Assembly (NCBI GenBank): GCA_032768795.1
Contig: CP136490.1
Span: 1,364,001-1,428,000, forward strand
Source of the DNA: Tremella fuciformis
Lineage: Eukaryota > Basidiomycota > Tremellomycetes > Tremellales > Tremellaceae
Reading direction: 5' to 3'
DNA: 64,000 bases
Below the pieces are notes generated by a model. That model saw only the letters and a list, made by a program, of their open reading frames with translations. It was not told the origin of the DNA and ran no database searches. A program made the position numbers and the translations under genes. Below are positions 1 to 64,000 of the stretch, piece after piece; the first letter of the stretch is position 1, and each line of letters opens with the position of its first letter.

Positions 1-43
1 GGCAGGCTTTGAAGACTGGCAGGGCGTAAAAATGTCTTCGCCG

Positions 44-705
44 TCAACGAGCTTTCTGCAATCGGCAGCAAGCCCACTTACCCCAGGATCGGTTGAAATT
101 GATTTGGGAGGCAATCAGCTTCAGTCGCTCTTCCAAGTCCATTGGCGCTGCCATGACATTAGTGTCGCCGATACCATGAGCGATGTCGATGCAAGAGTGG
201 AGAGAGCGGAGCAGATCTATCATCAGCGGCTTGAGGCGCTCTCTGCACATGCGACCCAAATCCCACTCTGTTGACGCTTCGTCACAAAAACGGCCAAAAT
301 CTGCGCTGAGTCTGCTTCTGTTTTCCGGCTTCTCCAAGACCGTGAGCATGTCGGAATACGGTAAACTTCTCCCGGGCTCTGGCTGCTCAATACCGCGCCT
401 GAGCGCCTGAGCGCCTTTGTACCCCAGTGTCGCGCAGGTGATGTTAGTCACTGTCGCGGTCAGATCCAAGGTGGTGCTATGAGACAAGTGGACCTACTTG
501 CATCGGTTAATGAGATACTGGGCACCTTTTGGCTGATGAGATACAGCCAATCGAACGGCACGCCATCCTTAGAGGCATTCCGCCATGTAGAGCCTCGCAA
601 CTGGGAGCACGCTATGAGCACCTCGAAACCGTCGGCAGCACCTGTGGCGAAGCACGAGGAAAACTTCTCCGCCCCTGATAGATATTTGGACAGATTTCCC
701 GGCAT
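44..705 (-). CDS. Tandem-family protein, copy C (unknown function)
   Basis: Two exons (705-498 and 450-44) join across a 47-nt intron (451-497: GTAGGT start, CTGAC branch, CAG end) in phase 1. Function not recognised. It shows weak but ordered similarity to copies A and B: the VPxDxLxI patch in exon 1 (VPFDWLYLI here; VPQDGLVIS and VPSDGLVIT in A and B), and in exon 2 a helical stretch (LSADFGRFCDEA ... ERLKPLMIDLLRSL) matching LSEPWRTFCEAE ... ALLRPTIRHFHDALL of A. The intron sits at the same place and phase in all three. ATG 705 is the first methionine of the frame; an upstream exon is possible. Alternative: a degenerate paralogue. The gene is real with moderate certainty. Confidence 0.5.
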
Positions 706-732
706 TTGACCGCGGCAGTGATGTCCCTGCAA

Positions 733-1268
733 TGCTTGAGAGACATAGAAGCCTCAGAGATTGGCGCGCGCGGTAAGTCTACTGCTCACTCACAAACGCG
801 ACCGGAGTAGAGCCGCGCGCGTCAAAGGACGACGGGAAAAGAATGTGCAAACTTGTTTCGATTTGAAGAAGAAGACCCATGCCTTCACTGGCAGTGTCCT
901 CCATTATTCGTCTCACAGACTCGTCGAGCGAAAGCGGGGAACAGCTTTTGCCGTACTCAGACCGTCTCCCAGAAGATCCAGTGGCTATGTCAGAGGCATG
1001 TTCCTGCCGCAGGATACACACAGAGTGGACCTTTACAGCCTGAGGCGGGTGTTGCGGTAATATATGCTGGACCAGACTATCTGGTACCCGGATGTGCACA
1101 AATCGTCTTCCGATGGACGCGTAGTTCGAGAGATGCCAAAGTCATAGACGGCATGTGGCAACAATATGTACGATAAGATGCAGTGCCAGACGTCGATTGA
1201 GGTTGTCCGTGCTCCAGTGCAGGTTATGTCGTGCCTACCCTGACTGACCAAATGATCATGTGTATCAG
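733..1268. other. Intergenic, no supported gene
   Basis: A minus-strand open frame lies at 779-1099 (106 codons), but it has no recognised motif and no clear counterpart in the paralogues. It may be an upstream exon of copy C or nothing. No RNA gene or repeat seen. Confidence 0.4.
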
Positions 1269-1772
1269 TCAAAGTTGATAGGTCCCCCTTTCGAAATCAG
1301 ACTCTGTGTCGTACGGGGCGTCCACATCACTGCCGATGGATTCTGCCGTCACGTCAATACTGTCAGCCTGCACGGCGCTGTCGCCAGGGGTGCACTCATC
1401 CGAAACGGGAGAGGTAGAATACTTGAGCCTTTCCTTTGGCTGAGTATGTGGCTGGAACGCCACGCCGTACGAAGACTGCAAGGTCGCTGCCTGGAGCTCA
1501 TCGCGGGCCCTCAGTAGAGCGTCGTGAAAGTGCCGAATGGTTGGTCTGAGCAAAGCGTAGTATCCGAGATGAAGGACGACCTTGGTCTTTACTTCTTCTT
1601 CGGCCTCACAAAACGTGCGCCACGGCTCACTGAGCTCCTCAGCATGCTGAGGGAGACTTTCAAACACTGAGTTACATAGTCGTCGCTTGGTCGTGGTCAT
1701 CGGCCCAGATCCCTCATCCATGTGAGCCAAGAGACTGGAGCTTTTTTCGATATGAAGTGCCAGAAGCTGCGG
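1269..1772 (-). pseudogene. Copy A, 3' half of exon 2, split off by retrotransposon
   Basis: This is the C-terminal part of copy A. Its 5' part lies 16.3 kb away at 18108-18553. Removing the outer element and one 5-bp target copy makes the reading frame continuous: codons from 18115-18108 run straight into CCG CAG CTT at 1772 and on to the stop at 1269. The protein matches copy B over the WRTF and LLKP/LLRP helices (LSEPWRTFCEAEEE against LSRAWRTFLMTDDD), then ends in an acidic, Ser-rich tail. The frame carries no other break, so disruption is recent. No known domain recognised. As it stands the gene cannot give its normal product unless the whole element were spliced out, which is unlikely. 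Confidence 0.7.
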
Positions 1773-1777
1773 GTCGG
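1773..1777. repeat. Target-site duplication GTCGG, left copy
   Basis: GTCGG directly precedes the 5' LTR (which starts TGTCAGG) and is repeated exactly at 18108-18112 after the 3' LTR (which ends TTGACA). Five-base duplications are usual for Ty3/Gypsy integrases. Confidence 0.93.
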
Positions 1778-2090
1778 TGTCAGGACTGTGGCACTGAGAC
1801 TGTGGCGGAATGAGACAAGGCCAAGTGCCACACGGCCTGACTCAGCCAACCGCCCACTTGCCTCATCCGGGTGAAGTAGCCGAACTGCTAAATGCGGCAC
1901 TCGGACTGTCTAGTATAGTTGAACGGTTTTCGAATACATATAGTAGACATTCGAGTAGAGAAGATCTCTAGTCGAATGTATCTCTTGTACTCTCAGTCTA
2001 CTTCTAGTAACCCTACTCGATTGCATACTCCCTGCGAGGCAACCTCGACTTCCCAGCTCGACGCGGACTATCCTACGTCCGGTCTTGACA
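1778..2090 (+). repeat. Outer element 5' LTR
   Basis: This 313-bp LTR begins TGTCAGG and ends TTGACA. It reads identically to 17795-18107. A TATA-like stretch (CATATAG, about 1938-1944) lies about 30 bp before position 1969, the likely start of the R region. Confidence 0.95.
1938..1983 (+). promoter_or_regulatory. Outer LTR promoter core and mRNA 5' end used as primer
   Basis: The TATA-like CATATAG near 1938 is followed about 30 bp later by the 15-mer at 1969-1983. That 15-mer is the exact complement of 2093-2107. In the Tf1/sushi mechanism the first bases of the mRNA fold back and prime reverse transcription, so 1969 is the inferred transcript start. The complementarity is read directly; the start site is inference. 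Confidence 0.7.
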
Positions 2091-2092
2091 TT

Positions 2093-2107
2093 AGATACAT
2101 TCGACTA
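2093..2107 (+). other. Outer element primer-binding site (self-priming type)
   Basis: AGATACATTCGACTA starts two bases after the 5' LTR and is a perfect 15-nt complement of 1969-1983 within the same LTR. No tRNA was recognised as a better primer. The inner element has the same arrangement with the same 2-base spacer. Confidence 0.75.
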
Positions 2108-2138
2108 TACTCGCACTGAGTATTGCAAGTCGAGGAAC

Positions 2139-3413
2139 ATGAGTGCTTCCACTCGCCAACTACGGTCGCATGTCGACCCGGACTCGGAGGACCTCGACAC
2201 TCCTACGGAGGTTGAGGAACTCCGACGTCAGATACTCGAGCTTCGCCAAGCCAAGGAGCAGAGCGACTCGGCCCTAGCGGCCGCCCGTCTCGCATTGGCC
2301 GAACGGGCCACCCCGGCAACCACTCATCACACGGGAGCCGCGCAAGGTACACCCCTGGAAGAGATCACGGACACGGATCTCGACCACGACCACTCGCCGC
2401 TCGAGTCCGCTCAGAGGATTTCGAACGCGACGAGATCCTTCAAGGTGAACCCCCCAGATGAATATCACGGTGACCGCGATAAGCTACCGCAATACATTAC
2501 CCAGGTACGAATGTACCTTAGCATGCAAGGCGGTGGCCTGGACTCGCGGAGGCAAGTCATTTGGGCGGCATCCTACCTACGGGGAAATGCCCTTCGTTGG
2601 TGGGAACCGTACTTCAACAGGCCGAAAATCGAACAACCCCTTTTCTGCTCCGACTTGGACCATTTCATTTCCGAGTTACAGGACATGTTCGGCGACCCGG
2701 ATAGACACCGAATTGCGGTGCAGCGACTCAAGAAACTGTCGCAAACCCGCACGGTCTCGGAATACTATGCACGATTCCTGGCGATCTCAGCCGATGTGGA
2801 GTATGAGGACCGTAGCCTACGAGACATGTTCGAGTCGGGTCTGCGACCCGAGATCCGCCTGGCCATAGCGAATCGCGAGCACGAGCCCGGATCCCTAAAA
2901 GAGCTGGCGGACGTAGCGATTCGCCTCAATGTACAGCAGGACAGTGTCCGCAACAACTTGCTGCAGCGCGAGCCGGAGCGAGCTACCTCGAAAAGGTTCG
3001 GCGAGGCGCCGGCGACAACTCACCCTCGCGACCGCGCCGACAGACCTTCGAGGGACTACGTTCGATCCCCGAATCCGCCCTCTCGACCCCCGACCAACCA
3101 GAGATATCGGAAGGACGACGGGCACTCGAGGGGTAGGATCTCGCCCAGCGAAAGACAGCGACGGATGGACAAAAACCTGTGTCTATACTGTGAGAGCCCG
3201 GATCACATTGTAGCCAACTGCCCCACGGCCCCGAAAACGCGAGCTCCTCGAAACAGCCCCGCATCGGGGGCGAACGCAGTCCGCCTCAATGGTATTAGAC
3301 ACGAATCACCGAATGCGAACGCCAACCTCGATCATACGAAATTCGACAAAGACGATTCGGAAAACAAGTTGGCGTACCCCAGCCCCGCGGCGGCGAGGTA
3401 CGCCTCAGCGTGA
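2139..3413 (+). CDS. Outer element Gag
   Basis: Capsid-nucleocapsid protein of 424 aa. The first in-frame ATG after the primer site is 2139; the frame is open further upstream into the LTR without an ATG. It has an N-terminal acidic/coiled segment, a central retrotransposon-gag region with PPDEYHGDRDKL, WW around the RWWEPYF patch, and a late CCHC zinc knuckle (CLYCESPDHIVANC). The inner element's Gag has the matching SPDEYQGERNKL patch, so the two Gags are distant relatives. The pol frame is open from 3299, overlaps the end of gag by about 115 nt and lies in the -1 frame. No perfect X-XXY-YYZ slippery heptamer was found in the overlap, so how Pol is made is unresolved. Confidence 0.9.
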   Translation: MSASTRQLRSHVDPDSEDLDTPTEVEELRRQILELRQAKEQSDSALAAARLALAERATPATTHHTGAAQGTPLEEITDTDLDHDHSPLESAQRISNATRSFKVNPPDEYHGDRDKLPQYITQVRMYLSMQGGGLDSRRQVIWAASYLRGNALRWWEPYFNRPKIEQPLFCSDLDHFISELQDMFGDPDRHRIAVQRLKKLSQTRTVSEYYARFLAISADVEYEDRSLRDMFESGLRPEIRLAIANREHEPGSLKELADVAIRLNVQQDSVRNNLLQREPERATSKRFGEAPATTHPRDRADRPSRDYVRSPNPPSRPPTNQRYRKDDGHSRGRISPSERQRRMDKNLCLYCESPDHIVANCPTAPKTRAPRNSPASGANAVRLNGIRHESPNANANLDHTKFDKDDSENKLAYPSPAAARYASA

Positions 3414-4239
3414 CCGCCACCTTCGCCGCACTCCCAATCTTGACGCCAGCTATTCCTGATACCCCAGACCTTTTCCATATACCTGTCGCGATCGCAAACA
3501 AACAATCACTAGTCTCCCGAGCGCTGCTCGACACCGGGGCCTCCCGGAACTTTATAGAGAAAACCTACGCCATCGAGTCGAAACTCGAATTGCGCCCTTC
3601 TAGAATCAAACAGACCCTACGATTAGCGGATGGCTCCCGCAGCGCTATCGAACAAGAGGTTACCCTCACCCTCTTGCTAGGGGAAGGGTTCCAGCCTTAC
3701 ACAGCTACATTTCTGGTCGCCAGACTAGATGTGGGCCCCATCATCCTGGGGGCGCCATTCTTCAAAGAAGTCAAGCCAACGCTCGACTGGGATAACCTGG
3801 CCATTCAACCTCCTCCCTCGAGATCACACCAGGGCAAGTCGGGAAAACTAAAAGCAATCTCCCTCATCTCGGCCGAGGCATTCGAACAGATTACGGACGA
3901 ACCCAAGGGGGCGATCTACCTACGAGCCATCTCCGTGGACCCACCTCGGATGGAGGAAGTGGTACCTACGGAATACCACGAGTTCCTGGATGTCTTCTCG
4001 GAGTCGGAGGCCACCAAGCTACCTCCTCATAGGCCTTTCGACCACCGCATCCCGCTACTCGACGGCGCTGAGCCGACATTCGGCCCGATCTACTCGCTGT
4101 CCGTGACCGAACAGGAGGCCCTCCGAGACTACTTGGATACGAACCTCAAGAAAGGCTTTATCGTACCTTCGGAGTCGCCAGCGGCCTCGCCAATTTTATT
4201 CGTAAAGAAGAAAGACGGATCCTTACGCCTCTGCGTGGA
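3299..4239 (+). pseudogene. Outer element Pol, 5' part (protease and start of RT)
   Basis: The frame opens after a stop at 3296-3298 and lies -1 to gag; the first possible non-ATG start is GTG 3410. It contains a retropepsin-like aspartic protease with the DTGAS active site (about 3530), then the Ty3-type LPPHRPFDHRI linker and the RT entry (SPILFVKKKDGSLRLCVD). It stops inside the CVDYRK motif, where the inner element is inserted after GTGGA (4235-4239). The frame resumes at 13151 with TAC CGC AAG, so Pol was intact before the nested insertion: 830 nt from GTG 3410 plus 2,713 nt give 1,180 codons without a stop. Confidence 0.9.
4235..4239. repeat. Inner element target duplication, left copy (GTGGA)
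   Basis: GTGGA precedes the inner 5' LTR; the right-hand copy at 13146-13150 reads GAGGA. The single mismatch is at the second base. GTGGA is the ancestral form because it restores the conserved CVDYRK codons of RT. Confidence 0.8.
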
Positions 4240-5011
4240 TGTCAGGAAACCGACACGGCATCCTGACCACGAGACTACCACGAGGCAACTTCCGACGGAA
4301 ACATCCAAAGGATCCTACGAACCGAAGAACGTGAGTACGATAGAACCGTCACTATTAGTCACGAATAACTACGACTTGCTCTTGAAAGCGCTGGAACAAC
4401 CTGGAGAACGATAGAAGGATACGTCTCAGTCTTCCATCGGCCGAGTTGAGATAGGAACGCACGCAAGGACAAGAGTCAGGTCCACGATAACGGAGGATAG
4501 AGTTATCTCACAGTCAGGGCCACGGGGCGGAGACCGAGGACGATAAGGACGACGACGGGCACGCAAGGAGATTAGATGCAAGCCAGCGCGGAGAGAAGAC
4601 GATAGAAGAGAAGAGAGACGACGAGAGAATACTAGAGAGTATTGGGAACGAGTAGAAGCGACTAGGAGAACGATGGAACGATCCACGAAGGACGATGCTA
4701 GAAGGATCAGAGTGAGAGCGGGCGAGAGTCAGCAGATACTTAAGAAGGAAGATCGCAGAGGAAGTTCCTCAGCGATCTAGTTAACTAGTCCTCTAGATAG
4801 AACGTCTACTTAGAGAATCGACCGTACCAGTGACGAGAGATAGATAAGTGAAGTGAGTCTTGATCGCTCCTCACCCAGCTTGGTTCCACTCTACTCTTGT
4901 TCGTTACTATCTGTTACGAATAGTCGTTGATAGTTAGCAGCTTGAATCGATAGGTTGATTTAGGTGAGCTTTAGTTGGATCTAAAACAGGTCACCGGGTA
5001 CAGGTCTGACA
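4240..5011 (+). repeat. Inner element 5' LTR
   Basis: 772-bp LTR, TGTCAG...CTGACA, reading identically to 12374-13145. It is rich in GA on the plus strand. It holds a TATA-like GATACTTAAG (about 4735-4744) some 30 bp before 4771, the inferred start of R. The minus-strand open frame inside it (4426-4686, repeated in the 3' LTR) is judged chance. Confidence 0.95.
4735..4783 (+). promoter_or_regulatory. Inner LTR promoter core and mRNA 5' end used as primer
   Basis: A TATA-like stretch near 4738 is followed by AGCGATCTAGTTA at 4771-4783, the exact complement of the primer site at 5014-5026. By analogy with Tf1, 4771 would be the first base of the transcript. The site overlaps the palindrome CTAGTTAACTAG. 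Confidence 0.65.
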
Positions 5012-5013
5012 GA

Positions 5014-5026
5014 TAACTAGATCGCT
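5014..5026 (+). other. Inner element primer-binding site (self-priming type)
   Basis: TAACTAGATCGCT begins two bases after the LTR end at 5011 and is a perfect 13-nt complement of 4771-4783 within the LTR. Spacer and layout equal those of the outer element. Confidence 0.75.
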
Positions 5027-5060
5027 CATATCCTTCGACAAGCCACCAAATCAAGACGAC

Positions 5061-6305
5061 ATGTCCTCTGCACCTACGACCGGGTACGGCCTTAGGAACC
5101 GAGGCGCGACAGGCAATCCCGACGCAGAGCATGAGCTGATCACTCCTCCCACTGGGACTACCACGGAGGAAGGAGAAGGAGCCCAAGGTACGCCAGGCGT
5201 GTACGAGCCAGGCGCTCAAGAAGACACGATGGAGTCTACCCAGGATGATGGGCTCTCTTCGATCAGGACCCAACTCGATAAGATTGGTGAGGCACTATTG
5301 CTGTTGAGTCAGAATCAAAGGATGATGGCTGAGCATCGAGTGAACCAATTCGAGACTAATACGAACAAATCGAACAACAAGGAACCAAAGGTCAACTCTC
5401 CGGACGAGTATCAAGGAGAAAGGAACAAGCTCACCGGATTCCTGACGCAGTGTCAGCTGGTCTTCGACTTACAACCAGCCCGATACGCCACCGACTATGC
5501 CAAGATCCGATATATGATATCGTTCTTTAGGAAGGCGCCATTGCACTCTATTGAGGCGCACTTAGCTAAGGATGTCGACGATCAGCCTAGATGGCTTCAC
5601 GATTACGGGTTGTTTATCAAACACATCAAACGAACCTACGGAGATCCAGATGAAGTTCATACAGCCGAACGGAAACTATTAGCGATCCAACAAAAGTCTT
5701 CTGTTACGAATTACTTTGCAGAGTTCGAACAGTTATCATCATTGCTGGATTGGCCCGATTCGGTCCTCATCGCCAAGGCTAGGGAAGGCTTGAAGCCCTC
5801 TCTCAAGGACGCCATCGCTACCAAGGTGGAGGAAATCCCTAAGACCTGGAACGACTTTGTCACGGTGATCACGAGACTTGATGAACGCATGTTCGAGCGG
5901 GAACAAGAGAAGAAGAACGAACAAGGACGCCCAGAGAGGCACGAACAACGACAAATAGAGACGAATAGTGGGCGAGTGCGACCAACCGTTACCAGTTTTA
6001 ACCGCTCATCAGAAACCAGCACAGTCAAGAGCACTCAGCCACCGCGTGCGACCACCCCATGGAATGGCAACCCATTTGCGGGCCTGGGTATGCGACCACG
6101 CCTGAGTGAGTTCGAGAAGCAGAGACGAAAGGATTCGGGCTTATGCTTTTCCTGCGGACAGAGTGGTCATCAGGCCAAGGACTGTTCGCAATCGACGCGA
6201 TCTCAAGGAACGGTGGTCTCTTCCAATGCTACGAACACCTACCAGCGTACCACGACCCCTTCTACGAGCTCGCAACAGTCAAAAGTAAGCGCCCCGTCGA
6301 ATTGA
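5061..6305 (+). CDS. Inner element Gag
   Basis: Capsid-nucleocapsid protein of 414 aa from ATG 5061, the first ATG after the primer site. Order: an acidic, glycine-rich N-terminus; a coiled stretch near residues 70-100; the retrotransposon-gag core beginning SPDEYQGERNKL and containing a YGDPDE patch; a basic, low-complexity linker; a CCHC zinc knuckle (CFSCGQSGHQAKDC, about residues 361-374); a Ser/Thr-rich tail. Pol overlaps the last 160 nt in the -1 frame. The motif order matches the outer Gag, with low overall identity. Confidence 0.92.
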   Translation: MSSAPTTGYGLRNRGATGNPDAEHELITPPTGTTTEEGEGAQGTPGVYEPGAQEDTMESTQDDGLSSIRTQLDKIGEALLLLSQNQRMMAEHRVNQFETNTNKSNNKEPKVNSPDEYQGERNKLTGFLTQCQLVFDLQPARYATDYAKIRYMISFFRKAPLHSIEAHLAKDVDDQPRWLHDYGLFIKHIKRTYGDPDEVHTAERKLLAIQQKSSVTNYFAEFEQLSSLLDWPDSVLIAKAREGLKPSLKDAIATKVEEIPKTWNDFVTVITRLDERMFEREQEKKNEQGRPERHEQRQIETNSGRVRPTVTSFNRSSETSTVKSTQPPRATTPWNGNPFAGLGMRPRLSEFEKQRRKDSGLCFSCGQSGHQAKDCSQSTRSQGTVVSSNATNTYQRTTTPSTSSQQSKVSAPSN

Positions 6306-9300
6306 GAGGGAGTCGGGGCTCAAACAAACCTCTCACTCTAGGTGCGGCATTCGAGAATTATAACGGAACAGAATTTATTGGGGACGAACTACTACCAAAA
6401 AGATCAATTGTATGCTACGATAACATGACCGAGAATCTACGATTGAGGGTACTCCTAACTGGCGGCCGGGCAAAGCTCCAGTGCGGATTCCCTTCCTTAT
6501 ATTGCCGACAAGGATATCTCTCCAACATCCTGTTCGACACTGGAGCCAGCTCCTGCTTTGTCGACTGGAGGTCAGAGATAGCCCAGACCTTAAACCACAC
6601 CGTGATCGAACGACCCAAACACGTAGTAATGTTTGATGGACGTACAAGCGCGTTTGGTCTGGTTCACACCTATATCGACACGAACATCCAACTTCATCCC
6701 GAATATCCCCCAATAGATGTCAAATTGCTTGTGACAGAATTAAATGGGGCCGACATTGTATTGGGATGGCCGTGGATGGCCGAGAACGGAGTAACCATTG
6801 ATGCGAGGCATGGATGGGCTGAGTTCCCGTGCACTCCTGTGGTGAGAAAACCACACAGACGAAAAGGGAAGGCTTACAGGAAGCCCTATGCGTCCGGGAC
6901 GACCTATCCCAACAACATCGAGATCGCGGAAAGCGGCAATCGATGGAGACCGATCTCAGTAACCCAGGAAGGTTCTGGCGAGGCCGGAATAAGCAACGAT
7001 GGCGAAGGAGCAACAGAAACGAATAGCTACGAAGAAGCGCCAATGGCGGACGATCCTCTTGAAAGGGCTGGGACGGAAGACGGGACTCCCGTACTCAGTG
7101 ACCCTTCTACGATGAATGATGAGTCAAGCGATGATTCTAGTGGAATCTACGACGATTACAAATACGGCAAGGATGAAGCCGGAACCGATCCGGAGGACTG
7201 GACGGCAATCGAAGATTTGCAAGATGTGACTATTTGGAACAAATGGGGACGAATAGCACTTGAGGAGAAAGAATACGACCAAACAAGGGTAGAGGTGAAC
7301 GGAGTAACCGCCAGTGAGAGCGACTCGTACACGACCTTGAACGAGAAAGAACAGTCTTCGGCAAAGGAAAGCAAGATTCCAGAGGCCTACCAAGGATGGG
7401 AAGACTTGTTTGAAGAACCGAGTGGGTCGGCAGCGCTGCCGCCACATCGACCGTACGACCACAGGATAGAACTAAAGGAGGGAGGTAAGCTGCCTCTTGC
7501 TCCTCTCTATCAACTATCTCCGAAGGAAAAGAACGCCTTACACGAATACTTGGAAAAGGAGAAAGCGGAAGGAAAGATATACCATTCGTTATCACCTTAT
7601 GGATCGCCGGCGTTCTTTGTCCCGAAGAAAGACGGACGCTTACGACTAGTCGTGGACTATCGCAAGCTAAATGAAGCCACAGTAAATAGCGCCTATCCGT
7701 TACCATTAATCTCGCAGATCTTGGCAGATCTACGTGACGCACGGTTCTACACGAAGCTGGATTTGGCAGGGGCCTATCAGCTGGTGCGGATGGCTGAAGG
7801 ACACGAACACCTGACGGCGTTCAGGACTATCTTTGGTATGTTCGAGTCCACTGTGATGAGAGATGGCCTAAAAGGGGCTCCCGCAACGTTCCAACATTTT
7901 ATGAACGATATATTTTCGGAACTAATAGGGAAAGGTGTCTACGTATATATCGACGACATTCTCATTTACGCGAAAACGGTTGAAGAACTTCGAGCTCTTA
8001 CCAAGACAGTCTTCGATATACTACGACAATGGGAGCTTCGACTAAAGGCAGCAAAATGCGAGTTCGAGAAAGACAGCATTACATTCTTAGGACACAGGGT
8101 GTCTGCAGAGGGGATAGCAACCGACGAAGGACTAACAGAAACTATTAGGAACTTCCCTATCCCGACTACACAGAAAGAACTACGATCTGCGGTGGGTCTT
8201 TTCAGTTACTACCGAAGATTTGTACCCAACTTCTCGGGAATTGCGAGACCTCTCAACAAGTTGATGTCGAAGAAAGCAAGGTTTATTTGGAACGAAGAGG
8301 CTGACAAGGCATTCCAGTCGCTGAAGGGTGCCCTGTCATCACCGCCTATTCTCGGGCACTTCGATCCAGAGCTCCCGATAGAGGTACACACGGATGCCTC
8401 GGATTTCGCCATTGGGTATGTGATCTACCATGTGGATCGCAATACCATGAAGCGAACGGCAATCCATTATGGCTCAGCAAGACTCAAACCGAATGAGGAG
8501 AACTGGACTGTCACCGAGAAGGAATTATTCGCAATTATTTATTGCTTACAGCATCATCGAGCATATTTCGAGGGCAGTAAGTGGCCAATAATATTCGTCA
8601 CCGACCATCAGCCCTTGATAGGGTATACCATGCCGAAGCAGGTATCAAACAGGGAGGCCAGATGGGCAGAGATCCTGGCTCGCTTCGATCTACGAATAGT
8701 GTACACCCCAGGTAAGGGCAATGTGGTACCAGACGCCCTGTCGCGACGACCTGACCTGGCAGGGACAAGAGGCGGCGACATCTACCAAACGGACTCGAAG
8801 GTTCGACAGGTGATCGAGACAATCGATGCTGAGAACGAATTGGACCAAATAGTGACGAACTTAGAAGAGTCAAAGAAGACAGCTTCTATCGTCAAAGACC
8901 AGGAACCCCTTGAAATGTATGGGGTTACAACGACCGAATCACCCAGTACAGCAGACCCGAACACGTATGACTGGATCATCGATGGGAGCAGAGTAAGGGA
9001 AGGGTATATGAAGGACGAGCAGTGTAGGCAAATCATCGAAGGGATTGCCGCACAGAAGCCGCTCGAGGATATTAGGAACGAATTGCGACTATCAAGCGAT
9101 ACTAGAGTCGAAATAGACCAACAAGGATTCATCCGCATCGACGGCAAGATCTATATCCCAGACTACGATGATTTGAGGTTCAAGATCATAAATTCACGAC
9201 ACGATACTCCGTTGGCAGGACATCCAGGAGTTAAGAGGACTATGAAGGCGGTTCAACGGGACTATTACTGGCCTGGGCTCACGGCGCACGTCACCAAGTA

Positions 9301-10636
9301 CGTGTCGAGCTGCACAGCCTGTCTGCGCACCAAGCCTTTCAACCAGAGACCAAGAGGTCAGCTACGAACCTTGGAAGTTCCACGCCTACCGTTCGAGGAC
9401 ATCACGATGGACTTCATCGAAGAGCTACCAGTCTCAAACAACTTCAATTCGATACTAGTAGTGGTCGATCGCTTGACAAAGTACACGGTGCTCATACCCA
9501 CGGTAACAAAGTTGAACGCACCCGAAATGTGTTCGTTACTATTCGATACGGTTTTCTCCAGATACGGACTGCCGAGCACGATTGTATCCGACAGGGGAAG
9601 TAAATTTGTGTCAGACTTCTGGAGGAGCCTAACGGAGCAATTCGACATACGATTGGCACTCAGCACGGCAAGAAGGCCGCAGACTGACGGTCAAACCGAG
9701 CGACATAACCAGAAGGTAGAAGGATTCATGAGGATCTTCACCAACTTCGACCAGGACAACTGGGCACCGTTGTTGGCATTCGCCCAGTTCGCCATCAACA
9801 ACGCCCATCACGATACGATAGGAATGACCCCGTTCTATGCGCTACACGGATTTCATCCTAGATGGGTTCAGGAAATATTAGAACCGAATAAAGTCGACAA
9901 TCAGCAAGCAAGACAACGTGCGAACTCAATGAATGAGGTGCACTCAATCTGCAGGGAGAACTATGTGCGAGCAGGGAAGGAGATGGAGAAGTACTACAAC
10001 AGGAAGCATCAGCCTCAAGTCGAGATCAAGGACGGGGACTATGTCATGTTGGACCTTGAGGGCCTTAACACGAAACGACCCAGCAAGAAACTCGACTACA
10101 GGCGAGATGGACCCTTCCAGGTGGAAGAGTCAATAGGAACACACGCGAAGAAATTAAAGTTACCAGCGACGCTCAAGATCCACAATGTTTTTCATGTGTC
10201 CAGACTGCATCCGGTCGACGTTATTAGCGTCGAAGACAAACGAATACGACCAAAAGGGCAACCACAAGGACTACCAACTATAGTGGAGCCTGATGCTGAA
10301 TTTGAAGTCGAGAGGATTCTGGACTCAAGGAGAACAAGGAATGGAAAGGTCGAGTACCTAGTGGAGTGGAGAGGCTACGGGGATGATGAAGTGGGCTGGG
10401 AGCCGGAGGTGAACGTCAGAAACGCGGCAGAGGTTGTAAGAACATTCCACGAGCGACACCCCGACAAGCCAATTGGTCACACATTCGGAGGAATCAAGAA
10501 AGATAGGAGCTATTCGAAACGAATAAAGACAAATAGCGACAAAGAAGAGCCTATACGACCTAATAAACGACAACGAACTCAAGAGTCAGTCAGGCAAGAG
10601 GCCGGGCACAGGCATAATCTAAGAAGTCGTCAGTAA
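6143..10636 (+). CDS. Inner element Pol polyprotein with chromodomain
   Basis: 1,497 aa in the -1 frame relative to gag, probably made as a Gag-Pol fusion by frameshifting; ATG 6143 lies within gag. Order: aspartic protease (DTGAS, about residue 130); a long acidic linker; reverse transcriptase (LVVDYRKLN near 500, catalytic YIDD near 603); RNase H (TDASDF near 752, DALSRR near 870); integrase with an HHCC zinc finger (HxxxxxGHPG ... CTAC, about 1015-1055) and a DDE core (MDF near 1088, SDRGS near 1150, TDGQTERHNQKVE near 1183); C-terminal chromodomain (about 1385-1440, VERILDSR ... YLVEWRGYG ... WEPEVNV). Chromodomains steer chromovirus integration to marked chromatin. No disabling change seen. 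Confidence 0.95.
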   Translation: MLFLRTEWSSGQGLFAIDAISRNGGLFQCYEHLPAYHDPFYELATVKSKRPVELRGSRGSNKPLTLGAAFENYNGTEFIGDELLPKRSIVCYDNMTENLRLRVLLTGGRAKLQCGFPSLYCRQGYLSNILFDTGASSCFVDWRSEIAQTLNHTVIERPKHVVMFDGRTSAFGLVHTYIDTNIQLHPEYPPIDVKLLVTELNGADIVLGWPWMAENGVTIDARHGWAEFPCTPVVRKPHRRKGKAYRKPYASGTTYPNNIEIAESGNRWRPISVTQEGSGEAGISNDGEGATETNSYEEAPMADDPLERAGTEDGTPVLSDPSTMNDESSDDSSGIYDDYKYGKDEAGTDPEDWTAIEDLQDVTIWNKWGRIALEEKEYDQTRVEVNGVTASESDSYTTLNEKEQSSAKESKIPEAYQGWEDLFEEPSGSAALPPHRPYDHRIELKEGGKLPLAPLYQLSPKEKNALHEYLEKEKAEGKIYHSLSPYGSPAFFVPKKDGRLRLVVDYRKLNEATVNSAYPLPLISQILADLRDARFYTKLDLAGAYQLVRMAEGHEHLTAFRTIFGMFESTVMRDGLKGAPATFQHFMNDIFSELIGKGVYVYIDDILIYAKTVEELRALTKTVFDILRQWELRLKAAKCEFEKDSITFLGHRVSAEGIATDEGLTETIRNFPIPTTQKELRSAVGLFSYYRRFVPNFSGIARPLNKLMSKKARFIWNEEADKAFQSLKGALSSPPILGHFDPELPIEVHTDASDFAIGYVIYHVDRNTMKRTAIHYGSARLKPNEENWTVTEKELFAIIYCLQHHRAYFEGSKWPIIFVTDHQPLIGYTMPKQVSNREARWAEILARFDLRIVYTPGKGNVVPDALSRRPDLAGTRGGDIYQTDSKVRQVIETIDAENELDQIVTNLEESKKTASIVKDQEPLEMYGVTTTESPSTADPNTYDWIIDGSRVREGYMKDEQCRQIIEGIAAQKPLEDIRNELRLSSDTRVEIDQQGFIRIDGKIYIPDYDDLRFKIINSRHDTPLAGHPGVKRTMKAVQRDYYWPGLTAHVTKYVSSCTACLRTKPFNQRPRGQLRTLEVPRLPFEDITMDFIEELPVSNNFNSILVVVDRLTKYTVLIPTVTKLNAPEMCSLLFDTVFSRYGLPSTIVSDRGSKFVSDFWRSLTEQFDIRLALSTARRPQTDGQTERHNQKVEGFMRIFTNFDQDNWAPLLAFAQFAINNAHHDTIGMTPFYALHGFHPRWVQEILEPNKVDNQQARQRANSMNEVHSICRENYVRAGKEMEKYYNRKHQPQVEIKDGDYVMLDLEGLNTKRPSKKLDYRRDGPFQVEESIGTHAKKLKLPATLKIHNVFHVSRLHPVDVISVEDKRIRPKGQPQGLPTIVEPDAEFEVERILDSRRTRNGKVEYLVEWRGYGDDEVGWEPEVNVRNAAEVVRTFHERHPDKPIGHTFGGIKKDRSYSKRIKTNSDKEEPIRPNKRQRTQESVRQEAGHRHNLRSRQ

Positions 10637-10703
10637 CTATTAGTCCCAAATAGCACCCAGTGCGAATGAGGACTTCATAGGTACAACGATAAATGACTAT
10701 ATG

Positions 10704-12063
10704 CTACATTTCCCTATTCTTCCTCTTCAGCGACTCCAAAGTACGAACAGCTGCCTCGGCTTCACCTATCTGGGAAATGCGCGAATGTATGTCCGCAAAA
10801 GTGCCCGCAGGGATAGTGACTGTCCCGGAGGTAGACGAATTCAATCGAGCGCGTTCGAGTCCCTTCAGACCTTCCTTGAGGGAAAGGAAATGCTCTCGTA
10901 AAACCTGAAGATAAGGCGCGGGGTCTGAGAAAGAACATGCCGAAGTGCACACAGCACAGCGAATTGAGCCTGGCTTGACTCGACAAACAAGCTTGGCCTT
11001 GAGACAGCCTCGGCACGGTGGAACCGAGACCGGATATTTTTGCTGTTCGGCGAACTTCTCATTTGAAAGTGGGCGCGTGCCGCGAGCAGCACGCTTGGGC
11101 GGCGCCTCACCGGCCTTAAGTTCGGACGGCCGTTTGTAGGGCGGGGGGACATCGACAGTGTGGGACTATTCGTTACTATTAACCCCAAACAGTACGAGAT
11201 CACTTGCCTTCGGAACAAACTTAGACGGGGTCTGACTCGCGTGGGCGGCTGACATGAACGTGGCATAGTCCTACAATTAGTTACTATTCGTAACGAATAG
11301 AAACTACTCACAATGGCCAGGATCTCGTCGGGATCAACTGATTCCGGAGTGGACGGAATGGGTTTGGTCTCGTCGAGCTCGCGAATAGGAGTATCGACAA
11401 TGGCGCGTTGTTTCCCTTTCCCCTTGGAACCCTTCTTGCGAGGGGGTTCGGACTCTGTCTCCGACGAGTCCAGCTCGTCTTCGATGGCGGGGGGATCGGA
11501 GGAAAGAAGGAAGGCTGCTATTAGTTGCGGATAAAATCGAATAGGAACGACTTACTAGGGTCTTCATCGACGTTACCCTCGGGATCAGTAGTCTCGGATC
11601 CATCTGGAAACTATTAGGAACGAATACACACGAATACAAGAAAACAAACACACCTTCGGATTTGTTGTCAACCTCCGGGGCGGGCGACGAAGTCTTGTCT
11701 TGGGCGGTGTTCAGAGGGGCAGTGGGGGCACGTTCGAGAGCAGCGGGAGCTGAGACGGTATCGGCGGGGGCGAGAGGCTGGGTGACGCCTTCTCCATCCG
11801 AGAGAGTGGGGAGGGCAGGTGTCTCATCTGCTATTAGTGACAAATACGAGCGAGTAGTAGTAACTCACTCGGGTCCGCATCCATCTGGGTGAGATCTTGT
11901 CGGGTTTCGTTTGACGGAGCCAACTCGTCCAACTCAGGCAGGGGCGTCATAGCGGGCGAGGTGGACTTGCGCGTGAAGCGTCCCTTATGCTCTTGGTCAG
12001 TAATAGCCACGAACATGATCGAGTACTCACACGTCGTTGGGCGGATGCGCGAGAGCGGGCCAT
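10704..12063 (-). CDS. Antisense accessory gene of inner element, Cys-cluster protein
   Basis: Seven exons (12063-12031, 11989-11869, 11830-11654, 11603-11556, 11517-11312, 11270-11208, 11165-10704) separated by introns of 38-50 nt join into one open frame of 369 aa. Introns 1-5 are GT-AG with CTGAC/CTAAT branch points; intron 6 is best read as GC-AG (GCAAGT). The N-terminal two thirds are acidic and rich in Pro, Ser and Thr, with a basic KKGSKGKGKQR patch. The last exon holds a basic stretch and C-x2-C-x6-C-x8-C-x2-C-x3-C, like a shortened Zn2Cys6 cluster, followed by a leucine-rich, probably coiled helix. That suggests DNA or RNA binding (inference). The gene converges on pol: its stop is 67 bp after the pol stop. 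Function unknown; an unrelated captured host gene is the alternative. Confidence 0.75.
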
Positions 12064-12359
12064 AGGGGGTACGCCAAAGGTCAAGAAAAGTAGATGTACG
12101 AACGAACAACGAGAGGGCGCAGTCACGCCCTTATGTATCCGGCGGTGTCTATCGGCAAAACGGCGTTACGAGTAAAAACGAGTATGAGGCAGGCGCAAGA
12201 GCGAGCGGTTGCTAGGCAACTAGGGTGACAACTCGCAGATGCTCGACATGTAGAAAGTCGTTGCTAGGCAACGGGACGATAAGCGACAACCGATAGGCGG
12301 TATCAAGAACAAATAAAAATCAGTCGCGACTAATCTTATCATGAAGGGACTCATGATGT
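12064..12359 (-). promoter_or_regulatory. Upstream region of the inner antisense gene with two palindromes
   Basis: Noncoding stretch between the antisense start codon and the polypurine tract. It contains GTTGCTAGGCAAC twice (12208-12220 and 12260-12272, 52 bp apart), an inverted repeat GTTGC/GCAAC with a 3-base centre that resembles an RFX-type X-box. It is a plausible promoter for the antisense gene. Role inferred only from position and symmetry. Confidence 0.5.
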
Positions 12360-12373
12360 AAAGGAGGGAGGAG
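12360..12373 (+). other. Inner element polypurine tract
   Basis: AAAGGAGGGAGGAG directly abuts the 3' LTR, the place and composition of a plus-strand primer. Confidence 0.85.
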
Positions 12374-13145
12374 TGTCAGGAAACCGACACGGCATCCTGA
12401 CCACGAGACTACCACGAGGCAACTTCCGACGGAAACATCCAAAGGATCCTACGAACCGAAGAACGTGAGTACGATAGAACCGTCACTATTAGTCACGAAT
12501 AACTACGACTTGCTCTTGAAAGCGCTGGAACAACCTGGAGAACGATAGAAGGATACGTCTCAGTCTTCCATCGGCCGAGTTGAGATAGGAACGCACGCAA
12601 GGACAAGAGTCAGGTCCACGATAACGGAGGATAGAGTTATCTCACAGTCAGGGCCACGGGGCGGAGACCGAGGACGATAAGGACGACGACGGGCACGCAA
12701 GGAGATTAGATGCAAGCCAGCGCGGAGAGAAGACGATAGAAGAGAAGAGAGACGACGAGAGAATACTAGAGAGTATTGGGAACGAGTAGAAGCGACTAGG
12801 AGAACGATGGAACGATCCACGAAGGACGATGCTAGAAGGATCAGAGTGAGAGCGGGCGAGAGTCAGCAGATACTTAAGAAGGAAGATCGCAGAGGAAGTT
12901 CCTCAGCGATCTAGTTAACTAGTCCTCTAGATAGAACGTCTACTTAGAGAATCGACCGTACCAGTGACGAGAGATAGATAAGTGAAGTGAGTCTTGATCG
13001 CTCCTCACCCAGCTTGGTTCCACTCTACTCTTGTTCGTTACTATCTGTTACGAATAGTCGTTGATAGTTAGCAGCTTGAATCGATAGGTTGATTTAGGTG
13101 AGCTTTAGTTGGATCTAAAACAGGTCACCGGGTACAGGTCTGACA
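12374..13145 (+). repeat. Inner element 3' LTR
   Basis: 772 bp, reading the same as 4240-5011. It is followed by GAGGA (13146-13150), the right-hand target copy with one mismatch. Confidence 0.95.
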
Positions 13146-13150
13146 GAGGA

Positions 13151-15863
13151 CTACCGCAAGTTGAATAACATAACCGTCAAGAACCGTTATCCCCTACCGT
13201 TGATCGGAGATCTACTAGACCAACTCCGTGCAGCCACTATCTACTCAAAAATAGACCTACGTGGCGCGTACAACCTCCTCCGGATCGCCGCCGGGGAAGA
13301 ATGGAAAACCGCATTCAGAACTCGGTTCGGGCTGTTCGAGTACCGAGTGATGCCATTCGGCCTCACGAATGCCCCAGCCTCATTCCAACACTTGATGAAC
13401 CACATATTCCGCGATGTGCTGGACATTTTTGTCATAGTCTATCTGGACGACATACTTATCTTCTCGAAGTCACGGAGCGAGCACGAGAGGCACGTCAAAG
13501 AAGTCCTACAACGACTGCGGAAATTCGAACTGTTCGCAAAACACGACAAGTGCCAGTTCCATACCGACTCCGTAGAGTTCCTGGGCTACATCATCGACCC
13601 GAAGGGCGTATCGATGGACCCGAACAAGGTGCGAGCGGTGTCGGCATGGCCAGCACCTCGGAACGTCAAGGAAGTCCAATCCTTCCTGGGTTTTGCAAAC
13701 TTCTATCGAAGGTTCATAGCAGGGTTCGCCAAGGTAGCTAAGCCACTGCACGAACTCACTCGGAAGTCGACCCCGTTCTCCTGGTCGGAACCGCACCAGG
13801 CGGCGTTCGACCTGCTCAAGACGAAAATGACGACCGGACCCGTCCTGAAACACTATGACCCAGACCAGGAATGCGTGGTAGAGACCGACGCGTCCGATTT
13901 CGCGATCGGGGCAGTCATATCCCAGAAAGACGGGGAGAATGGGCTGCGCCCAGTCGCATATTCGAGTCGAGTCATGTCGCCAGCCGAGTTGAACTACCCG
14001 ATACACGACAAGGAATTCTTGGCAATCGTGTACGCTTTCAAGGAATGGCGACACTACCTGGAAGGTGCCCGACACCGGACACAAGTGCTCACCGACCACC
14101 GCAGCCTGGAAACCTTCTTGTCAACCAAGCAACTGACCCGACGACAGGCACGATGGGCAGAGATGATGGCAGACTTCAACTTCGAGATCTCCTATCGTTC
14201 GGGGAAGCAAAGTACTAAACCGGACGCCCTCAGTCGAAGACCGGATTACCTCCCCACCGACTCGACAGCCACGAGCCTGTCTCAGGAACTCAACGGACAC
14301 AATTTCCGACCGCTCCTGTCCTCAGAACAGTTGCTACTCTCCCTACAAGTACAGCTGCTGGGCAAGACGCCGTCCGACTTGTACGAAGGGGACGACGAGC
14401 TAGGATCATTGATCGCGGACGGAAAAGTAACCCAAGACACGCAAGGATACTATAGACACTCGAAAGCATACTACTGTCCCTCGAAGTCTCGGACAGAGGT
14501 CATCGAGGCACATCATGATATAGTCTCGGCCGGTCACCCTGGACCCCGAAAGACTTATCAGGCAATTAGGCAACACTGGTGGTGGCCGAACATCAAGACG
14601 GATGTAGAGAAATCTGCGGCGGAGTGCGAGAAGTGCCAAAGAAACAAGCCCTCGAGACAGAAACCGTACGGCCTCCTTCGACCGCTCGAACCGCCACTAC
14701 GACCATGGGCAGACCTGTCTGTGGACTTCATAGTCGACCTGCCCACCTCGAATACCTACGACTCCATCATGGTTGTCGTGGATCGCTTCTCGAAGATGGC
14801 AGTATTCGCGCCCTGTCACAAGTCGATCACCGCTAAAGGAATGTCCGAAATCTTCACGGATAGAGTATATACTCGTTTCGGCATACCCGACAGCATAGTG
14901 TCGGATCGTGGGAGTCTGTTCGTATCCAAATTCTGGAAAGCCTTCTGCCAAGGCCTAGGAACCAACCTGCGCTACTCGACAGCATACCACCCACAAACAG
15001 ACGGACAAACCGAGAGAACGAACCAGTGGCTGGAACAGTACCTACGCAACTATGTGAACCTCGAACAAGACAATTGGGTGCCCCTACTGCCGCACGCGGA
15101 GTTCTGCTACAATAGCACGCACCACGCCTCGCTGGGTATGAGCCCCCTGGAGGCCTACACCGGGAGAGCATATCGTACGACCCTAGTCGATCCGCCAGGA
15201 GACCTGTCCGACCTGCAAGTTCCAGCAGCCGCCGACCGGGTTCAGCAGCTAGAACAGCTGCACCATCGAATACGAGGGAACTTGCTCAGAGCCCAAGAAG
15301 GGTGGAAGAAGCAATATGATAAGCGTCGACGTACACCGGACTTCCAAGTAGGGGACAAAGTCTGGCTAAATGGCAAGAACTTGCGCACGCTCCGTCCGAC
15401 TAGGAAATTCGACCACCGTCACGTAGGACCGTACTCCATACTAGAAAGGATAAACGAGAACGCATATAAACTGGACCTGCCTCCGGAATTGGTCGCCAAT
15501 CGAGTTCACCCAGTCTTCAACGTAGAGCTCTTGTCGCACGTTCGTGGGGCTCGAGTCGAAGCGCAACCCGCGCTGGTCGCTCCGCCACCAGCCCCACACA
15601 CTAGCGAGGAGGAGCTTTACGAAGTCGAAGGGGTACTGAAACGAGCTCGACGATCCCGGGGTAAGGCAAGACAACTCGAAGACCAGGTCCTTGTGAAATG
15701 GAAGGGGTACCAACAACCGACCTGGCAACCAACAGACTCTCTAAAGGGGGACCCGCGGTTCGAGTCGTGGATGAAGGGCATCGAGGACAGCCAAGTCGAA
15801 TCCCTAGTATCCGATGCGAAACGCATAAGGCGCGCCCCGCGCTGGAGAACGGAGTCGGCATGA
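13151..15863 (+). pseudogene. Outer element Pol, 3' part (RT to chromodomain)
   Basis: Continues the outer Pol frame from the interrupted CVDYRK motif. Order: RT palm with catalytic YLDD (about 13440) and FLGYII; RNase H (VETDASDFAIG, about 13880; DALSRRPD, about 14225); integrase HHCC finger (HHDIVSAGHPG ... CEKCQRNK, about 14510-14645); DDE core (SVDFI near 14720, SDRGS near 14900, TDGQTERTNQWLE near 15000); C-terminal chromodomain (about 15615-15775: YEVEGVLKR ... LVKWKGYQQPTWQP). No frame break within this part. It was one protein with 3299-4239 before the nested insertion. It ends 32 bp before the stop of the antisense gene, so the two transcription units converge. Confidence 0.92.
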
Positions 15864-15895
15864 GGTCTCTGCATAAAATACAACCTGGACTACAA

Positions 15896-17575
15896 TCACT
15901 TGCGGCGGCCGCGCTTCGTCTTGAGGGCGCCAAGCGCGGCGCGCTGTGGCGCCTTCGCCTCGCTAGCAGTCTTCTCCTTGGTCTGCAGTCGGGTCGTGCG
16001 GTGCGGGATGTCGGATTCCGACTCGAGGGACTCAGCTCGGGCAGACAGAAGTCGAGTAACCGAGTGGTGCCGGTCGGGAGACGAGTGAATGGAGGGCGCG
16101 GGCGAGTCCTCCAATAGCCGCTTCAAACCACCCCCACCAACCACCGAGGGACCCGCAACCCCCTCCTCAGCGCCTTCGGCCATCGCGTCGTCCAAAGAGC
16201 TCCAGTCGAGTGTAGACACCAACGGAGGATCACCCGAGTCTAGCAGAGCGACTTGAGACTCGCCGCGGAATGCAGTCCGGTTCAAATGCTGCAAGTCAGA
16301 TCTCGACAAGACCAAGACGAAATCCGACTACACTTACCTGATATTCGGAGTAATTGATTCTATAGATCTCCAAGATAGCATTACGGGCCAGACCGGGTTT
16401 CGCGTCTGCAAGTAGAGCTGCCGCCTGGCGGTGAATCCCTGCGATAACACCCTTACGACGAACGACCTCGTCGGCAGGGAGGACGAGTTGAGCTCGGGGC
16501 CCAAGAGCGGTGTTGGGCGAAAGGGTGCAGTGTTTCGACTTGAGCATACACCCAAGACACCTATACGTCAGCGAAAATCGAGTACGGTAAGTCGAAAACA
16601 TACTTCTGCGCCACATACCGCCTACCATCGACCTCCACAACCGGACAGACGCAGAGTAGACCCGAGTAGCCCGACATGGGAGGGCGATTATGGGACACAC
16701 AGGCTGCACAACGCTCCGCCCCCATCAGGACCCCCCACGAGCCGGAGTCGAGCGCTTCGAGGATGTTCGACCCGGTATCCGCGGTGTCGCCAGTACGAGT
16801 CGAAATGTACGACTCGATCCACGAGTAGAAGGACTCGATCCTCGAGTCGTCGTGTCCAACGACCTCCGGTTCTTTCAGCGGGTACCGATACACGCGATTC
16901 AGACGCTTGACCACCAGCTCTTCGCCTTCAACCCTCGGGAACACCCCACTAGGAGTTCGACCTGCCTTGGTCGGCGAAGGAGTAGGGATCGGCTGACCCG
17001 GGCTCGAGTCGGGGGCCGAGCCGAACAAGTCGCTCAGACCGACCTCAGTAGCCGAAGACACGACTTTGGCAGGCGGAGATGCGGCCTTAGGGAAGCCCAA
17101 AGGGCGATGAGCATGACCCTTTTGACTAGCCGGTGTCTCGGGAATGCTGCTCGAGCCGAAGGGTGGTTGACGAGAGATAGGAGAGGGATCCAAGATGTGT
17201 TTCTTGGGTGAGAGACGACCGATGGGAGCAAGGGGAGCCTTGAAAGGCGATTGAATAGGCGGGAATACCGACTCAGCACGAGCAGGAGTCGACTTTACGG
17301 GAGAGGAACCCTAACAGCTTAACTCGAAATTCGTCTACTGGCATTCGACTCACGGATTTATCCCTTTCTCGACGTAAAGCCGCCTTCCCCGCAGCAACCA
17401 GCTTGTCGACCTCAAACTTGAAAATGGCATTTTCGGGCTGCGCTTCGAGGTTCTCTCGAGCGGCCTGGAGTTGAATTCGGTAGTCGTCCACAGAGGCCGT
17501 ACCGAGGTACGCCTCATCGTAGGCATCTTGTATGCCCTGCTCAACATTGAATCCGGCCAGCTCGTCGTCGACCAT
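15896..17575 (-). CDS. Antisense accessory gene of outer element, Cys-rich protein
   Basis: Four exons (17575-17354, 17310-16604, 16560-16338, 16288-15896) with introns of 43, 43 and 49 nt (GTGAGT, GTATGT and GTAAGT starts; CTGTTAG, GTATAG and CTGACTTGCAG ends) join into 514 codons with no stop. The N-terminus is acidic and helical (MVDDELAGFNVEQG), then a Pro/Ser-rich stretch. Next comes a cysteine region with CAAC, CVC and then CLGCMLKSKHC, that is C-x2-C-x6-C, assembled exactly across intron 2. A helical region and a Ser-rich, finally basic tail follow (ends KTKRGRRK, a possible nuclear signal). Position, orientation and the C-x2-C-x6-C cluster match the inner element's antisense gene; overall sequence is otherwise different. 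Function unknown. Confidence 0.75.
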
Positions 17576-17776
17576 GAGGAGAACAGTACGAAAGACGACT
17601 CAAGAAAGACGAAGTCCGGACACAACAACCAGAACAACAACTTGCATGAAGGAGTAAACAACGGCGTCTCTCGGGCTTACGGGCGTGGCATCTACCTCAA
17701 CGAACCGAACACACAGTGCCAAAGGACGCAACGTCGAATAAAGGATGTCAACAACCGAGGATGTCGGGTCGACATC

Positions 17777-17790
17777 AAAGAAGAGGGGGG
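17777..17790 (+). other. Outer element polypurine tract
   Basis: AAAGAAGAGGGGGG lies four bases before the 3' LTR; plus-strand primer by position and composition. Confidence 0.8.
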
Positions 17791-17794
17791 CGAC

Positions 17795-18107
17795 TGTCAG
17801 GACTGTGGCACTGAGACTGTGGCGGAATGAGACAAGGCCAAGTGCCACACGGCCTGACTCAGCCAACCGCCCACTTGCCTCATCCGGGTGAAGTAGCCGA
17901 ACTGCTAAATGCGGCACTCGGACTGTCTAGTATAGTTGAACGGTTTTCGAATACATATAGTAGACATTCGAGTAGAGAAGATCTCTAGTCGAATGTATCT
18001 CTTGTACTCTCAGTCTACTTCTAGTAACCCTACTCGATTGCATACTCCCTGCGAGGCAACCTCGACTTCCCAGCTCGACGCGGACTATCCTACGTCCGGT
18101 CTTGACA
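17795..18107 (+). repeat. Outer element 3' LTR
   Basis: 313 bp, reading the same as 1778-2090, followed by GTCGG (18108-18112), the exact right-hand target copy. Confidence 0.95.
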
Positions 18108-18553
18108 GTCGGTGACTGAAAGTCAACAGCTTCTATACTACAGACTTGACTGGACTCACTCATTTCGACATATGAGCTCTTGTCTGAGGCGATCACAACA
18201 ACCTCCGCCTGTGTGACGGATAGCAAGTGAGTTCTTGCCAATGGACGAGCTTTATCACATTTGGCGAATACTCTGCTTATCACAAGACCATCCTGCGGTA
18301 CACGTGCATTCAGAATAGAGTCTCTGATGCGGCTGGCTTCTTTCATCGTCGAATCGGGCATTTGATCTACGTCAAGAAATGCAAGGACAATTGAGCTGTT
18401 GATGCTTCTGTATTGCCTTGACCTGGGGCCGGACAGTATATGGGACAATGATACAGAGAGACTCGAGAGCTGGGAGACCTGAGATCGCATGCACTTATGG
18501 AACAAGGAGGACTGTTCTACGCAAACTTGTGAGGATCCTGCATAAATGTGCAA
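18108..18553 (-). pseudogene. Copy A, 5' part, split off by retrotransposon
   Basis: Exon 1 runs in an open frame from about 18553 to 18160, followed by a 44-nt intron (18159-18116: GTGAGT start, TTGAC branch, TTTCAG end) and the first eight bases of exon 2 (18115-18108), where the outer element begins. The protein shares VPQDGLVISRVFAKC with VPSDGLVITKVAVKY of copy B, and the intron has the same phase (ATG A|GTGAGT against GTT A|GTGAGT) and similar bases (GTGAGTYCAGTCAAG). The true start is unresolved; the frame's first codon is TTG and several downstream ATGs are possible. The rest of the gene is at 1269-1772. Confidence 0.65.
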
Positions 18554-19022
18554 ATATAACAGCGTCCTTAGTCACGCCTGGTGGAAAGGAACGACACCAT
18601 GAGCGATGAAACACCTTTCAACAGTTTGTTAAAGGGCGATCGTGTGCAAGAGCGGTCGATGTGATACACTTTAGGGGGATGATCGGAGCTTTCCTTCGAG
18701 TGGCCGAGTCCCCCTTTGTTTATCTCAAAGAGTCGACTTGATAGTACGGTTCACTCTGAGGCCTTCTTGTACAGGATTTCGCAATGTTAGAAGCTTGCGC
18801 AAAGAGTGGTCATGGGAGGCGGTCGTAAGTGTCAGAAGCATTCGGCAGGTTTTCCGACCAAGTTTGCTGCCCCATAATATGATGCGGGACATGAAATCCC
18901 GGGACCCAGACGTGCACAGAGCCTCCTACGTACGACACGTAGCCGAAAGGCTGCGAAAGCGGTAGAATGCATGCGACACCAATATGTGCAAGAAAATGAT
19001 GTTCCGACCAGAGATTCCCTGA
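18554..19022. other. Intergenic, no supported gene
   Basis: Spacer between copy A's 5' end and copy B's stop. It probably holds the promoter of copy A on the minus strand. Only short overlapping frames without motifs are seen. Confidence 0.4.
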
Positions 19023-19910
19023 TCAAGTTGCCACGGTAATACAAGTCGAGGCGTATGAGTCAGTTGTCCAGCCGCCCATAAGATCCTCATCAAGATCAAA
19101 ATCGCAGTCCACATCGTTATCGATAGGTTCCTCCCTGAGGTCAACAGTAGGCTGTACCGGATTCAAGACGGAGGAATCTATGCAAGGCGGAGAAGCAGTC
19201 ATCACGTCTTGAGCCCCTTGGGAGGAACTTCGCTGCGATGCAGCGCTGGAAGAGGTTTCCAGGGTGGCCGCTCGAGACTTACTGCGACCCGTCAGTAATG
19301 AATCCCGAAAGTGCTCGACGACTGGTTTCAGCAATGCGGTGTATCCCACTCCAAGCAGGACCCTCTTCATCGAATCGTCATCGGTCATAAGAAACGTGCG
19401 CCATGCCCGACTGAGCTGTTGAGAGTAGCGGGGGTGCTTGAGACCCCTCATCACCGCGGCCAATCGCCGTGGATCATATCTGCGTCTTGGACCGCTGGTT
19501 GGGCCACAGCATAGTTCGAGTCTGAGTAAGAAGGCAGTGCTTGCTTTCAGATATGCACTGCACAGTTGCTCATCGAACCCTCATTGTCAACAGCATCCTG
19601 ATTACGCTGCTTGACTGAACTCACTAACAGCATCATATGAGCAGCTACCATTGTTGATAGCATCCAGGTCAGCTTCGTCGATATCTATCAAGCGGTCTCT
19701 TTGCCATGGATGCTCAAGAGTGTATTTGACGGCTACTTTGGTTATCACCAGGCCATCCGATGGCACCATTTCAGTCCAAAGAGAAGTTGCGACCTTCCTC
19801 AGCTTGGGCATTTTGTTGACGTGGCGAAAAACAATGGTCTGGAGATACTGGTAAGTGCCGTGAGACGCCGTCACCTCAAATGGGCGGGAAGTTGGGGTTA
19901 TGAATGCACC
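19023..19910 (-). CDS. Tandem-family protein, copy B (unknown function)
   Basis: Two clear exons: about 19910-19625 and 19579-19023, joined across a 45-nt intron (GTGAGT start, TTGAC branch, AATGAG end) in phase 1. The spliced frame is uninterrupted and gives about 280 aa. The upstream edge at 19910 looks like a 3' splice site (TTTCAG), so a further 5' exon probably exists; no ATG was found for it. Landmarks: VPSDGLVITKV; an acidic patch (DIDEADLDA); after the intron FDEQLCSAYLKAS, matching TDPQLLALHIEKS of copy A; WRTF; LLKPVVEHFRDSLL; and an acidic tail. No known family recognised. It appears to be the intact member of the trio. Confidence 0.55.
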
Positions 19911-20202
19911 TGAAAGACGAATCTCTCAGTGCTCTACTGTAAGCAGCAGAATTCCCGACGCCTTCCGGCCCCGCGCGCAGCTGTTTGCAATGTGCAGAAC
20001 CGTTTAGCCTCCTTGTTTGCGATTAGTAGAAAGGACCAACAATGCGAGCTATTGAACACCTAGCAAGCTCGCTAAAGAGTAATGCGTAGGAAGACGGTCG
20101 ATTCGGAAGAGCTCGCTGTCCAATCGAATACGTAAGCATGACCGAAGCCCTGCATTTGAGTGTTTCAGGAAGTTGAGAAGACGTGCGTCGATTGCCGCCT
20201 CG

Positions 20203-23067
20203 CTACATGGTTCTCGCCCATCGCCCGCCACACCGCACGCAGACGACCGCAGCCTCCAGCGCTTCCTGCACCATCTCGTCACCCGCGGCCGACGACGATG
20301 TATCGGTAGCCTTTTCGAAGCGCTGCCAGTCGGTGTCCATGCCTGACTTGTCCACCGCTACGTGAGGTCTCTTCAGCCTCGTAGGCAAGAGCGCGACGGC
20401 CGGACAGGTGGTGCAGACACGGTAAGCGGGCTCGGTCACCAGGAAGTTTGTGACAGAGCATCGTGCTACGGATCAGTTCTGACACCGGGTAGCTCTACCG
20501 TCGACTGACCCCACTCGTGGTTCCTCTCGCAGGCAGTCGTGCCGTCTGGCCGCATCTTGACTTGCCCGCGACACACCGGACAGGGGTCGTCGATGGATGC
20601 GCTATCCGTGGCTGCTTGGCTGAGGCCGATGGAGGATGAGATAGCAGAGATCTCCTGTGCAACGTCGGCAGAGTCCCCAAGGACGTCTTGGGATGAGGCC
20701 ACGAGTAAACGGAGAAAAGTGTAATCCAGACTACCAGATTGCAGCGAGGGCTTTGCGGATACTTGACTCGCCGCCCATCGAACGAGGCGCGAAAGATTGA
20801 ACCGGTCCACATGGCGCTCCAAAATATCGAGAGTCTCGTGCACACCGGATATGTTGGCCTGCGGCATATATCGGGACACCCAGTGTATGAAGCTGAGCCA
20901 GAGGCGAGTTCTATTTTGGCTGCCGGGGGACCAGAAGGACCCAAGGATATCCACAGTCGAACCTGGATCTATGGCGGGATCGTACATTTCATGGAAGACC
21001 CTCAGTATGGGTGTGATCAACGCCCCGCGGTCTGATTCGGCAGCGGCGCGGAGGGCGAGGGGCATTAGTTGCCACATAGGTGACTGATCGAGGACGTTGG
21101 CAGCCTTCTCGATGGTGCTCTTAAGGTCCGCAGCGAAGTCGCTGTCCTCGAGAGGCGAGTCCGATTCAAGATCGGCAAGAGTGACTTCAATCTTGCGCCT
21201 GCCATCTGTCACGTTCGACAGGTCATGGAAGTTGACCGCCCTGGAAGTTGTCAGCAAAGTTGAATTTAGGGATTGACTCACTCGGCAGCCCAAAAAGCCG
21301 CTCGACGGCCAGCGCCCGCCCAGCCTCCCGTGGAAGCCGTGATAGCTCGCATGTCCGGTATGACCTTCTTTTTCTGCTGTACCGACTTCATTTCGAGGAA
21401 CACGTCACGAGAGGCAAGAGACAGCGCATGATTCTCCTGAAGTGGCGCAAGCTGAGGGTCGGTGTGCAAGTTGAGGATGATGTGATTCGTCAATGATGAC
21501 AGGGTTATGACCAACGAGTCAGAATCGATGCTCTGTATACCTGTCTCTCAGCAAGATGTCATTCGAGAAAAGGCAATGGGGCTCTTGGATGACTGTGACT
21601 CACCCACAGACGTGCCCAAGCCCGTGGCACTCGCCCAACCACCTGCTGGGCCCAGTCGTATGTCCCGACATCCACTCCAGGCATATCCTTTCGTTCCAGG
21701 GGCGACGTGTAGATGCATAGTCCCAGGTTTCGTCCAAATCAACGCGGAGTCAATCCAAGTCATTGATGTGACGGCTCGTTTGTCCGAGGAGTCGATATTG
21801 ATTAGACCGCTAACTTCGGTTCTCCAAGTCTTGGATGCAAGATCGGCCCTGCGACGAACGGGAAGAGCAACAACAGCACCGTCCGTCAAGGCCATCGCGA
21901 GTTGCGCTAGGCCTGAGATGAGTCACCGATCATCTGCATTCACCGACACTTACAGGATCCATCGGGTTGATTTTGCCACTTCGACCATGCCATGTGAACG
22001 ATCCATTCATCCGCTATCTTGTCAAGCTGAACTCGCCTGAATCGCCGCTCCGAGCCGTATGTCCAAAGCGCCAGGCTACCAGCTCGATTGCTGATAGCCA
22101 GCAGGCTACCGTCGTACCCGACCATACCAGGCAATGGGACTGCTTTCGACCATGCAAAAGCTGCATGGATCAGACGATATCATCCTAGCAGACTTGAATA
22201 TACCAGTGGCCCTCATTTGCAGCACTTCAGGTATGCTGGGAGGTTGGTCTTTCGCCTTCTTCGGAAAGAGGGATTTGGTCAAGTACGTCAAATCGGCAAT
22301 CTGACATTAGCGATATCAGCCATGCACCTTATTAAGCGAGCCAACCTCGTCCCACTGGTTGCTGGCTGCTCCGCGACGAGGGGCGTAGACTGAAACCTGG
22401 AGAGTGCTCGTCATGACCACCAGTAGACAGCTCCACCGTCAGCTTGCTTCTCCCCAGAAGTCGTGACACCTACCCGCCGAGGTCGCTCAAACCTGACGGA
22501 GACCATATAGCCTTCTTGCACGTCGTATCCCTCTCATCTGCGAGCGCGGTCGAGGCGTCTGCTCCATTAGTCGCTGTGTTGAGGAGACAGGCGTGACCTC
22601 ACTTCCTTGGCCCGTCCAGCCGTAGGAACTATCCCGGCTCCCACCAGGATCGACTTCCATCCCCGTCATCCACATGGGAATCTCACCCCCCTCTGGTCTC
22701 CTAGGACGCCTTTTCTTCGCACTGGCTGTGATGGTCGTTGGTGCTGCTTCAGACTGTTTCGCCTTGCCCGGCCCGGCATTTGTGGTCCCCTCATCGTCAT
22801 CCTTGTCCAAGTCGAGGTACTGCGGGGGCTTCGGCAGGGATGAGAGGACATGGGGCGTCTGTCTGGATCAGTACGCCGGCGAGTTACCCCATGACAAGAG
22901 AGACTGACGAAAATCGAGACGCCGCGTTTGGTCACGAGAAGACATTGGCCATCATCGCTCCACGCCACATTGCCGTACGCCGAGAATGGCACAAAGGCCG
23001 AGAGGGATCGCGAGGCTAGTATGACGGGTCCCAGTCGCGACGGGGATGGGTCGGCGAGGTCGGTCAT
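20203..23067 (-). CDS. TFIIIC subunit (delta / 90-kDa type), multi-exon
   Basis: Component of TFIIIC, which binds tRNA and 5S gene promoters for RNA polymerase III. From ATG 23067 the N-terminus has a beta-propeller-like repeat (FSAYGNVAWSDDGQCLLVTK) of the TFIIIC delta N-terminal family. Exon 1 ends at a GTCAGT...CAG intron and continues in an acidic segment near 22810. Further propeller exons include DGSLLAISNRAGSLALWTYG (22134-21940). The C-terminal half (from about 21514, then 21293-20520) is helical and leads to the TFIIIC zinc finger: CPVC, then HEW, a 44-nt intron, ARCSVT, RVCTTC and finally CVRCGG, with the stop at 20203. The paired cysteines are diagnostic of the zf-TFIIIC domain. 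Internal exon borders were only partly resolved. Confidence 0.8.
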
Positions 23068-24175
23068 ATCGCAATGCAGCTGGTGTCTGATGTCACTCAG
23101 GCTTCCCGTCCAACAGACGCCGACACCGGCGCGGTGTTGGCGTAAAAGCGACCACGTGGTACCCACGTGGCTGCAACCTAGTGTCGTAAGACCGAGCTCT
23201 GACCGAGGTGGGAACCGACTCGGCATCACTAGTGCCAAGCTTTATCGGTTTACACTGGATCTCATCGCTTCCGTCTCCAGATCGGCACCAATGTACTGTA
23301 TCGCCGGGATGAGCATACCATCGCTCGCGGGTTAGTGCGACGCTACCGCGGGCCTCGGCATGCGGGCATGTTCAACCCCGCCGTTTTGGCCTTTTGCTTA
23401 GGGGTCTTGGCTGCCGAGACGAGGACAAGCGATGGGCGACGCAAGAGGTGCACGTCGCCGCCCCTCGGTCCACGGCGGCCGTCGGTGCTGCCGTGCTGCT
23501 TGGACAACAGTCTACGGATCGAGGCTAAGACCGTACATGGCAATGGTCTGTGCGGGTGTGTGCACGATCACGAGTGCATGGATGATGCCAGTCAGCGTCG
23601 TTCCCACGCTGACTCAGCCGTGGGGATGTGTTGGATGCATGCTGGTTCTGGCTGATTCAACCGCTTATCAATCCTCCATTTGACGGTTAGCAACGTTTGA
23701 CTTGGCGGCGGCCGTAACCCATTTGGTTTTCAATAGCAGTCGACGCAGTGGAGGCGACGTGGAGGCACAAAGCTCAGGCACATCACCCAGGCCGCGGGGC
23801 GAGATGCCCGACCCCGCACCACGCTACCGAGTCGTGGGCTCAGGGTCCAGGGTCGAAAAGCTATCGCCGCCGCCGCCGGCTGACTCGATTTTTGACAAAC
23901 CAGGCTTGTGGGCCAGTCAGCGGGACCGGGCAGACCGCGCCGCGCACCGCTACGCCGAGCAATGGGCTGACTCGTCGGTTGCGGCCTCGGCTGACCAATC
24001 TCGGTCCCGCGGTCAATGAATGACTAGACCACCACCGTGGACACACCATGAGGGGGATATATACCCACCCTCCCCAGTCCACCGAGGACCCACATCCTCA
24101 CCATCGCACCAACGCTTGACACGATCAACCACCAACCCATACACAGCCACGACGTACTTCCACACGCAGACTACT
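23068..24175. promoter_or_regulatory. Divergent intergenic region with TATA box
   Basis: Separates the TFIIIC gene (-) from the gene at 24176 (+). A clear GATATATACC at about 24056-24064 lies about 115 bp before ATG 24176, and a CCAAT stands near 23994. The TATA lies downstream of the in-frame ATG at 24020, which argues that 24176 is the true start. No RNA gene or repeat recognised. Confidence 0.5.
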
Positions 24176-24835
24176 ATGACTTCCGTCGCCCACCGACCCG
24201 GGACACCGTTCCCCTCCACCGCGTCGCTCTCGCACGCCTCGTCCTCCAAGCAGGGCTACTTTGCCCAACCACTCCACTTCCACATGGCTGCCATGCCGAC
24301 GCCGACACCCCCCTCGCTGCTCAAGCGCTCGTCGTCCATCGGCTCGGCAGGCTCGGTCAGCCGGTCCAGCTCTCTTCGCCGCTCGGCGGCGGCAGCTGCA
24401 CCTGCACCCGCGCCACCCGCCAACACACCCCTCTCGCCGGCCACACCCCCACTCGTGGCCCGCCGCACCTCGTGCGCCAGCACCATGTCCAGCGTCTCCT
24501 CCCCTGCGATGCCGGCAACACCGCTCGAGCCGATGCTGGAACTGCCCTCGCTCTACTCGCACCCGAACAAGCCCATTGAGGACGAGTACACCCGCTCGCA
24601 GCCCTTTGAGCCCACCACCCCCGTCGACAATTACCGCGCGTCCGTCTTCACGTACCACGAGCCTCCCCGCACCCAGCCCAGCCGGCCGGTGCGCCCACCG
24701 CTCAAGCGCCGAGACACCCCGCGGCCCACTCCGACCGACGTCTCCCCTTTCTCCAGTTTCGAGCTGAACCGGGAACTCGAGCTACAACGAACGTACACGA
24801 GCTTCGTGGACGGCGGCAAGTGGGTGGTGGTATGA
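24176..24835 (+). CDS. Ser/Pro-rich low-complexity protein, unknown function
   Basis: Single exon, 219 aa from ATG 24176. The ATG at 24020 would extend the frame, but it precedes the TATA-like box. The middle is Ser, Ala and Pro rich with LKRSSSIGS-type basic-serine patches, typical of kinase or 14-3-3 sites (family knowledge; not shown here). The C-terminus is better ordered: PTDVSPFSSFELNRELELQRTYTSF ends about ten residues before the stop and GGKWVVV closes the protein. No domain recognised. Codon use is strongly G/C ending, like the neighbouring host genes, which supports real coding. Confidence 0.65.
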   Translation: MTSVAHRPGTPFPSTASLSHASSSKQGYFAQPLHFHMAAMPTPTPPSLLKRSSSIGSAGSVSRSSSLRRSAAAAAPAPAPPANTPLSPATPPLVARRTSCASTMSSVSSPAMPATPLEPMLELPSLYSHPNKPIEDEYTRSQPFEPTTPVDNYRASVFTYHEPPRTQPSRPVRPPLKRRDTPRPTPTDVSPFSSFELNRELELQRTYTSFVDGGKWVVV

Positions 24836-25522
24836 GCTCTCGGAAGGGGGATGAGACGAAAGAGAGACGAAGCGACACGACACGTTGTACAGAATAGAAT
24901 AATACTGTGTTTCATAGAGGCGACTGTACTGCCTTTGATACTATATTGTAATCCATATGAAGACCACTGCTCTTCATCTCTGCCTATGCTCTCCAGTCCA
25001 GTCTCCAGTCTCTCATCGCTGACTCCAAGCATCGCATTCGCCTCGGCAACACTGTCGCCGCCAGTGACAACCACCGCGTCGGCCGCGGTCTTTTTTTCCA
25101 TGATCTTGGCTCGGGCATCGGGCGGCCCTAAGACGGCCCTTGATGTGATCGGCGTCCAACGGCCGCTACTCACCGTCCGAATTTCGTCGCCGGCAGACCG
25201 AAATAGGCACGCGCCATGTGGCCCATTTTTAGATTTGTCGGATTTGGTCCCCCACTTTGGCAAGTGGGGGTGTGTGTTCCCTGCCGCACCCGCTGTGGTG
25301 GAGGTCCGTTTCCGCATTCATTTCGAATATGATCAAGACGCGAGTAACATCTTGGTCAGCTGCTGAGTGTTCATTGTGAAACGAGCGTCGATAAGCGAAC
25401 ACCTGTGGAGGTGACTACCTCCTCCTCTCGACTATAACAACGCACAACAGAGAAAAGTAGACCCACAAACGCACACTTCCTCCACTCTGTTCGACTCGCA
25501 CAGACCCCTAAACCCCCTCGAC
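24836..25522. other. Intergenic, overlapping long frames judged spurious
   Basis: Opposed open frames (24851-25366 plus; 24631-25317 minus) overlap each other, and the minus one also runs into the gene at 24176. Neither has a motif. The stretch just before 25523 is pyrimidine/CA-rich, as expected of a fungal promoter and leader. Confidence 0.45.
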
Positions 25523-26638
25523 ATGTCGTTCAAGATCGGGTACGCTGGCCTCGGTGCCATGGGCACACACATGTGCAACGCCCTCGGCGACTATGCTAGC
25601 GCTCACTCGCTGCCCCCTCTCAGCGTGTACAACCGCTCGCCAGCCAAGTACGACGGTATCAAGGCGTCGTGCCCCGGGGCGTACCTCGCCAAAGAGCCCA
25701 AGGAGATTGTGGAGAAGAGCGACGTTGTGTTCACTTGTCTCGTCAATGACCAGGCCGCGCTCGAGGTGTACCCCAAGCTCTTGGAAGGAGCCAAGGGCAA
25801 GGTAATCTTTGTCGACCAGTCCTCCTTGCACCCAGACACCGCCGGTCAGTCTTGCCCAGCTACCACGTTGTCAAGGTGAAAGCTGATTTAGTAGCGCAGA
25901 TCTCGGCCAAGGTCAAGGAGGCAGGCGGTGTCTACCTCTCGTCCCCTGTGTTCGGCCAGCCTCCCGCGGCGAAAGCGAAACAACTGGTCTGTGTCATCTC
26001 CGGTCCTCAAGCCGAGAAAGAGCACATCAAGCCGTTGCTCGAGTCGATGAGCAGGGCGGTGGTCGATGTTGGAGAGGACATCAAATATGGTAAGCCTCCA
26101 GCCTATCAAATATTCATTGTGCTCACAGGCTAGGCGCACAGGTCAAATTCCTTGGCAATGCGTACTTGCTGGCGAACATCCAGGTGTTGAGCGAGATCTA
26201 CACCTTGGCAGAAAGCATCGACTTCCCCGCCGAGACCTTCCACAACTTGTTCCGTGAGCTGTCCGTCCGACTTCACATCCGCCAGCTCACTGTATCAGAG
26301 ACTGTCTTTGCTACTCCGCCCTTGGTCAACTACTCGAACAAGATCTCGAAAGGTCTATACGACGGCTCGCAGGGATTCATGATCGACACCGGTCTGAAAG
26401 GTGCGTTTCTCGCTCGGCAAGACTTCCTAGCTCACATTTTACAGATGCACGCCACGTCCTCTCCTTCCGGGAAGGCCTCAAGCACGAGGTCCCACTGCCG
26501 ACTATCGAAAAAGCCAAAGAGAACCTCGAGAAGGCACGCGAGATCAACAAGAACATGGACTGGAGCTCCTTGTCCGTCATCACGAGGACAGATGCTGGTC
26601 TGGAGCCTTTCAAGGAGGGCAGCGATCAGCGCAAGTAA
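25523..26638 (+). CDS. NAD(P)-binding beta-hydroxyacid dehydrogenase (6PGDH/HIBADH type)
   Basis: Four exons (25523-25844, 25892-26089, 26134-26400, 26445-26638) give 326 aa. The N-terminal Rossmann fold has GYAGLGAMGTHM (G-x-G-x-M-G, residues 6-17), then VYNRSPAK and the VFTCLVND and VDQSSLHPD motifs of the family. The C-terminal helical domain includes SSPVFGQPPAA and the VKFLGNAYL segment, where these enzymes have the catalytic lysine and neighbouring Asn. The family oxidises beta-hydroxyacids such as 3-hydroxyisobutyrate; the substrate here cannot be told. No mitochondrial leader is evident (starts MSFKIGYAG), so it is probably cytosolic. Convergent with the Mam33 gene, 82 bp apart. Confidence 0.88.
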
Positions 26639-26720
26639 TTAGATGTAGCTCTTTGTGTGTATAGATCGATTGTACTACATGATGAGATGTGCATGCTCGT
26701 CGTAATCGTGCGTTGGCAGT

Positions 26721-27740
26721 CTACTGGTCCACGAAATCCTGGACCTGGCCGAGCCAAGAGACGTAGTCCTGCATGTCAGCCTGAATGCGCTTCGCAGATT
26801 TGCGATTGACCTTCTGCTCCTTGTGCTCGCAGTACGACAGAATAAAGTTGGCTAGGCGTCAGCTCCCGGGGTGCTCATCAGACAGCTGGGCTCACACAAA
26901 GCCTCGTCAACCCCACGCTCAGCAAGGTAATTGACAAACGCATCTTGAACAGCCTCGTCCAGATGGTCAAACGCTACTCGTCAGCTCGGTCCCGTCTTCA
27001 CTTCTGAGAGCTCACCAGGGCCCATATACCTGCTGCGGCGCTGCCAGTCCCCCTCGGCACCCGGGGCATCTCCCAGCCGCTTGTCAAACACAGCCACGTT
27101 CGTGATGACGAACCCCTCCTCGCTTGCCTCCAGGTCGAACGCGAGCGAGTTGCCGACGTTCGGCTTTGAGATGAGCAGAGAGCAGGTGATGTACGTCGGA
27201 TCCTGCTCGGTCGCCTGAGCACTCGCGGCGGCATCTGCGGCTGGTTCCGCCTGCAGTGTCTCGGTCGCGTCCAGGTCGGAAATTTGGAATGTGAGCTTGA
27301 GGCTGATCGTCAGCTAGCATTCCGCGGTATATGAGATGATGCGAGGGTGGAAGGAGGCTCACGTTTCGGCACCAAATTTGCGAGTCAGGACGACATCGTC
27401 CACGCCCGGAATATCCTTCACGTCCCAAACCCCCTGCGAGCGAAAGGTTTCCAGGAACTCGGGCACTTCTGCGCTCGGCGCAGATTCGAGCTCGTACGCA
27501 TGCTCCGAGGACAGCACAGAGGAGAGCTGGCCATCGCCTGCAAATCAGTCTGCCTGTACGCCTGCGTCGTAGCTGAGGCTCACTCTCGCCGCTACCCAGC
27601 CAGCGACTCGTCGAACTGAACGACTTGGCTAGCCTCACCGTCGCCGGCAAGACCGTCGGCCGGGCAAGGACAACGGGCCGTGCGGCCACGTGTACAGCCT
27701 TGAGACTCTGCAGCACAGGTCGAGTCGCTCGGATCGACAT
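26721..27740 (-). CDS. MAM33: Mitochondrial acidic matrix protein, Mam33/p32 family
   Basis: Starts at ATG 27740 (MSIRATRPVLQSLKAV), with an Arg/Ala-rich mitochondrial leader ending near KSFSSTSRWLG. First intron 27583-27538 (GTGAGC...TTTGCAG). Later exons give VWDVKDIPGVDDVVLTRKFG, a beta-rich LKLTFQISDLD stretch, ITCSLLISKP, FVITNVAVF, the RSRYMGP patch, FDHLDEAVQDAF and the closing SWLGQVQDFVDQ helix. That order is the p32/C1qBP fold, a doughnut-shaped trimer of the matrix tied to mitoribosome and OXPHOS biogenesis. Other introns have CTGA-type branch points and 40-50 nt lengths. Divergent from the UEV gene, sharing a 195-bp upstream region. Confidence 0.85.
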
Positions 27741-27935
27741 TGTTCTGTCTGCTTTGGTGAAGGTATGATGCGGAAAGTCAGAGAAGCGGCGACGACTTTC
27801 GTAGACTTTGCTCGGCTGCACTGGGCCCCGCACAGACACGTGGTCGCCAGACGCCTGGCGAGGTCCAAGCGTTCTCACCACTCACCTTCTGTTGCTACGA
27901 AGTAGAGGCATGTAGCGCTCGCTCGATTGCTCAGG

Positions 27936-28905
27936 ATGTTCTCGACACCCCGGAAAGACGCGCCAAAGACGACGTCGCGCGAGGAAGTACCGCCCACACT
28001 CGCCGCAGAGCTTGCCACCGAGTTGTACGCCGCAACCTGCCCAAACGGCCAGATAGCTCACTTTCAGTGCATCGCTGCGTGCCCCGGGCGGCTGCCCGAG
28101 GGGCATGTATGTGACTTGCTCTCCTCAGACACCTTTGAAATGGCATGGGATCTTTTGCGTGCACCGAGGTACGTATCATGATGCTGTGAAGCTGGCATGC
28201 TGAGCGCTAGGACCGTATGCCGGCTCAGTTCTGCGTTTCACTATCACCTTCCCCGCGCGATATCCTGATGTACGGCCAGTCGTCACGTTCGACTCTGATG
28301 TCTACCATCGTGAGTATTCTGATGGGCGCGGACATGATCAGTACTGAGAAACAGCCATGATTGACCCAAAGACCAAAGAGTGGACACCGGCTGGACGTCT
28401 GCAGCACTGGCAGTTCGTGGTCTGAGACTTATATGATCCACTTCGTCTGACTTACAGGCCTCGAGTCCACCACATCCCTCACCTGCTCCACGAGATCAAG
28501 AGGAGCTTCAAGACCCGCTATCTCGAGACTTTGACAGAGGAGCAGGCCACAAACAAGCAAACGTTCCTGTTCGCACAGTAAAATGTCGTTCACAGGAGAT
28601 GCATGCTGACTCTCAGTCTATGGAAGAACTCCCGCCAGACCTTCTTGTCCATGACTGCACAACGAGCCCTCCACTCGGCTATTCCAGATACGCTTCTCTC
28701 GCCCACCTCATCGCCCAAAGCCTCTCTGAGGAGTCTGCCCCCAAGTCCCACGTCGGTGAAACACCCTAGCGGTCATCAACGCCAGTCGAGCATCGCGGCC
28801 TCTGTCACGGCAGAAGAGAACGAGAATTTGATTCGGTTTAAGCGGCTCACTGCGGAGGAGGTCGACGCGTTGCGGCATGGGATGAAGCACACTTTGTTGA
28901 TGTGA
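27936..28905 (+). CDS. Ubiquitin E2 variant, AKTIP/FTS-like
   Basis: Six exons by eye: 27936-28024, 28068-28168, 28211-28309, 28355-about 28418, about 28459-28579, about 28618-28905. The spliced frame shows an E2 fold: LAAELATEF helix, LKWHGIFC, PYAGSVLRFTITFPARYPD and VTFDSDVYHPMIDPKTKEW. At the place of the active-site Cys after the HP motif there is none, so it is an inactive variant. The HPMIDP pattern resembles HPLVDP of AKTIP (fused toes), a partner of Hook proteins in dynein cargo loading. The C-terminal part is a helix (HLLHEIKRSFK) and a Ser-rich tail ending RFKRLTAEEVDALRHGM. The 5' site of the intron near 28418 is uncertain (GTTCGT or GTGGTC). Confidence 0.75.
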
Positions 28906-29464
28906 TGTCCACACTCCGCCAGAGGAAATGACTTCATCCGCCATTTGGGATGAAGTATTCCGGCTCTCCAATGCAAGTGTAAGGCGCCGATACGCCTCGC
29001 GACCACCATGTACCGGAGTCCGGACCGAACGATGAGCAGTCCCCCTCGACTTTGTGTGACAACACTTGCCGGGTTTCCAAATACTCATACGAAAACGAGA
29101 TGGCCAGAGCGAAATGTGGAATAGAGGAGGCTTACACTGATTTGCCAAACTCGAAGCTCGTCCTTTCTGGACTGTTCGCACTGTAGAGCGATCTTCGAAG
29201 CTGTCCAGTCGAGCTGGGGCTCTTTCCATTGTGACCAATTCGAAATCCCGGACATCATTTGGCGATAGTCTGTCTGTTCCTTTGTTTGCCTGCGATGTGA
29301 TAATAGCCGATTCGCTGCATGAATGTGATGTATTCACGGCGGACCTTTCTCTGTGCTCCCTTGGAGATTAGGGCGATTGCCGAAGAATGACCTTGCGGGG
29401 AGGACGGGGATAGTCTTCAAATACTTGATTCTCCCCACTCATTTTGCCTGTGAATCTCACGGAG
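28906..29464. other. Intergenic, no supported gene
   Basis: Nothing convincing: overlapping minus-strand frames lack motifs. Holds the upstream region of the first member of the tandem family. Confidence 0.4.
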
Positions 29465-30418
29465 ATGAGCATACCTGCCTCAAGAATCAACGGCCTCACG
29501 ACGCTCCTGATTACCCACACTAACCGTGTACGATATGAATTTGACCCGCATGCTTTCCGGCCAAGCGCGAGAACTCTGTCAAGCAAAGACCTTACATGGA
29601 CGGGTATCGATGTGTCGGCCATTTTCCGCAGTCAGCCGTGCACGGCGTTGCCTTTTTCTGACGAATGCGCATGGCACTCCATCTTCAAGTCGATGGCTAT
29701 GTACAATCACTACAACGGCCGCCGTCCGTTTAAATACCACCAGGGAACAGATCTCGGCCTTAAGTTCACCACTCCGGCCTTGAAAAACGTGTTGCTCCAG
29801 GGTATCCATGTCCCGTGGACGACAGACGGCGGATATTTCGAGTTTCTGGAGAGCTGCGAAAAGGAGAGCGCAGAATGGTTCAGAGACAGTCACTATGAGG
29901 CATGCGAACCGTGCAGGGAGCAAGCCGCGCAGACTCAGCCAGGTCGCACGTTGCTTGAGCAAGAGCTGAGAAGACTGCAGATTGGCCTTACAACTTGCTT
30001 GCATCTCTTTAGATCACATCAGAACGAAATCAAGGAGCTACCGGTATCTGTCGAGCCTTGCGATCCGACCGCATACAAGGTTGATCCTTCACTCTGGGTC
30101 AAGAAAGCTTGTGATCAGTTCTTCCATCATCTGGCAACTTCGAAAATTCCTTCGGAAAGAGAGGAAGGCATGGAATGGCTTTATGCTAGCTTTGATGAGG
30201 GATTCACGTACGTCGATAAAAACCGAAACTTCGAAGGATGGGGGTTGGCGAAAGAGCGGATGGCGTTGGTCCGGAACACAATGAAGTGGGCCCGAGATGA
30301 CTGGGTGCCGGACGGCCTAGTACGGCCAATCATACCTTCATGGGGGGACACGGCCCGAAACATCGACAGCTTATACGATGAGGTTGTCATTTGGAACCAG
30401 ACACGTAGAACAAATTGA
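29465..30418 (+). CDS. Tandem paralogue 1 of an unknown zinc-knuckle-like family
   Basis: Single exon, 317 aa from ATG 29465 (MSIPASRING); the frame is open a little upstream only through TTG. It aligns with 31134-32192: VRYEFDPHAF against LRFDFDPNAF, the FKSMAMYNHYNGRRP core against FQSMAIFNHFNGSRP, DEFLHLLA-like helices, and WVPDGLVRPIIPSW. A shared HYEACEPC (H-x3-C-x2-C) could bind metal with other ligands. No known family or domain recognised, no signal peptide or membrane segment. It is the first of three same-strand copies, which points to tandem duplication. Confidence 0.8.
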   Translation: MSIPASRINGLTTLLITHTNRVRYEFDPHAFRPSARTLSSKDLTWTGIDVSAIFRSQPCTALPFSDECAWHSIFKSMAMYNHYNGRRPFKYHQGTDLGLKFTTPALKNVLLQGIHVPWTTDGGYFEFLESCEKESAEWFRDSHYEACEPCREQAAQTQPGRTLLEQELRRLQIGLTTCLHLFRSHQNEIKELPVSVEPCDPTAYKVDPSLWVKKACDQFFHHLATSKIPSEREEGMEWLYASFDEGFTYVDKNRNFEGWGLAKERMALVRNTMKWARDDWVPDGLVRPIIPSWGDTARNIDSLYDEVVIWNQTRRTN

Positions 30419-31133
30419 GAGCATGTCGAAAGTCCACGGTACACAGCGACAAACCAAGCCACGTTGCAGGATGCCCTTGCCAGATTTTTTATTGTCCGCC
30501 TAGCCCTTCTTCATAAGTCATTTGTGGACACTACCGGTGAGCTCATCGTGCTGTACCGCACTCCACTGGGCCTGCCATCGTACTCAATGTATCTCTTTAT
30601 CTGTGTCGGTCCGGATCTCGTCCTTTTTCGCACCGATGTTCTGTTGTTTGCCGGATCATGGCCTTCGATGACATGGGTCAGAGTGGCCTATAGGCAGGCA
30701 CAGATAGGAAACTCCGACTGCCCAGATTCACCCGGATCCGGGTCACTCGATGCGCTGCTCACGGACCATTCACAAACTTAGTGGTCCGTGCGTGTCCTGC
30801 CCCCCTTATTCTCGTCGGATGTCAAGCTGAAACTGTTGCACTGGCGATCCCGTATACTCTGTGATTCCATGTTGAGGATGACACCCAGACATCATGGCCT
30901 GCGCTCCACCTGCCTTCACCGAGGCCGGGGGGAAAGGGGTGGCAACTAACGCTTGGAGCACTCGTGGGGTTTGCGAGAGCGTAGCCTGAGAAGTCGAAGT
31001 TCAAGGGATTGGGGTTGTGAAGAAGGGAGGGTATAGGTGCCCGCCTTCTTGCCCGCCAAGCCCCAAATCGGTGCCCAAAGCACCACCGTTTCCCTGTTAT
31101 TCGACTCCTCTTCTCAATCATTGTTGACCGAGC
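30419..31133. other. Spacer between paralogues 1 and 2
   Basis: A plus-strand frame at 30464-30781 (105 codons) lacks motifs or a good ATG context and is judged chance. Otherwise upstream sequence of paralogue 2. Confidence 0.4.
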
Positions 31134-32192
31134 ATGCCGTCCTCCGGCGCCCTAAGTTCAGCTCAGGACATGAACGGATCGCAGCGCAGGTCAACACTGC
31201 TTGCTCACCTGAACAATCTTCGTTTCGATTTTGACCCCAATGCCTTTCGCAAGGCCAGGCAGGGATCTGAGAGGAGGAGAGACTATTCCTCAACCGGCAT
31301 AGACACATCCCGATGGGATACATTGATCCCAATAACGGGCCTCCCATATCACAAGGACTGCACTCTTTTCCGCGTATTCCAGTCCATGGCGATTTTCAAC
31401 CACTTTAACGGTTCGCGACCACTCAGATGGTCAAATCTGGACCACCATAAGATAACATACGGCAATCTCGCGTTGGACAACATATTGAATCTGGGGATGT
31501 CCATCGATTGGGCCCAGAGCGACGGGAAGTATGCATCTTTCATCAATGGCACTCTCGCGCAGGACCAAACGGAATGGACGAAGGCCCACTTGAAGGAATG
31601 CCCCGCTTGCGGATCGGCGACTGAATTGGGCCAGTTGATTATCAGGCAAGAGCTGTCCAAGGTTTACGGGAGCCTGCGTTTCTGGCGAAAGCAGCACGAG
31701 AAGAACAAAGATGATCTCGAAAATCTACCAAAGCGCATTGCATCTTGCTCAGACACCGATTACCGCGATGAGCCCGAGGTGTACGCCACCCGAGCTCGCG
31801 ATGAGTTTCTACATCTCTTAGCTACCGCCACGAGTTGGGAAGATGCAGTGTCCGATATGGAGGCACTGTATTCACGATGCTGGTGGGCATTTTCGTACTT
31901 CGATCGGCATAGGGACTATTCTTGGTCTAACTCTGTTCACGAGAGAATTACGCAAATAGAAAGGGTGCGGTCCTGGGTAAGCGACAAGTGGGATGGGTAC
32001 ACGATACCTGTCTGGAGTGATCTCGTTCGAACAGCAGACAATCGGTCGAGCAGCGCCCTCAACAGCTCTCTCAACAGCTCTGGCGGTACCAAGACCCGAG
32101 CACCAGGGAGCAAAAGCTGGGAAAGCAAGCGAAAGCCAGTAGCCGATGATGGGGAGCCACATCGCGTGGCCAGGAAGCGTCGCAGGGCATGA
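31134..32192 (+). CDS. Tandem paralogue 2 of an unknown zinc-knuckle-like family
   Basis: Single exon, 352 aa from ATG 31134 (MPSSG, the same opening as paralogue 3). Conserved points: RFDFDPNAF; LPYHKDCTLFRVFQSMAIFNHF; HLKECPAC (H-x3-C-x2-C); RDEFLHLLATATSWEDAVSDMEALYS; and a WVSDKWDGYTIPVWSDLV motif matching WIGDNWDRRDLPTWRDAL of paralogue 3. The C-terminal 60 residues are Ser-rich, then basic (ends RVARKRRRA), a possible nuclear signal absent from paralogue 3. Function unknown. Confidence 0.82.
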   Translation: MPSSGALSSAQDMNGSQRRSTLLAHLNNLRFDFDPNAFRKARQGSERRRDYSSTGIDTSRWDTLIPITGLPYHKDCTLFRVFQSMAIFNHFNGSRPLRWSNLDHHKITYGNLALDNILNLGMSIDWAQSDGKYASFINGTLAQDQTEWTKAHLKECPACGSATELGQLIIRQELSKVYGSLRFWRKQHEKNKDDLENLPKRIASCSDTDYRDEPEVYATRARDEFLHLLATATSWEDAVSDMEALYSRCWWAFSYFDRHRDYSWSNSVHERITQIERVRSWVSDKWDGYTIPVWSDLVRTADNRSSSALNSSLNSSGGTKTRAPGSKSWESKRKPVADDGEPHRVARKRRRA

Positions 32193-33333
<1,141 letters not shown>

Positions 33334-34341
33334 ATGCCCAGCTCAGGGGAACTACTTCTGCGTCGAGCGGTGAAGCTTGCCTTCGACAAGTTAAGGGCAG
33401 ATTTCGATCCGATGCTTGGCAAGACTACCCAGAGTGAGGGATCGGCCCCAATATTTACGTCTTCCGACTCAACTGGGGATGTTGCGGCCGGTGCGGATGA
33501 GTACCACTGCATTGGATTGCCGTACGCTTGCAGCTGCTCTTTATATCAAGATTTCCGGGCAATGGCACTTTTTGAGCATTACTATTTGACCCGACCTCAC
33601 TTCACGGACAATGACTCTACGCAAGCCGCACTGGTAAACCAGATCTTGTTTCGAATCCCCGATTGGTCCAAAACATCGACTTCCCATGCCCCAACTGAAA
33701 ACCTCGAAGGGAGATCGCAGTATTCACATCTCTCGAAGTGCGAGACATGCGGTGCGACCACCGGAAAGGCGCGCTCGACGGTGAAGTGGCATTTGCGACT
33801 CTTACAGAAATCTCTCCACAAATGGAAGAGAATTAAGGGGCATATCTCTGAGACCGAAGCGAGTGCGAATGGAGCAGGCGGCGAGAGAGACGACTTGGCT
33901 GGTTCTTCGAACCCTTGCAGAACTTTTGACCAGCTGCTATCGCGTGTCAAGTCCTGTGACAATTTTACACAAGCGCTCGACTGCATCATAGAGGCGGAGA
34001 CGCTCTTCCAGCACGAATCGGACAGTCATTGCGACCGAACTGAGTTCTATGCCGAGGAGTTATTGGAGCAGACCAGGGGAGCTCGTTCCGAGCTAGACAT
34101 CATCTCGAGTTGGATAGGAGACAACTGGGATCGAAGGGACCTGCCCACTTGGCGAGACGCTCTGCAGGGTGTCCTGGACGATCATGCCCGACAGAATGGC
34201 CGCAATCGCCAAGTTGTCGTCACAGATGTAATCGATACTGAGATAGACGCCCCCACCTTGACACTGTCATCATCTGACTTCGAAGACGCGTTGGACAAGA
34301 ATACTCCCATTGAGGAACATGACTTCGATTTTGAGTGGTAG
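33334..34341 (+). CDS. Tandem paralogue 3 of an unknown zinc-knuckle-like family
   Basis: Single exon, 335 aa from ATG 33334 (MPSSGELLLRR). The most diverged copy: LRADFDPML; LPYACSCSLYQDFRAMALFEHYY; HLSKCETC (H-x3-C-x2-C); a helical LRLLQKSLHKWKRI stretch; WIGDNWDRRDLPTWRDAL; and a strongly acidic C-terminus (ends EEHDFDFEW) in place of paralogue 2's basic tail. Ends only 107 bp before the start of FYV10 on the same strand. Function unknown. Confidence 0.8.
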   Translation: MPSSGELLLRRAVKLAFDKLRADFDPMLGKTTQSEGSAPIFTSSDSTGDVAAGADEYHCIGLPYACSCSLYQDFRAMALFEHYYLTRPHFTDNDSTQAALVNQILFRIPDWSKTSTSHAPTENLEGRSQYSHLSKCETCGATTGKARSTVKWHLRLLQKSLHKWKRIKGHISETEASANGAGGERDDLAGSSNPCRTFDQLLSRVKSCDNFTQALDCIIEAETLFQHESDSHCDRTEFYAEELLEQTRGARSELDIISSWIGDNWDRRDLPTWRDALQGVLDDHARQNGRNRQVVVTDVIDTEIDAPTLTLSSSDFEDALDKNTPIEEHDFDFEW

Positions 34342-34448
34342 ATTCGCCACTTTGGCGTTGTGCCACATCCTTTCCCTATGACTGTTGCCCTTATCCGCAC
34401 GCACCCCAATGCATTACTTGCCTGTCGTCGAGGACATTTGCAGACAGC

Positions 34449-36359
34449 ATGTCTGGCCCGACTCCCTCACACGCCATGCTGCTGGAGGAGCCGCTGATAC
34501 GCGTGAGTATGCCTAGTAGCTCAACCTAGTAAGCTACATGCGTTCGCCGCTGAGCAGCAGACGCCATATGAGCTCCTCCGCCGCTCGCATCGGTCCGCCC
34601 AGCGACAAGTAGAGAAGGACTTTATCGCAGTACAGGTAAGATTGTGTCTTGCATATCACACCTGCGACATCTGTTGAGCATACAGTCTTTGCTGCAAGGC
34701 TTGTCGAAGAGCTTGAACGCGAGCAAGGGATCGATCAGTGACGAAGTCCGAGCGTCGGCTGTTGGCAAGCTCGATCAGGCTTCGGAGCGCTTCCGAGGGC
34801 TGAAGAGAAAGGTGGGAGCTGCAAATATCGCCGTCAGGAAGTAGTAGCTGACCGACAAGCTAGACGATCTGCAGCCCAGCAGCAATATACCTACGCCCTT
34901 GCGACAACGAATAGAATACCTCGATAAGGTCGCTTCGAGCCAGAGCTCCGTGGATGTGGTCGAAGTGAAGCTCGAGGAGCGGGATGACAAGGACGGCATC
35001 GCGGAGAGAGGAAATGCGACGGAAGTAGCCGAGTCGGAGGAGGCTGGAGGAGATGCCAAAGATCAGGAGGGCGACGTCAAGATGGAAACGGATGATCAGG
35101 GCCACCCCGTGCCGGAGGCGCAGGTGGTAGTTGAAGGCAACATGACGCCGCCAGTTCTGTGAGTCCTATATCATCGTTATGATTACTGCTGATGTCACAG
35201 AGAACAAGGCGGCGAAGCAGATCGGACGCTTGACCGCTTCATCATAGATCATCTACTACGAAGCGGTCGGCTCAAGACCGCAAAGGCCCTCGCCGAGAAG
35301 GAGGGAATCGAGGAAAGTCCTCGGTCACCGCAGACAGGATTCGCGCTGATCCATAGCATCTTGTAGATCTCAAACTCTTTGCCGAGCTGATCAAGATTGA
35401 GAACGCTCTGATCGATAAACACTCTTGCACCGAAGCATTGGCGTGGTGTGGCGAGAATCGGGGGACACTCAAGAAGACCAAGAACAATCTGGAGTTCACC
35501 CTTCGATTGCAGGAGTTTATCGAGCTGTGCCGGAAACGCGACACTGCTGCGGCCATTTCGTATTCCAGAAAGAACTTGTCGCCCTGGGCGCAAACCCACA
35601 TGACCGAGCTGCGACAAGGGATGGCATTGCTGGCTTTCGGCGAGAGGACGGGCGTGGAGCTCTATAGAGTAGGCCAAGCGTCATAAGCGAACAGATCTCG
35701 GCTGATGAGGCAGAAATTGTATGACCCGTCCAGGTGGTCATACGTTCGAGACAAATTCCGGGAAACCTTCCTCGGATTGTACGCTCTTCCATCGCAATCC
35801 CTCTTGGCCCTCTCGCTGGCGGCCGGCTTGTCCTCCTTGCGCGTTCCGTCATGTGCCCCTTACGAGAAACCCCACTCGCTCGAAGCGCCAAAGTCTCCAA
35901 CCATTCCATTGCTCCCGGCTGCACCGCCGCTTCACAATCTGGACGACGTACTGGGTCTCAGTCCAGCCGATTTCATGCCGCCTATAGGAGGACTGATGTC
36001 GCCGGATATCGAAAAGGACCTTCATAACCATCCGGACGCGACGGTTGGCAACATCGACTGTCCCACGTGTGGCGAGGATATGAAGATCCTGGCGAGCGAG
36101 GTCCCTATGAGTCATCACACCAACTCTACCATTGTATGTCGGATCAGCGGAGAAGTCATGGACAGTCAGAATGGTCCGATGGCATTCCCGAATGGCTACG
36201 TGTATTCCCACAACGTGAGTTACTTTGCAGCGCGGTGTTGACGCTTCTCACTAGCAGGCTCTGGCAGAGATGGCCAAGAACAATTTCGGTGTTGTTACGT
36301 GCCCGCGAACGAGAGACACATGTGCTTTCTCGAAGCTCCGCAAAGTGTACATTTCATGA
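34449..36359 (+). CDS. FYV10: Fyv10/Gid9 (MAEA), RING-like subunit of the CTLH/GID ubiquitin ligase
   Basis: CTLH/GID is the E3 ligase that degrades gluconeogenic enzymes in yeast when glucose returns. From ATG 34449 the spliced protein has the PYELLRRS ... RQVEKDF N-terminus, a coiled coil, LDRFIIDHLLRSGRLKTAKALAEKEGIE (LisH region), a CTLH region with LAWCGENRGTLKKTK and FIELCRKRDTAAAISYSRKNLSPW, then the C-terminal degenerate RING: CPTCGEDM, PMSHHTNSTIVC, GYVYSHN, and CPRTRDTCAFSKLRKVYIS at the stop. Introns include GTGAGT...GCAGCAG after CTG ATA CGC and a 36-nt one at 34811-34846. An acidic insert of about 70 residues (near 34960-35120) before the LisH-like part looks lineage specific. 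Convergent with YUH1, 60 bp apart. Confidence 0.9.
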
Positions 36360-36419
36360 TCTGGACGTGCCGTTGTTGTAGCATACAGATGTATTGAAAC
36401 AGAATTTCCCAATCGCTTC

Positions 36420-37349
36420 TTACTCAGGCTCGCCTGCGAGGACGATCATGTTGAAACTGATGTCGCCGTCCGCACGAGCAATGTACTTTTCTTGTACGAT
36501 TTTGGCCACGTCCTGGGGTTCAGATTTGCCGCATCTAGGTGGATATTACTGACCTTGAGCAAGTCGTTGCAAGTACCGCGGTCGAATGGACCCTCCCGAC
36601 CACCGTCAAGCTCCACGACCCTCTTCTCACTAGGAGTCAGCATGGTTTGTGCAAAACATGCGCATGTAGACTCACCCTTTGTCATTGGCAGCTTCGATAA
36701 AGGTGATGAAGTGTGTATCGATGTCAAGATCCTCGGGCACAGCAGACTGCCCTGTCTGAGCTCCAGCCTTATGAGCAGCCTCGAAAAAGTCCGCCTCGTC
36801 TAGCAGCTTGGCTCGCTCGACCGCTGCCTCTCAGCACACAGTATAGCATTCTAACCTTGACTCACGACCGAGAGGCAACGAGGATTGCTTGAACTTGACC
36901 AGATGCGAATCCGGAGTAAGCGCGTATGGCCCGTCAGACGGAAGGTTGAGTAGAGCGTGGAGCAGTCCTATAGATCCGCATGCGTTGCCGATCTGCTTGG
37001 CTCGTAAGCTCTACGTTTTCAACCTGGACTGTATGACAGACCGTTTGTTTGATCCACCACACATCCTTGCCCTCGAACTTGCCTTCTCCGGCTGTCTCCT
37101 CTGCCTTGCGTGCCTCTTGAAGCTCGCCCCGAGCAGGGAATAGTAGGAGGACCGCCTTGACAGGTTGCGGGATGAATTGCAAGAATTCTTCGTCCAGGGA
37201 GAAGAGGTCCTGAAATGAGAGGGGGGAGGTGGGGAGACCGATGGGTCGAGCCCACTCGTTGAACACCTAGACAGTTAAGCCCTAAAGCTGAACGAGAAGG
37301 GAGAGCTCACATCTGGAGACGCCTCGAGTGGTACCCACTTGGATGGCAT
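36420..37349 (-). CDS. YUH1: Ubiquitin C-terminal hydrolase, UCH family (Yuh1/UCHL3)
   Basis: Cysteine protease that removes short C-terminal adducts from ubiquitin (and Rub1/Nedd8 in yeast). Starts at ATG 37349 with KWVPLEASPDVFNEW, the family's opening. Exon 2 holds DLFSLDEEFLQFIP and the VKAVLLLFP strand, then WWIKQT, and across an intron IGNACGSIGLLHALLN with the catalytic Cys (NACG). The catalytic His is in DTHFITF and the Asp in VVELDGGREGPFDRG. Closes with FNMIVLAGEPE at the stop. About five short introns. Length and motif order are normal. Confidence 0.9.
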
Positions 37350-37884
37350 TATGCTAGTCTATTCGAGTTGAGCGAAATGCAGGCGGTGACGATGCGTTCT
37401 CTCTATAACACTTCCTTAGCGTTGCACCACCGAGTCAGGTGGTCGTCCAAAGTGGAGGTTCCGAGCGCCACACCCGGATCTTGCCACCCTGCCGAGGTTC
37501 CACCAATAAATCGCCGCATAACGCCGAGGAGGGGAGTTGTAAAGCTGAGCGTCAAACAAGTTCATTTCAGCATCATACTCTCAACTCGCCACCAACTTGT
37601 TTCGTAGATGAGGTGAAGGTCGTCCAGTTTGTCGCATGGGAGATCGAGCGCCGCGCTTCACCGTTTGCGTCCAGCTCTTGGGGTCGCAGTCTTCTGCCGA
37701 CCGCTCTTGCGCCGCGAAAGCATTGTAGTATTAGTGCTCTTGTGGAAGGAACCGTCTTTGTCCTGACACTGACGCCGCGCCACTGAACATCCTTCCTATC
37801 TGTATACTCTGAGCAGTACTAGTGACGGCGTGACGAGCTTGACAGGATTCGGAATCGTCGAGGGTTCGGCGCGACCCCCTCAAC
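37350..37884. promoter_or_regulatory. Divergent upstream region of YUH1 and PCF11
   Basis: 535 bp between divergent starts. Frames at 37368-37607 and 37439-37786 have no motif. Shared promoter is the simplest reading; no specific element recognised. Confidence 0.4.
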
Positions 37885-40142
37885 ATGGCCTACAACGGCT
37901 ACCCTCCCGCCAATGTCTATCCGCCCTATCCTCCGCAACAACAGCCTTACTACGCCCCGCCTCCGCCTGTCGCGCCGCCAGTACAGCTGCAGCCGCAACA
38001 TGATCCATTCAGAACATACTATGCAGACCGTCTCAGAGAGCTCACCTTCAACTCTCGCCCGATCATACAAGACCTCTCTATGATCGCCATGGATCAACGC
38101 AATCAGCACAACTGGGCCAACATGCGAGTCGTGGTAGAGGAGATCGAAGGAGCGATACTTCGTGTGCGTTGTACCTTCACAGCCAAGCTGATCAAATCGT
38201 ACGTTTTACTGATGTCTTTCAGGCTCCTCCCAACGGAAAACTCCCCCTTCTCTACCTGCTGGACTCGATATCGAAGAATATCGGAGCACCGTATACGACC
38301 GAGCTTCTTGTGCCCGTGATACCTCGCTTGTACTTGCGGACGTATCGCGAAGTCGACGGAGTGACGAAGGCGAAAATGGAGGAGATGATCAACCTGTGGC
38401 GGGCTTCCGGTCCACAGGGGACCGATTTGTACGGGTCAGCTGTCCGAGAAGCTGTCGAGCGGGAGATCTTTGGTTCTACAGGCATGCAGCCACGCCAGGC
38501 TTTTCCGACGCAGCAACGAGTCCAGCAGCTGTTACAGCAGATTATGGAGACGAAACAGCGCGAAGCGGCCGCCAGACCATGGGATTCGCAGCCAACTCAT
38601 CAGATTGGAATTCTCGTCCAGCTGGGGCAGCTGTTGAGGAGTACGAGCATCCCCCCAGTGGAGCTGCAGGAGATACAGAATCAGCTCATGCAGATGCAAG
38701 CTGCTTCTACACCGCAGCCACCACCACCACTGCCTCCTACCGTCCAACCTGTACCACAACAGCCCATCATGCAGCCGCAGCCCGTGGCGAGTTGGGCCCC
38801 TCCGTCATCGATGCGCTCTCCGTTGCCTGGCGTGACGCCGACTTTACAACCCTTCCCGAATCCAGTCACACAGCCAACTCGTCTCACGCCTTCAAACCCC
38901 ACGCCGCCCTCGGCCGTTGCTACCCCACTTCCACACGCCCCTATACCAGTCATCGCCGCTCCTGCCGTATCAAATTTCAGCATGCCCGCCAATGTCGCAG
39001 ATATACTCAAGAATCTCAACACTTCTGGCATTCTCAGTAAGCCTCAAACCCCAGACGTGTCCGGCACCATAAAAGCACGAACGGCTCTCGACGACTACCA
39101 AGACTTGATTCTGTCTATGGTGGATGTCGCTCTCGATACTCTAGATCTGTCCGCCCCGCACCCTTCGGCTACGAGGATACCGCTCGATCACCTGCCTCAG
39201 CGCTGTAAGCAATGCGGAGCTAGATTTCCGGAGAATGATTCGCGAATGCAGGAGCATCTCGACTGGCACTTCAGGCGGAATAGGAAGGAAAGGGAGAGCG
39301 AGGGGCGGGGCGCACACCGGCGCTGGCTGCCAAGAGCAGAAGAATGGGCTACCGATATCTACATATCGGCCCAGAGTGCTGGAGCCGGTCCATCTGGCAC
39401 CTCTGCAGCTGCACCTTCAGTCGGCTCATCGAACGGCGGTGCAGCGCCTGGCGTGTCTGTTGGGGCGTCCGAAAAGGGCAAGTTGACGGCGGAGAAGCTG
39501 GCAGCTCTCAGAAAGAAATGGGTCAAAGTGCCGAGCGATCCAACGGCCGCGGCAAAGCCATGTCCGATATGCAAAGAGGCGTTCAAGCGGGAATGGTCGG
39601 AAGAGGAAGAGGAGTGGGTTTTCCGGAACGCCTTGAATGTCAACGGCACGGTCAGTCTTTGCACATTGTATGATGAATTATGATGCTGATCTGTCAAGAT
39701 TTACCATGCGACTTGTCGAGCGGAACAGATGTCGGCCGTGGTGGCCGCGCGGCTGATGGGTGGTGCCAGCGACACCGGTCGTAGAACGGGAAGCAAGAGT
39801 CCGCGCTTGACTCCGGGTATGGCGGACGTCAAGATCGAATCTGGAACGCCGAGTCCGCGGGCCAAGCTGTCGACTCTGGCTTCGACGCCTCCGAAGGCTG
39901 CCCCGCCAATGGAGTCAGCACCCTCTATTGAGATCAAAGTCGAGCAGCCAGAGGACCCGAACAGTTCCCAGGAGACGAGAGTGGAGGTCGAGGAGAACTC
40001 AAAGCGCAAGGCGGAGGACGAGGATGTGGAAGAGGCGGACGAGGCGAAACGCGTCAAGCTGGAGCCCGAGGTCAACGAGGACGTCGTTCCGGTGCCAACG
40101 CCGGGTGGCGAGGTGGATATGGCTGCTCCGGCCCACTCATAA
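37885..40142 (+). CDS. PCF11: Pcf11, pre-mRNA cleavage complex subunit with CID
   Basis: Binds the phosphorylated RNA polymerase II tail and takes part in 3' end cleavage and transcription termination. Three exons (37885-38163, 38223-39650, 39699-40142). N-terminal Pro/Tyr-rich leader, then the CTD-interacting domain (about residues 45-165: FNSRPIIQDLSMIA, LPLLYLLDSISKNIG, VDGVTKAKMEEMINLWR). A Gln/Pro-rich middle follows. The C-terminal half has two zinc-finger halves: CKQCGARF ... LDWHFRRN (C-x2-C...H-x3-H type) and, split by intron 2, CPICKEAF ... YHATC. A WLPRAEEWATD patch between them is the Clp1-binding-like segment seen in Pcf11. The tail is acidic. About 716 aa. Confidence 0.92.
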
Positions 40143-40290
40143 CGTAACATATGTTCGCGACATTCCCGCATGACTGTCTGCGACATACAAAGCATAGCTA
40201 GACTCAATGCATGTCTTGCTCTACTCGAGCACAGCTACAATCGTCCGATGTATCTCCAGATTGTCCTGCTTCTGTATGTCTTCATCATCT

Positions 40291-42286
40291 TTACGCCGAC
40301 TCCCATCCCTCGGTGTTTTGGATAAGCTTGTAGTAGAATCTGGTGGTATTCAGATGGGCTTCAAGACTGATCCGCTGTGAATGTCAGCCGGAATCACTTC
40401 TAAAGAGGAGAAATAGTCACCTCATCCACGGTGTGGACGTTGGCCGTACCAGTGATGGAGGCGGGGGTCACGCGGAAAATATTCTTGGTGAGATTCCACA
40501 TGTGCTTTGTGTCCGTGTTCGCTGACTATCAGCACGGGCGGGCCGCAACACGAGCGAGACGACTAACCGAACATCCCGATGGGAGAGACAATCGTCTCGT
40601 TCCCGAACAAATGCCTGACTGTGCTCGCGAGCAGATTGAACGAGGGCGTACCGGGCTCAGTGATCGGTGCAGGCTCGAGCTCGCCCTGGCCCCCTGAGCC
40701 AGATACGGAGATTGTGATGTGTCGGTCAGACTTCTTCGGCGAGCCGTCGAACGGCGATACGGTGAAGTTGAGCTTGTGCGCCAGGGGAGTGAGCACGGAG
40801 AGGAAATGCGCCTTGGTCTCGTTGACAGAGGACGTGCTGAGCGTCAGTCATGCTTCAGACATGAAAGTTTGGAGGGCTGACAAAGATATCCGGTGGTTGA
40901 CCTTGGCTTTGGTGTCAGTCATAGAAACCATGATGTATATAAAGCTCACCCTCGACCGATTCGGGTAGGGCGTTAGTCTTCACACCACCGTGAATGATGT
41001 CGATCGCCTGCGTGGTCGAGAGGAAGCTGTTGAAGATGCGGTCGCTCTTGGCGAGCTCTTTTGCCAGCTGCTTCCAAGCTTTAGGGTTCTTGACCTTGCG
41101 GCGCAGGTCGCGCGGTGTATCGGGGGCGTACTCGGCGACGCAGGACAGGTACTTGAGCAAGGGCGACTCGGGTGACAAAGACGGCTGCGGCGGCTGTTCT
41201 TCCAATGCCACCAGCAGTTGAGCCATGATACCGACTAGCCTCCGTCAGCAGCATGTCCGCCTCAGCCACTTGCACCGGCTTACTGCCTGTATGGGTGGGC
41301 GGGACACTGGAGTGACCTCCCGGGGTCTCGACTTTGATGGAGAATGTCGAAGCGCCCTTCTCTGCCATGCCCATGCTGAAGAAGGATCCCCCGTATCGCT
41401 CCTCTAAGCCCGAGAACCCTTCGTCCACAAGGAACGCTACCCCGTTCTCGCCGTACCGCTCCTCGATGACCCCGGCCAGATGCTGAGCGCCCTTGAAGCC
41501 CCCAATCTGACGTGAGCGACCTACATGCGCTCATTAGGAGTGATTCACCTCCTCGTCAAATCCGAAAGCAACCAGAATCGTACGCTCCGGCTCGTATCCC
41601 TCGGTGACCAGCCTCTCGACGCTCCCGAGGATTCCCATGACCGAATTCTTGCAGTCGGACGCCCCTCGGCCCCAAATCCACTTGCCAGGGGTGGTGCTCG
41701 TCGCATTGTCCGACTCTTGGCCCTCGAAAGGTGGGTATGTCCACTGGTCGATGGTGTCCGGGTTGACAGGAACAGTGTCCACATGCGCCATAAGCAGGAC
41801 AGGCTGCTTCGAAGCATCCTTGCCTTTCCAGGTGTACAAGTGCCCATGGGTATTGACAGCCTCGTGGTCCAGCGCAGCGTAGACGTTGGGGAATTCGTCC
41901 TCGAGGTAAGAGGAAAAGGCGAAGAACTTGTCGTACGCCGGGTCGGTGGGCTCAAGCACTCCGAAATCGTCAAACGACTCGGTTCGGTGCTGCACGGCCT
42001 GCGCCAGTCGCCGGACGGCCAATTCGGCATAGACATCGTCGTGGAGGATGTCCCAGTCCTTGCCGAGGTTCAGCGGATCGGGCTGTTTGGGGCACTTGGC
42101 AGCTTCGAGGGCGGCCGCAGTGTGCGGGCACGGGCGGGACGATAAGAGGTCGAGGTGGTATACCAACGCAGCCAAGATCAACGCGAGGACCAAGTACGGC
42201 CGTCTCCGTGCCCACGGCGATGCGGACTGGAAGGGGAGTGACCCCGATGGCCCAACGCTATAGGCAGGCAATGTCTTCTCTGCCAT
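40291..42286 (-). CDS. CPS1: Vacuolar carboxypeptidase S (M20 metallopeptidase)
   Basis: Zinc peptidase of the vacuole, delivered as a membrane precursor. From ATG 42286 there is a short cytosolic tail, one transmembrane anchor (YLVLALILAALVYHLDLL), then the M20 core: LLMAHVDTVPV (metal His and the following Asp), WGRGASDCKNSVMGIL (metal Asp), VAFGFDEE (catalytic Glu pair), the lid segment VETPGGHSSVPP, and late HTVDERISLEAH (last metal His region). Minus-strand exons are separated by introns such as the one after FGFDEE (about 41548-41510). The yeast enzyme has the same anchor-and-core layout. Convergent with PCF11, 148 bp apart. Confidence 0.9.
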
Positions 42287-43155
42287 TGTCACTGAGATGA
42301 AGCGATGGTGACAGACCGCGACTTGATCTTGTGGGAAGAGACAGGGGAAGGAGAGGGTTCGGCCGGGATGATCCGGTTGTGACGGCATTTGTCAGCGTAG
42401 CTCTTACGGGGCGAATTTCTGCGGGTGTCCCTGGAACGAAAACGGTAAATGGGGGAATTAAATAAGAAAATTCCGGCCATTCTGATTTCATCAGCACAAT
42501 CCTAATATGCATTGTGTCCTTGCCAAATTGCCTTTCATCAGAGAATAAAGATCTATGCATGAGGCTGATGCATGGAATGATCTCTGTAGCAGAACCAATC
42601 GCCTACATAGCTACTGCCATACCCTGCCCTATCATTGCACCAAAATGGTTACAATAGCGCAAGTCTGACAAGACTGCAATAGGCTTGCCAGGTGGCAGCT
42701 GTGACATAGCCCCTGTGACCAGCTTGGCATGCCTATGATCATCTGATCAGCCTAGCATGCCCAACAAGCACTTGCGCATCTCTTGATGAAGTGCTTTAGC
42801 TTGCAACTAATCAATGTTCTACAGTACATCCGGCTTTGCCGGATGCTTGACCCGTAAGGGCTGCGATGGCTGCGCCGCTAGGCGCAAGGGGGGGTCTTGG
42901 GGGGGTGTCCCACCCCCCCATGTCTAACGGAACCAAAGAACAAGGAATTGCATTAGGTTTTCCAAATTGCCTGAGAACCAATAACTTGAATACCTGATTA
43001 GAAATTCAGAGCTAAAAAAGAATTGAAATAACGAGCTACGCCCTATCGCGCACTTTCCTGCACGATCTACCTAGTTCTACAAATGCTGCATCCCAACGGC
43101 AACAGACGGAGATCATTTCGGATTTTCCTCTGCTCCAACTTCTCAACTACAAAAG
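42287..43155. other. Long intergenic region with hairpins and a direct repeat
   Basis: No gene seen. Base composition differs from its surroundings (A/T-richer, then a burst of G and C). It contains CCAAATTGCCT twice (42523-42533 and 42962-42972), a perfect hairpin CATCCGG-CTTTG-CCGGATG (42827-42845), two G7 runs (42888-42894 and 42899-42905), and a C7 run (42913-42919) that pairs with the second. It may be the relic of a small mobile element. Confidence 0.5.
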
Positions 43156-43650
43156 ATGAACACGGCAAAATCAGTAGTGAGTGCCCACTAGACGATACGA
43201 GAGAACCAAGAGCTGACGAGAAGGTGTATGGCTGGGGCGTGAGTCTGCTCATCTAGTCTAGCTTGACCAAGTTCGATCCGCCACTCGTGGACAGCTCGTG
43301 GGCCTGTAGGGGAGGGCTGATAGATCAGGTGCTCATTGTTGCTGGCGCAGGAGCGTACTACTATGCGCGCAAAGATATCGATGCGAGGCGAAAAGATCAG
43401 CAGTACCGCGGAGCACGCCCGACAGAGCAGCTCACTTGTGAGTATAGCCAATGATGACTGGAGGAGCGGGGAGCTGAAGGTAGTAGGGAGAGACAGGATA
43501 GGCGAATTTCAGCAACCGACAGCAAGTGGGGCAGATCCGACACGGACAGGAATAACGGGGACTGTGCCGGGCCAAGTGAGCGTGGAGATGAAGTCGGCAC
43601 CGACAGGAGTGGACACCGTGGATGGCGCAGCAAGCAGTATACAGCAGCGA
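43156..43650 (+). CDS. Small single-span membrane protein, unknown (3' end uncertain)
   Basis: Exon 1 is probably ATG AAC ACG GCA AAA TCA GTA (43156-43176), followed by GTGAGT and a long intron to about 43329. Exon 2 encodes VLIVAGAGAYYYARKDIDARRKDQQYRGARPTEQLTC: one membrane span followed by a basic cytosolic or matrix segment. The next intron starts GTGAGT at about 43437; the third exon from about 43500 gives either a short charged tail or a longer Ser/Thr tail depending on the 3' splice site. The span plus YARKDID pattern suggests a tiny organelle membrane protein, but no family is recognised. End coordinate approximate. Confidence 0.45.
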
Positions 43651-43844
43651 TGACCCTTTGTCCGGCAGGGTCCCACCCGACCCACGCCACCACAAAACAT
43701 CATCACACATCGTCATGTCATGCAGGCGTCATGTACAACAAAGAGGTGAAAGATGATGGATACAGCTGAAAGTGACTGATATGTTTGTGCGGGGTATCTC
43801 GGCGCAATATCGAATCGGCCGGTCTGCTCGTGTGACTGCTCGCG

Positions 43845-45725
43845 TTACCTCCTTGCGTCCAGGATGTCTTCTTCGGGGCCGTCCTCTGCCCCCTTCTTCT
43901 CCTGGCCGGCGTCTTGTGCCGCTTTGTGCTTAAGCGCCTCCGCCGCGACCTCCTCTTTGATCTTCTTCAAACGCTCAAACTCGACCATGCCCGGATCACT
44001 CTCTCGCCAACGGCCTTGCTGTCAGCACATTGCTGCTTTGTTCAAGGCACTGGTCCGAACTCGCCTTTGAAACCATGGTATGTGGCAGCCCAATCGCGCT
44101 GAGGCTCGTCGGACCATGGCGCGATAGACGAGAAAGAGCCCGCTGGCAAAATCCTGGAAGTCAGGATAGATCTTTGGGGAGGACATCGGACTGACAGAAC
44201 ATCGCCGACTCGAATGGGGCTTTTGACATGGATGAGCTCCTCCGGGCGAAAGCCGTATCGGGCAAGCAAGTATCGGTAGACAGCGTCTGAACTGTGAGAA
44301 TCAGCAGCTATTCAGTGACACCTTCGTGGACCGGCTCACAAGACTCCTGGCCCTGACCATTCAAGCTAATTGATCAGGTATGCTTCAGCTGGATAAAGGC
44401 TACTCACCGCACTCTCCGGAATCAATGTCTCCCCTCTTGCTTTGGCTTCAGACTCGAGCCGGGCAAACTGTTCGGATTTCTTGAAGATCCGCCCTAGAGC
44501 GTCGAGGAAGACGGGATGACCCGGTCGCGCCAGGAACGTCCACTGGGTGATTTGGACAGCTCGGCTGAGCCCGATGTCCCTCTGACCGTCAGAACATACA
44601 ATAACGACTCGGCAAAGAGTGAAGGCGCACCCAGTTGTACCAGCCAAAGTCAATCGCGTCCGACTCGACACTGATGATGAGTGCCGGCTCCCCAAGCTCC
44701 GCGCCGTCGTCCACGATGGGCCCATTGTAGATCGTCGACTTGTCGCCCGTCTCCCATTCCGTGGGCGAATGCTCAGAAGAGAAGGAAGATAAGGGGCTGT
44801 CCGCAGGCAGATGCGGCGTAGTGGTGATGGACAAGAGACGCGAGAGGTGCGTGAGCAGCGGCGGCGTGTAATGCTCGTACGGCCTGCCCCACTGGTCGAC
44901 GTGAATGATCGGCGCCGTGTCGCTGTCTGTATAGATGCCGCCTTCCACGAGCATCGCCAAGTACCGAAACGTATCGGTCTTGAGCACGACTCTCGGCAGC
45001 TCTCGCCAAATCTTCTCCCCCAGGGTGTGGCCAAAATGCTTCGACACCCATTTCTCCAACGCCGCGTCGTCAAAGTACTTGATCTCCCAGTCTGGCATGA
45101 TCTCCTTCCACCTGGCAAACTCGCTCGGTATGTGCCGAATAGACTTTTCCGTGGTCATTACGACCTTGGGCACTGGAGGGAGGGGCACAGAAGGGGGCCG
45201 CAGAGATAAGCGCGACAGGACGAGCGGGAGCCATATCGTGTCCTGCTTGTCGGAAGGCGAGGGCGACAGATACCGGCGATACGTGTCGAGCAGCTCGGCG
45301 GTGTAAGCGGTAAGGGAGACGTTGCCCAGCTTCAGGCCATACTCTTCCAGATCGTGCTGCGCATCGTATGGCTCTTCCAGCTCCTCGAGGTGCGCACGCA
45401 TGTATCGCTCGATGCCTAGAGCGGGCACCATATCCGGTAAGCGTGCGGGCGTGTCATTCTCTCCTTCGCCGCTGTGCAGTCCGAGCCATTCCTTGGCTTC
45501 TGTGGTGGCGTCGGCCGGGTGTCGTTCGACATCTGGCCAGAGACATAGACTCGCAGGCGACGTGTAGTCGAGCAGCCGCTCATAGCTTCTGTCCTTCACA
45601 TCTGACTGGGGGCGAAACGGAGAAATGCCAGACTGAAACGAGGGGACATCGAGCACGAACCAGAGCAGGCTCAGTGCAGCCAGTGCGGGGACGGCGAATA
45701 GCAAGCGCAGCCTAGGCTGAAGCAT
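43845..45725 (-). CDS. OCH1-like glycosyltransferase (GT32), type II membrane
   Basis: Probable Golgi mannosyltransferase or related sugar transferase. From ATG 45725: short basic tail, one anchor (LLFAVPALAALSLLWFVLDV), a long stem, then the GT32 catalytic part: PKVVMTTEKSIRHIP, IMPDWEIKYFDDAAL, KTDTFRYLAMLVEGGIYTDSDTAPI with the DxD metal motif (DSD), and GPIVDDG. After an intron near 44630 come ITQWTFLARPGHPVFLDAL, LNGQGPGVFSDAVYRYL and ILPAGSFSS, as in Och1/Hoc1. The charged C-terminal tail (VEFERLKKIKEEVAAEALKH) lies beyond the fold. Several introns in the 3' third. Donor and acceptor cannot be told from sequence. Confidence 0.85.
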
Positions 45726-46171
45726 GGTCGCTCATGCAGGAGAGCAATGCTGAAGGGTTTCGGCGCTCTGCCTGCAGGGTATCCTTGGAGGGGACACACG
45801 AGTTGCGGTCGTGTGCTCGTGCCCCGCGAGCCGACGCTCTTTTGAGACTCTGATGAGAAAGTGTGAATGACAGTAGATGTCGTGAGAAGTGTGCGAACTT
45901 GAGTACACTCGGTCGTGACTGCTTTTCATGATCGCGCGTCTGCTGCACCGCAACCGCAGTCGTCCATCGCAGCAAGTGTGCGGCTGTTAGTAGCGGGTTG
46001 TGATCGTTTGTTTCCTCCTTTCAAGCAGACGTCGGCCTCGGAGAGATTTCTTTTGTTCGCCGCCCTGGACGCCCTGGCCGAACACGTGGCGAGCCCGCTT
46101 GCACTGACCAACGCAGGAGAAACTGGCTTCCTTCCATCCTTTGTCTACCTCATCCTACAGCAAGAGGCAGC

Positions 46172-46384
46172 ATGTCCACACCTGCTAGACCCTCGCGCAA
46201 GGGGCCGTCACCCATCATGCTAGGTGGTCTGGCTCTGCTTGGCTCGGTCACCTTCTTCCTGCTTGCTCAGAGCCGACACAACGATCCCCGGCAGAAGCGC
46301 AAAGACTACCCGAGCCCGCTGCTGCCGTCGAGAGAAGGCGAGAAGGTCGAGGTGGCCTCGATGAAAGGGCAGGCTTCCGAGTAG
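46172..46384 (+). CDS. Small single-span membrane protein, 70 aa
   Basis: One exon. Short basic N-terminus (MSTPARPSRKGPSP), one hydrophobic span (IMLGGLALLGSVTFFLLA, about residues 15-32), then a basic/proline tail. The layout is that of small mitochondrial or ER tail proteins; the family is not recognised. It lies 446 bp from the divergent GT32 gene, a normal promoter distance. Real coding is likely, not certain. Confidence 0.55.
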   Translation: MSTPARPSRKGPSPIMLGGLALLGSVTFFLLAQSRHNDPRQKRKDYPSPLLPSREGEKVEVASMKGQASE

Positions 46385-46526
46385 TGCTGCCACTGTCGGT
46401 CTCAAGTCAGGAGAAGATGCTCGATCGAGACATGCCAGACATCAACGGCTCTCGGCCTCCTGGGATACTGTTGCGATCCGTCATGACGTTGGAGCAGGAT
46501 GGAGATGCCATCTCCCGACACGTCGG

Positions 46527-48125
46527 ATGATGTCAAAGGAGCAGCAACCATCCTCTCTCCTCGCCTTCGCAGTGGCAAAGGCCTTGATATCGCTCAACTG
46601 CCTACAAAGCCAACGCCATGAATCTCTCGTCTCCCCCACCCGCCTCAGTCACACATCCGTTGAACGCCTTGATCACCACGAGTACTTGATCAGAATGATG
46701 ACTCGCTCTTCTGTCCGGTCCTCCTCTGGCCCGCGTGGGCCTTCCGTCTCCGCCTCCCATCCCATCAGTGCGCCCTCGCAGCAAGCGTCCACCGACACGT
46801 ACGCTTCTTCACAGGACGAAGCGTCATCGCCTCTCCCCTCCGCTGGCGACGAGGACATCAACATCACCGACAATCAGAACGTCGTCTCGAGCCCTTTGGC
46901 CTCCATCGACGAGTCTGGTCCCGTCCTGCGCCCTCGCCGTGGCAAATACCTCTCGTCATCCGTTGCTCCTCCTCTCGACAAGTCCCCCGACGTTTCCGTC
47001 GTTGCCGTATACGGCTCAGCCCCTGCCTCCCCGGTCATCCGGGGCACGAAGCGAGGCTCGGAGGTCCGAGACGACCAAGACTTCCTCCCCGGACCCAAAC
47101 GCGCACCGTCCGACGGGGAATGGGTCGAGAAAGCGCTCAAGGACGGGCCGCGTCTCAGGCCATACCCGACTCGTCATGTCGCTCTCGGCGGCGACGGCGC
47201 CGCAAAGACGCCTGGCGATGCTAAACGTGTCATCGCTCTCGACTTTGGCGATGTCTGTATCGTCAAGAACCAAGCACACCTCGATCTGATCAACGCCCAG
47301 GAAGGCCTCAATCTGACCTTGTGAGTTCAGCCTTTGTATACAGACCGATCGGACTGAATCTCCAGACAGGATATCAAATCCTACTATGCCCATCAGAACC
47401 CAGGCTGGGGCTCATTTGCCGACTTGACCCGCAAGATACGCCAGTTCGAGAGCAAACTGCTCCAGGCCCCTCCAGTCCCCGGTCTGGTCGATGGCTTGAC
47501 AGCCCTTCACCAGCTTGGGCACGAGATCCACATCGTGTCCAGTCGTCCGCCCAACGAGTTGGCCGAAACCCGAGACTGGCTGTACAAATATGGCATTACC
47601 GTCGGTGACGGTCCCGACGATGTGGTGCGCAAGGTCTGGCTGCTGGGGGTGTACGAGTCGGCTCTGGAGGCGATCCCAGACAAAGATCTGAACACTGAAG
47701 AGGGTCGCCAGAGAGAGCAGGAGCTCAATGACAAGTTCAGAGAAGTCTGGCGAGATGTCGGCAAGGGGAAAGGAGGTAAAGGCAAGCTCCGAGTGAGTTG
47801 GACGCTGCTTTTTCTACATCTCATTGAAGCTTAGGTATTGCGTGAGATCGGAGCGTCAGTCTTCATTGACGATCACTATGGCAATCTGGTTCCGGCCATG
47901 ACGGCGGACCCCCCAATCCAATGCGTGCTTTTCGGCGCCTATCCGTGGAACCGATACTCAACCAGCATGAAGACAGACGAGGACATGATGACTTATGACG
48001 AGAGAGTCCAGGCGGGCGTCGAGCTTGCCAAGACGCCGATCGAGCCGAATGAGAATTTGGTGCGATGCGAGAGTTGGGAGGAAGTGGTCAACTGGATCAA
48101 GGCCACGGATGCGGCCGACAAGTGA
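46527..48125 (+). CDS. HAD-fold hydrolase-like protein with altered motif I
   Basis: Three exons: from ATG 46527 or, more likely, 46695 (MMTRSSVRSS) to about 47321, then about 47367-47793, then 47835-48125. A Ser-rich disordered N-terminus of 150-200 residues precedes the HAD fold. Motif I reads VIALDFGDVC, where a phosphatase would have D-x-D: the nucleophile Asp is present but the +2 Asp is Gly. Motif II is in HIVSSRPPNELAET, and the last motif is ASVFIDDHYGNLVPA. The fold resembles 5'-nucleotidase-type HAD proteins with a helical cap (SKLLQAPPVPGLVDGL). Loss of the general acid suggests weak or no phosphatase activity. Convergent with the aldo-keto reductase gene. Confidence 0.7.
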
Positions 48126-48289
48126 TCCGTGTACAGTATAGCATACATCCCTCGGCACACTTCGATAGATCATCATATCCAGATACCGTCTATGTCATCC
48201 GCTACACATATCGACGAGGTCATCCGTGCTGGAAAAAGTCGCTGACCCGTCAGCTTGGCCACCAGCCGCAATGATCACATTCATGGGGC

Positions 48290-49455
48290 TCACGTCTTGC
48301 CGTCTTTGCCCTTGCTAGCCAGACTCTGCATCTCTTCTTCTGTCAGACGGAAGCTGGCCGCTTTCGCGTTCTGCTCTGCCTGCTTGGCGTTCCGTGCGCC
48401 GCCGAGGGGCACCGCGCCCATCGAGATGACCCAGTTGAGCGCGATAGCCGAGACGGACACGTCGTACTTGGTAGCGAGGCCGCGCATCTCGTCGAGCAGC
48501 GGCTCGATGTCGTCCCACGAGTAGTCGCCGAAGCTGCGGTTGAGTGGAAGCCTCTGCGGAGGAGGGGTAGACGTACCGCCTTCCACCAGGGACGGGGTTG
48601 TCCTTGCTGTACTTGCCCGTCAGGCGGCCCATGGCCAACGGGGAGTCTAGCGGGTGTCAGTGTGGTCAAGATGATATAGGTGAGAGGACGCACAGCCCAG
48701 AAGCGTCACGCTGTTCTCCTTCATCCACTCGAGCATGCCATTCTTGATCGGCATCTGGCGCAAGAGACTAAATTCCACCTGGTTCGAGGCGAGCTTGACC
48801 CCCTCGGCCTCGAGTGCCGCCTGCATCGCCTGCATCTCTTTGAGCGAGTGGTTGGACACGCCGACCTGCTTTGCCAGCCCGAGGTGCACGCACTGCGCGA
48901 GCTGCTTGGCCGTCGAGCGGAACGAGTACGGCGAGAAGGGCATGTGGATCTGGTACAGGTCGACCTGGGGCACGCCGAGCCGCGCGAGCGAGTTTCGGCA
49001 GCCCTTCACCACGCCCGGCGTGAAAAGAAACCAGTTGCCCGGGCGCGGGATGGGCAGCGTGTCTGCGCGTCAGCTTGGGCTCACCTCTCAAAGCCAAGGC
49101 GTCGGACTCACACTTGGTTGCAATGTAGATCTTCCTCCGCGTCTCCTCGTCCGTCTTGGCCAACAGGCGCCCGATAATGCGCTCCGACTCGCCCCACCCG
49201 TATATCTCCCTACTCATCAGCTGTGCTTCCTGTCGCTCCGTGAGGGGCTCACGCAGAATCGTACCCGGTCAATCCTACGGCATTGCAGGCGTGCCACGCC
49301 TCTTGGATGCCCGCCAGGTCGTCCGCTTTGTACCCCCACGTCTGAGTGTCGCCCCATGACCACGTCCCGATGAGCATCGGGAACGCGATCGGCTCGGCGC
49401 CAAGCATGGTCTTGGACATCTTGGCTGCGCTCGCGAGGCGAGTGACGGGGCTCAT
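48290..49455 (-). CDS. Aldo-keto reductase
   Basis: NAD(P)H-dependent oxidoreductase with a TIM-barrel fold. From ATG 49455: LIGTWSWGD, then AGIQEAWHACNAVGLTGYDSA, spliced (intron near 49250-49210) to AEIYGWGESE, giving the catalytic Asp and Tyr of the tetrad. The catalytic Lys is in KIYIATK and the His in VDLYQIHMP. Later: KQVGVSNHSLKEM, ASNQVEFSLLRQ, YSPLAMGRLTGKYS, and the C-terminal cofactor loop (AVPLGGARNAKQAEQNAKA). Four or five short introns. This loop-rich plant/fungal type reduces carbonyls broadly; the substrate is unknown. Confidence 0.87.
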
Positions 49456-49927
49456 TCAGATAGTTGCGATCGTGCCCGGTCCCCCAAGACGCCCCGGGGC
49501 ATCATATATACTGCGACTACTGCGCCCAGTGGGAGGACAGATGCCGCAGATGAGCTGGTTGGTCTCAGGCACGACGTGTGTCACTGGTGGTGACTGATCG
49601 CCGCTGTCCGCTAAACTCGGCCACGGACAATCAATCCTCTCCGCCGCGTCGTCATCTCTTACAACCCATATCATGCGCAGCATCCGAGGCTTCACCCTCA
49701 GAGAACCACTGCTCAAGCTCATATTTTGCGACTCACAACAGCGGTCGGAGCTCGGGGACGGAGACGGCGCCCGGCGCCGACTCCATGAGTCCAACGTTTA
49801 TCTCACAGGTATTGCGTCTCGGAGCATGACCGTCGGTCACCTCCCTTGCACATCTCATAGGATTGACATGACGGGTCTTCGGGGTCGCATGATTTGATAC
49901 AGATGATCGCCTCTCTTCTACGCTGGT

Positions 49928-51423
49928 CTAGTGCGCTCGTTTCTCCATGAGCTTCTTCTGGGTGTCCCTGACAAAGTCCGCCGCTTCTTCGCGTGTAAAT
50001 CTGGGTGTCAGCCATGATGGCGGATCTGATACAGGGTAAACCCACCCCGGCATGGTGCCGCGCACCTCGGGGCTCGCGTCACCCAGTGCGAAAGGGTTAA
50101 AGTCGCGCTTCTGGTCCAAATTTGCGAGCGAGTGGTTGACGAATCGATGAGTCGCTTCGTCCGCCCTGACCGCGCGGATCACATCGATGAGTTTGGCCGA
50201 AGGGGCCAGGCGCCAATAGTCGATGGCGATCTGCGGCGCCGGGACGTCTTCCCACTCCGGCACGAGGCCCTTGCGCATGTCCTCGATACAGTGGGTGCTG
50301 CGAGTCAGTGGGATTGCTGTGTGTAGAGAGCTGCACGTGCTATGTCTTGACGGCCTCTTCTTCGAGTGCTGCGACGAAGCGGTGGGCCGTCTTCGGGCTG
50401 ATGAGGTAGGTCGCGAAGAGGAGGTTGTACATCAGGCCTTGCGCAGCGAGGATGGTGGCTCGCAGGAACCAGCCCGGCTGAGCGATGGTCATGAATGTCA
50501 AGAGGTGCATCCGCTCGTTCTCGGCTTCCTCGAGGAGGGTGTGGATCCATCCGCCGTCACGGCGCTGTCTGTCAGCTACGCCACTTCTGACATGATGTGT
50601 AAGGGCGCTCACAAGCCGTCTCAGACTCCGCAAGTGTCTCAGAGTGCCCGCTACCATCCCAGGCACGCCAGCGATCGACTCGAGGACGATGATCCTCGAC
50701 ATCCACATCTTGTCCGACAACAGCATGCCATCTTTGCGAAGCTGCTCTATAGGCAATGGGCGCATGTCGAGGGTCTCCTGTGGTATGGGAAGGGCTTTGT
50801 AGCCCGTCACCCAGTCGAAGATCCGTCTTGTGAGCTTGACCGAGCCGTGGGCGAGCTTGTCGCTGAGTGTGACCGTTGGCCGATAGACGATCTGGACCCC
50901 GTCGAGTTCCTGCTGTGTCAGTATGCACTTACTTGTTCCGGAACACGACGCACCTTCTCCGTGTAGATGGGGTTGAAGAGGGTCCATGATCCTGCGCCAT
51001 TCAGGTCGGTGAGAATCTTGTCGGTGGTCGCGCCGCCCCTGGTATCTTTGCATCAGCATCGCATGATGAAGAACATGAGCAAGCCTCACCATGGAAGTGC
51101 AGGCCTTCAGAGAGCTTGTCCTCCACGCCCACCACCCTCTGGGTGATGCCGGACTCTTCCTCGCTCTGCCTCACTTGAGGCTGCAGAGCAGTACTGGGGC
51201 CGCCCCGAGACGACGCCTCCGACTTGGCGGCATACTCTCCGCTTGTTGACGCCTGCGCTTGCGCTTGTGGTGTGAGACTGGCCGAGGCATATGTCCTCGA
51301 GCAGCTCCCTACGCCCAAGCCGCCGTAGGTGGCCAGGACGCGGGGCTGCACCAGTCCGGGGAAGAGATGAGATGGGGCCGACCGGAAGAGCGGTCGGGCC
51401 CGGACGAGTACTTGTGTGGTCAT
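49928..51423 (-). CDS. AOX1: Alternative oxidase (mitochondrial)
   Basis: Di-iron ubiquinol oxidase of the inner membrane that bypasses complexes III and IV. From ATG 51423: an Arg/Ala-rich mitochondrial leader, a Gln/Ser-rich linker, then DKLAHGSVKLTRRIFDW. The four-helix core has the iron-ligand motifs LESIAGVPGMVAG, EEAENERMHL and RADEATHR, with MTIAQPGWFLRA between the last two. C-terminal KRDFNPFALG ends the normal core; the tail closes with KKLMEKRAH at 49930. Length and motif order normal. Stress or respiratory-block induction is usual for the family; no element for it was recognised upstream. Confidence 0.92.
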
Positions 51424-52064
51424 TGCTTGTAGTGTCAAGTGGGTTGTCTTGTGTTGTGTTGCGCAGGGCGAACCTTGGACGCGAGATGGAGATGTTATAT
51501 CCTCTGCGCCCACCTTTGTCAGTCGGGTCGGCTCGCCGCCGTCTGGAAGCCAAGAGCGCTCGGAATGCTACGCCACTGGATAGCTGCGCCGGACCGGGAA
51601 AGAAAGGGAAAGGCATGGCCGGCGCCGCGTCGCCGAGGTAACCGTGCCTGTCAACGTATCGCAAGTTCACAGTCACACGTCATGACTTTGTCAGCGTTTC
51701 AGTACGTATCTCAGGTCGGGGCACAGCCTAGTGCACCTCGCTGTCACAAACTGCTCGCTTCTACCTCGATTAGTGTCCAAATGAGAGGTCGACAACGAAA
51801 GGCGGCTCGAGGTCTCGCAGAGGACGAGAAATTGCACGTGATCTAAGCGGTCCGCTATGTCCCGAGTCGCGTGGTACGACCTCGGAGCGACTCGCCTCTC
51901 TTCTGGTTGGTCGAAATGAGGCGACATGCAGTGTGATCTGACTCGTCGAGGGCTGTGTCGAATGCGCGCGCAGGGATGAGGCCTTTTCCGTCGACACTTC
52001 GAGAACATCATGCATAATTCAGTTATGAGATCGTCAGGAGGGTGGGTCGGCATTCACTTCGGTG
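51424..52064. promoter_or_regulatory. Divergent upstream region of AOX1 and the serine hydrolase
   Basis: 641 bp between divergent starts. A plus-strand frame at 51439-51846 overlaps minus-strand frames and has no motif. No specific element recognised. Confidence 0.4.
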
Positions 52065-55000
52065 ATGACCGCGGCCGAGATAGCCGGTCCTGACCAGACC
52101 AACTTGCCACTTGGCCTTTCACCTCTCGCAGAGCGACACGACGCTATGCGTACAGTCGGATCGGACGACGAGGACTCGCAGGATGGACGAGCCTCGTCGA
52201 TCGGGTCAGATCTACCTTACAGATTGAAGCTGGGCACAAAATGGCAGGTGCATGTCGCGTTTGAGCGAGTGCTTCCGGACTCACGATCAGGCGCTTGGTC
52301 CTTTCCCTAGGTAGATGGCCGCTGCTTTAAGCTGAGTACTGACAGAGAAGTGGTATGCGGGAGCATCCAATGATGTCGTCACCATTGGCGGCTTACCTCT
52401 GCCAACATCCTGGAGACGATGAGGCTATCGCTTTTGCCCGACTTCCTTACGACGAGACGCACAGCTGGCCTAGTGAGCTCGGTACGGGTGGGCGGGTGGG
52501 CTGGAAGACATTCGAGGCGCACGAAGATGGATGGCTCAATATCTCGTACCCGGATATCAAGTACGCATGTCTTTGTTTCCTCTGCCGCACGCTCACATCC
52601 TAGCTGGAAGCAGCTTCGTGCCGACCACGGCTGGGCCGCCCTGCAATATCAAGCGATCCTGCGCACCACCCTACACGTGACCGGAAGCTCGTGGCGCTCT
52701 AATGTCCTCGTCGACATGGTGCAAGGTGCCGAGTATGCATTCATCTCTCAGGACGAGCCGACCTCGCCCACAGTTTGGTACAATGGCGATCTGTACGCCT
52801 ACGCCGACACACCCGCAGGTCGACAGGAGCTCGAACCCGGTGGTCCTTCCCGGCTCGCCAGACAGCTCTGCCTTCGTCCCGGTGACTATACCGTGCTGGT
52901 CAGAGCACTGTACGAGATCCGCATGTTTGGCGATTCGCACGACGGCCCGCCCACCATCCGTATCCGACCTGAAATATGGGCAGACGGGGCTTCGTCTTTC
53001 CACGTCGTTGACGGTGTTGGGATCATCCCACACGTTGTGGACGGCTGGATCATGGGCGATTGGCTCAGTATGACTGCTGAATCCTCAGACGGAGATACTC
53101 AAAGCATGAGGATCGTCAAAGTCCAAAGTAGATCAAGTTCAGTGCGAATCAAGCTGCTTCACCCTGTCACGTTAGTTCCCGGACAGAGGCGCCCTGTACC
53201 ACTGCGTATACGTCAGACCGCCCCGATAGGACCGTTCGAGTTCAACATTGAACTTGAAGTGTATCATCAGGCATCAGTTGGCGGATACACGTCCGAGAGC
53301 TTTTGGTATATCCCATTGAAACATCACTCATCTCGGAACGCGACTCCGTTTCAGATGACGCATGCGATCTCGCGGCCCGGCACTCTCCCGCCTCAAGTAT
53401 CATATGCCACGGTCGTCCCACCGCATGCGTCCGCTTATCCGTCGACCTCATCCGCCAAGCCGCCAGTTGTGCTGTCGCTACATGGCGCCGGTGTCGATGT
53501 TGCCTGGCCGCAGGTTGCCGCTTCTATGCCACGCCGAAAAGACATGTGGGCGGTCTGTCCCACCGGCAAGAACGAGTGGGGAGAAGACTGGCACGGTGCA
53601 AGTATGGCCGATGCGTGGCATGCGCGAGAGGCTCTTCCGACATGCCTACGTAAGATAGGCGTCGAGGTGTCGGACAAAACACTGTGAGTCGAGAACTTTA
53701 GACACTGAGAAATCTGACCGGGAAGACTGATAGGGCATTCGAATGGCGGTCAAGGGGCCTGGCATCTTGCTGCGCGATATCCCGACAAAGTGGTCGGAGG
53801 TGTGTCGCAGCCTTTCGGTTCTCATCGCTGAGTGATAGTCATCGCTGCTGCCGGGTATACGAAGATTCAAGACTATGTCCCGTATCTACACTTGTCAGTG
53901 CAGGTCTGGTCCAGAAAGGTTGACTGAACTGCAGAACGTCTCAACACTTCGCCGATCCAGCGCTCATGGGTATAATGATGGCTTCTCTGACGCCCTACAA
54001 CAACGATTTGCACCTCTCGAATCTAGCTCATGTCCCCCTGTTGGTCATACACGGAGGGGCAGATGACAATGTCCCGCCTCGGCACAGTCGGTCACAAGTC
54101 GCCCTGCTCAGCGCATGGCAAGGGAAAGACTCGGTCAAGTTGGTGGAAGTGCCAGGCAAGCCGCACTTCTGGGATGAAATATTCCACGCTTCGCACGTCG
54201 GCGACTTCATCGACAGCATCCCAGAAAGACCGTGGGAAGACGACAGGAAGAACGGTTTCACGCTGACCACCGCCAATCCGGAAGAGTGCGGTGGCAGAGC
54301 GGGGATCCGCATCGTCGAGCTGGACATTCCCGGCAGACTGGGTCGACTGGACGTCAACGCCAGACAGTGGAGCCGAGAGCGCGGGCCTGGCTTGGATCTG
54401 CGAGGTACGAATGTCAAACGGATAGCGGTCACTACAGCTGGCAGAGAACAAATCTTGACGAAGACTGGAGAGGACTGGCTTGTGAGCTGTCATGGATTCA
54501 AGAACGTGCAGCGCTGACCCGTAGGAGCGCGTACCAGCATACCAGCCGAGAGTCTACGGTCCTATGATCCGCATGTTAGCGGGAGAAGCTCCTTTGGCCA
54601 TAGTCGTTGGCTCGAGCCCCCAGCACATGAGCATTGCCAAACGCCTGGCCCACGATCTCTACGTGTATCATAGAAGTGATGCGGGAATCCTCTCGCATCA
54701 AGAGGCTCTCGAAGCGATCGCACGGACTGATCTACCGGGCAATGTGGTCATCATCGGCAGACCCGAGGAGAACAGACTAGCCGACTACGTTCTTCGTCAG
54801 GACACAATACCCCGTAAGGCGTCGATGATGCTGGCTCAACTTTCATTCAGCTGACGCACAGTGACTTTCCCCACAAGAGGGGTCATGTTGCTCGCCGATA
54901 GGCTAATTTACGAACAAGGCGCTGGGATAATAAGCCTTCTTCCGCATCCTATCGCAAGCGTCCGCGGCCTAGCTTGCATCATAGCGGGAAACGATCCACT

Positions 55001-55235
55001 CGGTCTTGAGCTCGCAGCGAGACTCTTCCCAATTCGTACGGGAGTACCGGTCAGTGTGTCAAGCCAGCCGCGTGCAGAACTCATAGTCAGATTCCCGACT
55101 GGGCGATTGTCGGTGCTCAGAGTCAGTGGAGAGCTGCAGGCGGTTTCATCGGAGCAGGGTGAGTGGTCCTTCTCCCTCAAACCCTGGACCATGTGCCCCA
55201 GAATTCTTGAAGAAGACCGAGATCGATCTTAGTAA
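52065..55235 (+). CDS. Large alpha/beta serine hydrolase (S9-like), 3' end uncertain
   Basis: Clear exons: about 52346-52560, 52604-53683 and 53726 onward, with further introns near 53800, 53900, 54520, 54820 and 55055. The first 600 residues are beta-rich (WYNGDLYAYAD, VPLRIRQTAPIGPFEF), then the catalytic domain begins at KPPVVLSLHGAGVDV. The nucleophile lies in LLIGHSNGGQGAWHLAARYP (G-x-S-x-G), the Asp in VIHGGADDNVPP and the His in VPGKPHFWDEIF. A C-terminal segment follows with GVMLLADRLIYEQGAGIISLLPHP and VPDWAIVGAQSQWRAAGGFIGAG near 55150. The link from the N-terminal frame 52065-52310 to the rest is unsettled because it ends in TAG right at GTAGAT. Substrate unknown; peptidase or esterase both possible. 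Confidence 0.65.
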
Positions 55236-55832
55236 TCGATGGCTCGTGACGCAGGACAGGGGACCTGGCACGGGGCACGAGGCACAATTGCTTTTTCGCA
55301 GAACTGAGGTGCAGATTCTGGAACGGCGAGTGGAAATGGAGCGAGGCCATGTCGTGGATAGACAGATAGACAACTGCTCCAGCAGGAGTGGTGACTGTCC
55401 AGAGAGAGGGTCCCTCGAAGGGGCCAGTGAGAAGGATGCAAAGGAGATGGAGATGAGCTTTGACCACAACTTTGGCCGCCCGTCCCAACGCCTCGAATTG
55501 CCCAAACTAGTAAATTACGTCGCTTCACCGTCTCCGGACCAATTCCGAGCTACAGTCTCGACATCCCTCTTCGCATCTAATATTTATCAATCTACTCACA
55601 CAGCGCCGTTGCCGTTTCGTAGTGTCTCAAAAGGCTCCCAGCCTCCCAGCCGTCCCCCTTGACGCTGTCCTCTCCGACGCCGTCCCTGCCGAAACGTCAC
55701 GTCTTGCGCGACGGCTCGACAGTCTGTCCCCCTGAAAGACGAACGCGACCGAGCTTTCGATCGTCCTCCGTCTTTCCGTCACCACGTCTCGGCTGTTGAG
55801 CCTCGCCACCACCATCCCTCCCCTCCGTTGCC

Positions 55833-56974
55833 ATGTCCAAGGCAAGTCGCATCCCATGCGTGGTCGCACAGCAGCTGCTGATCCCAGGGGCAGTTCTTGC
55901 AGGAGTACAAGCTCGTCGTGGTCGGCGGCGGAGGTGGGTCTGTGCTTCACTCTCCCGGCTTTGCCCGTCATTCCTCCTCACCGCACCGCTGAGGATCCTT
56001 CCCTCTCCCTTGGGAGCTGCCTTCGACCTCGAGCGCGTGAAGGGAGCCTTACCGGAGGCCTTGGCGCTGAGCAGAGGCGACTTGCGAGCTCGAGGACTGA
56101 TCAGCAGGTGTCGGCAAGTCCGCCTTGACCATCCAGTTCATCCAATCACATGTGCGTCTCTCGTGACTGTGCCTCCCTGCAGCAGCTCACCTGGTAGTTT
56201 GTGGACGAATATGACCCGACGATCGGTCAGCTGGCGTGTCGTCCGCTGGTGAATGAGCTGATGTGCCAGAGGATTCGTATCGCAAACAGTGTATCATTGA
56301 CGATGAGATAGCACTTCTAGATGTGTTGGATACAGCAGGGCAGGAGGAGTACGGGGCGATGCGGGAGCAGTACATGCGGACAGGTGGGTCATGGCTGTCG
56401 CGTGCGACTGGGGCGCGGCTGAGGGGTCAGGAGAGGGATTCTTGCTGGTTTACTCGATAGCTTCGAGAAGCTCATTCGAGGAGGTGGCGACGTTTTATCA
56501 GCAGATCCTACGGGTGAGCTAGACGCCAGCACATCCGAAGAGCCCAGCTCACGAGCAGGTAAAAGACATGGATCACTTCCCTGTCTTGCTGGCCGGGAAT
56601 AAGATCGACTTGGAGTACGAGCGACAGGTGCAAACGTCAGGTCAGCTGCCCACTGAAATATTTCGCTATAGCTGACGAAGCAGAGGGACGAGAGCTGGCA
56701 AAGCAATTCGGCGCCCACTTTGTCGAGACGTCGGCAAAGAACAGAATCGGCGTGGACGAGTGCTTCCACACACTCGTACGGTCAATCAGGAGGTATCAGA
56801 TTGTATGTCCGTCACTGGCACCCCTTGGTCGTGTCGCTCACCACGCAGGAACAAAAGAAGGAGTCTGGCAACGCAGCTGCTGAGCGGGCCGCAACGGGCG
56901 GCGTCAGCCCTCGGCCAGAAGAAAAGCACGATCAGGTGGACAAGGGCTGCTGCGGGGGATGTGTGGTGCTCTAG
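55833..56974 (+). CDS. RAS1: Ras GTPase
   Basis: Small GTPase controlling morphology, mating and cAMP or MAPK signalling in fungi. Exon 1 is only ATG TCC AAG (55833-55841), followed by a GC-AG intron (GCAAGT...CCAG, ending 55887). Then [20 protein letters not shown] (P-loop, split by an intron), [28 protein letters not shown] (switch I), [24 protein letters not shown] (switch II), [20 protein letters not shown] (NKxD) and ETSAK. The hypervariable tail ends CCGGCVVL: a CAAX box with Cys residues just before it, so farnesylation and palmitoylation are expected. Seven or so introns. The residues after the P-loop Gly and in switch II are the normal, unmutated ones. Confidence 0.95.
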
Positions 56975-57267
56975 CCAGTGCCAGTGCCGGCGTTGAGGGT
57001 GCTGCTTCCGAGATCGAGCCTTTGACGTTCATGACGGTTTGATGGTTTACGAGAAGACGCGTGATAATCTGTGCATAGAGACTAAAGAAGCAGTGTATCG
57101 TCTGTCAGGCGTGTGCAACGCCAATCTCGTGTCTGTCTATACCTCTTACAAACTACACTGCGGATGCACAATCGCATTAATCCACGTCCAGTCCACCTCC
57201 ACTCTCCATGTCCAGTCGTAACTAAATTTCCCTTCGAGCGTTTCATCACTGTCTTTCTGTTGCAGCT

Positions 57268-57701
57268 ATGCGCTTCGCACTGCCACTATTCGCCACGGCA
57301 CCGCCTGCGGGCCCGTCCCACCACAGAGCAATCCCCACTACGCCTGTGTCCCCGCCTCGCCGTCGAGTCGTCCCCAAACCTCCTCCGCCCACCCCGCCTG
57401 CTCAACCCTCCCCGACCCCTCCCAGTCCTAATCCCCGGTCCAAATCACTTCTAGGCTCTTTCAGAGGTTCGCTGATCTGCGTGCATCCCACAACAGCTGA
57501 CAGACAGCCCTACCTGCCAACACCCGTATTGTCATCGGACTCTCGCTCGCCGTCGTAGGATGGCTGGGACTCGTGGTCGACCGCAGAGTCCTTCCTAATC
57601 CCGGTGGAGACGAAAACAAGCCGCTCATATCTGTACGGACGGTCGACCGCGTCGATCCCACCGCAACACCAGCATCGCCGTCTCCCAAGGCACCGTCATG
57701 A
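57268..57701 (+). CDS. Small single-span membrane protein, Pro-rich N-terminus
   Basis: Two exons: 57268 to about 57465, and about 57514-57701, joined across an intron starting GTTCGC and ending GACAGACAG. The first exon is extremely proline rich (VPKPPPPTPPAQPSP). The second gives LPANTRIVIGLSLAVVGWLGLVVDRRVLPNP: one membrane span, then an acidic and Pro-rich tail ending SPSPKAPS. The 5' splice site is weak, so the junction could be off. Family not recognised. Convergent with the next gene, 37 bp apart. Confidence 0.55.
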
Positions 57702-57738
57702 AGCCAGCATGCTCAGGACCCATTCATGCACGCTCTGG

Positions 57739-58793
57739 TCAGATCCGCCCCGACCCCCCGGGCCGGTCCCACGGTCTATCGCGCTCCGGGAGCTCGACTC
57801 CCCGCGCCAGCGTCGTCTGATAATAACTCGGCAGCCAGACACTCCCCACGGCCCCCGCTCCTGCCCCCGCCGGGGGCACCTGCACTGCCGGCCGCGCATC
57901 GTGTCCGCTCTCCCTCCGCCTCTCCTTGTCTCTGTCTCTATCTCTGTCTCGCCGCTGCCGCCTGCCTGGCGATGCGCGCGGCGAGCCTGCTAGGTCTTCC
58001 GAGTGACCGGCGTTGCTTTGCCTACTACTACTGACCAGCTCGCGAGTTGACGACCCGAGGCCCAATCCCCCGCCGGGGCGATACGTCCCGATTCCCGCTC
58101 CGCCAGGTGTGGACGGCGTGGCGCCTGGAGTCCGCCACCCATCTGCCTGGCTCATCGTGACCCTAACGGGCACGCTGACGCTCCCTCCAGGCGACGTGTC
58201 CTGTCGTCCTGTCAGCGGAGAGGGCCGCGGGCTCAGCTGGTCGAATGGCGGCGGGTCGGCGTAGAGGATATGGTGTGGTCTCAGGCCCATGCGCGCCAGG
58301 CCGTCTTCGTATGTCACCATGACGATCTCCTCGCTGTCCCTCACGCTCTCCGGCATCGCTCCCGCCGGCAGGCCTCGTGGCTGCAGCTGCGGCTGCGGCT
58401 GTGAATGTGGGTGGGCCGAGTCGGGACTCTGTCCTCCGCCAGGGGTCGGTGTGCGTATCTTCTTCAACCGGCCGCCCTGGGTCGGCGTGACGAGCGTCGC
58501 GTCCGTCGAGGCTGATACGGGTGTGCTGGCGGACTTGAAGGTGGACGATTTGGCGGTGAGCGGAGAGGAGAAGAAGAGCTTGGTGACGAGTGACGAGGGA
58601 CCCGGGGAGAGTGCCGGCTTGGGAGAGGCAGACCGGCGGTGGTGAATGAAGCGAACGATGAGTGTGCTGACGAGCACGAGGACGGCCAGCGACGCTGTGC
58701 CGATGGCTGCTATCTCGACTGGCGATCAGCATCCAGTACCGTCTGTTCTCTGGTTGTGCTTACGCGCATCGAGATGCAGACCCATCTCCTCAT
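57739..58793 (-). CDS. Single-span membrane protein with disordered tail
   Basis: Exon 1 (58793 to about 58766: MRRWVCISM) joins across an intron starting GTAAGC and ending GCCAG to LEIAAIGTASLAVLVLVSTLIVRFIHHRR, a membrane span followed by a basic stop-transfer patch. The remaining 280 residues are Ser/Pro/Arg rich with SAHPHSQPQPQLQP and an RRQRRDRDRDRDKERRRE run, and no fold. A middle patch (SEEIVMVTYEDGLARMGLRPHHI) is better ordered and may be a conserved motif. It resembles fungal plasma-membrane anchors of unknown role. No family recognised. Confidence 0.6.
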
Positions 58794-59404
58794 ATCCCGC
58801 TCGCTCTGCCTCTTCGTTTGGTGAGAAGAAGCCGACTCCTTGCTTTTCCTGCAAGAGCGATAGCTGGTGAAAGGGCGAGTCACGTCCCACTCCTCTGCCC
58901 GGCCCTTGTGCGACCGAATCACATACTTGCTACTCACGTCCCGTCCCGTCCCGTCCCACGACCCTCCACCGACGAGTGGGACAAACGATCACCCCTTGAC
59001 GCGTCGTCAAAGGATCATTTTCCCACACCCCTTTGTCCTACACCTGTGCCCCGTCTTCTTCCCCGGCCAACTCGCAGATAGGGGTCAAAGGAGCGAGTTG
59101 GACTCCGCTCCGCACCCAAGCTAGGCTTGTGATTATGGGAACGGGAGCGAGACTAGGGGTACACCCCTTGGCTTAAGACGACAATGGGAGCCTTTGCCGC
59201 CTCGCCCCTCGCCCCTGCTTTCTTGGCGGCTGCGAGCGGAGCGAGGCTCCTCCAGTCCCGCATGCCATAGCGTAGATTGGTACGAAGGGTAGTTGATGCA
59301 TTGGACACTGGACACTGACTGGCACATTGATCGATATGGCTGATACACGTATGCCTCGTTGTGGCTTTTCTTCCTGCCATCCGGCTGCAACGTCTTGCTA
59401 AGGG
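58794..59404. other. Intergenic, no supported gene
   Basis: Upstream of the membrane protein gene and downstream of the wall-protein gene. CGTCC repeats (CCCGTCCCGTCCCGTCCC near 58940-58957) stand out. Overlapping short frames lack motifs. Confidence 0.4.
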
Positions 59405-60449
59405 CTATACGACGAGAGCACCGATGACAATTCCGACCAGAGCCGTACCGATGACAATGAACGGCAACGGCTGGAGCTGACCCGGCGCGGCGCCTGCTGA
59501 GCTGGACGACGAAGCCGAGCTCGTGCTTGCCGTAGCGGCCGTCGAGGTCGACACGCCCGACACACTCTCTGGCCAGTCAGCTTCTTCCTCCTGGCCCAGC
59601 AAGGCGCTCACGGCCAAAGGAAGAGCCGCACTGCGACGTCAGACTCGATGCGACGGACGTGCTGGCGAGCGTCGAGTTGGCCGCCAGGGCCTCATGGTAG
59701 ATTCTGCCCAGTCAGCCTGTACTCCAACTCCAAAGGTATTCCAGCGACCCACTCGGAGACACAGCCAGTGCACAGCTGGCCGCTGCTCACGGCCTGCGAG
59801 AGAGCGTCGGTGGTCGAGCTGTCCCCGGAGAGCAAGCCCTCCAAAAAGCTAGTCGTGATCTGCGTCCCGGTGACGTTCTGTACCACCTGCAGCGACTCGG
59901 TCACGCAGAACCCGCCCGTCCTGACCATCAGCAACTCTCCCTCCCTGTCATGCTTAGGAAGGAAGACCCACGTCGAGTTCTTCGAGCAGCCGGCCGAGTA
60001 GATCTCGGGGTAGTACGTCAGAGCCGCCACGAGCGCCTCGACCTCCTTGCCGTCGGACCCGCCGCTGCTGATGTCCGACGCGCACCCGGACTGGATGGCC
60101 GACTGTGCCGAGGTCAGGGTCGAGTTGCTACATGTGGGAGTGGACGACGAGCACAGTGTGGACAGATACGAGTTGAGCGGGTCGACGATGGAGCCGTTGC
60201 CGCCCTGCACGACGCTGAGCAGGCTCGTCAGTGCCAGGCAGCTGCCGAGGTCGCCGAGCGCGAGCGCGGCAATTTGGGTGGTGCACCCTCTGACTCGTCA
60301 GACCACCCTTCATAGACCACCAAGCAAGACTCACGTCGACAATCTGCACGTCAGCACTGCCGCGCTTGTCACCTAAGTGCTGGACTCACGCAGAGACGGC
60401 CGACAGACCCGCTGCTGCGCCCACTACTATGCTCTTGACCCCACGCATG
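59405..60449 (-). CDS. GPI-anchored Cys/Ser-rich wall protein
   Basis: Start at ATG 60449 with a signal peptide (MRGVKSIVVGAAAGLSAVSA). After an intron: a cysteine-rich ectodomain, C-x-n spaced (CTTQIAALALGDLGSC, TLCSSSTPTCSNSTL, GCASDIS, AGCSKNSTW, GFCVTESLQ, LCTGCVSEW), with several NxS/T sites. The C-terminal exon, joined across a 43-nt intron starting GTGAGC and ending CTGACTGGCCAG, is Ser/Ala rich (TSTAATASTSSASSSSS) and ends in a hydrophobic PFIVIGTALVGIVIGALVV, as expected for GPI addition. The Cys pattern resembles fungal extracellular proteins of unknown role. No catalytic motif seen. Confidence 0.75.
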
Positions 60450-60821
60450 TCGAATCACCGGGAAGGAGAAGAAGAAATGAACGGAAGGAAGACACGAGTC
60501 GAGGCCGGCGCTAAGACTTGAGGTGTTGAAACGGCTTTGTTAGGCGGTTTGTTGTTTCACGATGCGCTAGTGGCAAAAGGCGACTGTCACCTGGAGACAC
60601 CGAGATGCGATGGGTATATAACCCTTCCGACGACTGCGCTGATGTACTGCATGCACCTCTGCTCTCATCGCCAAGCTGCCCAGTCGTCAGCTTCAGGGTG
60701 GACGTCATCGGCAACACCGCCTCGGATCTCGCAGCAACCACCCCAGTTTCAGCTTTCGAATCAACGCGGGGCTCCAGATACATTGATACATGACTATAGA
60801 GTACGAGTACGTGGTGTTGGA
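60450..60821. other. Intergenic, no supported gene
   Basis: Lies between the wall-protein start and the Sec14-like stop on the minus strand. Probably the promoter of the wall-protein gene. Motif-free frames only. Confidence 0.4.
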
Positions 60822-62262
60822 TCATGCATGCACGGCGGCGCCGTTGGCCTGAGCGACCGCCTCACCCTCTCCAGCCTTCTCCTTCTCCTGCTGATGGTCC
60901 TTGCCATCCGCCCGAGCGAAGAAGACCGACGTGTACTTGCACCCCAATGTGCCGAGCACTTTTCGCCGTACGGTCCCGTTCTCCCTGCCAACAGCCACCA
61001 TCCGCATCTCGCCGTTGTCGCCCTCTTCCCATCGTATGGGACCGATAGGCAGCACAGGCGGTTTCCCACCCTGCACCTCTGCGTCGTTCCACCACACCCA
61101 CTTGGCCATCTCGGCGTCGATGCTTGGCATCTCGCCAAAATTCCAGTCCAGCTGCCCACCGTACTTCTTCGGGATGCACGACGGATCGATGAATTTGGAA
61201 AGGGTCGGGAATACGTCTGCTTGAGAAAGGATGAAGATCTTGGCCACCACTCCGGGGTCGAAGATGGGTTTTAGCCAAGACCAGATGGTGGGGAAGAAGC
61301 CAGGAGCACCGATGACCTGGAGTCAGCGGATCCCTTCTGGGTACAGCGAACACTCACGAATATACGATCTAGAGTCTCTGGATACCTACACAATCAGCCT
61401 GTGCTCTTTCTCACACAGCGTCCGTGCTCTTACTGGGAACTGGTCAGCGCCGAGCTGTCCTGGATGTGCCGCTTCAGATCCCAGAACTGCTTCAAGCCTA
61501 CGCCGGAGATGTCGACGATGTTGTTGCCCTGTGTAATCGGGGTCGGCGCATGAGGCCGGTCTGACATGGCTGTACACCACGGTGTCACGAAGCGAGTCAG
61601 GTTCTCATATAGTGAGACAAGCCGCAGCATCTTGGGCGAGTCGCGTCTGTCGTTTGTCGAGTGACCCCTAGCGTCTCAGCGACGAGTCCAGCGGAGCGAC
61701 GCAGGGAGGACTTGCCTCAGAGTAGTTGCTTTCTCATATGCAGCGACAACTTTCGAGTCCAGTGGGGCGACTTCGAAGACATACACAGGCATGCCTCGCA
61801 GGTCTCGCCGGCCAGTCCATTGTGGGTACTGCTGTCAGCGCGGCTCTGTTGCGGGAGTAGGAGGAGACTCACGAGCTTCCTCGTGTCCTCATACTCCTCA
61901 ATATCAATGTCCTCCTCATAGAGCTGGTCTAGCCGGTTCTCCTTCCTCCACGTCTCGGTCCCTCGGAACTGCTCGTGGGCCGGCGACACCTGCCACGACC
62001 GCGCCCGGAGGTACCGTCTGCCCTCTCTCAGTGCCCGCTCCCCCCTTTCAGTCTCAGTGAAGACTCACAGCATTGTTGCGTCATCATGACTTGGCCACTT
62101 GTCCCCTTGCCCAGGCCTATAGATCCCCTTCTCTGCGCAAGTCGATTTGAGCTGATCGAGTAGGGATAATTGCTGGGGCGTAAGATGACCAAGATGACCG
62201 ACGGGGAACTGAGGGACGCCTTTGACGGGTTTGTCGGCCGGGGGTGGTGGTGCTGTCGACAT
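60822..62262 (-). CDS. Sec14/CRAL-TRIO lipid-transfer protein
   Basis: From ATG 62262: MSTAPPPPADKPVKG, then the CRAL-TRIO N-terminal helix LTPQQLSLLDQLKSTCAEKG and, after an intron, the LRYLRAR motif with WRKENRLDQLYEE. The lipid-binding domain has the YPQWTGRRDLRGMPVYVFE strand, ITQGNNIVDISGVGLKQFWDLKRH, IGAPGFFPTIWSWLKPIFD, SKFIDPSCIPKKYGGQLDW (the PxxYGG motif) and a long acidic C-terminal extension. This order is normal for Sec14-like phosphatidylinositol transfer proteins. The C-terminal 60 residues (ending GEAVAQANGAAVHA) lie beyond the fold. Five or so introns, 40-60 nt. Confidence 0.88.
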
Positions 62263-62853
62263 GGTGCATAGCAAAGAGGTCCTCCTGGCCCCCGGACTCG
62301 TCTCTTATGCAGACGAGACAGGCAGAGCGTATGACGGTGTCATCGATCGGTGTCCGGGCATCCGTCGTCACCACGCCGAACACTCAGGAACAGGTCGGCA
62401 GACTCTCACGTGGCACGGCGGAGCTTGGGGCGCCTGGTACAATCTAGCTGCATGTTGGAGAGGGAAGTTCTGAGAGCTGGGAAGCGTGCGTCCTGCGTCG
62501 CGTCCAGCGGTCGCCTCAAGCTTGTTTCGGCGACAGAGGTATGACATCGGACTCAAAGGGATCGGGACGGATGTCGGCGCGCAGTACTCATTGATTGCAG
62601 GGCTGGGCAAGGGAGGGCAGCAGTTACCTGTAAGCATTGCGCGGCGAGTAGCAGTTTCGTCGGTCAATCACTGCAGATGTGAGACAGAGCATACGATCAA
62701 CATCTCCGCGGTGCCGAAAGTCTTCAAGCTAGGCAAAGGCCTGGCGGTCTGTGCGCGCGGATTTCCCACGATGTGCTGACTCGATCTAAACGTACTGACT
62801 TGTGCTACACCATCTCGTCTCCATCTCATCGCTGCCGCCAAGACTGTGTCGAC
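62263..62853. promoter_or_regulatory. Divergent upstream region, Sec14-like and the last gene
   Basis: 591 bp between divergent starts; minus-strand frames at 62368-62667 and 62668-62883 carry no motif. No specific element recognised. Confidence 0.4.
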
Positions 62854-64000
62854 ATGACAGCAAACATACGGCGCTGGCTTCACAAGCAGAACCCGAATCT
62901 AGAGGATGCGCGAGAACACGGGTGGAGCTTCCGCCCAGACAGGCGGTATCCAGGTGCGTTGCACCCGTCTCATGAAGTAATCGACCCACTCACTCCCTGT
63001 AGGATATTTCAAACAGGCCCGCATTGGCGACCCGATCCGGCCCCCTGACACTGCTCGACCAGAGCTGCACCCCATCAATGCTAAAGCATGGGGGTTTGAG
63101 CTTGTCACCCACCTACCGCACAAGCATCAATACACCGCGGAGGCTGAATGCCACGAGCTCCACATAATTGTCGACGGGCGCTCGCAGACGGTCACAACAA
63201 TCTCATACCCAGCTTTCATCTATGAGTGAGTGATGATTACCTTACACTGGCTGGATCTGCTGGCCAGATGTGACTGACAACGAGACACCCACAAGTCCTT
63301 TGCGCTGCGAGGCGTCAGCACACCTGGGTCGTATCCTTCAAAATTGACCCGCACAACGGGGACGCCATCCTCGACAAAAAGTGTTGGGGGTGTATGCGAA
63401 GACCCGCAGACGGTGATGGGCAGTCTCGCGTATGCACCGTCAAGGGCATGAGAATCGCCAGGAGCACCGCTCGTTACGCCGCGTTCCTCTTGCCGTCCAT
63501 GAGCTCCACCGAGTTTTTCAGGCAAGGAGGCGTGAGTACGGTACCCACCGCTCCTCAAACTCACAAGGCAGTGGCCCGGGCGACGACTTCCCCGAGATGG
63601 TCATACAGCTGGGCTCATTGAGGATGACGAGGAAGCTATTAGCGATGCAGAAACAGTCCAGCTGGAAGATGATGCCGGCAGCGGTGACCATATTGATGAT
63701 GATGACGACCCCGACGACAGGCAAGATCGTGGCGGTGGACTCGGCATGACGCCAAATGGGCCCACCGGTACTGCATCTGGGTCTGGGACTCGCACGATCT
63801 CAAGTGAGCCCAATCCTCGCCAGCGTCCCGCAAAGCCATCAGCTCGGCCCGAACATTTGAGTGCGCCTGTGAGTACCGTGATGTCCGTCAATTGCTGCCA
63901 CTGACTTCAGGTTGGCAAGAAACTTGCGATTGTGAGCTTGAACAGGTCTAGGCATGCCTTGGTGAGTATTGAGCTTATACCGGAAGGGCGAGCGATCTCG
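62854..64000 (+). CDS. Unknown protein with CxxC and acidic stretch, cut by window edge
   Basis: Exon 1 from ATG 62854 (MTANIRRWLHKQNPNLED) to about 62953; then about 63003-63226, 63287-63532, 63573-63868 and 63913 onward. All joins keep one frame; introns have CTGAC branch points (for example CTGACAACGAG at 63276-63286). The protein has a strand-rich part (AWGFELVTHLPHKHQY, CHELHIIVDGRSQTVTTIS, HTWVVSFKIDPHNGDAI), a C-x2-C (KCWGCMRRP), a second basic patch, and an acidic run with six consecutive Asp (GDHIDDDDDDP-like). No known domain recognised; a fungal-specific nuclear protein is a guess. The last GTGAGC at 63934 may start a further intron beyond the window. Confidence 0.5.

Follow-up and report, generated by a model that had tools for sequence, protein, structure and literature searches.

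Antisense genes located after pol are already established in LTR retrotransposons of plants and have been reported for the Boty element of Botrytis, as described in the cited sections of PMC7264820, PMC11963269 and PMC8365987. The plant cases comprise gene23 of Grande, RIRE2, TRP28 of Retand and PvRetro13, which are additional ORFs lying antisense between pol and the 3' LTR, and nuclear localisation or DNA binding is proposed in the same sections for some of the products (PMC7264820, PMC11963269). Boty-like elements of Botrytis cinerea carry the additional antisense gene brtn (Zhao et al. 2011, as cited in PMC8365987 and PMC7264820). The HTLV antisense genes HBZ, APH-2, APH-3 and APH-4 are expressed as spliced antisense transcripts; APH-2 is nuclear, and APH-3 and APH-4 suppress transcription driven by the 5' LTR, according to the relevant sections of PMC10186651. 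In the passages cited from PMC5735166, VANC21 binds to a short motif, and the density of this motif in the element that encodes VANC21, introns included, matters; loss of methylation is demonstrated for VANC.

The gene described here lies antisense between pol and the 3' LTR of an element in the window, by which we mean the whole stretch of 64,000 nucleotides that was analysed. As far as the cited sections describe the plant genes, it resembles them in position, strand and presence in many copies, and with Boty, compared by its cited description only, it has in common that an LTR element of a fungus bears an extra antisense gene. Neither 'intron' nor 'zinc' appears as a word in the main text of PMC7264820 or PMC11963269, and the titles and abstract openings surveyed name no multi-intron antisense gene, antisense zinc cluster or dispersed dyad in an LTR element. 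For years, antisense genes of LTR retrotransposons have been catalogued without an assigned function. The window offers a selected, intron-bearing antisense protein of a plausibly DNA-binding type, beside a candidate binding site obtainable as a synthetic oligonucleotide.

The carrier is a complete chromodomain Ty3/gypsy element (Metaviridae) at 4240-13145. Its pol follows the Ty3/gypsy domain order RT, RNase H, integrase and chromodomain, and its paired LTRs are bordered by the 5-bp flanks GTGGA and GAGGA, with one mismatch. The LTR ends were set at TG...CA, the computed repeat match being 2 bases longer. The original prediction of a complete LTR retrotransposon is thus borne out by the identical 772-bp LTRs, the flanking duplication and the presence of gag and pol. 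The main parts are as follows.

4240-5011, plus strand: 5' LTR, 772 bp, identical to the 3' LTR, TG...CA ends
5061-6305, plus strand: gag ORF, 414 aa, with Retrotrans_gag and a CCHC knuckle
6143-10636, plus strand: pol ORF, 1497 aa, with RT, RNase H, integrase and chromodomain
12374-13145, plus strand: 3' LTR, 772 bp, identical to the 5' LTR

The gag and pol ORFs overlap at 6143-6305, where pol is in another frame, which suggests a frameshift for pol expression. The insertion flanks at 4235-4239 and 13146-13150 form a 5-bp duplication with one base different. The element is nested in the RT region (LCVDYRK motif, read from the sequence) of an outer gypsy element, repeat pieces of which are found at 1762 and 17779. 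The genome spans 28.1 Mb in 11 contigs and, with its very short introns, is probably fungal.

The minus strand between pol and the 3' LTR carries a gene of seven predicted exons, which keeps one frame through six introns.

10704-12063, minus strand: antisense accessory gene, seven predicted exons, 367 aa
12031-12063, minus strand: predicted exon 1, ATG at 12063
11869-11989, minus strand: predicted exon 2, alternative start at 11983
11654-11827, minus strand: predicted exon 3, antisense-frame omega 0.36 and 0.30
11556-11603, minus strand: predicted exon 4, from the spliced-frame model
11312-11514, minus strand: predicted exon 5, antisense-frame omega 0.59 and 0.31
11208-11270, minus strand: predicted exon 6, from the spliced-frame model
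10704-11165, minus strand: predicted exon 7, ending in the stop codon (10704-10706), with long predicted helices after the six-cysteine cluster, omega 0.07/0.15
10935-11015, minus strand: six-cysteine cluster C-x2-C-x6-C-x8-C-x2-C-x3-C, its cysteines invariant in 8 aligned sequences

The single frame claimed at first for a minus-strand gene of seven exons and six short introns was recovered, with introns of 41-50 nt, and the splicing itself is a prediction from sequence. The length had to be corrected: the best model gives 367 aa and not 369 aa, or 365 aa when a second acceptor ends intron 1 at 11984 (47 nt), and enumeration yields 369 aa solely through weak donor sites or with exons 4-6 in another frame. 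Intron 6 needs a GC-AG pair to hold the frame, and GC-AG is found there in 22/22 places of the gene in this genome; the host actin gene, read by eye, has an apparent GC-AG intron of similar length. The exons are GC-rich (58%) and the introns have 39% GC, and the N-terminal part of the product is Ser/Pro-rich. Upstream of the antisense ATG, the window lacks a base at 12143, and the base at 12065 is missing from most other copies.

Copies of the gene reveal how it has been maintained. The genome gave 24 matches, which resolve into 22 places with the window copy included, so that the gene is retained in most family copies when pol-only fragments are left out of the count. All 127 antisense introns covered in these places keep GT/GC...AG and none has a deletion; one intron copy has a 1-nt insertion, and in the copy on C4 the probable branch point of intron 4 is changed from CTAAT to CTATT. 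Two of the 22 places have a premature stop (L020 and L022), and four are interrupted or incomplete, namely L026 and L028 (gene interrupted), L027 (first exon missing) and L029 (internal deletion). In L028, a segment of about 5 kb with 765-bp terminal direct repeats (L028:1543-6535), likely another LTR element, splits the antisense gene of the copy on C9.

The divergent copies show purifying selection on the antisense frame. Compared with the window copy, C4 has 83% DNA identity (dS 0.56, dN 0.11, whole-gene omega 0.20) and C9 has 93% (dS 0.18, dN 0.043, whole-gene omega 0.24), the scarcity of non-synonymous changes having a binomial P of 1.5e-19 and 2.3e-9, respectively. Omega is 0.24-0.36 in the group L022-L026 (98% alike) and 0.17 in the partial L029; the other copies, with at most six coding changes each against the window, are little informative for omega. 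Omega was further computed per exon in all six frames for exons 3, 5 and 7. In exon 7 the antisense frame is the lowest of six in both comparisons (0.07 with C4, 0.15 with C9), and the mirrored sense frame, with which it has third positions in common, gives 0.23 and 0.31; the remaining four frames exceed 1. The signal is weaker in exons 3 and 5. For exon 3, the antisense frame has 0.36 against C4 (next frame 0.68) and 0.30 against C9 (a sense frame 0.26), and for exon 5 the values are 0.59 (next frame 0.61) and 0.31 (a sense frame 0.32). Hypermutability of CpG was rejected as the cause of the low omega, since the gap between fourfold and non-degenerate sites persists at non-CpG sites. The indels in the exons are all multiples of three (C4 and C9 each lack 6 nt, and C4 has 3 nt inserted); those outside the antisense gene are mostly of 1 nt, and single-base ones occur in most copies. 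The interval between pol and the 3' LTR is therefore no spacer, as had been claimed, since an antisense frame in it is under purifying selection.

The original prediction had also taken the introns as fitting long residence in the element, reasoning that introns on the antisense strand are not removed when the element is copied via its sense RNA, and the retention of 127/127 agrees with that reasoning. The 22 places, the complete retention of covered introns, the purifying selection and the equivalents in other gypsy families (see below) support, at the level of sequence, a long residence of the antisense gene. A regional contrast was observed in L027/L037, which differ from the window at about 32% of fourfold sites in the antisense gene and 19% in pol, with 12% (27/227) in the antisense introns; regional recombination may be a partial cause.

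Equivalents of the gene were found when the genome was searched with last exons and the match counts per family were tallied from the listings. The families F2/F2b gave 27 matches that span 150 or more of the 194 residues, of which 26 are free of stops, and further last-exon matches numbered 23 in F4, 6 in F3 and 10 in F5. Orientation was checked on representatives only, these being L031-L034 (F2), L048 (F2b), L035/L036 (F3), L047 (F4) and L049/L053 (F5), and in every one of them the cysteine cluster is antisense to pol and directly follows the chromodomain end. Judged from these representatives, an antisense six-cysteine gene is present in five divergent gypsy families of this genome, the pol of the other families being about 41-45% identical to the window pol in the best segments. 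All six cysteines are conserved without exception across 8 aligned sequences (five families plus a subfamily), and the last spacing, x3 in the window protein, is x4 or x5 in the other families. The antisense frame of the last exon again has the lowest omega of the six frames, at 0.22-0.29 in F2/F2b and 0.14 in F3. One cysteine has been lost in L050, a decayed relative, and the exon of the L033 copy is broken.

The outer element has an antisense gene of its own between pol and the 3' LTR (15898-17577, minus strand). Inspection by eye shows one or more likely introns in it, and its protein does not resemble that of the window element. Its central exon (16564-17193) is matched 17 times over its full or nearly full length with no stop, and has omega of 0.13 and 0.14. 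Since several families and the outer element carry antisense genes, such genes are a habit of the gypsy elements examined, with the canonical cluster or without it.

Furthermore, when genome records of prokaryotes were searched with the pol alignment, 37 gypsy loci were returned (L054-L090), which are evidently eukaryotic contaminants. Thirty-one of the 37 were screened for the cluster pattern and for long ORFs after pol, and antisense ORFs were read in seven. Two loci from a bin labelled Erythrobacter, L062 (found by the cluster pattern) and L064 (found by reading its ORF), encode an antisense six-cysteine protein after pol in open frames of 218 and 431 aa. The L062 protein has its cysteine cluster followed by a long predicted helix, and 21 relatives at E <=0.01, one of them named from Lachnellula arida. 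The lack of a cluster in the other foreign loci weighs little because many of the tails after pol are short. Pattern matches in L065, L067, L070 and L079 look like low complexity and were set aside. Searches with the spliced window protein (no homologs at E <=10 among 7998 scored candidates) and with the eight-sequence alignment A3 (none among 7987 candidates) carry little weight, and scans of viral contigs with pol, the pol alignment and the L062 family gave no confirmed relative.

What kind of protein this gene encodes can be approached from its cluster, which matches exactly the pattern C-x2-C-x6-C-x8-C-x2-C-x3-C read in the first place. The Zn2Cys6 family (PF00172) has the pattern C-x2-C-x6-C-x5-12-C-x2-C-x6-8-C, so the last spacing in the window, x3, is shorter than the x6-8 of that family. 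Pfam returned no zinc-cluster match, PF00172 being absent at E up to 1 and up to 10, and no bZIP family match was found for the antisense protein. The AlphaFold model of exon 7 is poor (mean pLDDT 57.5) and has helices after the cluster. Foldseek with this model listed eight PDB chains, from PUT3, PPR1, HAP1 and 1cld, at E of 1.2-9.3, individually not significant; 1cld, listed as 'DNA-binding protein', is presumably LAC9, and we take all of these chains to be Zn2Cys6 regulators. The unanimity of the eight matches is suggestive, with scores that are not significant. The L062 model, better than that of exon 7 (mean pLDDT 78.8), had no PDB fold match, and PDB sequence searches gave PUT3 at a non-significant E of 0.37-0.45 with the alignment A5 and one irrelevant match with A3. 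Modelling and cluster together suggest that the antisense product is likely a DNA-binding protein of the zinc-cluster type, with a predicted zinc cluster and predicted dimer-forming helices after it.

A candidate site for such a protein is repeated through the element itself. The heptamer ACGAATA occurs 15 times in the element against 1.4 expected, and alignment of its sites gives a 15-bp dyad, TATT[CA]G-N3-C[GT]AATA, which was scored as a site at 10 or more of 12 letters. The element has 19 dyads in 8134 bp with a spacer of 3; any other spacer from 0 to 8 gives 0-4, and shuffled sequence gives 0.65. Outside the element there are 2 in 45 kb of flanking window and 3 in the outer element, and the dyad is nearly absent from F2. 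The sites, with the introns that hold six of them, are listed below.

4353-4367, no strand assigned: dyad in the 5' LTR (12/12), same at 12487 in the 3' LTR
4640-4654, no strand assigned: dyad in the 5' LTR (10/12), same at 12774 in the 3' LTR
4908-4922, no strand assigned: dyad in the 5' LTR (10/12), same at 13042 in the 3' LTR
5347-5361, no strand assigned: dyad in gag (11/12)
5953-5967, no strand assigned: dyad in gag (10/12)
7913-7927, no strand assigned: dyad in pol (11/12)
8284-8298, no strand assigned: dyad in pol (10/12)
9070-9084, no strand assigned: dyad in pol (11/12)
9446-9460, no strand assigned: dyad in pol (10/12)
9876-9890, no strand assigned: dyad in pol (12/12)
10222-10236, no strand assigned: dyad in pol (11/12)
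10511-10525, no strand assigned: dyad in pol (12/12)
10638-10652, no strand assigned: dyad directly past the pol stop (11/12)
11166-11207, minus strand: predicted intron 6, 42 nt, GC-AG, dyad at 11167-11181 (11/12)
11271-11311, minus strand: predicted intron 5, 41 nt, dyad at 11285-11299 (12/12)
11515-11555, minus strand: predicted intron 4, 41 nt, dyad at 11519-11533 (11/12)
11604-11653, minus strand: predicted intron 3, 50 nt, dyad at 11612-11626 (12/12)
11828-11868, minus strand: predicted intron 2, 41 nt, dyad at 11832-11846 (11/12)
11990-12030, minus strand: predicted intron 1, 41 nt, dyad at 12001-12015 (10/12)

Within gag-pol there are 9 dyads, whereas 2000 synonymous-codon shuffles averaged 1.9 and never had more than 6 (0/2000 reach 9). 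Since the letters of the dyad had been chosen beforehand on the whole element, the cleaner test is one in which the seed is chosen in the tail only and counted in pol; it gave 7 against 0.38, a number reached in 0/200 shuffles. Each of the six antisense introns contains exactly one dyad and the antisense exons contain none. With the introns making up 18.8% of the gene, the placement of 6/6 has a binomial P of 4.4e-5, a value that ignores their AT-richness (39% vs 58% GC); shuffled introns, which allow for AT-richness, contain 0.05 in total. The right half-site of some intron dyads is, in sequence, also the branch point CTAAT. That the dyads are merely branch points with acceptors was rejected, as several sites in the LTR, gag and pol have CGAATA and not CTAATA. 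A stem would lose a base pair to the A that is common in the left half-site, which argues for DNA recognition as likelier than an RNA hairpin.

Sites still scoring at least 10 number 11 of the 14 covered in C4 and 18 of 19 in C9. No extra conservation of dyad positions was found, whether over all positions (21/240 changed in dyads vs 630/6274 elsewhere for C4, 12/323 vs 286/7767 for C9) or at degenerate third positions in pol (4/40 vs 267/1410 for C4, 3/40 vs 94/1399 for C9), and the case for the dyad therefore rests on its abundance, spacing and placement.

The same tail-to-pol procedure yields a different, GC-rich motif in F2 (0/200 shuffles) and a weaker motif in the outer element (1/200 and 0/200 shuffles in two runs). 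The F2 motif, with 17 occurrences in 7 kb of F2 and 8 and 4 in 45 kb of flanking window, is given less weight because it is GC-rich, partly tandem and also present in flanks. The F2 element has near its 3' end (L032:6683-6740) a partly tandem CTCGAGTAGCCTCGACGACG-like repeat related to this motif. Among the foreign loci, 12 of 37 were put through the procedure. The ten that lack a recognised antisense cluster all came out without a recurrent dyad; they are poor controls, at least two of them having an AT repeat as top seed. The remaining two gave no dyad (L062, with a tail of 779 bp) and a weak one at most (L064, 16/200), and the pieces of F4 and F5 gave no clear dyad.

Taken together, we propose that the selected antisense gene encodes what is likely a dimeric zinc-cluster protein, and that this protein binds the dyad scattered through its own element, a reading whose chances we judge to be evenly balanced. 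The dimer made from the antisense gene would bind dyads in the LTRs, gag, pol and the antisense introns, and the bound dyads would mark the element's own copies and counter their silencing, by analogy with VANC in VANDAL transposons. The introns would be tolerated as the element copies itself via the sense RNA, where they stay unspliced, and each of them would also carry one binding site. By analogy, the effect of binding may be to counter silencing, as with VANC, or to act on LTR transcription, as with the HTLV antisense proteins; the former is favoured because the sites span the whole element and not only the LTR. The broader version would hold for the chromodomain gypsy elements of this genome: a family-specific dimeric zinc-cluster protein from the antisense, intron-bearing gene and a matching dyad operator, one copy of it in each antisense intron, would form a VANC-like self-recognition that counters silencing and evolved independently in LTR retrotransposons. 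It is put forward tentatively, as less likely than not. Three roles had first been suggested for the gene: target choice, silencing escape and copy-number control. Our results point to a putative role in self-recognition by DNA binding.

A regulator of the antisense promoter or of host genes, with dyads bound by a host factor or reflecting a compositional habit, would agree with the strongest constraint falling on the last exon with its cysteine cluster, with the lack of extra conservation in the dyads, and with the HTLV spliced antisense products, which act on transcription through host factors in the sections cited from PMC10186651. We consider it unlikely, if worth serious attention, in view of the fixed dyad spacing, the near absence of the dyad from the 45-kb flanks and from F2, and the recurrence of tail-trained seeds in pol, where F1 and F2 each have a seed of their own sequence and the outer element has a weaker one, against 0/10 in the foreign gypsies that serve as weak controls. 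Quite improbable is a role in integration or targeting, in which the protein would tether the preintegration complex together with the pol chromodomain: the antisense gene does accompany a chromodomain-bearing pol in the representatives examined, but no link to integrase was found, the chromodomain alone could suffice for targeting, and the dyads lie inside the element and not at the target. A gene acting mainly as antisense RNA could pair with gag-pol RNA, feed dsRNA silencing and limit copy number. Any antisense transcript of the gene could base-pair with the 3' portion of the genomic RNA, and such a role is discussed for plant antisense ORFs in the cited part of PMC7264820; protein-level selection (omega 0.07-0.15 in exon 7, 0.13-0.29 in other families) is unexpected for a function of RNA only, and makes this account very improbable. 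A chance open frame in low-complexity, GC-rich DNA, as the 58% GC of the exons and the Ser/Pro-rich N-terminal part might suggest, is hardly credible when, of the six frames of exon 7, just the antisense one and its mirror have an omega well under 1, with 127/127 introns intact and exon indels of just 6, 6 and 3 nt.

If self-recognition through the antisense protein and its dyad is correct, LTR elements would gain a means to recognise their own DNA, the persistence of introns inside a retroelement would be explained, and there would be a test of how families diverge in specificity without mutual interference.

Compared with the known systems, the window element differs from the plant elements in its dispersed dyad, which is not mentioned for them in the sections cited from PMC7264820 and PMC11963269, and from Retand in its chromodomain, Retand belonging to a non-chromovirus lineage. 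The HTLV antisense genes, as described in the cited sections, likewise lie antisense in a retroelement and are spliced (in the window, as predicted); HBZ, a bZIP protein, has a promoter located in the 3' LTR, whereas the window gene encodes a six-cysteine cluster and has six predicted introns within the coding sequence. Fungal Zn2Cys6 regulators of the PUT3, PPR1, HAP1 and GAL4 type share with the window protein six cysteines and helices after the cluster, and the window protein departs from them in having no Pfam match, a last spacing of 3 and not 6-8, and a retrotransposon as its coding element. VANDAL is a DNA transposon, whereas the carrier in the window is an LTR retrotransposon with a protein for which no homologs were found among the candidates scored; VANC is compared by description only. 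The motifs of VANC are often tandem repeats in the passages cited, unlike the dyads of the window. Like VANC as described there, the window system joins an element-coded protein to a short, dense motif in its own element, introns included, the motif being present here as a candidate binding site.
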